Shown here one piece after another: positions 1 through 32,214 of a stretch of 32,214 nt of DNA (positions are counted from its first letter, which is position 1; every line of letters starts with the position of its first letter). Under the pieces are notes generated by a model. It did no database searches. It had not been told where the DNA came from and saw only the letters and a program-made list of their open reading frames with translations. The stretch is from a virus. The stretch is taken from the IMG/VR virus record IMGVR_UViG_3300046804_001569, positions 1-32,214 of that record. One strand, given 5' to 3'. A program made the translations under genes and the position numbers.

Positions 1-165
1 TATATTAATGGCATCCATCCCCATTCCACTAAATGCATCTGCATCTGTTCTCGGTTTCCATATGCCTCCTCTAATATGTGTATATCCTTTATTAAGGAGT
101 TTTATTATTGCCCATTCAAATTGGATATTATTCTCAATGGCGCACGGTCCTGCTATTATTCTCAT
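1..165 (-). CDS. DAHP synthase/chorismate mutase, duplicated 5' fragment (first 55 codons)
   Basis: This is the N-terminal part of the gene complete at 31246-32190, present a second time because the window ends overlap. It starts with ATG at 165, four bases after the stop codon of the CmoA-like gene (170-172), and runs off the window at base 1. The A-G-P-C motif and the G-G-I-W-K-P-R-T motif are both present. The mismatch at base 128 changes codon 13 from ATT (Ile, right copy) to AAT (Asn, here), so the two copies encode slightly different proteins. It is not a second gene; treat it as the same gene read across the junction. Confidence 0.9.
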   Translation of the reverse strand, partial: MRIIAGPCAIENNIQFEWAIIKLLNKGYTHIRGGIWKPRTDADAFSGMGMDAINI

Positions 166-189
166 ATCTCTATTTGATTGCTATTATAC
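1..189. repeat. Left copy of terminal redundancy (circular contig overlap)
   Basis: Bases 1-189 match 32026-32214 at 188 of 189 positions; the only difference is T128 here versus A32153 at the right end. The overlap lies inside the DAHP synthase/chorismate mutase gene and runs into the end of the CmoA-like gene, so joining the ends restores a continuous operon. This is what an assembler leaves when a circular or circularly permuted genome is written as a linear contig. The unique genome is then 32,025 bp. A genuine short direct terminal repeat cannot be excluded, but its position inside a coding operon argues against it. Confidence 0.95.
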
Positions 190-844
190 CAACAAAATTA
201 AATGCCTGATAAAATGTAGATATGTGCCTATAGCCCAAAATCTGCAAATCAATATAATTTTCCTCTAGTGTTTTAGGTTTCATTATGAGCCTTAAATCTC
301 TCTCTTTTTTAAATATTTCCTCACTAGAAAAATTTTGAGCCTTGTAATCATAATGGGAAAATGTTAATACCTCCTGCAGTTTTCCATTATCCTGGTATAT
401 CTTTTCTGCCAAAATAAATACCCCTCCATTATGCAATCCATTGTATATATCCTTTAATAATTTAAATCTTTTGGATGGATTAATAAATTGCATGGTAAAT
501 ATAGAATAGATGATTTGAGCATTTAAAAATGATGGATTATCAGTTAAATCTATATTGCTAAATCTTAAATTATTGCTTTGTGATATTCCTGTATTTTTTG
601 GCAATAGATTACTATTATCATATCCTATTTTAGGGCATTTATATGGCAGTTCTTTTAATAATTTGCCGGTACTGCATCCTACATCATATATAGCCCCATC
701 ATCAGTTACAAAGTAATCACTAATGGATTTAATAGCCTGTATGAGAAAATCGTAATTAGGTACTGATTTATTAATATGATTATCAAAATCCTCTATAGTA
801 TTAAAATCAAATTTCTCCATTTTCTTTAGTTTTAAATGTATCAT
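170..844 (-). CDS. cmoA-like: CmoA-like carboxy-S-adenosylmethionine synthase
   Basis: A Rossmann-fold SAM enzyme whose closest recognisable relative is CmoA, which converts SAM and prephenate to carboxy-SAM (Cx-SAM) and phenylpyruvate. Numbering from ATG 844, residues 27-31 read SVPNY (CmoA SVPGY), residues 54-60 are the SAM motif D-V-G-C-S-T-G (CmoA DLGCSLG), and the middle has T-M-Q-F-I-N-P-S-K-R followed by L-x-x-I-Y-x-G-L-x-x-G-G (CmoA TLQFLEPSER and LLDKIYQGLNPGG). The C-terminus keeps Q-A-F-N-F (CmoA QCFNF). These matches span the whole protein, so this is more than a generic methyltransferase. Start candidates are 862, 844 and 820; 844 is chosen because GGGGAGG lies about nine bases upstream. 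It follows the small gene at 807-1052 with overlap and precedes the DAHP synthase gene by 4 bp. No CmoB partner is visible, so a tRNA role is not supported here. Confidence 0.88.
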   Translation of the reverse strand: MIHLKLKKMEKFDFNTIEDFDNHINKSVPNYDFLIQAIKSISDYFVTDDGAIYDVGCSTGKLLKELPYKCPKIGYDNSNLLPKNTGISQSNNLRFSNIDLTDNPSFLNAQIIYSIFTMQFINPSKRFKLLKDIYNGLHNGGVFILAEKIYQDNGKLQEVLTFSHYDYKAQNFSSEEIFKKERDLRLIMKPKTLEENYIDLQILGYRHISTFYQAFNFVGIIAIK

Positions 845-1052
845 TATAGTAATCCTCCCCATGATACCAATATAAATAATTACTTGTGCCTGCGCTTTTC
901 CTCATTTTATCTCCATGCGCATCTATTATCTGCTCCCTCTCCATTGCTTTGGCTTTTTCAAATATTACTATAGCATCCTCGGTTAAATAGTATATCTCAT
1001 TTATTTGTTCCATGAGCCATTGTATTGCAGTTATTTTTTTATCCTTACTCAT
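807..1052 (-). CDS. Small phage protein of unknown function
   Basis: An 81-residue acidic/helical protein; the start at 1052 overlaps the stop of the winged-helix gene upstream, which is typical of coupled translation (a longer form would start at 1079). It has the pattern I-T-A-I-Q-W-L near the N-terminus, then E-K-A-K-A-M-E-R-E-Q-I-I-D-A-H-G-D in the middle, and ends with an aromatic stretch Y-W-Y-H-G-E-D-Y-Y. I recall this arrangement from many uncharacterised Bacteroidota phage proteins but know no function for it. It sits between a predicted DNA-binding protein and the CmoA-like gene, so it may be cotranscribed with the modification cassette without being part of it. Confidence 0.75.
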   Translation of the reverse strand: MSKDKKITAIQWLMEQINEIYYLTEDAIVIFEKAKAMEREQIIDAHGDKMRKSAGTSNYLYWYHGEDYYNDTFKTKENGEI

Positions 1053-1485
1053 ATCTAATCCATTTATTTGCCCATTCAATTTCTCCCTCTAATGCCTGCC
1101 TCATTGCCTCACTCATTATAGTATCATACTCTTTTAATCCCTGCTTTACATAATAGGCATATTTAGTAATCTTCCTGGTATTTTCTAATTCCTTTTGCTC
1201 ATGCGTATCACTTACATAGTGGTATATAGAATATGGTATATTATTTACTTTATTCTCTCCTACTATTTTTATGATGCCTATATCTAGTAGATTTGATAAT
1301 ATGCCCGTGATAGTCTGATGGGGCATATTTAATGAATTACGCAATGCATCAGTATCACATTGATTACTATCTCCCCATATTTTAATATGGTTTAATACGC
1401 GCAATGTTTTAGTATTTAATGCGCCTGATTCGATTAATTTGGCATATGATTCTCTTTTTGCCTGGCTTGTTAACTTTGCTTTCAT
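1045..1485 (-). CDS. Winged-helix DNA-binding protein, putative regulator
   Basis: 146 residues. Residues about 25-75 look like a winged helix-turn-helix: a helix L-N-T-K-T-L-R-V-L-N-H-I, then D-A-L-R-N-S-L-N-M-P-H-Q-T-I-T-G-I-L-S-N-L-L-D-I-G-I-I as helix-turn-recognition helix, and a following beta wing (I-K-I-V-G-E-N). The C-terminal half is helical and charged, perhaps for dimerisation. It lies directly after an HTH gene and before the modification cassette, so regulation of early or cassette genes is plausible but inferred. The leader ends AATAAAAACAATATAAAC before ATG, nearly the same as the leader of the gene starting at 6456. Confidence 0.75.
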   Translation of the reverse strand: MKAKLTSQAKRESYAKLIESGALNTKTLRVLNHIKIWGDSNQCDTDALRNSLNMPHQTITGILSNLLDIGIIKIVGENKVNNIPYSIYHYVSDTHEQKELENTRKITKYAYYVKQGLKEYDTIMSEAMRQALEGEIEWANKWIRYE

Positions 1486-1508
1486 GTTTATATTGTTTTT
1501 ATTGTTTA

Positions 1509-1709
1509 CTATTTTATACCTCTAGATTCAAAATAACTCCATATTTTCTCAATGGATTTTATAGATAATGATTTGCCATTTAAAAATACATGCAAATTCG
1601 GCTGATATACTCCTACATCATTTGCAAATGCATTTAAACTCATTTTATTATCATGTAGATATTCTACTATTTTTTGCCTGGTATAATTATTTAAATCTGA
1701 TAAAGTCAT
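1509..1709 (-). CDS. Small helix-turn-helix protein (Cro/XRE-like)
   Basis: 66 residues, nearly all one HTH domain: the segment M-S-L-N-A-F-A-N-D-V-G-V-Y-Q-P-N-L-H-V-F-L-N-G has the usual spacing of an XRE/Cro-type helix-turn-helix with the recognition helix around Y-Q-P-N-L-H. It has no extra oligomerisation or cleavage domain, so it is closer to a Cro-size repressor than to a CI-type protein. It starts just after the stop of the DUF736-like gene (1714). Likely role is binding an operator in the phage genome; the target cannot be seen. Confidence 0.72.
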   Translation of the reverse strand: MTLSDLNNYTRQKIVEYLHDNKMSLNAFANDVGVYQPNLHVFLNGKSLSIKSIEKIWSYFESRGIK

Positions 1710-1713
1710 TTTC

Positions 1714-1980
1714 TTACATATTTAATAAATCTAAAAAATCATCCTTTTTTTCCTCATGGGGTTTATTTGGATAATTACTATTATTTTGAGATTGCGTATT
1801 ATTCCTATCATCTATAGATATGCTAATGTATTTATCTCCTGCTTTGGATTCTCTAATCCATCCTGCAATGTAGATTAATTCATTTTTATACATAATCTCC
1901 CCTTTCCAATGTGGATGCGTATCCTTTTCTCTCTTTTTGTTTTGAAATAGTGCGCCACTATTATTTTTTTTGTTTTCCAT
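1714..1980 (-). CDS. DUF736-like protein, possible single-strand DNA-binding role
   Basis: 88 residues. The N-terminal half reads S-G-A-L-F-Q-N-K-K-R-E-K-D-T-H-P-H-W-K-G, then an A-G-W-I-R-E-S-K-A-G-D-K-Y-I-S-I-S-I segment, the pattern of small DUF736-type phage and plasmid proteins (short beta barrel). The C-terminus is a disordered Asn/Gln-rich linker that ends in D-D-F-L-D-L-L-N-M, an acidic and hydrophobic tail like that of bacterial SSB. It follows the ERF and exonuclease genes, where phages often place an SSB, so an SSB-like function is reasonable but unproven. Confidence 0.7.
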   Translation of the reverse strand: MENKKNNSGALFQNKKREKDTHPHWKGEIMYKNELIYIAGWIRESKAGDKYISISIDDRNNTQSQNNSNYPNKPHEEKKDDFLDLLNM

Positions 1981-1996
1981 TTTATTTATTATTTAA

Positions 1997-2728
1997 TTAT
2001 ATACTATCCATTAATCTATCAAATATCACTCTAGCATCCTCAATGCGTTTATGCATTGCCTCTATGATATTATCATCTTTTTTTATTGTAAATCTCCTTA
2101 CTCTTTTATCCTCTGGTATATGCTCTACATTTGCCTCTCTCATAACTATACTAGTAGCCTTTTCCTCTGCCATTGCCCATAAATCATCTATAGAGGTAGC
2201 CATATTAAATTCATGAGGTCTATCCACATAGTAATATGTTAATCTCTTTATTTCTGCCCTAACTATATGATCAGGATGATTACTTAATACATACACTAAT
2301 TCTGCCTCCTCTTTATTAGTTAAATCCATGTACGCCTGCATTTGATACTCATAGGATTTATTATTTGGATTGCCAAAAAAAGGAAAAGTTAATGCGCTAA
2401 AACTACTTTTTATATCTACCAGGATGCTACCATTATAATCAGGCTCTCCTATAAAATAATTATTTGCTATCCTAATTTTAGGCGCATTAGCATCTATATC
2501 TAGCCATCCTAATACTCTAGATGCTATTTCTAGATTTTTAGCCTCATTTGTAATGCCTTTATCCATTTCTTTAGTGGTTATGGTTGGTTCATCTATATCG
2601 TATTTATGTAACAGTACATTTTTTTGTATCACTTTCATAGCAGTATCTCCCCATTCCTGATCCTTACTCCTACCACTAGCCATTAAATTGCCCATTTCAG
2701 ATGGGCGCACTAACCATACATGATTCAT
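1997..2728 (-). CDS. PD-(D/E)XK exonuclease (YqaJ/lambda-exo type)
   Basis: 243 residues. A likely double-strand DNA 5'-3' exonuclease that works with the ERF annealing protein. Visible active-site pattern: the helix motif K-G-I-T-N-E with Glu62, G-E-P-D at 94-97, and the D-I-K core at 105-107 followed by S-S, which is the canonical order for PD-(D/E)XK recombination nucleases. The start at 2728 overlaps the ERF stop, which indicates translational coupling. Together the pair resembles Red/RecET-type recombination systems. No other domain is fused to it. Confidence 0.87.
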   Translation of the reverse strand: MNHVWLVRPSEMGNLMASGRSKDQEWGDTAMKVIQKNVLLHKYDIDEPTITTKEMDKGITNEAKNLEIASRVLGWLDIDANAPKIRIANNYFIGEPDYNGSILVDIKSSFSALTFPFFGNPNNKSYEYQMQAYMDLTNKEEAELVYVLSNHPDHIVRAEIKRLTYYYVDRPHEFNMATSIDDLWAMAEEKATSIVMREANVEHIPEDKRVRRFTIKKDDNIIEAMHKRIEDARVIFDRLMDSI

Positions 2729-2729
2729 A

Positions 2730-3287
2730 TTATAGATTTTGTAGTGTTAATAATTGCTCTTTTGTTAAATCATATTTCTCAATAGCCATATCTATACTCC
2801 ATGCATTACCATTAGGAGCAGGCTCATTATTTACTATTAGAGAGCATAATTTATTAAATTGATTCACGCTCAATGCAGGCTTTTTATCCTTATTATTTTC
2901 TTTTCTAATTTGCTCTCCATTAGCATCATTATCTATATCAGTAACTAATGATAGGCATACTGCCAATGAATATCTACGGTAATAGGTTATGCCACTACCA
3001 AATGCCTGGTAATCATTCATCTTTGCTAGGCTTATTCTAGGTATCTCCACTACACTATCTATCATCTCTGCAGATTCTATATGGTATATGGTAGTATTTA
3101 GGTAGGTTATACCCTCTCTAGTGTTTAGAGTTTGCACATAACCTAATCCATGTTTATTTAATAATGGATTAATTACCTCTAATATTTTGGGTAAATCTGC
3201 AAATTTGTAACCATATCCATCTGCATTTTTCATAATTACAGGCACATCATTTCTAAAATCTGCCAATGCTCTTAAAATTTGTTTCAT
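2730..3287 (-). CDS. erf: ERF-family single-strand annealing protein
   Basis: 185 residues. The N-terminal two thirds matches the ERF family: A-D-F-R-N-D-V-P-V-I at the start, the Y-K-F-A-D-L-P-K-I-L segment, and later Y-Q-A-F-G-S-G-I-T-Y-Y-R-R-Y-S-L, which is the hallmark GSaiTYxRRYsL motif, followed by the D-x-D-x-D-A-N-G segment. ERF proteins anneal complementary strands during phage recombination and genome circularisation. The leader has AAACATT directly before ATG. The exonuclease is immediately downstream. Confidence 0.92.
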   Translation of the reverse strand: MKQILRALADFRNDVPVIMKNADGYGYKFADLPKILEVINPLLNKHGLGYVQTLNTREGITYLNTTIYHIESAEMIDSVVEIPRISLAKMNDYQAFGSGITYYRRYSLAVCLSLVTDIDNDANGEQIRKENNKDKKPALSVNQFNKLCSLIVNNEPAPNGNAWSIDMAIEKYDLTKEQLLTLQNL

Positions 3288-3292
3288 AATGT

Positions 3293-3442
3293 TTATTTAT
3301 TTCTAGTGTTTAAATTGTGTTTAATTTTCATGTACTTAAATCCTACTTTTTTCTGCTCTGAAATAGTCATTTTGTTATAATCCTCAATTTTAATACCTAC
3401 TGCATCGCAGATAATTTTGTTTAACTCATCTAATGTTTTCAT
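3293..3442 (-). CDS. Small hypothetical protein
   Basis: 49 residues from the ATG at 3442, chosen over the longer frame at 3475 because AAACATT precedes it as in many neighbours. The protein is charged and helical (M-K-T-L-D-E-L-N-K-I at the start, N-T-R-N-K at the end) with no recognised domain. It stops just before the ERF start, so it is probably cotranslated with it. No function can be proposed. Confidence 0.6.
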   Translation of the reverse strand: MKTLDELNKIICDAVGIKIEDYNKMTISEQKKVGFKYMKIKHNLNTRNK

Positions 3443-3462
3443 AATGTTTAAATTTATATTCA

Positions 3463-3470
3463 CAAATATA
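3463..3470 (-). promoter_or_regulatory. Possible Bacteroidota -7 element (TATATTTG)
   Basis: Minus strand reads TATATTTG, a match to TAnnTTTG, about 20 bases before the ATG at 3442. No TTTG-type -33 element is present at the usual spacing; the nearest lies 31 bp upstream. It could be an internal promoter for the recombination genes, or chance in AT-rich sequence. Confidence 0.3.
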
Positions 3471-3498
3471 ATCAATATTATCTAATATATGCATATTC

Positions 3499-3909
3499 CT
3501 ACAAATTATTACTCAATTTTTTAATGCTAAATTCTAATTTATCCTTTATTTTAGATAATGTGATTATTCTATTTCTAATATCATCTTTAGATTCCATTAC
3601 ATATATCCCATTATTATCATACATCATGGGAATTATACCACTAAATAATACATAATTCACTAATCGCATTATCCCATCATGGCTCATAGATATATTCATA
3701 TGATGTTTTTTAATATTCTCATTAATGGTTTTTACTATTTTTCCATATTTTAACGGATCATTTTTTTTATAATGCCTAAAGGAATGCACAACTATAGGTA
3801 TCAAATCCATCTCCTCATTAGATAATTCATTTGCCTCTATAATGAGGTATCTTAATCTATCTATCTCATGCTTTAATTCCTGTATCTCTGCATTTATTTC
3901 CGGATTCAT
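3499..3909 (-). CDS. Hypothetical protein with N-terminal coiled coil
   Basis: 136 residues. Residues 1-25 are a coiled coil (E-I-N-A-E-I-Q-E-L-K-H-E-I-D-R-L-R), the middle is globular and His-rich, and the C-terminus ends in a second helical hairpin (I-R-N-R-I-I-T-L-S-K-I-K-D-K-L-E-F-S-I-K-K-L). The Y-V-M-E-S-K-D-D-I segment before the last helices resembles small winged-helix phage proteins found near recombination genes, but I cannot assign a family. It lies between NinG-like and ERF genes, which suggests a DNA-processing or regulatory role. Confidence 0.7.
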   Translation of the reverse strand: MNPEINAEIQELKHEIDRLRYLIIEANELSNEEMDLIPIVVHSFRHYKKNDPLKYGKIVKTINENIKKHHMNISMSHDGIMRLVNYVLFSGIIPMMYDNNGIYVMESKDDIRNRIITLSKIKDKLEFSIKKLSNNL

Positions 3910-3913
3910 AACT

Positions 3914-4432
3914 CTATTTTTCTGCGTTTTTAATTCTTAATTTATACTGTTCTATGATTTGCTTTAATTCGTTAATAGTATATTTTTTTTCCTTATGTGC
4001 CTTTTCGTATAATTCAAATAATTTTTCTCCTCCTATCCTTCTCTCTATTCCTATTTGATAATTTAATAGATTACCATGCATATGCTGATTGCAGGTAACG
4101 CATTGCCCATGTACATTATCCTCATCAAATGTAGTAGATTTGTGCCTGGTGCTATAATAATGCCCTGCATCAAATTTACCAACTAGAATTTTATCACATG
4201 AGATACATGATTTACCGCTATCCCTCATCCTAATATATTTGTTAAATATTTGTTGGGCTAATTTCATGTAATCACTCATAGTTTTTAATTCGTTTTTTAA
4301 TACTGCTTTTTTCTTTTGCCATTGCTTTTCCTTTTCGATTTGCACCCATATTTTAATGCATTCATCATCTAGGCAGTATTTTTGATTAAATCTAATAGGC
4401 TCAAATAATTCTCTACAGTTTTTACATCTCAT
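3914..4432 (-). CDS. ninG: NinG/Rap-like recombination nuclease
   Basis: 172 residues from the ATG at 4432 (an in-frame ATG lies at 4435). NinG (Rap) proteins are phage Holliday-junction endonucleases. It has an N-terminal zinc cluster (C-K-N-C, then Y-C-L-D-D-E-C), a basic helical linker, and a C-terminal HNH-like zinc module: C-I-S-C, then the D-A-G-H-Y-Y motif, then C-V-T-C-N-Q-H-M-H-G-N. This order is typical of NinG. The start codon is nested in the end of the 55-residue gene upstream (its last codons are GAG ATG TAA), so the two are likely translationally coupled. Confidence 0.88.
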   Translation of the reverse strand: MRCKNCRELFEPIRFNQKYCLDDECIKIWVQIEKEKQWQKKKAVLKNELKTMSDYMKLAQQIFNKYIRMRDSGKSCISCDKILVGKFDAGHYYSTRHKSTTFDEDNVHGQCVTCNQHMHGNLLNYQIGIERRIGGEKLFELYEKAHKEKKYTINELKQIIEQYKLRIKNAEK

Positions 4433-4589
4433 CATCCCCATTATTAACATATACATTTACCATATCTACATCACATTGCTCATTATTGCAGGATAAAACT
4501 ACTACCATTCCATCTCCATCTATACAATAATCCTCATATGTAAAATCATTATTCCAACATAATTCCTGATCACATAAATAACATCTCAT
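4422..4589 (-). CDS. Small putative zinc-binding protein
   Basis: 55 residues read directly from the sequence between two larger genes. It begins with M-R-C-Y-L-C, has two more cysteines at about residues 11 and 22, and then C-N-N-E-Q-C, so two C-x-x-C/C-x4-C pairs could hold a zinc. The ATG at 4589 overlaps the TGA of the previous gene (ATGA), and the 3' end overlaps the NinG start. Overlaps on both sides and the filled gap support it as a real gene. Function unknown. Confidence 0.7.
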   Translation of the reverse strand: MRCYLCDQELCWNNDFTYEDYCIDGDGMVVVLSCNNEQCDVDMVNVYVNNGDDEM

Positions 4590-4900
4590 ATCTCTAAATT
4601 TTTATTAATTAACTCTATTTCTTTTTTCATTTTATCTATCTCTACTTTTTGATTTAGTATAATATTTTCTAAATCTAAATTTCTCTGCCTAGATGCTCTC
4701 CATTCTGCCTCTAATTGCGTAAATACCTCGTATGATTCGCATAAATCTTTTATACTTTTCTCCATTGGTTTAATGTAATCCATCCTACCAGGAGATTTTT
4801 CTCTAATCTCATCCAATGTTAAATTAATTTTCATTACCACATTTGATATATTCAATCTAGCAGATATAATGGTTAAAAAATCTAAATCAAAACGGATCAT
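4586..4900 (-). CDS. Hypothetical coiled-coil protein
   Basis: 104 residues. The second half is strongly helical with a coiled-coil pattern (L-E-N-I-I-L-N-Q-K-V-E-I-D-K-M-K-K-E-I). The segment R-E-K-S-P-G-R-M-D-Y-I-K-P-M-E-K-S is a likely globular start; an alternative ATG at 4834 would begin shortly before it. The chosen start overlaps the stop of the ATPase gene by a few bases. Position next to the ATPase suggests a replication accessory protein, for example a loader or partner, but nothing in the sequence shows this directly. Confidence 0.68.
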   Translation of the reverse strand: MIRFDLDFLTIISARLNISNVVMKINLTLDEIREKSPGRMDYIKPMEKSIKDLCESYEVFTQLEAEWRASRQRNLDLENIILNQKVEIDKMKKEIELINKNLEI

Positions 4901-5870
4901 TATTTAAGTTTTTTAATTTTTCACTAGTAGATATAATTTTTTTTCCATTTACCTGGTCAAATTTAACAGTATCTAAAAAATCATTTAAATTATTTTTTGA
5001 TTTAATGCCATTTGATTTTCTAATGCTTTGTAACGGATCTACTCCATCTATCATAAATCCATTGCCATAATTAAAATCACAAAAAATCGGATCATTTAGA
5101 GCAGTATGCCTGCCTCCTGTATCCATATCTTTTACTTTCTCAATATTAATCCATGTTACATATTTCATTTTTTCATGCTTTACTAATCTATGTATGATTA
5201 TCATATCATCACATCTATTCGTAAATGATTTACCTCCCTCTATATGGTCTTTTAATGGGGCTTTTAAATGCCCTTTATACTCTCCATCATTATATATATT
5301 ACCTGATCTGCCACTCTCACTATTGGGATGCGTATTTATGTATATTGTTACTCCATATCTATTACAAAATTCTCTAGTTTTATTTAAAAATTCATAATTA
5401 CCCTCATAACTCATTTGCCTATCTAATCCTGTAAACGGATCTATTAGAGCCACATTGCACTCACTCTGCTTAAATATCTCTAGCAATTCCATAGGCTTAT
5501 ATAATCTATCATTTGCCACGAAATTAAAATAAGATTCTATTAAGGTCATGCCCACGCGTATCTCATCATATGATAATTCCTTAAAATTGCGCCCATAATA
5601 CATCTGAATCATATCCCTCAAAATATTATTCCTGCTATTCTCTCCACTCCATATGCAAAATTTTAATCCATGCTTTAATGCTAGATTCAAAAAATACCAA
5701 TTTATCCAATATGATTTACCCACATTATCATGCCCTAAAATTATTACTAATTGATTAGGTTTAAATCTTAAATAATCATCCAATGGGCATTCTATTTTTA
5801 ATCCCTCTTTTATTTTGCCATCTCTATAATCTATGAGATACTGCAATGCGCTACCAGGAGTTAATAACAT
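4887..5870 (-). CDS. RecA/DnaB-fold ATPase, putative replication helicase or RepA-like protein
   Basis: 327 residues with a single RecA-like core: Walker A G-H-D-N-V-G-K-S at 46-53, the W-S-G-E-N strand with a likely catalytic Glu near 77, Walker B-like A-L-I-D-P-F at 141-146, and the I-N-T-H-P motif at about 179-182. This is the layout of DnaB-C/RepA-like (SF4, AAA_25-type) ATPases without an N-terminal primase-binding domain. The last 60 residues are charged and probably disordered. It follows the DUF6291-like gene with a 1 bp gap. Likely role is unwinding at the phage origin; whether it is a helicase or a loader cannot be decided. Confidence 0.8.
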   Translation of the reverse strand: MLLTPGSALQYLIDYRDGKIKEGLKIECPLDDYLRFKPNQLVIILGHDNVGKSYWINWYFLNLALKHGLKFCIWSGENSRNNILRDMIQMYYGRNFKELSYDEIRVGMTLIESYFNFVANDRLYKPMELLEIFKQSECNVALIDPFTGLDRQMSYEGNYEFLNKTREFCNRYGVTIYINTHPNSESGRSGNIYNDGEYKGHLKAPLKDHIEGGKSFTNRCDDMIIIHRLVKHEKMKYVTWINIEKVKDMDTGGRHTALNDPIFCDFNYGNGFMIDGVDPLQSIRKSNGIKSKNNLNDFLDTVKFDQVNGKKIISTSEKLKNLNNDPF

Positions 5871-5871
5871 A

Positions 5872-6456
5872 TCATTTATTTAAATACCCTTTTTGCATTG
5901 CTTTTTTTTCCTCGGGAGCAATAGTAGATTTATATCTATCTCCTCCTATTCTAATCCATGTGCGCAATCTAGCAGGAATGCCAAAAGTTTTCTCTTTTTC
6001 AAATCTCATTTTTTTATCCTTTTCTCCATGCTCTGCCCAATAATGATAGAAATCATTTAAGCATTCTGCCCCATATATATCTACAAATGGCTCTAATTGT
6101 TTTTTAAATTTTTCTTTTCTTATATCCATAGATAATATAACACTATCACTATCACTATCATTAACGGCATTTTTGGGATGCTGTGGTATATCATCGCATG
6201 CGCTCGCATTCCATCGCTTTAATGCGTTTTCTTTATTCCTCTCTCTAATGCTCTCATATTTTTTTAAATCTCTTTTTAACATTTGCCTAATAGGCTCAAA
6301 TGCTATTACTGTTATCATATCCTCTGCAATCGGATCCTGATCATTTACATATCTTAAAATATGCTTAAATAATTTTCCTGCCTGGTCATCATCTAATTTT
6401 TCTATAGTGTGTATTATATCGCAATAAAGGATAAAACTATTTTTATTATTTGCCAT
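5872..6456 (-). CDS. DUF6291-like replication-associated protein
   Basis: 194 residues. The N-terminal 90 residues have the DUF6291 pattern: F-I-L-Y-C-D-I-I-H-T-I-E-K-L at the start, G-K-L-F-K-H-I-L-R-Y-V-N, and P-I-R-Q-M-L-K-R-D-L-K-K-Y. A linker follows, then a C-terminal domain with F-Y-H-Y-W-A-E and R-L-R-T-W-I similar to the end of some phage replication initiators (the W-x-E and TW pattern of DnaT/DnaD-like tails). It directly precedes the ATPase gene, consistent with an initiator-and-helicase pair. The leader is nearly identical to that of the winged-helix gene starting at 1485. Confidence 0.78.
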   Translation of the reverse strand: MANNKNSFILYCDIIHTIEKLDDDQAGKLFKHILRYVNDQDPIAEDMITVIAFEPIRQMLKRDLKKYESIRERNKENALKRWNASACDDIPQHPKNAVNDSDSDSVILSMDIRKEKFKKQLEPFVDIYGAECLNDFYHYWAEHGEKDKKMRFEKEKTFGIPARLRTWIRIGGDRYKSTIAPEEKKAMQKGYLNK

Positions 6457-6460
6457 GTGT

Positions 6461-6682
6461 TTATATTGTTTTTATTATATGCTTTATCTCATTTATTTTT
6501 TTTACATACTCTAGCGCATCATTTGGATTTGATACAAAATCTAATCCTATATCTAGAGATTTATCTAGCCATTCAATGCATACATTTTTCACCTGGTCTA
6601 TATCCTCATTAGGCATATGTACCCATGTTTTTTGGAGTAGCAAATGTGCCTCTCTCTCTTTTTGTATTAATTTATCATTCAT
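6461..6682 (-). CDS. Small hypothetical helical protein
   Basis: 73 residues, acidic and helical (K-E-R-E-A-H-L-L-L-Q-K-T-W-V near the start, K-K-I-N-E-I-K-H-I-I-K at the end). It overlaps the previous gene end by a few bases (start 6682, upstream stop 6679) and lies directly upstream of the replication pair. No family recognised. Confidence 0.65.
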   Translation of the reverse strand: MNDKLIQKEREAHLLLQKTWVHMPNEDIDQVKNVCIEWLDKSLDIGLDFVSNPNDALEYVKKINEIKHIIKTI

Positions 6683-6972
6683 ATATAATTCCCTCTTATT
6701 ATTTGATTCCTAATTAAAAAATTATGGCGCAATGCATGGCTAGTTCTTTTCCTAAATTTTTTATACTCATATACTTTACCATGCTCATTTTCAAAAGTAA
6801 TTTTAAATAGATACATATTATCATTAAACCACCGCACCTCTAGCCTATTCATATCCTCACATCTCATATATCTATCCTGGAATAGTATACTATATAGATT
6901 ACCAATGGATTCATAACTAACTAAAACTGCAAAAGGCTTTGATTTTCTATGTAATTCTATTATTCTCATCAT
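6679..6972 (-). CDS. Hypothetical protein
   Basis: 97 residues, basic, with alternating beta-strand patterns (F-A-V-L-V-S-Y, L-F-K-I-T-F-E-N) and a very basic segment K-K-F-R-K-R-T-S-H-A-L-R-H near the C-terminus that could touch nucleic acid. Overlaps both neighbours by a few bases, so it is part of the same tightly coupled early operon. Function unknown. Confidence 0.65.
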   Translation of the reverse strand: MMRIIELHRKSKPFAVLVSYESIGNLYSILFQDRYMRCEDMNRLEVRWFNDNMYLFKITFENEHGKVYEYKKFRKRTSHALRHNFLIRNQIIRGNYI

Positions 6973-7214
6973 ACTTTTGATTTCACTAGATGCACATACT
7001 CTCCATTTACTTTCCTTTCCTGGTAATCTCTATTAATTAAATATCTCTGCCTATAATATAATCTAGGATTGTTTTTTGTACTCCATTTATTATGCACATG
7101 CTCCTCCACTCCTTTAGATATATTATCATATGCCATATCAATTAGTTTTTTTAACTCATCCTGATCTCTATAGGTAATATCTATTATTACCCTTTTATCT
7201 ATTTTACTGCTCAT
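6969..7214 (-). CDS. Small hypothetical protein
   Basis: 81 residues. Begins with a beta-strand rich, charged segment (K-R-V-I-I-D-I-T-Y-R) and continues as helix (E-L-K-K-L-I-D-M-A-Y-D-N-I), then a basic, Tyr-rich part (R-L-Y-Y-R-Q-R-Y-L-I-N-R). Overlaps the gene on each side by about 4 bases. No domain recognised. Confidence 0.62.
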   Translation of the reverse strand: MSSKIDKRVIIDITYRDQDELKKLIDMAYDNISKGVEEHVHNKWSTKNNPRLYYRQRYLINRDYQERKVNGEYVHLVKSKV

Positions 7215-7408
7215 TTTGATACAGGAGTAGTATTAATATCTCTAGTATTATTGATTGTAACCTGCTCATTAATTACATCTAAATAGCGAAGGTACAAATC
7301 AATATTAAATGAGCCTCCTTTATCCATTAAATCTCCTCGTAATGACTGTTGCCTCCAAAATCTTACACATCTCATAATATTGGGGCGAATTGGGGTAAAA
7401 TAATCCAT
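7211..7408 (-). CDS. Small hypothetical protein
   Basis: 65 residues, basic in the first half (M-R-C-V-R-F-W-R-Q-Q) with no recognised motif. The stop overlaps the start of the following gene by 4 bases, supporting translation as part of the operon. Function unknown. Confidence 0.6.
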   Translation of the reverse strand: MDYFTPIRPNIMRCVRFWRQQSLRGDLMDKGGSFNIDLYLRYLDVINEQVTINNTRDINTTPVSK

Positions 7409-7420
7409 GTTATATAGTTT

Positions 7421-7630
7421 TTAGTTTTTAATTGTTTTATAGTATCTTTTTAATCTGCCTAATCCTCTAGCACATAATTCTATTCTATCAATATATTTAG
7501 ATGCTAAATTATCTAATCCTCCTCTTTTGCATTCCATTGCTACATCAGATAAATATCTAATTCTCTCTACCATTCCTGATATCATTAACTCAACTGCAAA
7601 AATGTAATCATCATTATATTCTCTGCGCAT
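7421..7630 (-). CDS. Small hypothetical helical protein
   Basis: 69 residues, predominantly helical with regularly spaced Arg and Leu (V-E-R-I-R-Y-L-S-D-V-A; L-C-A-R-G-L-G-R-L-K-R-Y-Y). It starts 2 bases after the stop of the gene at 7633-7959. No family recognised; a small DNA-binding or host-takeover protein is possible but only a guess from position and charge. Confidence 0.62.
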   Translation of the reverse strand: MRREYNDDYIFAVELMISGMVERIRYLSDVAMECKRGGLDNLASKYIDRIELCARGLGRLKRYYKTIKN

Positions 7631-7632
7631 AA

Positions 7633-7959
7633 CTATTTATTTAATTGTTTATTAATTGCCTCATTCAAAATCTCTATATCCTCACATGTAAAATCACTAT
7701 CGCAATAATCATTATTTGAATATTGCCAACATTCTATTAAATCATAAATCTCTACTACTTTTACTACATCCTCACTCATGGTAGTAATCTCTCCATTATA
7801 TCTACACACATCTACTCCATAGGATATGCGGATCTGCTCATCCACAATTAAATTAAAATAGTATCCTTTTCCTGCATACTCAAATGCTACGGTTTCATCA
7901 TCTATATCTATATCAAAATCTATATCTAATGCATCCTGGTAATTTAAAATTGCTCTCAT
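7633..7959 (-). CDS. Hypothetical acidic protein
   Basis: 108 residues, very acidic (D-I-D-F-D-I-D-I-D-D-E near the start, a D/E-rich C-terminus), with beta-strand patterns around V-A-F-E-Y-A-G-K-G-Y-Y-F-N-L-I-V. The AAACATT leader precedes ATG. Strongly acidic early phage proteins sometimes mimic DNA to block host nucleases; that is a general possibility, not something the sequence proves. Confidence 0.65.
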   Translation of the reverse strand: MRAILNYQDALDIDFDIDIDDETVAFEYAGKGYYFNLIVDEQIRISYGVDVCRYNGEITTMSEDVVKVVEIYDLIECWQYSNNDYCDSDFTCEDIEILNEAINKQLNK

Positions 7960-7979
7960 AATGTTTATTTGTTATTTAT

Positions 7980-8216
7980 TTATAATTGTTTTAATTCATC
8001 TTTTAATCTATTCAATTCCTGTAGTATAGTATCTTTATTACCCTTAATCCCAAAATAGTTTTTAACATGACTAATCTGCCAATTCCTATGCGGTTTTAAT
8101 CCTATTCTATAGAGTTTTACATCTCTAATAGATACTAATAAATTGTAAACTGCTACGCTCATATAGCCATCATTTACTCTCATTTGCTTTTTTAAATCTA
8201 ATTCAAATTGCGTCAT
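7980..8216 (-). CDS. Small hypothetical protein with structured leader
   Basis: 78 residues: helical N-terminus (F-E-L-D-L-K-K-Q-M), a central basic stretch, and a C-terminal helix K-D-T-I-L-Q-E-L-N-R-L-K-D-E-L. The I-S-H-V-K-N-Y-F-G-I-K-G-N segment could be part of a small HTH but the match is weak. Its leader holds the hairpin at 8236-8259 that also occurs before the gene starting at 8563. Confidence 0.62.
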   Translation of the reverse strand: MTQFELDLKKQMRVNDGYMSVAVYNLLVSIRDVKLYRIGLKPHRNWQISHVKNYFGIKGNKDTILQELNRLKDELKQL

Positions 8217-8235
8217 AATGTTATTTTTTAAAATT

Positions 8236-8259
8236 ATGCGTTATGGATGCGCATCCCCC
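8236..8259 (-). promoter_or_regulatory. Leader hairpin element, copy 1
   Basis: On the minus strand a run of five G is followed by a 5-bp stem (ATGCG pairing with CGCAT), with a 9-base loop ending in TAA, about 19 bases before the ATG at 8216. The second copy at 8580-8603 has the same run, stem length, loop length and TAA, but with a G-C first pair in place of A-T. This covariation points to selection on the structure. It may be an RNA element controlling translation or stability, or a protein-binding palindrome. Confidence 0.6.
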
Positions 8260-8290
8260 ATAATTAAAGTCGTTAGTTCTTAATTAGTAA

Positions 8291-8563
8291 TTAAATGTGA
8301 GCCATTTTACAATGTTTACAATTACATGTATATACCTCGTTATTAAATTGTTTTAATGTTACTTTTACTCCCCATTCGTGGATTTGGTGCGCCTCGGAAT
8401 TTGGAAACTCATAACAATAACCAGGCTTTAAAAATACCCAATAATCTAGCCCCTCTGAAATGTAATTTGTTTCAACTGATACATCATCCACAATTGGATG
8501 ATTTATAATATCTTTCCAGGTTTTAACTTTTTTGTAATTTGGTCTATCAATATTTGTTTTCAT
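8291..8563 (-). CDS. Hypothetical protein with C-terminal cysteine cluster
   Basis: 90 residues. The C-terminus reads C-N-C-K-H-C, and together with the preceding His residues it could bind zinc. The rest is a beta-rich domain (V-S-V-E-T-N-Y-I, Y-W-V-F-L-K-P-G-Y). No family recognised. It is the second gene of the early operon after the promoter at 8800-8831 and carries the structured leader at 8580-8603. Confidence 0.63.
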   Translation of the reverse strand: MKTNIDRPNYKKVKTWKDIINHPIVDDVSVETNYISEGLDYWVFLKPGYCYEFPNSEAHQIHEWGVKVTLKQFNNEVYTCNCKHCKMAHI

Positions 8564-8579
8564 AATCTTTAAATTAAAT

Positions 8580-8603
8580 GTGCGTTACCAGGTCGCACCC
8601 CCC
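8580..8603 (-). promoter_or_regulatory. Leader hairpin element, copy 2
   Basis: Minus strand: a G run followed by a GTGCG/CGCAC 5-bp stem with a 9-base loop ending TAA, about 16 bases before the ATG at 8563. It matches copy 1 at 8236-8259 in layout, with a compensated first base pair. Upstream of both copies the preceding gene ends in TTTAATTACTAAT, so the similarity covers the whole intergenic module. On the plus strand this copy is followed by eight T and could look like a plus-strand terminator, but no plus-strand gene feeds it. Confidence 0.6.
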
Positions 8604-8620
8604 TTTTTTTTTATTAGTAA

Positions 8621-8761
8621 TTAAAAATGCTCATCTATAAAATCATAATAAAATTCTGTATCCCACAAAGAATTTAATTCCGTATCGGATAAACTATTAA
8701 GGTATTTATATTCATATCCTCGTAAATACCATAATTCGTAAGTTTGTTTTTCTCTTTTCAT
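8621..8761 (-). CDS. Very small early protein (46 residues)
   Basis: Read directly from the sequence: ATG at 8761, stop at 8621-8623. The product is acidic with many aromatic residues (E-L-W-Y-L-R-G-Y-E-Y-K-Y-L at residues 9-21; E-F-Y-Y-D-F near the end). It is the first gene after the promoter at 8800-8831, with an ATAAGCATT leader like its neighbours. The position and initiation context support a real gene; its function is unknown. Confidence 0.6.
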   Translation of the reverse strand: MKREKQTYELWYLRGYEYKYLNSLSDTELNSLWDTEFYYDFIDEHF

Positions 8762-8799
8762 AATGCTTATTTTTTTGTGTTTAAAAATTAATTATAAAC

Positions 8800-8831
8800 C
8801 AAAGATATATTATATTAATTAGTATACCAAA
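8800..8831 (-). promoter_or_regulatory. Bacteroidota-type promoter for the early operon
   Basis: Minus strand has TTTG (8828-8831), a 20-base AT-rich spacer, then TATCTTTG (8800-8807), matching the Bacteroides housekeeping promoter pattern TTTG-N19-21-TAnnTTTG. Transcription would begin near 8793, about 32 bases before the first early ATG at 8761, and it lies just downstream of the late-operon terminator. Good match in both boxes and spacing, in the place where a promoter is expected. Confidence 0.75.
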
Positions 8832-8885
8832 TAATATTATAGAAAATATTAACATTGCTATGTTAATTACTATAGTTAATTGTTA

Positions 8886-8922
8886 ATAAAAAAATCCCCT
8901 CTAGTATTTACCTAAAGGGGAT
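8886..8922 (-). terminator. Rho-independent terminator of the late operon
   Basis: Minus strand: a 7-bp stem (8916-8922 pairing with 8894-8900; ATCCCCT with AGGGGAT), 15-base loop, followed by a T run over 8886-8893. It lies 32 bases after the stop of the last lysis-module gene and just before the early promoter, separating late from early transcription. Confidence 0.82.
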
Positions 8923-8953
8923 ATAAACAATATAAACATTATGGAGTACAAAT

Positions 8954-9253
8954 TTACCTTTTAAATCTTTTCAATACAATACCTGTTACGATTTTTGCCA
9001 AAGTTTTTAAAATGCCATTTGATGCCTCTACTTTTACATTTGTACCCTCTTTGCTTTTTTCGATTTCTATATCTAGTTTTTTGCCATCATATTTAAATGA
9101 TTTCTCCTGGTCATTTTTGGCAAATTCTATATCCCTATTTTTGCCATCATATTTTACATTTACTGCATTATCATCTTTATCAATATGTAAATGATTGCCA
9201 TCTACATTTATATCTGCATTAATGGGCTTTTTTGGTTTTCTCTGCTTACTCAT
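8954..9253 (-). CDS. Hypothetical protein with repeated beta motif, end of lysis module
   Basis: 99 residues, highly charged. The centre has an imperfect repeat: V-K-Y-D-G-K-N-R-D-I-E-F-A-K and F-K-Y-D-G-K-K-L-D-I-E-I-E-K, likely short beta hairpins. The C-terminus (L-K-T-L-A-K-I-V-T-G-I-V-L-K-R-F-K-R) is a basic amphipathic helix that could sit on a membrane. It starts 2 bases after the cell-wall enzyme stop. A role in lysis is possible from position and the amphipathic tail; no family is recognised. Confidence 0.65.
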   Translation of the reverse strand: MSKQRKPKKPINADINVDGNHLHIDKDDNAVNVKYDGKNRDIEFAKNDQEKSFKYDGKKLDIEIEKSKEGTNVKVEASNGILKTLAKIVTGIVLKRFKR

Positions 9254-9255
9254 AG

Positions 9256-9843
9256 TTATACATTAAATTCATTTATTAAACAATACGAAAATTTTTGTTT
9301 TGATGCTTTGGCTAGAGCCATAAAATCAGTATATTTTTTTGTATCATTTGGCACTTGACATCCTGCGCTCCATCCATTAATAAAAGATTTGCGCGATAGA
9401 TCAGTAAAATCATAATTATTTAAATGGAAATTTATACCATAGTAGCCATCATATTCTCTACCTATTTGCTCACTCTTACCATTTTTATTCCCATCTCTAT
9501 ATACTGTTATCTTACTACCTAATTGCAGGAGAGCAGGCATTTTGCCTCTATGTAATCCATATATCCATAAATTATAATACCATTTATCCGCCTTTACTAC
9601 GGCCGCGCCCAAATCATTAAATTTAGAATAATCTTTTAATATGGTTAATCCAGGATGGGTAGTGCCATGCATAACCATAATAAACCTGGTGCCGAAAAAT
9701 ATATAAAATTTATCATCAAATTGATTAGTCAAATCCTCATTACTCCTAACTCCTAAAATCCAATAATTTTGGGGAATCTCTTTATATCCATGTACCTCCT
9801 TTACTCTTTTAAGCAGTTGGGCATCTGTATAATTCCTAACCAT
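9256..9843 (-). CDS. Cell-wall enzyme, probable endolysin (L,D-transpeptidase-like SxGC active site)
   Basis: 195 residues. The catalytic pattern is G-I-N-F-H with His140 and, 20 residues on, W-S-A-G-C with Cys162. The His/S-x-G-C arrangement resembles the YkuD (L,D-transpeptidase) fold, which some phages use as a peptidoglycan-cleaving lysin. There is no signal peptide or membrane segment, so release would depend on the holin-like protein upstream. It overlaps the one-TM protein gene by 8 bases. The fold and lytic role rest on this motif and on position; cleavage specificity is unknown. Confidence 0.72.
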   Translation of the reverse strand: MVRNYTDAQLLKRVKEVHGYKEIPQNYWILGVRSNEDLTNQFDDKFYIFFGTRFIMVMHGTTHPGLTILKDYSKFNDLGAAVVKADKWYYNLWIYGLHRGKMPALLQLGSKITVYRDGNKNGKSEQIGREYDGYYGINFHLNNYDFTDLSRKSFINGWSAGCQVPNDTKKYTDFMALAKASKQKFSYCLINEFNV

Positions 9844-10072
9844 TTTTTCTCCTTTTAATTATAGCAATTAGCACAAATATAAATACTAGAGTAATAAATA
9901 CATTTTTTCCTAAATCGGGCCTCTCAATTAATTTTTCTATGATTTGTATCTCTTTAGCCTGCTTTTCCACTACTATAGTAGTATCATCATTTATTACATG
10001 CATAAATGTATCTACACATAATGTATCATTTTCTGCATGATATACATTTTGCACTATGCTATCATTTATCAT
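9836..10072 (-). CDS. Single-pass membrane protein, lysis-associated
   Basis: 78 residues with one C-terminal membrane segment (V-F-I-T-L-V-F-I-F-V-L-I-A-I-I, about residues 58-72) followed by K-R-R-K. The N-terminal part is soluble and acidic; by the positive-inside rule it would be outside the cytoplasm. Size, topology and position between the holin-like gene and the lysin suggest a lysis accessory (spanin- or antiholin-like), which is inferred. Confidence 0.7.
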   Translation of the reverse strand: MINDSIVQNVYHAENDTLCVDTFMHVINDDTTIVVEKQAKEIQIIEKLIERPDLGKNVFITLVFIFVLIAIIKRRKNG

Positions 10073-10367
10073 CTTTTTTATTATTTAAAAATCCCAAAAA
10101 ATAATTGTATAAATCATCTATAAATATATCCATTTTATCGGTAATCTCATTGGCAGTCCATCCCACTATAAAGGCAATTAGTAAACTCGCTTTTTCAGGT
10201 AATGATCCGTAATATAATTGCACTACCCCAATTAAAGTATAACACAAAATGCCTGCAGTTATCATAACTAAAATAGTGGATATTAATTTTAATCTTTTTT
10301 TTAGTGCTTTCAATAATGCTCCTAACATGCCCACAAAAATCCCCAAAAGATCAGTATAATTTTCCAT
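10062..10367 (-). CDS. Holin-like membrane protein
   Basis: 101 residues with two clear hydrophobic helices (about 29-50, L-I-S-T-I-L-V-M-I-T-A-G-I-L-C-Y; and about 58-73, K-A-S-L-L-I-A-F-I-V-G-W-T-A) and a charged C-terminus (N-N-K-K-D-D-K), plus a weaker amphipathic N-terminal stretch. This fits a class II/III-type phage holin that opens the membrane for the lysin. It overlaps the next gene by 11 bases. Confidence 0.75.
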   Translation of the reverse strand: MENYTDLLGIFVGMLGALLKALKKRLKLISTILVMITAGILCYTLIGVVQLYYGSLPEKASLLIAFIVGWTANEITDKMDIFIDDLYNYFLGFLNNKKDDK

Positions 10368-10713
10368 TCAAATCACAAATTAATTTACACAAATCTACTC
10401 CATTTTTTTGAGTTATTTTGGCTCTAGAAATTTATTAAAAATTACTGTATTTTTTGCCTCTAAAAATGCGTAATACTATAAAATGTAACTAAAATTTTAC
10501 TCGCTCTACATCCTAGTACTGATGGGCATTCAGCACATCGGCATGCAGGTGATATGATTATATCAAAAAATATAAAAGTTGCTTAAACAGGCTAAAAACA
10601 GCCTTAAATCGAATTTCACTTTTTTTGCATTTTGTGATTTTTGCCCTCCAAAATGGGCAATTTTTTGATGAAATTTTACCTAAAAAACTGCAATATTTTT
10701 GCAGTAAAAATGA
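10368..10713. other. Largest noncoding gap (about 346 bp), with hairpins
   Basis: No open frame with a plausible start was found on either strand. Contents: a terminator for the upstream tail gene (10682-10709), a hairpin at 10641-10660 followed by T on the plus strand, a small hairpin at 10589-10604, and a less AT-rich stretch at about 10505-10555 with an imperfect direct repeat (GGCATTCAG and GGCATGCAG). On the minus strand TAGATTTG at 10390-10397 could be a -7 box for the holin gene but lacks a -33 partner. It could hold an origin, an RNA or packaging signals; none is proven. Confidence 0.6.
10682..10709 (-). terminator. Terminator after the tail operon
   Basis: Minus strand stem CTGCAA/TTGCAG (10699-10704 with 10688-10693), extended by A-T pairs, then a run of T over 10682-10687. 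It begins 5 bases after the stop of the tail gene at 10714. The symmetric T/A flanks could also let it work for transcription from the other side. Confidence 0.7.
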
Positions 10714-11874
10714 TTAATAATATGTGCGTTTATTCTTAAATTTATCCTCTACCTGGCAAGTTAATTTAGCCTTTCTACTAAAATCATAATACTCTATTTC
10801 GGGGCTTTCGCTCACAATTACCGGCACATCATTTATGCAGTAATCATGATTATGAGCATTGTAATCTGATATAAATAAATTATTCTCACTTAATAAAATT
10901 AGATCCGTCAATGGCTGAATTATGCATTTTAGAGATGGATCCGTAATGATTTCGTATGTGTTTAGATTTTCTCTTATTACCCTTTTCATCTCCCTATTTG
11001 AGTAGATAATATTATCTATCTCCATATTAGGTTGCCTATTGCCTATGTACCCATAAAAACGTAAATCAGTAACTATGCCACTATTAGTAAAATTGATTTG
11101 CTCTATCTCATGGTAACCACTAAACTCTGCCCTAACTCTAGCAGTATGTAATGCATTTTTAATAGAATATGGCAAAAGATTATATACTCCCCATGTATAA
11201 TTCCCTAATATTCCTGATATATTATAACCTATTTTTAACTCATAGCATCCTACTCCATCTGATAATAATACATCTATCCAATTAATAGTAATAAAGTATG
11301 CATTAGGCTCATTAGGGAATGCATTAGGAGTAGGTTGGTATAAACTTAATACCCCATTTTTATATAATTCAAATGAATAGCCATCTGTTACATCACTCAC
11401 TTTAATCCATGCGCTAGTAATATCACTTTTCCATGAATCACTACCCGCATTGGCTAATACTAAATATTCACAACAGCAATCATCTAGCCCTCTATCCTGG
11501 TCTACGCATACTTTAGGCAATTTAATAGCCTCATATTCCTTATATATCCTATCCTCATAACTACATGTAACTCCCTCGGGGCAATCACATGATGTAGTTA
11601 ATGCATCTAGTAATGGTGCTATCCATTGTGGAGTAGTCGCGCTGGGGCATTGCTCATCATTATTTTTTAATTCTGCTACGGTGCCTACTACGCTATCTAA
11701 AATAGTACCTATATACCACTCTCCAGGAGAGCCTGCAGAATGCCACATAAAATACTCTACCCCATAATAAATAAATGAATAGTAATCGAATCCATTTAAT
11801 GAGCCTATAGGCTCTAATGAAAATGTAATAGTAGCATTCCCATCTTTGGCAAAAGTGATATTAAGGCACGCCAT
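10714..11874 (-). CDS. Structural protein, probable tail tip or appendage, cysteine-rich N-terminal half
   Basis: 386 residues, last of the tail genes. Cysteines are concentrated between residues about 75 and 140 (C-D-C-P-E-G-V-T-C; C-V-D-Q-D-R-G-L-D-D-C-C-C), an unusual feature for a tail protein that may reflect metal binding. The rest is beta-rich. I have seen similar proteins at the end of Bacteroidota phage tail modules but cannot name a function. Being next to two large distal-tail proteins suggests host contact. Confidence 0.72.
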   Translation of the reverse strand: MACLNITFAKDGNATITFSLEPIGSLNGFDYYSFIYYGVEYFMWHSAGSPGEWYIGTILDSVVGTVAELKNNDEQCPSATTPQWIAPLLDALTTSCDCPEGVTCSYEDRIYKEYEAIKLPKVCVDQDRGLDDCCCEYLVLANAGSDSWKSDITSAWIKVSDVTDGYSFELYKNGVLSLYQPTPNAFPNEPNAYFITINWIDVLLSDGVGCYELKIGYNISGILGNYTWGVYNLLPYSIKNALHTARVRAEFSGYHEIEQINFTNSGIVTDLRFYGYIGNRQPNMEIDNIIYSNREMKRVIRENLNTYEIITDPSLKCIIQPLTDLILLSENNLFISDYNAHNHDYCINDVPVIVSESPEIEYYDFSRKAKLTCQVEDKFKNKRTYY

Positions 11875-11913
11875 TAATTAATATTCAAATTATTAATAAA
11901 TAAATTATTCATT

Positions 11914-12534
11914 CTATGCTTTTATTAATTCAATTCCTATTGCATCTATTTGATTACTATTATATCCTCCCCCTGTTAATCTTTTAATAGTTAGCATTAA
12001 ATAGTCACTATTTACGCCACCACTAAAATTTGCGATTTCATCTTTATATAATACATTCACTCCTCTACCTGTTACATTAACACTAGTAGTAATTGGTATT
12101 GCTGATGATTCTGCATTTGTTAATCCATCTGCAGTAACATATTTACCTATAATTTCAAAACCTACATCTCCGCCCGAGTTACTATTATACATCTGAAAAG
12201 ATATTACAATTTTTAAAGTTGAGCCATCATAATTAATCCCATTATTTTTTAATGGGATATTGTAATCTAATCGCGCCGGGCTTCCTGTTCCATTTAAATG
12301 CACATGGAATCCCTGCCCTGCATTTGGATTTACATTAGAGCCTCCCGATAAATGGCCCGATAAAATAGGCACAATTGGCGGTTGATATTCCTGGATAGAT
12401 AAATTTTTTATAATACTGCCCTTTACTTTAGCAGATGTATAATTTGCTCCATCATAATAATCCATATCAAAATAATCATCATCCCCAATGCTAAAACGCT
12501 CTAGTAAATACTCATGTATTTTTTGATTTGCCAT
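11914..12534 (-). CDS. Structural protein, possible receptor-binding or fibre tip domain
   Basis: 206 residues. A short helical start (K-I-H-E-Y-L-L-E-R-F-S) is followed by a Gly/Asn-rich linker and a beta-sandwich-like domain (K-I-V-I-S-F-Q-M-Y; V-G-F-E-I-I-G-K-Y-V). The layout of anchor plus jelly-roll-like head is common in tail-tip adhesins. The gene begins one base after the stop of the 756-residue tail protein. Assignment is from composition and location. Confidence 0.7.
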   Translation of the reverse strand: MANQKIHEYLLERFSIGDDDYFDMDYYDGANYTSAKVKGSIIKNLSIQEYQPPIVPILSGHLSGGSNVNPNAGQGFHVHLNGTGSPARLDYNIPLKNNGINYDGSTLKIVISFQMYNSNSGGDVGFEIIGKYVTADGLTNAESSAIPITTSVNVTGRGVNVLYKDEIANFSGGVNSDYLMLTIKRLTGGGYNSNQIDAIGIELIKA

Positions 12535-12535
12535 G

Positions 12536-14806
12536 TTAACTCAATATTTTAGGCAGTCCATCAGTAGTTAATTTGATACTGCCATCTGTTTTTAATTTAA
12601 AATTCTTGTTTTCAGTAATTACGCACCCTTTTATTTTAGTTGTAAATTTAACTCCATTTGATAAATTAATCTTACTCGAATCAAAATAGCATTCCATTCT
12701 CGCTACATTAGGAGTAGGAAAAGTAAGAGAGCAAAATAATCCACTCAATGGGGATAAAGGATTTAAGTTATTATTATCATATGGTACTATAGTGCTAGAT
12801 TGCCATCTAGGCGCGCCCTCTTTAGGCTCTATGGTAATCATGCCCCACACACTAGGTACTAACCATTGCTCTAATGGATTAGTTAATGTGTGAGTTGCTA
12901 CCACTCTCATTAATTCCCCATCTATTACTACTCCTACATTTGCATTATCTATATCGCGTATTAGTTGTATATCCTGGTCGATTAATGGCTCACTATCATA
13001 ATCTAATAGAGTTACATCCTCCTCATATACGCTCTCTAATCCATCTATATTGGCACTAATTTTTAGCCTTAAATTCCAATTGGTAGTATTATCATATGGA
13101 ATCCAATTTTGAGTCTGATCATTAGGATAGAATTGCGCATCTGCATTATTTTGAGGTAGCCAATAACGCCAATTATACATAATAGGGATATGAATCCTAA
13201 AACCATATTCATTAATAGTATCTACGCTATTATCCCTAACTAATAATGCATCCCTTTTTACATTTGTATTTTCTAAAATGCTAAATAATAATTGGCTTTG
13301 ATTTATAGGGTAATATCCAAATACTAGAGGCACACTAGAAAAATCAAAATTAACAGATTGAATTGTAAATTTATCATCCGTTACGCTATCATATGCCTCT
13401 ACTATAGCAGTAACATTGGCAATATTACTATTAATTGGCACTATGAACTTACCTATAAATGCCAAATCATCCTCTACATTCCCACTAAATCCTGCCTCTA
13501 CTACATTAGTATCATTATAATTTTCGCTATGGTCTACAAAATCATGCACTACCATATTTAGCGGAACGCCTTTTTTTATTGTACCTTTTAACTGATCTCC
13601 AAATAGTAAAAGATTTACGCTACCATATCTAGCCCACACATAAAATAATCTATCTCCTACATCTCTAGATGCCATAAAATCTCCAAAATCATTATCAGGA
13701 GTAAATGTATAATCCCATGTAGTAATAGTGCCTATAGTGGTCTGATTAAAAAATGTAATGGAATATCCTGCATTTTGAGGATTTGTAAATGCATTAGTTA
13801 TGGTAATTGGGCTTACTGCATTTTGAGTAGGAGCGATTAATGTTAATTCACTCTGATTATAAGGCTGATTTTTATAGTATGCATCTAATGTAGGTATATA
13901 ACATGCGCCAAATCCTAATTGAGATGCACCAGAATCTATGGATATCTGCCCATATGATACTGTATCATAGTATAATTCACTAATCCCCTGTACTAATGTA
14001 GCATCTATTACCCCATTATTAAATGCCTGGTTGAAAAATCCCGTATCTGCGCTATCACTCATAGAGAAAATACTCATATTATTCGGATCTCCATAAGTTC
14101 TCTGCCAATTAAATTTTAAAAATAACTTTAGGCAATCGCTAAAATCGAATAATTGACTATCAAATACTCCTGAATTTACCACTCCTAGAGTAATTTCATA
14201 TGTGCGTAAATCATTTGGATAGGTAGTTAAATCCTCCATTGATACTACAGTAATAAATTGCCCACTCTCATTACCTATAGGCACTCCACTACGCACCTCA
14301 TTAGTGATAGTAGCAGTTAAATCTATTGCCTGCCTAGTTACCTCTCCATCTATTAGGCTAAATTCACTACCTCCACTACTATTTCTCACATGATTTATAT
14401 CTAATAATAGCCCATTCCTCTTTTCATCAGTTTTATATTTGACTACTATGCTCAAAGTCTGATTTGGGGCAGTATACCAGGTTAAAATTGCGCCATTATG
14501 TACTAATCCACTAGGAGTTAATGCATTTATTATCCTCGTTTGTGTGGTAGTAGTGCTAGTGGATGAATCATAAATGGTTATGGTAATCTCATCTCCTATT
14601 CTAAATCCCTCATCTAGCCATGATGCTCCACTAACACTAATAGTTTTAGTGGTAGGATTATAGGTTAATGTATTTGCTACGCTATCAAAACGTATATTTT
14701 CTACTACTACTAAAGTAATAGTAGATGCATCCCCTACATTATTTTTATAATAGGCAAAAGTACCTGCAATGCTATTAAATGATTTACTTATTATTGTACT
14801 CGGCAT
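12536..14806 (-). CDS. Large tail or baseplate structural protein
   Basis: 756 residues, beta-rich throughout, no membrane or coiled-coil segments. It ends with a short repeat-like tail (N-F-K-L-K-T-D-G-S-I-K-L-T-T-D-G). Size and position, two genes after the tape measure, suggest a distal tail, baseplate hub or fibre component. No enzymatic motif was seen. It overlaps the preceding 74-residue gene by 23 bases. Confidence 0.75.
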   Translation of the reverse strand: MPSTIISKSFNSIAGTFAYYKNNVGDASTITLVVVENIRFDSVANTLTYNPTTKTISVSGASWLDEGFRIGDEITITIYDSSTSTTTTQTRIINALTPSGLVHNGAILTWYTAPNQTLSIVVKYKTDEKRNGLLLDINHVRNSSGGSEFSLIDGEVTRQAIDLTATITNEVRSGVPIGNESGQFITVVSMEDLTTYPNDLRTYEITLGVVNSGVFDSQLFDFSDCLKLFLKFNWQRTYGDPNNMSIFSMSDSADTGFFNQAFNNGVIDATLVQGISELYYDTVSYGQISIDSGASQLGFGACYIPTLDAYYKNQPYNQSELTLIAPTQNAVSPITITNAFTNPQNAGYSITFFNQTTIGTITTWDYTFTPDNDFGDFMASRDVGDRLFYVWARYGSVNLLLFGDQLKGTIKKGVPLNMVVHDFVDHSENYNDTNVVEAGFSGNVEDDLAFIGKFIVPINSNIANVTAIVEAYDSVTDDKFTIQSVNFDFSSVPLVFGYYPINQSQLLFSILENTNVKRDALLVRDNSVDTINEYGFRIHIPIMYNWRYWLPQNNADAQFYPNDQTQNWIPYDNTTNWNLRLKISANIDGLESVYEEDVTLLDYDSEPLIDQDIQLIRDIDNANVGVVIDGELMRVVATHTLTNPLEQWLVPSVWGMITIEPKEGAPRWQSSTIVPYDNNNLNPLSPLSGLFCSLTFPTPNVARMECYFDSSKINLSNGVKFTTKIKGCVITENKNFKLKTDGSIKLTTDGLPKILS

Positions 14807-15008
14807 ATTTTCTATATATTTTCATTACCTCTGCATGGTCGGTTAACTCCCTCGCTCTATTTATATCCTTAATTGCCTCCTCCACTAGAGCAGGATGATG
14901 CTGTGAGGCATTCACTAAAAACTCATCCAGGCTCTTATTTATAAATGCCATCGAATTTTTTAGATTTTCAATGTGCGCCTCTAATTCTTTTACGTTTATA
15001 TTATCCAT
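14784..15008 (-). CDS. Small coiled-coil protein in the tail module
   Basis: 74 residues, fully helical with heptad-like spacing (V-K-E-L-E-A-H-I-E-N-L-K-N-S-M; A-I-K-D-I-N-R-A-R-E-L). It is wedged between the 583- and 756-residue tail genes with overlaps on both sides. A chaperone or trimerisation partner is possible. No family recognised. Confidence 0.68.
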   Translation of the reverse strand: MDNINVKELEAHIENLKNSMAFINKSLDEFLVNASQHHPALVEEAIKDINRARELTDHAEVMKIYRKYAEYNNK

Positions 15009-16759
15009 TACTGATCTACTCTAATTACATTTACTTTACCACTAGCCCAATTATCTGCAATTCTATATGTGATTATGGCATTATGCTTATCATCATACCA
15101 TTCTATCCTCAATATCTCTGCATTTACGCCATTTATATTTACATAATTATTATTAAGCAAATTTACAAAATCATTATTAGTAATTCTGATGGGAGCATTT
15201 TCATACTCTCTAAATCCATTTATTTGTATTTCGTTTATATAGTGGTAATTATTGTATAAAGCAATGGCACTATATTTAGTATCATATGCACTAGTATCTA
15301 TTTGTATACCTCCATTTGTATTTTTAACATATAGTGATTTAGATAGAGTCCAATATTGCTGTGATACTTGTAATACTCCTTTTTTGAGTAATACCCCACT
15401 AGCATAGGATGTGCCTGCCTGCCCAAATGTAAATACATATGTTAATGCATCTATAGTAGCCCCAATGCCTATGCTTAACTTTTCAATGAGAGTTAATTTT
15501 TCTTTTGTACTCCCCATTGCAAAATTAATATCCACATCATCTAATCCCTTTATGGATATTAATGATGGATCAGGAGTAATTATAGCACTCTCTGTACTAA
15601 ATTCGCAATTATGATAATCATAGGTAACTCCCTCTAGAGTATGTATATCACTCTCATCTACATTAAAATGTAGATAATACCTTTTCCATGCCTCCTCTGT
15701 ATTATAGGTAAATTGATTATCTCTATTGCCTTGAATATTTAGAGCAGGTAAAAGGCTCAATGTGCTTTGCGATTGTAGCCAATCCCTGCGCTCCAGGTGA
15801 ACAGTATTATTTATAATAAATGCTCTAGCATTAAACATCTTTTCTAATTCCCCAATAAACTGCCCTAATGTAGGGGTAGAATCGCTAGATGTGGGATAGC
15901 CTTTATTAAATGGGGAGTTTAAACTAGATAATAAACTCTCAAAAATACTTTGCCCATTTTGCTTTAATAATGGCACGGGTAAATACATCCATCCCTCTAA
16001 ATAATTTTGAGGCAAATATGGATTATTTAATATGGTAGATGAAAATTGATAGCCTAAATATTGGCATCCTTTAGCCATTAATTCATAATAATAACTACCC
16101 TTTAAAAATCTAATAGGAGGAGATACAATATTTATCCAATTCTGCCAAAAGTTAATTAATGCTATTACTGATAAAGTAAATGATAAAATACTAGCAACTA
16201 ATTGCACTATAGCCCATGCAGTATTCAATGGATTTATTCCTGCTATAGCATTAGAAATCTGTTGAGCAATTTGTAGCCCCTGCTGTATGGTTGTATTTGC
16301 TAGTATGTAAATGGTAACGCTAGATGTTAATGCTAACTCATTTTGATTATCAGGCACTACCACATATGGCACATTAAACGTAATAAAAGTTACTCCATTT
16401 TTAGCCATTAATTCAAAGGATGTACCATTTGCTTTATCAAAAAAATCATCCGGGCCTTTACGCTTTTTTAATTTAATCTCTATCTCATGCTCTCTATATG
16501 TGGTTTTATTTGAACTATCAGCAAAATCCACATAATAATCTATTTGGATATTTGGCTCTAATTCTATAGTGTACTCCATTGATACGAATAATCCATTAGT
16601 AGCAATATGATTCTCTATTATTTCTTTACCTTCTCTAGGCAAAATAATAGTATCAGTAGATACATTTAACTCATCAGGATTATTGGTAAAATCGCTAATT
16701 ATACCTATCTCATCTATATTTCTAGGAGTTACCTCTACGCCATTTATAAAATGCCTCAT
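15008..16759 (-). CDS. Distal tail or tail-associated protein with hydrophobic segment
   Basis: 583 residues, directly after the tape measure (4-base overlap), where a distal tail protein or tail-associated lysin-like hub is expected. The N-terminal 120 residues are beta-rich. A strongly hydrophobic stretch at about 181-206 (A-W-A-I-V-Q-L-V-A-S-I-L-S-F-T-L-S-V-I-A) is unusual for a soluble tail protein and could insert into the host membrane during DNA entry. The remainder is beta/alpha without a recognised enzyme motif. Confidence 0.75.
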   Translation of the reverse strand: MRHFINGVEVTPRNIDEIGIISDFTNNPDELNVSTDTIILPREGKEIIENHIATNGLFVSMEYTIELEPNIQIDYYVDFADSSNKTTYREHEIEIKLKKRKGPDDFFDKANGTSFELMAKNGVTFITFNVPYVVVPDNQNELALTSSVTIYILANTTIQQGLQIAQQISNAIAGINPLNTAWAIVQLVASILSFTLSVIALINFWQNWINIVSPPIRFLKGSYYYELMAKGCQYLGYQFSSTILNNPYLPQNYLEGWMYLPVPLLKQNGQSIFESLLSSLNSPFNKGYPTSSDSTPTLGQFIGELEKMFNARAFIINNTVHLERRDWLQSQSTLSLLPALNIQGNRDNQFTYNTEEAWKRYYLHFNVDESDIHTLEGVTYDYHNCEFSTESAIITPDPSLISIKGLDDVDINFAMGSTKEKLTLIEKLSIGIGATIDALTYVFTFGQAGTSYASGVLLKKGVLQVSQQYWTLSKSLYVKNTNGGIQIDTSAYDTKYSAIALYNNYHYINEIQINGFREYENAPIRITNNDFVNLLNNNYVNINGVNAEILRIEWYDDKHNAIITYRIADNWASGKVNVIRVDQ

Positions 16760-19731
16760 TTTCTAATCTTAAATCTATTATAAATATTGGTATTTTTTAC
16801 TTTAGTATTTTGTACTATCTCCATAGCACTTTGCGTAATCCTACCTAATTCTATATTGGTTTCAGGTTTATTAATTATAGCCTGCTTTAAATCCCTTAAT
16901 TCACTAATCATTAATGCAAATGACAAAGAATTATGAGCAGTATCTCCATTAACTAATTTTCCATTGTGATAATTAGATGCTAATCTAGTTAGTTCCTCAT
17001 TTGATAAATTACCTATTTGCTCATTCAATGATTTAGGGATTACCCTCTCATGGGGATGGAGGATAGCATGGAATCCTCCTTTATTATCTATATTGCCTCC
17101 TACTCCTGTATCCTCTGTACCTTTTTCAAATCCAGGCAATGAATTGATAAATGCCTGCAATAGGGTAGTATCTCGGATGGTTTTTTGTAGTGCGGTTTTC
17201 GGATCCTCTTTAGCATATCCCTGATACGTCTGGTATACAGTATTAGATAATTCTACTAATCTTTGCTTCCGCTCCTCCTCTGCTTTTTTCCTATTTAATT
17301 CAGTTATTAATCTCTCCTGCTCTGCTAGGCTTTCACTCGCGCTAATATTACCCTCCTCTGCTAGAGCCTTTAAATAATCTGCCTGCTTTTGCGCGGCCGC
17401 TATCTCTTTATCTATTTGCGCTATCCTTTTATTAGATTGCTCCACATAAATATTAGTTAAATCCTGCGCGGTTTTTTGTGCATCCTCAATTTCTTTTTGC
17501 CTCTGCGCCTTCTTTTTATCCTCTACCTCTTTATCTTTATCCTCCTGCTCCTTTTGATATTTATTATTAATATCATTACGCTTATTCAAATAGATAATCT
17601 CCACATCATTTAATGCCTCCTGATTATCTTTATGCATCTCCTTTTTTGAATAATACCACTCATCTAAATCGCGCATCTCCTTTTCCTGGTCGGATAATGT
17701 TAATCTATATCTCTCCTCACTTAACTGCTCAAAATCTGCCCATGCCTCATTCTCTAATTTTATTCTATTATTTTTTACCTCCTGCCTCATGCGCATCTCC
17801 TCCTGCAGTTGCTCATCTAATTTTTGAATATATACGTTATTAATTTCATTCATCATTGCTATCTCTATCTCCGCTACTCCCTTTTTTAATTTTTTGGCTA
17901 ATGCTATTCTGCGCTCATATTTCTCCTTTATATTTTGCACCTCTATTTCTACATCGGTTCTCTGCATATCCCCCGTTAATCTTACTGCCTCCTTTCTATA
18001 TCTTTTTAATTCCTCCTCATCCTCTTTTCTCTGCGCCTTTAATTTATCGCTAATTTCTTTAGCCTTTTTTAATTTCATTATTTTTAATTCATCCTCGGCC
18101 GCCTGCGCTTTATCAAATTCTCCCTCTCTAAATGCTTTCATTTGATATGCACGCTCGCGTAATGCTTTCGCCTCCTCATACGCGGCGACATGTTGCGCTC
18201 TCCATTTCTTTTCCCCTTCAGTTCTTATTGCATCAGAGTCTAATTTTGCCTTATTTTCTAGGTAGCCTTTATGATTAGTTAATACTTTTCCATTATCTCT
18301 TTCCAATTCGCGCATTCTATCCTTAATAGCCTGCCTTTCCTCCTCTGTAGCCTCAATGGCTTTGGTGCTTGTTTCTTGAATTAATTTAGCCCTGCGCGCA
18401 TATAATGCATCAGTATTTTTACCCTGTAATTCCGCTATTTCTATTTCTCTCTCAATGCCCTTTACTGCATCATCACTACTCTTTGATATAGTATTATATT
18501 GCACATCTAGTGCATCTTGTTGGGCTTGTAATATTTCTAATTTTAGTGCCTGCGTTTTCTTAAATTCATCAAAGTTAAATTTTTCTTTTCCGGTTAATTT
18601 ATCCCAATTTGCTATTAATAATCCTAGCCCTGTTATAATTAATCCTATCCCCGTTACTGCAAATGCTTTACCTGCGCTAGTTAATCCATTGAATGCCGTC
18701 ATTGCTTTGCTACCAAATGCAGTAAATCCGGCTTGCATGGCTTTTATTTTATCCCCAATGCTCCCTAATTCCTTAAATGCATTACCTAAATTTAGCAATG
18801 CAGTCATGCGCATGATAGTCTTTTGTACGTTTTCACTCTCTACGCCAAATAATGCCATTGCACCTTCTACCCCTTGAAATGCACTAACTCCTATAGTACC
18901 TAAATTACCTATCGCTCCCGCCAAATTTTCTACTCCACTCCCTGCAGTTGCTTTAATTACCTCATTAGTATCACTAATCTGATCTTTTAACTGCCCTGCT
19001 CTTTGAGTCATCTCCTGGAATCTAGGATCCGCCTCATCCATATTTTGTAGAGTACGCGTTAATTCCCTCAATTCCTTTTTTAAATTCGTTACTGCGCCCT
19101 CATAATTACCCACATTCCTGAAATGGTCGCCTACAGTTTTATCTACCTCCTTTAATTGCTCATCATATTTTTGTGCCTCACGCGTTACCTCTGCATATTG
19201 CTTCTCTAATTTTGCATATTCTGCGCTGTTTTGCTTTCCTGCTTTTTGTAATGCTAATAATTGCGCCCCTAATTCTTTAGACTGATTTTTTAAATCTCGC
19301 GTAGTTGCTACTAATTGTTTATATGCGCTACTCTGATTTGCGCTTTCCTTTGCTATTTTAGCCTGCGCCTGCGCCTGCTTTTCCTGCTCCTTTTGTTGGC
19401 GCGTTAATTCCTGCGCTTTTAACTTTTCTAATTTAATTAATTCCTGGTCGGCTTTAATTTTTTGTTGATTTGCTATGGCTTGTAATTTTTCTATCTCTAT
19501 AGCCTCACGCATTACCTTATTACTCTGCTCTGTAGCATCATTTAATTTCTTAATTTCTGCTACGCTAGATTGCGTATTGCCTGCTAATTCACTCTTTAGG
19601 CTTTGTGCTATTTCGCGTAGTTCATTATTCATTTTTTCTAGGCTAGATAGAGTTTTTATGGCACTCTCTCGCACCCCTCTAAATAAATCCTCCTGATCAA
19701 ATAAATCACTACTAGTTATTTTTTTTGCCAT
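16756..19731 (-). CDS. Tail tape measure protein
   Basis: 991 residues, the longest gene. The first 260 residues are almost continuous coiled coil rich in Lys, Glu, Gln and Ala; a hydrophobic, Gly-rich stretch at 357-375 (F-A-V-T-G-I-G-L-I-I-T-G-L-G-L-L-I-A) is the likely membrane segment used in DNA ejection; then long charged helices to about residue 850. At about 1.5 angstrom per residue it predicts a tail near 150 nm, so a siphovirus. It begins inside the end of the preceding small tail gene. Confidence 0.93.
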   Translation of the reverse strand: MAKKITSSDLFDQEDLFRGVRESAIKTLSSLEKMNNELREIAQSLKSELAGNTQSSVAEIKKLNDATEQSNKVMREAIEIEKLQAIANQQKIKADQELIKLEKLKAQELTRQQKEQEKQAQAQAKIAKESANQSSAYKQLVATTRDLKNQSKELGAQLLALQKAGKQNSAEYAKLEKQYAEVTREAQKYDEQLKEVDKTVGDHFRNVGNYEGAVTNLKKELRELTRTLQNMDEADPRFQEMTQRAGQLKDQISDTNEVIKATAGSGVENLAGAIGNLGTIGVSAFQGVEGAMALFGVESENVQKTIMRMTALLNLGNAFKELGSIGDKIKAMQAGFTAFGSKAMTAFNGLTSAGKAFAVTGIGLIITGLGLLIANWDKLTGKEKFNFDEFKKTQALKLEILQAQQDALDVQYNTISKSSDDAVKGIEREIEIAELQGKNTDALYARRAKLIQETSTKAIEATEEERQAIKDRMRELERDNGKVLTNHKGYLENKAKLDSDAIRTEGEKKWRAQHVAAYEEAKALRERAYQMKAFREGEFDKAQAAEDELKIMKLKKAKEISDKLKAQRKEDEEELKRYRKEAVRLTGDMQRTDVEIEVQNIKEKYERRIALAKKLKKGVAEIEIAMMNEINNVYIQKLDEQLQEEMRMRQEVKNNRIKLENEAWADFEQLSEERYRLTLSDQEKEMRDLDEWYYSKKEMHKDNQEALNDVEIIYLNKRNDINNKYQKEQEDKDKEVEDKKKAQRQKEIEDAQKTAQDLTNIYVEQSNKRIAQIDKEIAAAQKQADYLKALAEEGNISASESLAEQERLITELNRKKAEEERKQRLVELSNTVYQTYQGYAKEDPKTALQKTIRDTTLLQAFINSLPGFEKGTEDTGVGGNIDNKGGFHAILHPHERVIPKSLNEQIGNLSNEELTRLASNYHNGKLVNGDTAHNSLSFALMISELRDLKQAIINKPETNIELGRITQSAMEIVQNTKVKNTNIYNRFKIRK

Positions 19732-20143
19732 TTTCTAATTTTATGTATTTTTCGTACTCTTTATTTAATGTGTAAAATGCCTTTACTGTTATCTCCTTTG
19801 CATTCAAATAATACCCCATCCATTTAGATAAATGAATTAATAGAGTATCATAACTAGCCCCTCCATTAGTCATGGATAGCATATTTTTTAATCTATTTTC
19901 CTCCATCTCCAGGAGAGTTAATTTAAATCTATCATTTGTTAATACATAATCGCATTCTATGATGGCTTTTTCTCGCATGCATTGCAGTAATTTTTTATGC
20001 ATACTAGATAATCCATACTCTTTTAAATACTGATCATATATATTTGCCCATGCTAATGCATTTTTATGGGCATTCCCTTTGCCATTTTTATTCACATACT
20101 CTAAATCCCCATCTAGGCATTTAATCCAATTATAGAGAGGCAT
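19712..20143 (-). CDS. Small tail protein before the tape measure, possible assembly chaperone
   Basis: 143 residues from the ATG at 20143, two bases after the upstream stop (TGATATG); the open frame extends to 20227 but would overlap the upstream gene by 83 bases. Helical, with N-W-I-K-C-L-D-G-D-L near the start and L-L-I-H-L-S-K-W-M-G-Y-Y-L-N-A-K in the second half. Its place just before the tape measure is where tail assembly chaperones usually lie. Overlap with the upstream frame is +1, so the usual -1 slip is not supported. Confidence 0.72.
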   Translation of the reverse strand: MPLYNWIKCLDGDLEYVNKNGKGNAHKNALAWANIYDQYLKEYGLSSMHKKLLQCMREKAIIECDYVLTNDRFKLTLLEMEENRLKNMLSMTNGGASYDTLLIHLSKWMGYYLNAKEITVKAFYTLNKEYEKYIKLENGKKNN

Positions 20144-20144
20144 A

Positions 20145-20615
20145 TCATCTATCCCTTTGTAACAATTCGATGATTCTACTATGGTATTTATCAATGATTT
20201 TTTGCCCCAATTTAGTTTTATTCTCATCTGTTAAACCTATTATTCCATCTCCAAATTTATCAAATAAATTATCATTATCTTTTATGGGATCCGCATCTAT
20301 CTCTATGTAGTTTTTACCTACTTTAATTATCATGGATTTATAAAAATCTCCACTATCTAATAGAGTATAATGCTCTCCCTCTTTTTTTCTGCCTTGTGTT
20401 AAAAATTCAGTGTATGCGCTATATGATGTGCGCCCATTATCTTTATTTTTTAATGGCTTTCCATCCTCATCTATTCCCTTTGTATATAATTGCTCCTCCT
20501 GGATTAACTCCACTATGATATAATTTTGGATTGCATCCTCATTAAATACTTTTTCCCATATTTGGGATGAGTCTAATTTTACGCTCCTCTCTATCAGGTT
20601 AATTAATGCCTCCAT
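20145..20615 (-). CDS. Tail completion or neck-like protein
   Basis: 156 residues. A helical N-terminus is followed by Y-S-A-Y-T-E-F-L-T-Q-G-R-K-K and Y-T-L-L-D-S-G-D-F-Y-K-S-M, then a small beta part and a C-terminal helix. The D-S-G-x-x-x-x-S arrangement is reminiscent of phage tail completion/HK97 gp10-like proteins that join head and tail. The assignment rests on this and on position between the tail-tube and tape measure genes. Confidence 0.65.
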   Translation of the reverse strand: MEALINLIERSVKLDSSQIWEKVFNEDAIQNYIIVELIQEEQLYTKGIDEDGKPLKNKDNGRTSYSAYTEFLTQGRKKEGEHYTLLDSGDFYKSMIIKVGKNYIEIDADPIKDNDNLFDKFGDGIIGLTDENKTKLGQKIIDKYHSRIIELLQRDR

Positions 20616-20628
20616 TTAAAATCAAAAT

Positions 20629-20663
20629 TAAAAAAAAAGATCCGCACATATTTATGCGAATCT
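20629..20663 (-). terminator. Terminator or attenuator after the major tail protein
   Basis: Minus strand has an 11-base stem (AGATTCGCATA with TGTGCGGATCT, G-T pairs allowed) with a 4-base loop, followed by nine to ten T. It lies between the major tail protein stop (20688) and the next start (20615). Such a site would let capsid and tube genes be made in excess over downstream tail genes. Confidence 0.82.
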
Positions 20664-20687
20664 CTTTTTAATAAAATTAGATGCCTA

Positions 20688-21593
20688 TTAAGCGGCCGTA
20701 ATAGTAACGGATCCTATAAATCCATCTTTTGCTACGCTAATAGTATATACATCTCCTGATACAAATGATGCTAATAATGTATAAGTACCTGCCGGACCTT
20801 CTGATACTGCAGATGGATTACCAAATGCAACTGCATTAGTAACATCATAAATATCCCAATTAACCAAAGCAGTTACGCCCTGCAAAAGGATAGGATTTAG
20901 AGCAGTACCATAATCAAATGTAGCCTCTAAAGTAACCTGCCCTGCAATTGCAGGCAATACCTCTACTAAATTAACATCTATTAATCCACTCAATGAATTA
21001 AAATCTAATCCTGCCTCTCCTGCAGTAATCATGTACATAGTAGAATCATCAAATAATCTATCAAAATCAAATCCTAGCATGATTTTCTGAACAGTTGAAT
21101 CTGTACTAAACATAAATCTCGGATCCCATGATTGCTCATCTACAGGAATAGGATATAAATATCCTCCTACTTTTGAGCCTACTAGATTACCCGTTACATC
21201 TACTACATATACTCCAAATTCTACGCATCGCCCTGCTTTCATTTTTCCTAATAGAGTAGGAGTAGAATCCTCTCCCCATAACTCTCCAGTAAATGACCTT
21301 TTACCCTCACGCAAAAATGCCATTCTACCACTATTAGCCTCCTCAAATTGAGAATCTGCTTTTGGCATCTCTACATTTTCAAATAAAGGTAGCGGGAACC
21401 ATCTTTTAGATGCATCTACCTCATTTACTAAACTGCTCCAGGTAGGGAGCGGAGCATTTAAATCTATACCATTTAATGTACCATCATTTGCTCTCAACGG
21501 TACCATTATTAATTTAGATGTTACCGATTGAATCGGCACGCATCCCGGACGGCCGGTATTGCCTAGTCCTGCATTACAATTACATCCTGCCAT
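20688..21593 (-). CDS. Major tail (tube) protein, with Ig-like C-terminal domain
   Basis: 301 residues. Begins with a Cys/Gly-rich segment (C-N-C-N-A-G-L-G) and continues as a beta-rich fold. The final 85 residues (from V-T-L-E-A-T-F-D-Y-G to the end) look like an Ig-like decoration domain (V-S-E-G-P-A-G-T-Y-T-L; D-V-Y-T-I-S-V-A-K-D-G) common on tail-tube proteins. A strong terminator directly after it fits a highly expressed structural gene. Position between connectors and tail completion gene also fits. Confidence 0.8.
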   Translation of the reverse strand: MAGCNCNAGLGNTGRPGCVPIQSVTSKLIMVPLRANDGTLNGIDLNAPLPTWSSLVNEVDASKRWFPLPLFENVEMPKADSQFEEANSGRMAFLREGKRSFTGELWGEDSTPTLLGKMKAGRCVEFGVYVVDVTGNLVGSKVGGYLYPIPVDEQSWDPRFMFSTDSTVQKIMLGFDFDRLFDDSTMYMITAGEAGLDFNSLSGLIDVNLVEVLPAIAGQVTLEATFDYGTALNPILLQGVTALVNWDIYDVTNAVAFGNPSAVSEGPAGTYTLLASFVSGDVYTISVAKDGFIGSVTITAA

Positions 21594-21605
21594 TATTTCT
21601 ATTTT

Positions 21606-22274
21606 TTAGCATTTACAATTTTCTTTATATTTCGTTAATTTAATACGCAATTCTACGCCACTCAAATTGGCATCTAGTATATTGGAAAAGTACCCATTAC
21701 TCTGCTCATTACCAAATCTAGTAAAGTTTTTAATCTCATAATCCTCTAAAGTTAAATAGGCTCTATTTTGATTTACCACATTTATAAATTCATTGGCTAA
21801 TTCGCTCATGGGTATAACTACATTTTGTATGTGGTCTTTAGTATAATAATTAACTATATCTGTTTCATCCAGGAAAAATATCCTTAAATCACTTTCCCAA
21901 TTATATACACTCTCTCTACCATATACTGTATATCCTATATCATGGAGTAACCATATTAGAGGAGTTTTTTGAGTTAAATCATTAGAGAGTTTAGTCCATT
22001 CCATATTGGCACTAATGCGCGTACCTGGCACGAAATAAGGAGGTGCAAGTTGTATTACCCCATTTGCCTGGTCTGCGATTAGATAATTATCATAGTCTAT
22101 ATCAGTAATCAAATGCGAGCCATTTTGATCAGTAATAAATTTACCTACTCTAGCCCATTTAGTTTTACATACATTTGTACGCATATTAATAGCATCATAT
22201 GTGCCATTAATAGTCGTATCTATTTGCGCTACTAATTCCTCTATAGATTGTGATATATCTTTTATCATAGCCAA
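21606..22274 (-). CDS. Neck or head-tail joining protein
   Basis: 222 residues, mixed fold with no recognised catalytic motif. It overlaps the DUF6712-like connector by 10 bases and precedes the tube protein, the usual place for a head-closure or tail-terminator protein. Its C-terminus ends in C-K-C. I recall related proteins in Bacteroidota siphophages but no assigned function. Confidence 0.65.
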   Translation of the reverse strand: MAMIKDISQSIEELVAQIDTTINGTYDAINMRTNVCKTKWARVGKFITDQNGSHLITDIDYDNYLIADQANGVIQLAPPYFVPGTRISANMEWTKLSNDLTQKTPLIWLLHDIGYTVYGRESVYNWESDLRIFFLDETDIVNYYTKDHIQNVVIPMSELANEFINVVNQNRAYLTLEDYEIKNFTRFGNEQSNGYFSNILDANLSGVELRIKLTKYKENCKC

Positions 22275-23284
22275 TATGCCGTACTCTTTGGCACTCCTCT
22301 AAATTTTCTATAATCTCCTATTCCAATATAATTAACCTGAATAGATGCAGTTAAATTAGCCCCCTGCTCTATATTAACATAATCCCCAATTTCATAGTTC
22401 TTACCTCCATCTACTATAGTTACCTCTATAATGCTAGCATTTGTAACATTATCAACAGTAAAAAATGCATCATTATTACCTCCAGGAATAGTTATAACAT
22501 CCCCTACTAGATAATTCTCTCCTGCATTCTCTATGCTCACGCTTGCTACCTCTCCTAGATTATTAGTAACTACGTTTACATCGCAATTAGTTCCTGATCC
22601 GGTAGTAATGGTATAAATACCATCCGTATATCCTGTACCAACTGCAGTAATAGTAAATAGATTAATACCTCCATTGCTATTAGCCACAATATTTACTAAT
22701 GCGCTTTGGCCCGAGCCATTTACACATGTTAAATTATTTGCAGTAATATATCCAATTCCTCCATTCCATATTGTAAAATCTACAATTTGCCCTAATGGAG
22801 GATTAGATATGTATTTTATAAAACTCCTAATAGAATTATAGGAGCGAATAGCCTCATTATATCGCGTATACATCATGCTAAATAATGTATTTGCTACCTC
22901 GCTATTTTCGCTCACTTGTTTTACATTCCCAAATGGAGTCATGGTATTAACTAAATCTTTGGCATATTCAAAATATACGAATCCTTTTAACATCTCTTTA
23001 ATTCCCTCACTATCTATTTGATTTACCCCTTCATATATCCCATTAAAATAATAGAAATTATACCCCATATCCTCACTCAAAGGATTAAATATAACTTGAA
23101 AATTAGGAGATTGTGGGGCGTTATTTAATAGGTCCGCCATGAAATCATTATACAGGCTTACTCCTAATAACTCCTTTAAATATCTAGGCTCATAGCGATT
23201 AATGTAATCCTGCAATTTTGCCTGGTCATACATTCCTGTACTCAATTGATATTTGCCCACAAAATCATTTATAGAGAGAATCAT
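22265..23284 (-). CDS. DUF6712-like head-tail connector with inserted beta repeats
   Basis: 339 residues. The first 160 match DUF6712-type connectors (N-D-F-V-G-K-Y-Q-L-S at the start; Y-I-N-R-Y-E-P-R-Y-L-K-E-L-L-G). From about 165 to 318 lies an insertion of repeating beta units with G-T-G-Y-T-D-G, A-G-E-N-Y-L-V-G-D and G-G-K-N-Y-E-I-G-D; each unit ends with a G-D plus strand pattern. The last 20 residues (Y-R-K-F-R-G-V-P-K-S) return to the connector. The insert may form surface decorations on the neck. Start at 23284. Confidence 0.8.
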   Translation of the reverse strand: MILSINDFVGKYQLSTGMYDQAKLQDYINRYEPRYLKELLGVSLYNDFMADLLNNAPQSPNFQVIFNPLSEDMGYNFYYFNGIYEGVNQIDSEGIKEMLKGFVYFEYAKDLVNTMTPFGNVKQVSENSEVANTLFSMMYTRYNEAIRSYNSIRSFIKYISNPPLGQIVDFTIWNGGIGYITANNLTCVNGSGQSALVNIVANSNGGINLFTITAVGTGYTDGIYTITTGSGTNCDVNVVTNNLGEVASVSIENAGENYLVGDVITIPGGNNDAFFTVDNVTNASIIEVTIVDGGKNYEIGDYVNIEQGANLTASIQVNYIGIGDYRKFRGVPKSTAYWL

Positions 23285-23290
23285 AGTAGA

Positions 23291-23518
23291 TTATTTTAGA
23301 GATCCGTATCCTTTGTTAATTAATATTTGCGCTTTTGAGCCTAGCATTTTCCACACTGATCCTTTAGGCAAAGTATGAAAAGTACCATTACTTACAAATG
23401 TATACTCTTTATTAGCCTCTAATTCTACATGAGATGGAGTATTTACTGCCTCATTCTCTATAGATTTATTATCTAATTCTACATTGAGTTTTTTAGTTTT
23501 CCTCGTTTTCTTTTCCAT
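23291..23518 (-). CDS. Small head-module protein
   Basis: 75 residues, basic N-terminus (K-K-T-R-K-T-K-K-L) and a beta-rich C-terminal half (Y-T-F-V-S-N-G-T-F-H-T-L-P-K-G-S-V-W). It lies between the major capsid gene and the connector gene. Size and place suggest a capsid-associated or decoration protein; no family recognised. Confidence 0.65.
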   Translation of the reverse strand: MEKKTRKTKKLNVELDNKSIENEAVNTPSHVELEANKEYTFVSNGTFHTLPKGSVWKMLGSKAQILINKGYGSLK

Positions 23519-23534
23519 ACTAGATGCAATTTAA

Positions 23535-24752
23535 TTACGGTGCAGTTGTGATAGATGCGATATCAGTAGCCAAATCACTCACTACAAATGCGCCTTTATC
23601 ATTACCTTTTACATATGCTACTAATCGCGCCTCACATAGGATTGTTACCATGTTACGAGTAAAATCATCATTCTCATATCCTACGCTCATATTCAAATCC
23701 TCACGGAATTTAATATTGAATTTAGAAAAATCACCGATTAATGCAGTACCTGTAGTAATATTATTAGATGATACTACTATTAGCCCTGCTAATCTCATAT
23801 TGGCATCCCAAAATGCAGGATATGTGTACTCTCCTACAGTTGTTTTAGTCAATTCAATTTTAGCCACATCCTGCGGATTTAATACTACATGGGTAGGTAC
23901 AAAATTTGCGCTCTCTATTTGTGCTTTTGCAATACGAATTACATCAGAAATATTTGCACTAGGAATAGTACCTGCGAATGTACCTGCATTAAATCCTGGT
24001 GCAAGAGTTAAAATACCATTGATAGAGTTACCTCCTGATCCACTCAATAATGCTAAATCAATATTTTGCTCAATAGCCTCCATTAATTCGGTATTAATCT
24101 CTGATCTTACAAATGCTAAATCTGCTAGCATCTCTTTAGATACTTTGATATATGCGGCGATTTTTTTAACCTCCTCGGAAATCTCCTCATATTTTACCTC
24201 TCCATTATATTTTGCCTGCGCTTCTGCAGTCCACTCAATGTTACCAATATATCCGGTTTGTTGGATGTATGTAACAAATTTAGATGTAGTGCTACCCACA
24301 TTAGAAATCTCACGCATTCTGCGAATAGGTCTAGCAACTCTATTTACTCCAGGCTCTAATACGCTCAATGCGATATTACCTGTATAATCATCAGTAATAG
24401 TTACCTCTGCAGGTGCTTTAACATCTAAATGTATTCTTTGCCCTTTTTCAATAGATTCCTGAATGTTTTTAACATTATCTACATACGCCTTCACTAATGC
24501 CTCTCTCATGGTTTTAGGAGATTGTGATTTTGGCGCATCTATTGCTTTTTCTGCCATTGCCTCTAATCTACCCTCCATTTTTGCGATGGCTTTCTCCATC
24601 TCTGCATTTTTGGATTCTAGTGATTTGTAATTATCCAATTCACTTTTTAATTGAGTTACCTCATCTTTTGTAGGCACTGATGCCATTTTTTCTGCGAGCA
24701 TTCCATTGATTTTTTCAACTACTTGCTCTGGAGTTAAATTTAAATTTTCCAC
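23535..24752 (-). CDS. Major capsid protein (HK97 fold) with N-terminal scaffold segment
   Basis: 405 residues. The first 80 are a charged coiled coil (M-E-K-A-I-A-K-M-E-G-R-L-E-A-M-A-E-K), matching the cleaved delta/scaffold domain of HK97-type coat proteins. The rest matches the family: the G-Y-I-G-N-I-E-W-T-A-E strand, the V-K-K-I-A-A-Y-I-K-V-S-K-E-M-L helix and E-I-N-T-E-L-M-E-A-I-E-Q-N. The protease gene lies upstream, which agrees with scaffold removal. Expected mature size is about 320 residues if cut after the coil. Confidence 0.94.
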   Translation of the reverse strand: MENLNLTPEQVVEKINGMLAEKMASVPTKDEVTQLKSELDNYKSLESKNAEMEKAIAKMEGRLEAMAEKAIDAPKSQSPKTMREALVKAYVDNVKNIQESIEKGQRIHLDVKAPAEVTITDDYTGNIALSVLEPGVNRVARPIRRMREISNVGSTTSKFVTYIQQTGYIGNIEWTAEAQAKYNGEVKYEEISEEVKKIAAYIKVSKEMLADLAFVRSEINTELMEAIEQNIDLALLSGSGGNSINGILTLAPGFNAGTFAGTIPSANISDVIRIAKAQIESANFVPTHVVLNPQDVAKIELTKTTVGEYTYPAFWDANMRLAGLIVVSSNNITTGTALIGDFSKFNIKFREDLNMSVGYENDDFTRNMVTILCEARLVAYVKGNDKGAFVVSDLATDIASITTAP

Positions 24753-24823
24753 GTTTTCTACTTTTTTTTAATTAATAATTTTTAATTTTTTGCTAATGGG
24801 GCATGCTTTTGCATTGATACTAT

Positions 24824-25066
24824 TTAACCTACTAATTGTAATTCTCTAGCACTATCCTGATCTATTATATAATTCGCTCCATTTAGGAGAGAGATTTGAT
24901 AAAAAGGATTACGCGTTAATTCATCTTTTAATACAATGGCAGAGTATATTGCCCTATCTCCTAGCACTAATGCAGTGCCTATCTCCTCAAATGTATTTAC
25001 TGCTTTGCCTCCTCCTCTAGGAGTCCTTTGTACCCTTACATAGGTTTTTATTTTAACATATCCCAT
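24824..25066 (-). CDS. Small head-module protein of unknown function
   Basis: 80 residues, beta-rich, with R-T-P-R-G-G-G-K near the N-terminus and Q-D-S-A-R-E-L near the C-terminus. It starts 3 bases after the protease stop and precedes the capsid gene. The 71-base gap after it holds only AT-rich sequence. Function not recognised. Confidence 0.65.
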   Translation of the reverse strand: MGYVKIKTYVRVQRTPRGGGKAVNTFEEIGTALVLGDRAIYSAIVLKDELTRNPFYQISLLNGANYIIDQDSARELQLVG

Positions 25067-25069
25067 TAC

Positions 25070-25957
25070 TTATAATTTAATTTGATTTATAATAGCATCC
25101 CATTTAAACTCGTTTACATTTGGCTCTATCACTATAGCAGAATGCTCACGCGGTTCTGATTGTGCGAGTATTTGTAATTGGCTAGATAGGTAATTTGCTT
25201 TCATTTCTAATTCATATAGCCTCTCATCTGATCCTTTTCCATTTGCCAATGCTTTAATAACAGTATGCAAATCATCAGTGATTTTATCTATATATGCTTT
25301 TTTATTTTCGCTTTTCATTATATCCACTACATTAGTTAATTCATTTGCTCCAAATGTAACTGCAGAGCCTTCCCATAACTTTACCTCCTGCAATAGTGTA
25401 AATCCTCCTGCAGGATTGCTAGTATCTTTAACAAATTTTGTTTTATCGCTTATTCTTTGGAATCCTATAGAATGCTCTCTAATAATTCCATCCTGATAAT
25501 CACGCCAGGCATCCTCTCCTAATGTGGATGTGCCTAATCTACCTACGGCAAATAATCCATTATCATCCTCCATTAATTTGGTAAATACTCCTATAGGCAT
25601 CTCCCAATTATGATGGCGTAAAAATGCTATTTTCCTATTAGATGGCGCATTAGGTCCGCGCTCCTGGAGAGATTTTTTAAATGCTCCTTTTTGTATTACA
25701 TCATTATCACTATCTATATTACCAAATTTAGATAAATAGACTGCTACCTCACGCTTTGAGGCATCCATATCCTTTATCTCAAATGAGTTTTTTATCTCGT
25801 ATTTGCTCATGCTTTGCTCTTTTTCAGTTGTTAATTGATTGCTACATATTGCATATCTCTGCTCCTGGTCATACTCATCTACCATAGTAGCATCTGCCAT
25901 GCATCTATCCATAAAATCATTATTTGATTCGTTACTATTAGGGGATGGAATTGGCAT
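25070..25957 (-). CDS. HK97-type prohead protease
   Basis: 295 residues. Family core at about 55-215: K-N-S-F-E-I-K, V-A-V-Y-L-S-K-F-G-N-I-D-S-D-N-D, the L-R-H-H-N-W segment with catalytic His (115 or 116) and E-H-S-I-G-F with nucleophile Ser163. A conserved N-terminal module (P-I-P-S-P-N-S-N-E-S then D-F-M-D-R-C-M-A-D, residues 1-22) is often attached to these proteases in phages; an internal Met at residue 50 may give a shorter form. It cleaves the scaffold domain of the capsid protein encoded downstream. Overlaps the portal gene by 20 bases. Confidence 0.92.
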   Translation of the reverse strand: MPIPSPNSNESNNDFMDRCMADATMVDEYDQEQRYAICSNQLTTEKEQSMSKYEIKNSFEIKDMDASKREVAVYLSKFGNIDSDNDVIQKGAFKKSLQERGPNAPSNRKIAFLRHHNWEMPIGVFTKLMEDDNGLFAVGRLGTSTLGEDAWRDYQDGIIREHSIGFQRISDKTKFVKDTSNPAGGFTLLQEVKLWEGSAVTFGANELTNVVDIMKSENKKAYIDKITDDLHTVIKALANGKGSDERLYELEMKANYLSSQLQILAQSEPREHSAIVIEPNVNEFKWDAIINQIKL

Positions 25958-27377
25958 TTGTATTATTTGTAGTGTTAGTAATCATGCTATTTGCTATGCC
26001 AGGCTCATATCCATAGTAATTAACTAGAGTATTAATGGCAGTTGCTCTATCCATTTGCCCAATGCTAACTGCATTATTTAATGCTATGATGCCATCTAAT
26101 CCTCCTACTGTACCTTTTAAATTAGTTTGTGCCTGCGCCAATGCAGAGGCTCTAGCCTCCGTTTTATCAATGCTTTCCAATTCTATCCCAAATTCATCTG
26201 CATACTGCTTTTGAGTTATTATGCCATCTTTTAACATAACACTATATGTATCTACTCGCACTTTTTCTGCAGTTGCTTTTTGGCTCTCATCCTCCTGCAA
26301 TATTGGCAAATGGTCAAAACATGCCTGTAGATAATAGCCTTCTTTTTGTAATCCAAATTGAGATATAATAGAGTCGTACATTTGTTGCGTTTCGGGGATG
26401 ATAGTATCAGTATATGCCATGCGTATTGAGTCGCGTACATTGCTAAATGTACTCCCTTTTTCGCTAGAGAATAGATTATAATTTAATCCATATGCATCTA
26501 TGATAGCCATTTTATCCTCGGTTAATTCCTCAAATAGCATTAAATCTCTAGTTGGATATGACATCGGTTGCCAATTAACATTAGACTCTGTTATGATTAA
26601 CTCATCCTTTTGCCTTCTATACCAATCTCTTTGGATTTTCATGCGCTCCTCGGGAGTCATTGGAATAGCACCGCCCATGTCATTCTGTTGAGCAGATAAT
26701 ATACCTATAGCGCCCAAATTTTCTAATAGCACATTCCTTTTATTATATGATGCCATGATATTAGATAATGGTAGCCTCAATGAGTCTATGCGCGATATTG
26801 GGCGTACTATATTCATCCCATCTGCAGTAGTTAAATAGATTGCATCCTCTAGAGGTATAATTTCGGTACTGCCATCATCATAGGTAAATTTAAAGTTTGT
26901 GATCAGGTCATTTACCTCCATCTGCTTTAATTTCTTACCACTCAAATTAATCTGTATTTTGTTATTTGGCAGAGTAATAATTAAATTACGGATCCCAAAT
27001 GAGCGCATGGGGCAATATGCTACCACATTGCTATATAATGCATCCTGTACGCTCATGCTATAAACTACATCACTCCAGGATTGCACCCCATTAGGCTTTT
27101 TGATTAATTCATTTAACCAATGATTCTCTACTAACTCCCCATCTTTATTATATAATTTGGGAATATTACTAGCCATCATCTGCGCACGCTTATTTATTAC
27201 GGTTCTTAATTCGGGAATATCCACAAATAACCTCCATGCATCTCCTGTATCTAGCCATACCGCCTCCTTTTTGCCCCATATTTGAACTGCAGGAGGGAAA
27301 ATTTGCCTAGTCAATTGGCTAAATCTCTCTGTATTTGCGTAATTATCTACGAATGCGCTAATAAAATCAAATGCCAT
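25938..27377 (-). CDS. Portal protein
   Basis: 479 residues, of HK97/SPP1-like size. It has the usual helical and stem regions: W-R-L-F-V-D-I-P-E-L-R-T-V-I-N-K-R-A at about 48-65, a wing with K-I-Q-I-N-L-S-G-K, and the crown-like helix S-T-F-S-N-V-R-D-S-I-R-M-A-Y in the middle. Located between the large terminase and the protease, as in HK97-like head modules. It forms the DNA gate of the capsid. Confidence 0.9.
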   Translation of the reverse strand: MAFDFISAFVDNYANTERFSQLTRQIFPPAVQIWGKKEAVWLDTGDAWRLFVDIPELRTVINKRAQMMASNIPKLYNKDGELVENHWLNELIKKPNGVQSWSDVVYSMSVQDALYSNVVAYCPMRSFGIRNLIITLPNNKIQINLSGKKLKQMEVNDLITNFKFTYDDGSTEIIPLEDAIYLTTADGMNIVRPISRIDSLRLPLSNIMASYNKRNVLLENLGAIGILSAQQNDMGGAIPMTPEERMKIQRDWYRRQKDELIITESNVNWQPMSYPTRDLMLFEELTEDKMAIIDAYGLNYNLFSSEKGSTFSNVRDSIRMAYTDTIIPETQQMYDSIISQFGLQKEGYYLQACFDHLPILQEDESQKATAEKVRVDTYSVMLKDGIITQKQYADEFGIELESIDKTEARASALAQAQTNLKGTVGGLDGIIALNNAVSIGQMDRATAINTLVNYYGYEPGIANSMITNTTNNTNANSIP

Positions 27378-27433
27378 CCAATTTTTTTGGGTAAAGGTAA
27401 TGATTATTTTTTAACTCCAAATAGGGTTAAAAT

Positions 27434-28786
27434 TTAAGCAAATTGCCTAAACATAGATTGAGTAAATATGGATAGCCCTGCCATGCAATCAGGCGCATCA
27501 TCATTTTTATTTTTACCCTCTTTACTAAATTGCAGGATATTTTGGATAAATAACTCGCATTCAGGAGTACCATTTTTAACGAAAATCATTTTATTTTGTA
27601 TATACATACTCTGCATTATTATCCTAGTCATTTTATTAACAGTATTATGCACGGGTAGTATTTTCGTATGCGTTTCTTTTTGCAAGTATCTAGAGAATAT
27701 TGCGCCCATGCTATTACTCTCTACTCTGCAATATGGCACGCTCCATGCGTTTAATTTTTGGCTAATCATAGGCAGAGTTATATCTGTATTTGCTTTGGTA
27801 AATACGTAATCTACCACATATAAATCATCTTTACCTACTCCTAATATGGCAAATGCCGTATAATCTGCGCCCTGATCTGCTACATCGCAGTATGCAATGT
27901 ATCCACTAATGGTATCTTTTATGCCATCAAATGCATGTGAGTCTATTATTTTAAGATTATTGAATAATCTACCCTCTATATCTATAGGCTCTTGCATGTA
28001 CTCTGCCATCCATATTCCTGGATCAGTTCTTTTTTTCTTTTCTAGGTACTCTGCAGTACTCATAACCTGCTCACAAAATGATTTATTATGCTCATCTAGG
28101 GCAGGGATGATGATAGATTTATCATAGATTTTCTCATTTATTTGCATGCCTATCACATCATTTACGCTCCATCTAGTGCCTATATCTATGCGTTTACATC
28201 CACTCTCAAATCTACTATCATGCGTCGCGGCTTTCCATTGCAGTATCCTATCATTCTGCGTATCACTTAATGCCTGCTCTAATCCTGTATATAAATCATC
28301 CGTTATGGCTAAATTGGATGCCCCAAATCCTATAATAGTACCTCCTACCCCTGCACCGAAATAACTTACCTGCTTTGCGCTATTAGTATTCCATCCTTGT
28401 AAATTGGCTTTATCATCTGATAAAACTACTCCAGGAAAAATGGATTTAAATCTATCACTTTTAACTATTGCTCTCACATCATAGGAAAATTTGATGTATA
28501 ATGTAGCAGTACATGTGTTACGCATGATGCTCTCTTTAGGATTTCTACCTATGCTCCATGCACAAAATAGGGAGGTAATGTATGATTTTCCTGCTCTAGG
28601 AGGCATTGATACGCTCAATGAGCGGATTTTATCCTCCTCTATATCCTGGAATGCAGATGCTATTACTTTTATAAATGGGCGCGCATCAAAAAATTCCTGA
28701 TCATAATACCTACAAAATTCCCAAAAATCTCTCCTACATAGTTCCTGCCTCAATAGGATTTTTAGCGCATCCCTCTTTTCACTCAT
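27434..28786 (-). CDS. terL: Terminase large subunit
   Basis: 450 residues: an ATPase domain with Walker A-like P-P-R-A-G-K-S at 62-68, Walker B-like L-A-I-T-D-D at about 159-164, then a nuclease domain opening with A-Y-C-D-V-A-D-Q-G-A-D at 298-308 (metal Asp301) and ending with N-D-D-A-P-D-C-M-A-G-L near the C-terminus. It cuts and packages phage DNA into the prohead through the portal encoded next. Whether packaging is cos or headful is not visible. Confidence 0.95.
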   Translation of the reverse strand: MSEKRDALKILLRQELCRRDFWEFCRYYDQEFFDARPFIKVIASAFQDIEEDKIRSLSVSMPPRAGKSYITSLFCAWSIGRNPKESIMRNTCTATLYIKFSYDVRAIVKSDRFKSIFPGVVLSDDKANLQGWNTNSAKQVSYFGAGVGGTIIGFGASNLAITDDLYTGLEQALSDTQNDRILQWKAATHDSRFESGCKRIDIGTRWSVNDVIGMQINEKIYDKSIIIPALDEHNKSFCEQVMSTAEYLEKKKRTDPGIWMAEYMQEPIDIEGRLFNNLKIIDSHAFDGIKDTISGYIAYCDVADQGADYTAFAILGVGKDDLYVVDYVFTKANTDITLPMISQKLNAWSVPYCRVESNSMGAIFSRYLQKETHTKILPVHNTVNKMTRIIMQSMYIQNKMIFVKNGTPECELFIQNILQFSKEGKNKNDDAPDCMAGLSIFTQSMFRQFA

Positions 28787-29156
28787 CCCCTTTTAATAGT
28801 TCTTTTATCTCATCAGTAGATAATCCACTCAAATCTACGTTTGTATTAGATTGCTCTACATATGCCTGGTTTAATCTTTTATGGTCATCAGGCTCTGCAA
28901 TTATTTTAAATGCGGCGATTTGCAGAGTAGCATTATCACTCTTTATCCATTTTTGGAGGAGGTAATTAGTAGATGATGCCCTATTATGAGCAAATGCTCC
29001 TTTTATTGTATCTAATTTATCTAAATTGTGATTATACGCAGTCGCTCTAGAGTAACTCAATACATCCCAATTTATATGCGCCCATCTGCACCAATTCATC
29101 TCCTTTATGATTCGTATCATCTCCTCCTCATATATCTTTTGCTTTTGTATATCCAT
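28779..29156 (-). CDS. Probable terminase small subunit
   Basis: 125 residues from the ATG at 29156, chosen over 29207 because that start would lie inside the upstream gene. The body is helical (I-Y-E-E-E-M-I-R-I-I-K-E-M-N-W at the start; D-N-A-T-L-Q-I-A-A-F-K-I-I-A-E-P-D-D in the second half; T-D-E-I-K-E-L-L at the end). Its end overlaps the large terminase start by 8 bases. Size, helical content and place directly before TerL support the call; no sharp motif is visible. Confidence 0.68.
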   Translation of the reverse strand: MDIQKQKIYEEEMIRIIKEMNWCRWAHINWDVLSYSRATAYNHNLDKLDTIKGAFAHNRASSTNYLLQKWIKSDNATLQIAAFKIIAEPDDHKRLNQAYVEQSNTNVDLSGLSTDEIKELLKGDE

Positions 29157-29166
29157 GATTAATATT

Positions 29167-29379
29167 TTACCAAATGAGCGAGTATATGCCAAATAATGCG
29201 AGCGCAAAGAATATGCGATATAGTGAATGCACTACCATCATTGGTTTAAAAATCCATATTTGTATATTTTCCATCTTTTTCCACGGGAAAAAAAATAATA
29301 CAAATCTATCTAGCATAAAAATAAATGCGAAAATGGGCATTATTAATATCCCTGCTATTACTTTAATCTTTTGTTTCAT
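29167..29379 (-). CDS. Small two-TM membrane protein
   Basis: 70 residues with two hydrophobic helices (I-A-G-I-L-I-M-P-I-F-A-F-I-F-M at 8-22 and S-L-Y-R-I-F-F-A-L-A-L-F-G-I-Y at about 52-66) and a basic loop (F-F-P-W-K-K). It lies between the modification cassette and the terminase genes. A membrane role, perhaps superinfection exclusion, is possible; nothing proves it. A TATATTTG box sits directly before its ATG. Confidence 0.65.
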   Translation of the reverse strand: MKQKIKVIAGILIMPIFAFIFMLDRFVLFFFPWKKMENIQIWIFKPMMVVHSLYRIFFALALFGIYSLIW

Positions 29380-29421
29380 GGTACAAATATAACTAATATA
29401 AAAAATAATGCATGTGATAGG

Positions 29422-30507
29422 CTATTTTGGGGCTAAAATAGTATTATATACATGCTCTGCTATTGCTCTCATCATTAGGGGAGGTACTGCGCGCCCTAGT
29501 CGCTCTGTTTTTTTGGTATATTTCTCTCCTAGATAGTAATCATCAGGAAAAGACATAATACGTATCAATTCAGGTACTGTTAACTCTCTATTTTCTTCCC
29601 AATGGCATAGGCATGCTCCTTTATTACCCTGCCTTTGGCATATGGTTGGGCTAGGATAGTGCCTTTTAATGCGTATTAATCCAAATAAGGCTTTTTTAGA
29701 TTCACTATATTTTTTACCATTCTCTCCCTCTTTCATTTGCATGAGTATATTTTTTACTTTTCCTTCGCTATGAGTAGCATCTTTTATATCCTGGTCGCTA
29801 TTAATCACTCCATTTAGAGCCTCTAATACGCTAATTGCTTTGCTTTGAGGCTTTGGATAGGTTATTTGCCTATTTATATCATTTCGTACTCCTATGAATA
29901 TGGTACGCTCTCTAGATTGCGGTACTCCATAATCTTTAGCATTCAATACTTTATATCTCACATCATATCCACATTCTACTAATGCATCATATATATTTTT
30001 AGGCTTTTCAAATAGGCTAAATTGAGGATTGCCTAATAGATGCGATGCGGATCCTAATGTAATACCTTTTACATTTTCGCATATAAATACCTTTGGTTGT
30101 ATCTCATTTAGTATCCTAGCAAATTCAAAAAATAAATCATCTGTCCTCTGCGTAGTATCACTATATTTTTTCTCTTTACCCCAATCTTTTTCTCTATTGC
30201 CACTTAATGAAAAGGAGGAGCATGGAGGAGAGCCATCTAGTATATCTAACTCTCCCTTTGCCATTCCTATTTTATCCAATATCATCTGCCCATTTAACTG
30301 CCTTATATCCTGGTCGAAAATATATGTATCAGGATAATTACGCTTATATACATCCCTCGCGGCCGGTATAAATTCATTAATTGCTAATACTTTACCTCCT
30401 GCTAATCTATAGCCTGTGGATGAGCCTCCTCCTCCTGCAAATAATGATACTACATTAAATAGGTTTTTTTTGGATTGCTCTAAAACATCTGCCAAATGAT
30501 ATACCAT
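29422..30507 (-). CDS. C5-cytosine DNA methyltransferase with motif X Asn-to-Arg change; candidate DNA carboxymethyltransferase
   Basis: 361 residues with all main C5-MTase motifs in order: I, S-L-F-A-G-G-G-G at 21-28; II Glu45; IV, G-S-P-P-C with catalytic Cys96; VI, E-N-V at 144-146; VIII, Q-S-R-E-R at 197-201; a compact target region to about 305 that includes P-S-P-T-I; and motif X, L-G-R-A-V-P-P at 337-343. Family members almost always have G-N-A/S-V; here Asn is Arg339 (codon CGC, 29491-29493). In engineered M.MpeI the matching Asn-to-Lys change allows use of carboxy-SAM, so Arg could hold the carboxylate. The gene begins 2 bases after the asparagine-synthetase-like gene and shares its operon with a CmoA-like Cx-SAM synthase. 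If it uses Cx-SAM, the product is 5-carboxymethylcytosine; otherwise ordinary 5mC. Target sequence unknown. Confidence 0.95.
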   Translation of the reverse strand: MVYHLADVLEQSKKNLFNVVSLFAGGGGSSTGYRLAGGKVLAINEFIPAARDVYKRNYPDTYIFDQDIRQLNGQMILDKIGMAKGELDILDGSPPCSSFSLSGNREKDWGKEKKYSDTTQRTDDLFFEFARILNEIQPKVFICENVKGITLGSASHLLGNPQFSLFEKPKNIYDALVECGYDVRYKVLNAKDYGVPQSRERTIFIGVRNDINRQITYPKPQSKAISVLEALNGVINSDQDIKDATHSEGKVKNILMQMKEGENGKKYSESKKALFGLIRIKRHYPSPTICQRQGNKGACLCHWEENRELTVPELIRIMSFPDDYYLGEKYTKKTERLGRAVPPLMMRAIAEHVYNTILAPK

Positions 30508-30509
30508 AA

Positions 30510-31241
30510 TTATACCTTTAATTGTTTAAAATTAGAGTTACCACATTGCATATTACTAGGTCGCCTAGCCTTAAATCTTTTAAAGAAATCAGGATATAAA
30601 TTTATCAAAATTCTTTTCCTACCAGGCTGATTTACCTCCTCAAATGTTTTATCCCAAAAATAATTATACACATCATCATGCATAAATGGGGCTATTAATG
30701 TTTTACCTTTTGATTCTGCATATGCTTTGGCAGATTCATATTGTTTTTTATATGTACCATATACTTTTATTCTATATTCCTGCATAGATTTCAATGTAGG
30801 TACTTTGGTTTTCTCCTCACGTTTTGATTTAATCATAAAATCTCTACCTAATCCAAAATATGCATCACTACCTAATCCTGTATAAATCACATCCTGATCT
30901 ATATTATCTATCAAAATGCAGAATAAACTCATAGTTAATAAACTCGCTTTTAATCTAGGATTAATGCCATGCTCTATTAAAAATTGCTTATACTCATCTA
31001 AATTAGTTTTACTATCTATTTTTACTACAGTATAATCAAAATCATAATGCTCTACTATATCTATAAATGAGAGATAATCATCGCTATCAATATCATCCAT
31101 TTTAATGGCATATGGCTCTATCTCTAGATTTTCATCCATTAATAGATTTAATATTACGCATGAATCAATTCCTCCACTCAATAATACTGCTACATTTTCA
31201 TCATCTTTTTTTACTGATTTTTTTAATAATTCTTTTAACAT
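30510..31241 (-). CDS. Asparagine-synthetase-like ATP pyrophosphatase, candidate DNA-base amidotransferase
   Basis: 243 residues from ATG 31241, 4 bp after the DAHP synthase stop (the frame reaches 31289). It matches only the C-terminal, AMP-forming half of AsnB: P-loop L-S-G-G-I-D-S at 21-27, the T-G-L-G-S-D-A-Y-F-G segment at 121-130 (AsnB GEGSDExFGG), and A-P-F-M near 184 (AsnB PFLD). The N-terminal glutaminase domain is absent, so nitrogen would come from free ammonia or an amine. Such enzymes adenylate a carboxylate and convert it to an amide. Between a Cx-SAM-producing gene set and a predicted carboxymethyltransferase, the likely substrate is the carboxyl of 5-carboxymethylcytosine, giving an amide such as 5-carbamoylmethylcytosine. 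Family clear; substrate inferred. Confidence 0.85.
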   Translation of the reverse strand: MLKELLKKSVKKDDENVAVLLSGGIDSCVILNLLMDENLEIEPYAIKMDDIDSDDYLSFIDIVEHYDFDYTVVKIDSKTNLDEYKQFLIEHGINPRLKASLLTMSLFCILIDNIDQDVIYTGLGSDAYFGLGRDFMIKSKREEKTKVPTLKSMQEYRIKVYGTYKKQYESAKAYAESKGKTLIAPFMHDDVYNYFWDKTFEEVNQPGRKRILINLYPDFFKRFKARRPSNMQCGNSNFKQLKV

Positions 31242-31245
31242 AATT

Positions 31246-32190
31246 CTATATTTTTTGATTTTTACATGATAGGCTATGTATCTCCTCATACACTAGGTTA
31301 TAATCTCCCCATTTATCTATTAATTGGGATTTTCTTTTTAGATCAGTAATGGGCATATTATTCTCTTTTTTTATTACCCCTATCTCCTTACTCACTTGCA
31401 TCCTGGCATTTAATAAATGGATTATTTGATTATCAATATTATCTAATTCATAACGTAAATACTCTATAGGAGCAATGGGATGTAAATAATTATCTATATC
31501 CTCTATATCTATTTGCTGATCTACATCAGTTAATGCATGAGCAGGAGATGGATGCGCCTCTATTATATAATTTTTATAGCCTAGATGCATGGAATAATCT
31601 ATAATTTGCTTTATTAAATCCTTTTGCCCTGCAATATGCGACGGATCTATAAATATATCATCCATAGATAATCCCATATTTTTTCTAAACTTTTCTAATT
31701 CATCCCATTTAGGCTCATTTCTATAAAGTGATTTGGGATTTATAAATCCTCTAAATATTGGATTTACTTTGATGCCTCTATTTAAAAATCTACTTATTGC
31801 GCCCATCCATAATTTACTATCATTGGCTATAGGGTTTTTTATTCCTATAAAATCAAATTCTCCAGGAGTAATAGCCTCTGATAATTGAGCCATTGTAAAC
31901 GGATCTCCACTACTCCTAGCCCCTATCCATATATTTGCCTTTATATTTCGTACCTGGTCTAATTGTTTTAGATTGCTTACCTCTGTATAAAATGTAAAAT
32001 CATACATTTTCTGCAGTTGCTCTACTATATTAATGGCATCCATCCCCATTCCACTAAATGCATCTGCATCTGTTCTCGGTTTCCATATGCCTCCTCTAAT
32101 ATGTGTATATCCTTTATTAAGGAGTTTTATTATTGCCCATTCAAATTGGATAATATTCTCAATGGCGCACGGTCCTGCTATTATTCTCAT
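31246..32190 (-). CDS. Bifunctional DAHP synthase / chorismate mutase
   Basis: 314 residues. DAHP synthase (type I-beta, about 1-235) joins phosphoenolpyruvate and erythrose-4-phosphate: A-G-P-C with Cys8, W-K-P-R-T at 36-40, I-G-A-R-S-S-G-D-P-F at 89-98, I-K-N-P at 117-120, D-P-S-H at 182-185, and E-A-H-P-S-P-A-H-A-L from 211. An AroQ chorismate mutase domain follows (about 243-314): L-R-Y-E-L-D-N-I-D, then R263, K274-K275 and D283/R286, ending I-H-S-L-S-C-K-N-Q. Such fusions are typical of Bacteroidota. This copy lacks the usual 20-25 residue N-terminal extension and has a shortened loop in the mutase. It lies 4 bp after the CmoA-like gene when the circle is closed. Likely purpose is to raise prephenate for Cx-SAM synthesis, with host enzymes doing the middle shikimate steps. 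Confidence 0.95.
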   Translation of the reverse strand: MRIIAGPCAIENIIQFEWAIIKLLNKGYTHIRGGIWKPRTDADAFSGMGMDAINIVEQLQKMYDFTFYTEVSNLKQLDQVRNIKANIWIGARSSGDPFTMAQLSEAITPGEFDFIGIKNPIANDSKLWMGAISRFLNRGIKVNPIFRGFINPKSLYRNEPKWDELEKFRKNMGLSMDDIFIDPSHIAGQKDLIKQIIDYSMHLGYKNYIIEAHPSPAHALTDVDQQIDIEDIDNYLHPIAPIEYLRYELDNIDNQIIHLLNARMQVSKEIGVIKKENNMPITDLKRKSQLIDKWGDYNLVYEEIHSLSCKNQKI

Positions 32191-32214
32191 ATCTCTATTT
32201 GATTGCTATTATAC
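32026..32214. repeat. Right copy of terminal redundancy
   Basis: Matches bases 1-189 with a single mismatch (A32153 versus T128). It covers the first 55 codons of the DAHP synthase/chorismate mutase gene and continues into the last bases of the CmoA-like gene, whose body lies at the left end. It marks the overlap used to close the circle. Confidence 0.95.

Follow-up and report, generated by a model that had tools for sequence, protein, structure and literature searches.

A candidate prephenate-supply module in a probable phage operon for carboxy-SAM-dependent cytosine hypermodification

The CmoA/CmoX/CmoY pathway and a related operon in a 32-kb phage

The closest described system is that of the Synechococcus phage S-B43, where CmoA, CmoX and CmoY together give 5-carboxymethylcytosine and its glycine amide (Yang et al., Nat Commun, December 2025, PMC12783734). 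CmoA of S-B43 forms carboxy-SAM from SAM and prephenate, CmoX places the carboxymethyl group onto C5 of cytosine in GC, and CmoY couples glycine to the carboxylate; all three enzymes have been assayed, and 5-glycylcarboxymethyl-dC is found in the virion DNA (PMC12783734). Wild-type SpCmoX is restricted to carboxy-SAM as donor, and its Arg350 occupies the position of Asn304 in M.HhaI (PMC12783734). The same study counts 5,615 candidate CmoX sequences and names the availability of prephenate as an open question; chorismate mutase (CM) and DAHP synthase (DAHPS) are not mentioned in it (PMC12783734). The core pathway is therefore already known, and an earlier note on the DNA analysed here, in which 5-carboxymethylcytosine was held to be known mainly from enzyme engineering, is outdated on this point, having rediscovered that pathway from the sequence alone. 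The new part is a candidate prephenate-supply module for carboxy-SAM-dependent DNA hypermodification, occurring as a DAHPS-CM fusion and as a stand-alone mutase, and no description of such a module was found in the literature searched, which left preprints outside and covered subscription journals thinly.

The window, i.e., the whole stretch of DNA analysed, comprises the 32,214 bp of a virus record, and among its genes are those for terminase, portal, protease, capsid, tail, holin, lysis, exonuclease, Erf-type annealing and NinG-type proteins. Self-comparison of the window shows that the terminal 189 bases at both ends match at 188/189 positions (Table 1), so that superimposing the two copies gives a circular map of 32,025 bp. 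On the minus strand and across the circle junction, the genes for CmoA, DAHPS-CM, an AsnB-type ligase and a C5 methyltransferase follow each other, CmoA (844-170) continuing straight into DAHPS-CM (32190-31246), with intergenic gaps of 4, 4 and 2 bp when the ligase start is taken at 31241; an alternative, longer ligase reading frame from 31289 would overlap DAHPS-CM. Both the four contiguous genes and the circle junction of the earlier note are thus confirmed. The synonymous codon use of the four genes is close to that of the other genes of the same phage and gives no sign of a very recent import of the operon. The sole mismatch between the repeat copies (128 T, 32153 A) alters residue 13 of DAHPS-CM, which is I in the full copy of the window and N in L007, a contig almost identical to the window that shares its metagenome prefix; this difference may be a population variant or an assembly error.

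Table 1. Features of the window discussed in the text, with the evidence for each assignment
Feature	Position	Strand	Evidence
Terminal repeat copy 1, closure of the circular map	1..189	.	188/189 bases = 32026-32214
cmoA, putative carboxy-SAM synthase, 224 aa, operon gene 1	170..844	-	TIGR00740, phrog_4752, PDB matches
cmoX, putative DNA cytosine C5-carboxymethyltransferase, 361 aa	29422..30507	-	best PDB match 8yf3
Arg339 codon of CmoX (= SpCmoX Arg350 / M.HhaI Asn304)	29491..29493	-	alignments
cmoY-like putative ATP-dependent amide ligase, 243 aa, AsnB synthetase domain only	30510..31241	-	PF00733, AlphaFold/Foldseek
DAHP synthase/AroQ-type chorismate mutase fusion, 314 aa, proposed prephenate supply	31246..32190	-	PF00793, PF01817
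Terminal repeat copy 2	32026..32214	.	matches copy 1

The arrangement resembles S-B43 in its carboxy-SAM synthase, in a CmoX with the SPPC motif and the carboxylate-binding Arg, in an AsnB-type ligase without a glutaminase domain and in the tightness of the operon, and differs in the additional DAHPS-CM gene between CmoA and the ligase, in a ligase that deviates at positions conserved in SpCmoY-type ligases, and in the phage itself, which is of 32 kb, whereas S-B43 is a cyanophage of 214 kb. The preferred reading, with a probability of about 0.8, is that the four genes belong to a single operon which hypermodifies cytosine after replication by a CmoA/CmoX/CmoY-type route and brings along a prephenate supply. 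What we infer comprises every enzyme activity in the window phage, the contribution of DAHPS-CM to flux, the choice of amine and the advantage to the phage. According to this proposal, the DAHPS domain would commit PEP and erythrose-4-phosphate to the shikimate pathway, the enzymes of the host would take the carbon on to chorismate, and the CM domain would convert chorismate into prephenate, from which, together with SAM, CmoA would make carboxy-SAM. CmoX would then carboxymethylate the cytosines of the phage DNA at C5, and the CmoY-like ligase would activate the carboxylate with ATP and join an amine to it, probably an amino acid or another small amine and not glutamine-derived ammonia, the modified base possibly shielding the DNA against restriction. 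The term self-contained, used for this system at first, is too strong; the phage does encode the first (DAHPS) and the last (CM) step of the route to prephenate, but the six steps between them belong to the host.

Putative carboxy-SAM synthase and carboxymethyltransferase

The window CmoA matches the family model TIGR00740 with an E-value of 1.1e-37 and 130 bits, under the model cut-off of 193.3 bits; the biochemically proven SpCmoA is likewise under this cut-off and scores lower than the window protein (115.6 bits). It also matches phrog_4752 (E 5e-57) and the PDB entries 1im8, 4gek and 4iwn (E 1e-25 to 1e-27), and an SD-like GGGGAGG precedes its start at 844. The CmoA gene shares an operon with CmoX in the window and in relatives as well. 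The score above that of SpCmoA and the S-B43 operon with the same CmoA, CmoX and CmoY genes (PMC12783734) support the earlier assignment of this protein as the probable maker of the donor. Among 296 Bacteroidota genomes, a CmoA-family match is present in 13, nine of them above the cut-off, and a host of that phylum would therefore in most cases lack carboxy-SAM; if the phage infects such a host, this would account for its having a CmoA of its own. In a Phocaeicola genome (L256:1453-2247 and L002), a CmoA-like protein is encoded next to genes for membrane proteins, and the DNA fetched around it contains no CmoX.

The methyltransferase belongs to the C5 DNA methylase family (E 2e-58), and its best PDB match is SpCmoX (8yf3, E 1.6e-76), with M.HhaI at about 1e-22. 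The SPPC motif with the catalytic Cys is present as S93-P94-P95-C96, and Arg339 aligns with Arg350 of SpCmoX in 8yf3, at the Asn304 position of M.HhaI; a motif scan finds Arg at the equivalent place throughout 76 newly fetched CmoX-type loci. By the sequence test of Yang et al. (PMC12783734), the enzyme is a CmoX, and the match to 8yf3, the SPPC motif and Arg339 speak for the carboxymethyltransferase type, as expected from the initial proposal of a C5 enzyme accepting carboxy-SAM. An ordinary 5mC methyltransferase next to a CmoA serving tRNA modification would also be conceivable, given that bacterial CmoA is a tRNA-modification enzyme and that C5 methyltransferases are common in phages; this explanation is highly improbable, since the window protein has Arg where M.HhaI has Asn, SpCmoX, which carries this Arg, worked in its wild-type form with carboxy-SAM alone (PMC12783734), and neither a CmoB-like protein nor any further methyltransferase is recognised among the other window proteins scanned. 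Two tandem CmoX-type genes, both with the carboxylate-binding Arg, are found in the CmoA operon of L088 (L088:1069-3277), and such pairs occur likewise in the CmoA operons of L160, L287, L303, L304, L310, L311, L322, L325, L328, L329 and L332, perhaps reflecting two sequence specificities.

The putative amide ligase and its amine

The third gene of the operon, next to that of CmoX, encodes a protein that matches PF00733 (Asn_synthase, E 6e-13) and retains the PP-loop SGGxDS as LLSGGIDS. Its AlphaFold model (mean pLDDT 86) finds as best Foldseek matches the synthetase domains of asparagine synthetase and beta-lactam synthetase (E 1e-10 to 1e-6). The predicted synthetase fold, the LLSGGIDS motif and the place beside CmoX support the idea, put forward at the outset, of an AsnB-type enzyme likely acting on a carboxylate. 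The carbamoylmethyl end product that was claimed with it is less likely. The same pathway would lead to 5-carbamoylmethylcytosine if the ligase took ammonia, in line with its belonging to the AsnB family and with the suggestion of Yang et al. (PMC12783734) that ammonia is used by the ligase cluster with a glutaminase domain; that domain is found neither in the window ligase nor elsewhere in the operon, and glycine is the substrate of SpCmoY, the characterised ligase of this domain-less type, which makes a plain amide improbable.

The proposed CmoY-like ligase is about 20-23% identical to CmoY-type ligases (about 21% to SpCmoY), and the sequence KKTHFEC, common to SpCmoY and its close relatives, is replaced by PRLKASL. 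The glycine substrate of SpCmoY cannot therefore be transferred to it, and for the same reason the protein is filed as CmoY-like and not as a glycine ligase; an amide is to be expected as the product, though the amine in it may be other than glycine. Yang et al. (PMC12783734) describe clusters of ligases that are set apart by their active-site residues and whose amines are unknown, and the window ligase is a lead to a new DNA base. In L165 (L165:6311-8004), and also in L170 and L293, two different adjacent AsnB-type genes, coding for 297 and 266 aa, are located between CmoX and CmoA, and may stand for two amines or for two successive ligations.

Chorismate mutase in the CmoA operon and in other phage clusters

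The DAHPS-CM protein carries in one frame a DAHP synthase domain (residues about 2-235; PF00793, DAHP_synth_1, 2e-20, 73 bits, cut-off 25.5) and a chorismate mutase domain (about 243-312; PF01817, CM_2, 2e-15, 57 bits, cut-off 27). The DAHPS positions invariant in cellular fusions (C8, K37, R39, T40, R92, K118, R147, H185, E211, D222) are kept in all four phage copies, as are the CM positions R246, R263, K274, R286 and Q312; among them are the positions expected to be catalytic in the two enzyme families. The expected catalytic positions are conserved even though the window fusion shares no more than 41-43% identity with the other phage fusions. Among cellular proteins, the closest are other DAHPS-CM fusions (32-38% identity), almost all of which come from Bacteroidota. 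The four phage fusions form one clade (support 100/99), which itself sits on a long branch, as does the window within it; a Bacteroidota host is suggested by these DAHPS-CM relatives only.

In agreement with the Bacteroidota DAH7PS-CM enzymes of Prevotella nigrescens and Porphyromonas gingivalis (PMC12202928), the phage proteins join an N-terminal DAHP synthase to a C-terminal AroQ-type CM with conserved catalytic positions. They differ from them in being encoded in a DNA-modification operon and in lacking, in all four copies, the N-terminal extension, part of the interdomain linker and an 11-residue segment of the CM domain. The DAHPS and CM domains of the Porphyromonas and Prevotella enzymes are interdependent, with allostery transmitted through their interface (PMC12202928). 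That the phage protein escapes feedback control is a guess, and the more far-reaching scenario, in which a DAHPS-CM freed of feedback by the loss of extension, linker part and CM loop feeds CmoA, the ligase uses an amine new to DNA, and the virion DNA contains a new 5-carboxymethylcytosine amide, is tentative and, taken as a whole, rather doubtful.

Relatives were fetched from four queries (CmoX, CmoA, DAHPS-CM and CM); scans with the single DAHPS-CM and ligase proteins returned only the near-copy L007, and alignments were then used as queries. Where the CmoA of a phage shares about 53-59% identity with that of the window, the slot between CmoA and CmoX contains the fusion, a stand-alone CM or nothing. 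The exact four-gene order of the window, with DAHPS-CM, ligase and CmoX in succession, recurs among the fetched loci only in L007; the relatives carry subsets of it. DAHPS-CM is followed by CmoX without a ligase between them in L008 and L009, and by two CmoX genes in L088; a stand-alone CM (86 or 88 aa) precedes CmoX in L010 and L102; and CmoA stands directly before CmoX, with an empty slot, in L025, L104, L105, L107, L109 and L111. Six related phages thus have the slot filled, by the fusion in four (L007, L008, L009, L088) and by the stand-alone CM in two (L010, L102), and scans started from DAHPS-CM or CM gave the same six as close relatives. The junctions in the relatives are mostly 4-bp overlaps, ATGA or GTGA. 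The stand-alone proteins are confirmed by Pfam CM_2 (E 6e-12 and 1e-19), that of L010 having lost the residues aligned with D283 and R286 of the window. In L088, the bases preceding DAHPS-CM are the end of CmoA, and an apparent gap of 1 kb between DAHPS-CM and CmoX proved to be the second CmoX gene.

The loci selected by CmoX or CmoA span 1.53 Mb and 2,351 genes. All five CM genes found in them (four from the locus count, and that of L008 from its gene order; the phages are related and not fully independent) lie directly 3' of CmoA, and no CM gene was found outside this slot. The position of CM beside CmoA is more than chance. An ordinary auxiliary metabolic gene for aromatic amino acids and phage protein synthesis, placed by chance in an otherwise real CmoA/CmoX/CmoY operon, would accord with the interpretation given to phage genes for DAHP synthase and chorismate mutase, as for Klebsiella phage KLB31 (PMC11845039) and for rumen viruses (PMC10465536). 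This possibility is unlikely; the gene lies between CmoA and CmoX in 6/6 phages, overlapping or nearly touching CmoA, and the two phages with CM alone would gain no pathway flux and would only divert chorismate to prephenate.

The recurrence of fusion or CM between CmoA and CmoX supports the preferred reading, a supply of prephenate, and with it the earlier claim that DAHPS-CM boosts the donor. Because CM alone can occupy the slot, the shared function would be the formation of prephenate, and the DAHPS of the fusion would in addition bring more carbon into the pathway. The presence of CM requires at least five changes on the CmoX tree, and the supply module comes and goes while the core pathway stays. 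CM and DAHPS are absent from the fetched DNA of most CmoA/CmoX phages, indicating that the module is not generally needed, and among the 76 newly fetched loci of the wider CmoX set a CM is present in one, L276, which is the L102 contig again, so that the module is rare. These operons offer a testable genetic answer to the source of prephenate, which would come in some phages through CM and in others through CM together with the enzyme of the first shikimate step. If this is true, some phage auxiliary genes assigned to aromatic amino acids (CM, DAHP synthase) or to asparagine synthase may be mislabelled DNA-modification genes; the auxiliary genes of the rumen virome include chorismate mutase, asparagine synthase and DNMT1 (PMC10465536).

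Several further candidates were set aside. The human faecal 'phage' record MT837090 (L003), where DAHPS-CM is followed by an apparent prephenate dehydrogenase and cellular genes, is taken as bacterial DNA and not counted; L089-L098, L100 and L101 have remote viral DAHP synthases without CM and without a CmoA match; and the CM domain in L351, a record of 348 kb, sits in an unrelated protein.

A different gene row occurs in the viral contig L099 (L099:940-3380), where a dCMP deaminase, a stand-alone CM, a stand-alone DAHP synthase and a U32-peptidase-like protein are encoded in succession, adjoining a DNA polymerase B gene. RlhA is a U32 protein that uses prephenate for base hydroxylation. Cellular U32 proteins such as TrhP likewise use prephenate in base hydroxylation (PMC12783734), and for this reason the row may be another phage operon that supplies prephenate, in this case for hydroxylated bases. 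Relatives of the L099 U32 protein are found in 331 phage records. The T4-like Yersinia phage fHe-Yen9-01 (L254:3555-5922) and Serratia phage 92A1 (L255:979-3348) have a homologue of it clustered with a thymidylate-synthase-like gene, and no CmoA or CmoX is annotated in these clusters, which may be covered by the work on glycosylated 5-hydroxycytosine cited in PMC13390438 (Lee et al. 2025). They resemble the CmoA operons in placing a phage CM, present in the fHe-Yen9-01 cluster as a CM-domain gene, beside a family whose cellular members (TrhP) use prephenate, and differ in the consumer and presumably in the chemistry, which would be hydroxylation and not carboxymethylation.

Follow-up and report, generated by a model that had tools for sequence, protein, structure and literature searches.

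A phage operon joining a probable CmoX-type cytosine carboxymethyltransferase to a CmoA homologue, a DAHP synthase–chorismate mutase fusion and a divergent AsnB-like ligase

The closest described system is that of Synechococcus phage S-B43, for which Yang et al. (Nat Commun, Dec 2025, PMC12783734) described the proteins CmoA, CmoX and CmoY. According to that paper, SpCmoX forms 5-carboxymethylcytosine (5cxmC) in DNA at a GC motif, and in the crystal structure with carboxy-SAM (Cx-SAM; 8YF3) its Arg350 contacts the carboxylate of the donor. Cx-SAM was the sole donor accepted by the wild type, and the R350N mutant was inactive with both SAM and Cx-SAM. CmoA of E. coli can serve SpCmoX, S-B43 is devoid of CmoB, and 5,615 candidates carrying SPPC together with the equivalent of Arg350 were counted (PMC12783734). 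The same paper cites the engineered M.MpeI N374K, in agreement with an earlier note on the present DNA, which stated that this substitution permits carboxymethyl transfer. The availability of prephenate was named as an open question, and its main text makes no mention of chorismate or DAHP.

The window analysed here is the whole stretch of viral DNA, 32,214 nucleotides in length. Its first and last 189 bp overlap, with one mismatch; the genome is circular and measures about 32025 bp, and contig L002 bridges the junction of the two ends with 99.98-100% identity. With the circle closed, four genes follow each other on the minus strand, in the order cmoA (862-170), DAHPS-CM (32190-31246), AsnB-like ligase (31289-30510) and cmoX (30507-29422), separated by small gaps or overlaps; DAHPS-CM starts about 4 bp after the stop of cmoA. 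The features are as follows.

170..862, minus strand: CmoA-type carboxy-SAM synthase, 230 aa (TIGR00740, 129.7 bits; 38% identity to S-B43 CmoA)
31246..32190, minus strand: DAHP synthase (type I-beta) with C-terminal AroQ chorismate mutase, 314 aa (PF00793, 2.1e-20; PF01817, 2.4e-15)
30510..31289 (start may be 31244), minus strand: AsnB-like AMP-forming amide ligase, no glutaminase domain, divergent CmoY-like (PF00733, E 6.3e-13)
29422..30507, minus strand: very probable CmoX-type C5-cytosine carboxymethyltransferase, 361 aa (PF00145, E 1.8e-58; 8YF3; 42% identity to S-B43 CmoX)
29491..29493, minus strand: codon CGC of Arg339, equivalent to HhaI Asn304 and SpCmoX Arg350
32026..32214 against 1-189, no strand: terminal overlap, 189 bp, circle closure

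The operon of methyltransferase and carboxy-SAM synthase claimed in the earlier note is therefore real, since the genome is circular and L002 crosses the junction, although cmoA and cmoX stand at opposite ends of the contig. The host is likely a member of the Bacteroidota, because the nearest relatives of the window capsid are those of Flavobacterium phages (38%) and a DAHPS fusion with C-terminal CM is also found on scaffold MT837090. The latter (L267, MT837090.1), labelled Bacteriophage sp., was rejected as a phage; its DAHPS-CM, prephenate dehydrogenase, DXS, Trk, FtsK and TrxB-like genes identify a bacterial chromosome scaffold, which looks like a Bacteroidota chromosome. Scanning of genomic contigs for bacterial hosts or prophages yielded nothing useful. 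Over positions 1-32214 of the window, GGCC and GATC were strongly depleted (observed/expected 0.18 and 0.40, respectively) and GC dinucleotides were over-represented (1.61), which suggests a restriction pressure that modification relieves incompletely.

The best PDB match of the window methyltransferase was 8YF3 (SpCmoX; E 1.6e-76), and its identity to S-B43 CmoX was 42%. Motif IV is of the SPPC type, with the catalytic Cys96 within GSPPC, and the ENV and QSRER motifs are unbroken; the earlier note had described Cys96 and the other motifs as unharmed, and they are. It had also claimed that the motif X Asn is replaced by Arg (R339, codon CGC at 29491-29493) and had asked for an alignment with M.HhaI. 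The translation reads T-E-R-L-G-R339-A-V-P-P-L, and the HMMER alignment placed the G-R-A-V of the window on G-N-S-V of M.HhaI (Asn304) and also on G-R350-M-V of SpCmoX (8YF3), confirming the replacement. This residue is not a matter of chance, since R339 was the same in all 11 aligned relatives and GR[AMS][VI] was present in 98/98 distinct sequences classed as SPPC-type. Having SPPC with its Cys, Arg at the HhaI Asn304 position and a genomic link to CmoA, the window enzyme very probably belongs, on sequence grounds, to the recently published DNA-cytosine carboxymethyltransferase type (CmoX). The AlphaFold model of window CmoX, built from six sequences, had a pLDDT of 55, below 50 in region 223-339, and was left unused. 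In contig L089 (1050-3274) a tandem pair of CmoX paralogues lies 3' of DAHPS-CM, with motif X sequences GRSV and GRAV.

The best explanation of the operon, which we hold with considerable confidence, is that CmoX carboxymethylates cytosine with Cx-SAM from CmoA, while DAHPS-CM feeds prephenate and the ligase amidates the product. The phage would push host carbon into prephenate through DAHPS-CM, which would catalyse the entry step of the shikimate pathway and convert chorismate to prephenate, the intervening steps being left to host enzymes. CmoA would then convert SAM and prephenate to Cx-SAM. Cys96 would attack C6 of cytosine and the carboxymethyl group would pass from Cx-SAM to C5 in the phage DNA, with Arg339, in place of the Asn normally near the methyl group, forming a salt bridge to the donor carboxylate. 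The AsnB-like ligase would adenylate the carboxylate and join it to an amine, giving 5-carboxymethylcytosine and an amide thereof, presumably against host restriction. Gene content, linkage, residue equivalence, conservation and co-occurrence were established here, and the chemistry of CmoA, CmoX and CmoY has been shown elsewhere for homologues; from these we infer the activity of the window copies, the prephenate supply, the amine and the purpose.

The assignment of DAHPS-CM is supported by Pfam, NCBIfam and PDB sequence matches. In its predicted model (pLDDT 82) the first 242 residues match DAHP synthases, with Z 25.9 to 4GRS; VIA-align rows barely reach the CM domain (residues 243-314), whose fold is assigned from sequence matches (1YBZ, 3.5e-14; PF01817, 56.9 bits) and predicted helices. 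The features of a type I-beta DAHP synthase are present, namely the KPRT motif (K37-T40) and the metal ligands C8, H185, E211 and D222. These ligands are invariant in four fusions, as are R246, R263, K274, D283, R286, S308 and Q312 of the CM domain, which correspond to the AroQ active-site set of EcCM (Arg, Arg, Lys, Asp, Arg, Ser and Gln). Between L004 and L089, dN/dS was 0.31 for CM and 0.15 for DAHPS; purifying selection acts on both domains.

The fusion lies between cmoA and the methyltransferase in the window (and L002), L003 and L004, and in L089 it comes after a cmoA of which the contig end leaves just the final residues. Contigs L005 and L103 carry a free-standing chorismate mutase between cmoA and cmoX, keeping the prephenate-making step alone; the CM of L005 is without equivalents of D283 and R286. 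No match to PF01817 above the cut-off was found in 50 GMSV control records. The gene is an optional accessory of the carboxymethylation system, because CM is absent in most CmoX phages and because, although all CM-bearing loci fall in one CmoX clade, L106 and L116 of the same clade are without it. DAHPS-CM would raise the level of prephenate, the co-substrate of CmoA; supply of aromatic amino acids is a possible alternative role. In fusions of the Bacteroidota type, CM may have a regulatory as well as a catalytic function.

It is rather unlikely that DAHPS-CM serves general auxiliary metabolism, for Phe/Tyr or chorismate-derived cofactors, and adjoins cmoA by chance. DAHPS genes do occur without CmoA in other phages (L090-L102, with neither CmoA nor CmoX in the flank), and T4-like phages have CM-domain proteins, but here several diverged contigs have the gene between cmoA and cmoX, two of them keeping CM alone, a position that a general role in aromatic metabolism would not explain. 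The DAHPS matches of the phage collection in Listeria, Staphylococcus and Enterococcus aligned over about 70% of the query, with 24-30% identity, and were mostly in short unannotated records. In viral contig L100 (1398-2358), chorismate mutase and DAHP synthase are encoded by separate genes that adjoin each other and lie next to a dCMP-deaminase-like gene; this record contains no CmoA. A phage DAHPS-CM between cmoA and cmoX makes the question of prephenate availability (PMC12783734) directly testable.

The co-occurrence of Arg with CmoA was assessed in scans with CmoX, rather than CmoA, as the anchor, counting CmoA within the fetched flank. CmoA was nearby in 73/83 distinct GR-type sequences and in 0/44 distinct related GMSV-type methyltransferases. 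The survey of G-R/K-A-V variants with CmoA homologues, suggested in the earlier note, which named frequent GRAV without a CmoA neighbour as a refutation, favours the link; the ten of 83 sequences with no CmoA in sight limit it. The contigs of these ten are mostly short or cut near the gene; L179 and L249/L250 extend about 8 kb on both sides of the GR-type gene, with no CmoA match in the records. By analogy with E. coli CmoA and SpCmoX, a host CmoA could serve GR-type enzymes of phages without cmoA.

In Staphylococcus phages F1 and SPbeta-like (L342, 5301-6308; L343, 5660-6658), CmoA adjoins a third type of C5-methyltransferase, with motif IV GSPCQSF and motif X V-G-G-V-I, which has Gly in place of Arg or Asn. 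Either this Gly makes room for Cx-SAM, the carboxylate being bound elsewhere, or the function differs. Many CmoA-linked methyltransferases thus bear Arg, but not all do. Further C5-methyltransferases related to CmoX read G-M-S-V or G-L-M-V in motif X, with Met or Leu where Asn is usual (viral contigs L025-L081; Flavobacterium phage FPSV-S2, L263; Melnitz-3, L262).

A CmoA-anchored scan detected another C5-methyltransferase adjoining CmoA, with motif IV GFPCATFS. It resembles M.HhaI most closely (E 1e-48) and SpCmoX only remotely (E 7e-12), and its motif X is G-R-T-[IV], the Arg aligning on HhaI Asn304. A rescan from the methyltransferase side, done to remove the bias of CmoA anchoring, recovered 59 distinct sequences, with Arg in 59/59 and CmoA in 59/59. 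In the tree this type groups with Asn-type HhaI-like enzymes, and a single clade of all Arg-type enzymes was rejected (log-likelihood 143 lower, p-AU 1.8e-8); the change from Asn to Arg therefore arose at least twice, beside CmoA each time. The sequences of this second type are without SPPC and therefore fall outside the set counted in PMC12783734. They are found in viral contigs L112 (1859-2923), L118-L120 and L273-L340, each adjoining CmoA; in L275 a ParB-domain-like protein comes next. This lineage enlarges the candidate carboxymethyltransferases beyond the SPPC-bearing set and is independent evidence for Arg as an adaptation to Cx-SAM.

These data also bear on the reading of the window enzyme as an ordinary methyltransferase, making 5mC from SAM, with Arg339 as a tolerated change at a variable position. 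The position does vary in phage methyltransferases (Met, Leu and Gly occur in the GMSV group, Melnitz and the staphylococcal phages, respectively), but Arg is invariant in CmoX, tied to CmoA and of at least two origins beside CmoA, and SpCmoX takes Cx-SAM only (PMC12783734), so that we regard this reading as very improbable. The proposal of the earlier note that Arg is an adaptation to the donor carboxylate is supported by the structure and mutant of SpCmoX R350 (PMC12783734) and by the co-occurrence with CmoA; it is right, but not new, the idea having already been published. The DAHPS-CM in the operon, the second Arg lineage and the divergent ligase go beyond the main text of PMC12783734.

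Window CmoA reached 129.7 bits on TIGR00740, under the equivalog cut-off of 193.3 bits; this does not exclude a phage CmoA, because the biochemically proven SpCmoA scored only 115.6 bits. It was 38% identical to SpCmoA over 90%, a full-length similarity, and matched the structures of YecO (E 1e-27) and E. coli CmoA (E 1e-25). At the position of E. coli CmoA Arg199, Glu is aligned in both window CmoA and SpCmoA. That this CmoA acts in tRNA modification (cmo5U), unrelated to the DNA enzyme, is scarcely credible, for although the E. coli enzyme works in a tRNA pathway and PHROG 4752 bears the name tRNA methyltransferase, the operon is tight, CmoA co-occurs with Arg-type methyltransferases and S-B43 is without CmoB (PMC12783734).

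The window ligase showed 21% identity to SpCmoY. RKKTHFEC, common to SpCmoY and its nearer homologues, is replaced by NPRLKASLL, and the protein was classed as CmoY-like only, not as a CmoY glycine ligase. Its likely role, as predicted from sequence, is amide formation, and the amine may be other than glycine because the ligase is distant from CmoY and without RKKTHFEC. Homologues occur in 41 phage records, whose genera are also represented among the 73 CmoA-bearing records of the phage collection. Phages F1 (staphylococcal) and Y3 (Erwinia) have the homologue directly after CmoA, whereas the region shown of Salmonella phage Sen-NF contains no annotated CmoA. In phage Y3 (L341, 3657-6248), the genes of CmoA and the AsnB-like ligase precede one annotated as an oxygenase, and the region shown has no annotated cytosine methyltransferase; another acceptor may receive the carboxymethyl group.

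The wider proposal stands at an even balance: that the window encodes a self-provisioned 5cxmC system whose non-glycine amine would give an undescribed DNA base, and that the same Asn-to-Arg change gave rise to cytosine carboxymethyltransferases at least twice, from different C5-methyltransferase branches.

Compared with the known systems, the window shares with S-B43 a CmoX that has SPPC and Arg in motif X (42%), a CmoA (38%) and an AsnB-like ligase encoded by adjacent genes, and differs in its extra DAHPS-CM fusion and in belonging to a phage of another type. Its ligase is 21% identical to S-B43 CmoY and without RKKTHFEC, and the amine may differ. With bacterial bifunctional DAHPS/CM (PRK12595; scaffold MT837090) the window fusion has in common two domains with CM C-terminal, as on MT837090; there, prephenate dehydrogenase is the next gene, whereas the window fusion is phage-borne, placed in a DNA-modification operon and shorter (314 aa). 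M.MpeI N374K likewise recruits Cx-SAM through a basic residue in place of the motif X Asn, but this is an engineered Lys instead of a natural Arg, in another C5-methyltransferase branch and site. M.HhaI has the same fold and catalytic motifs as the window enzyme, but uses SAM and has Asn304 where the window has Arg339.
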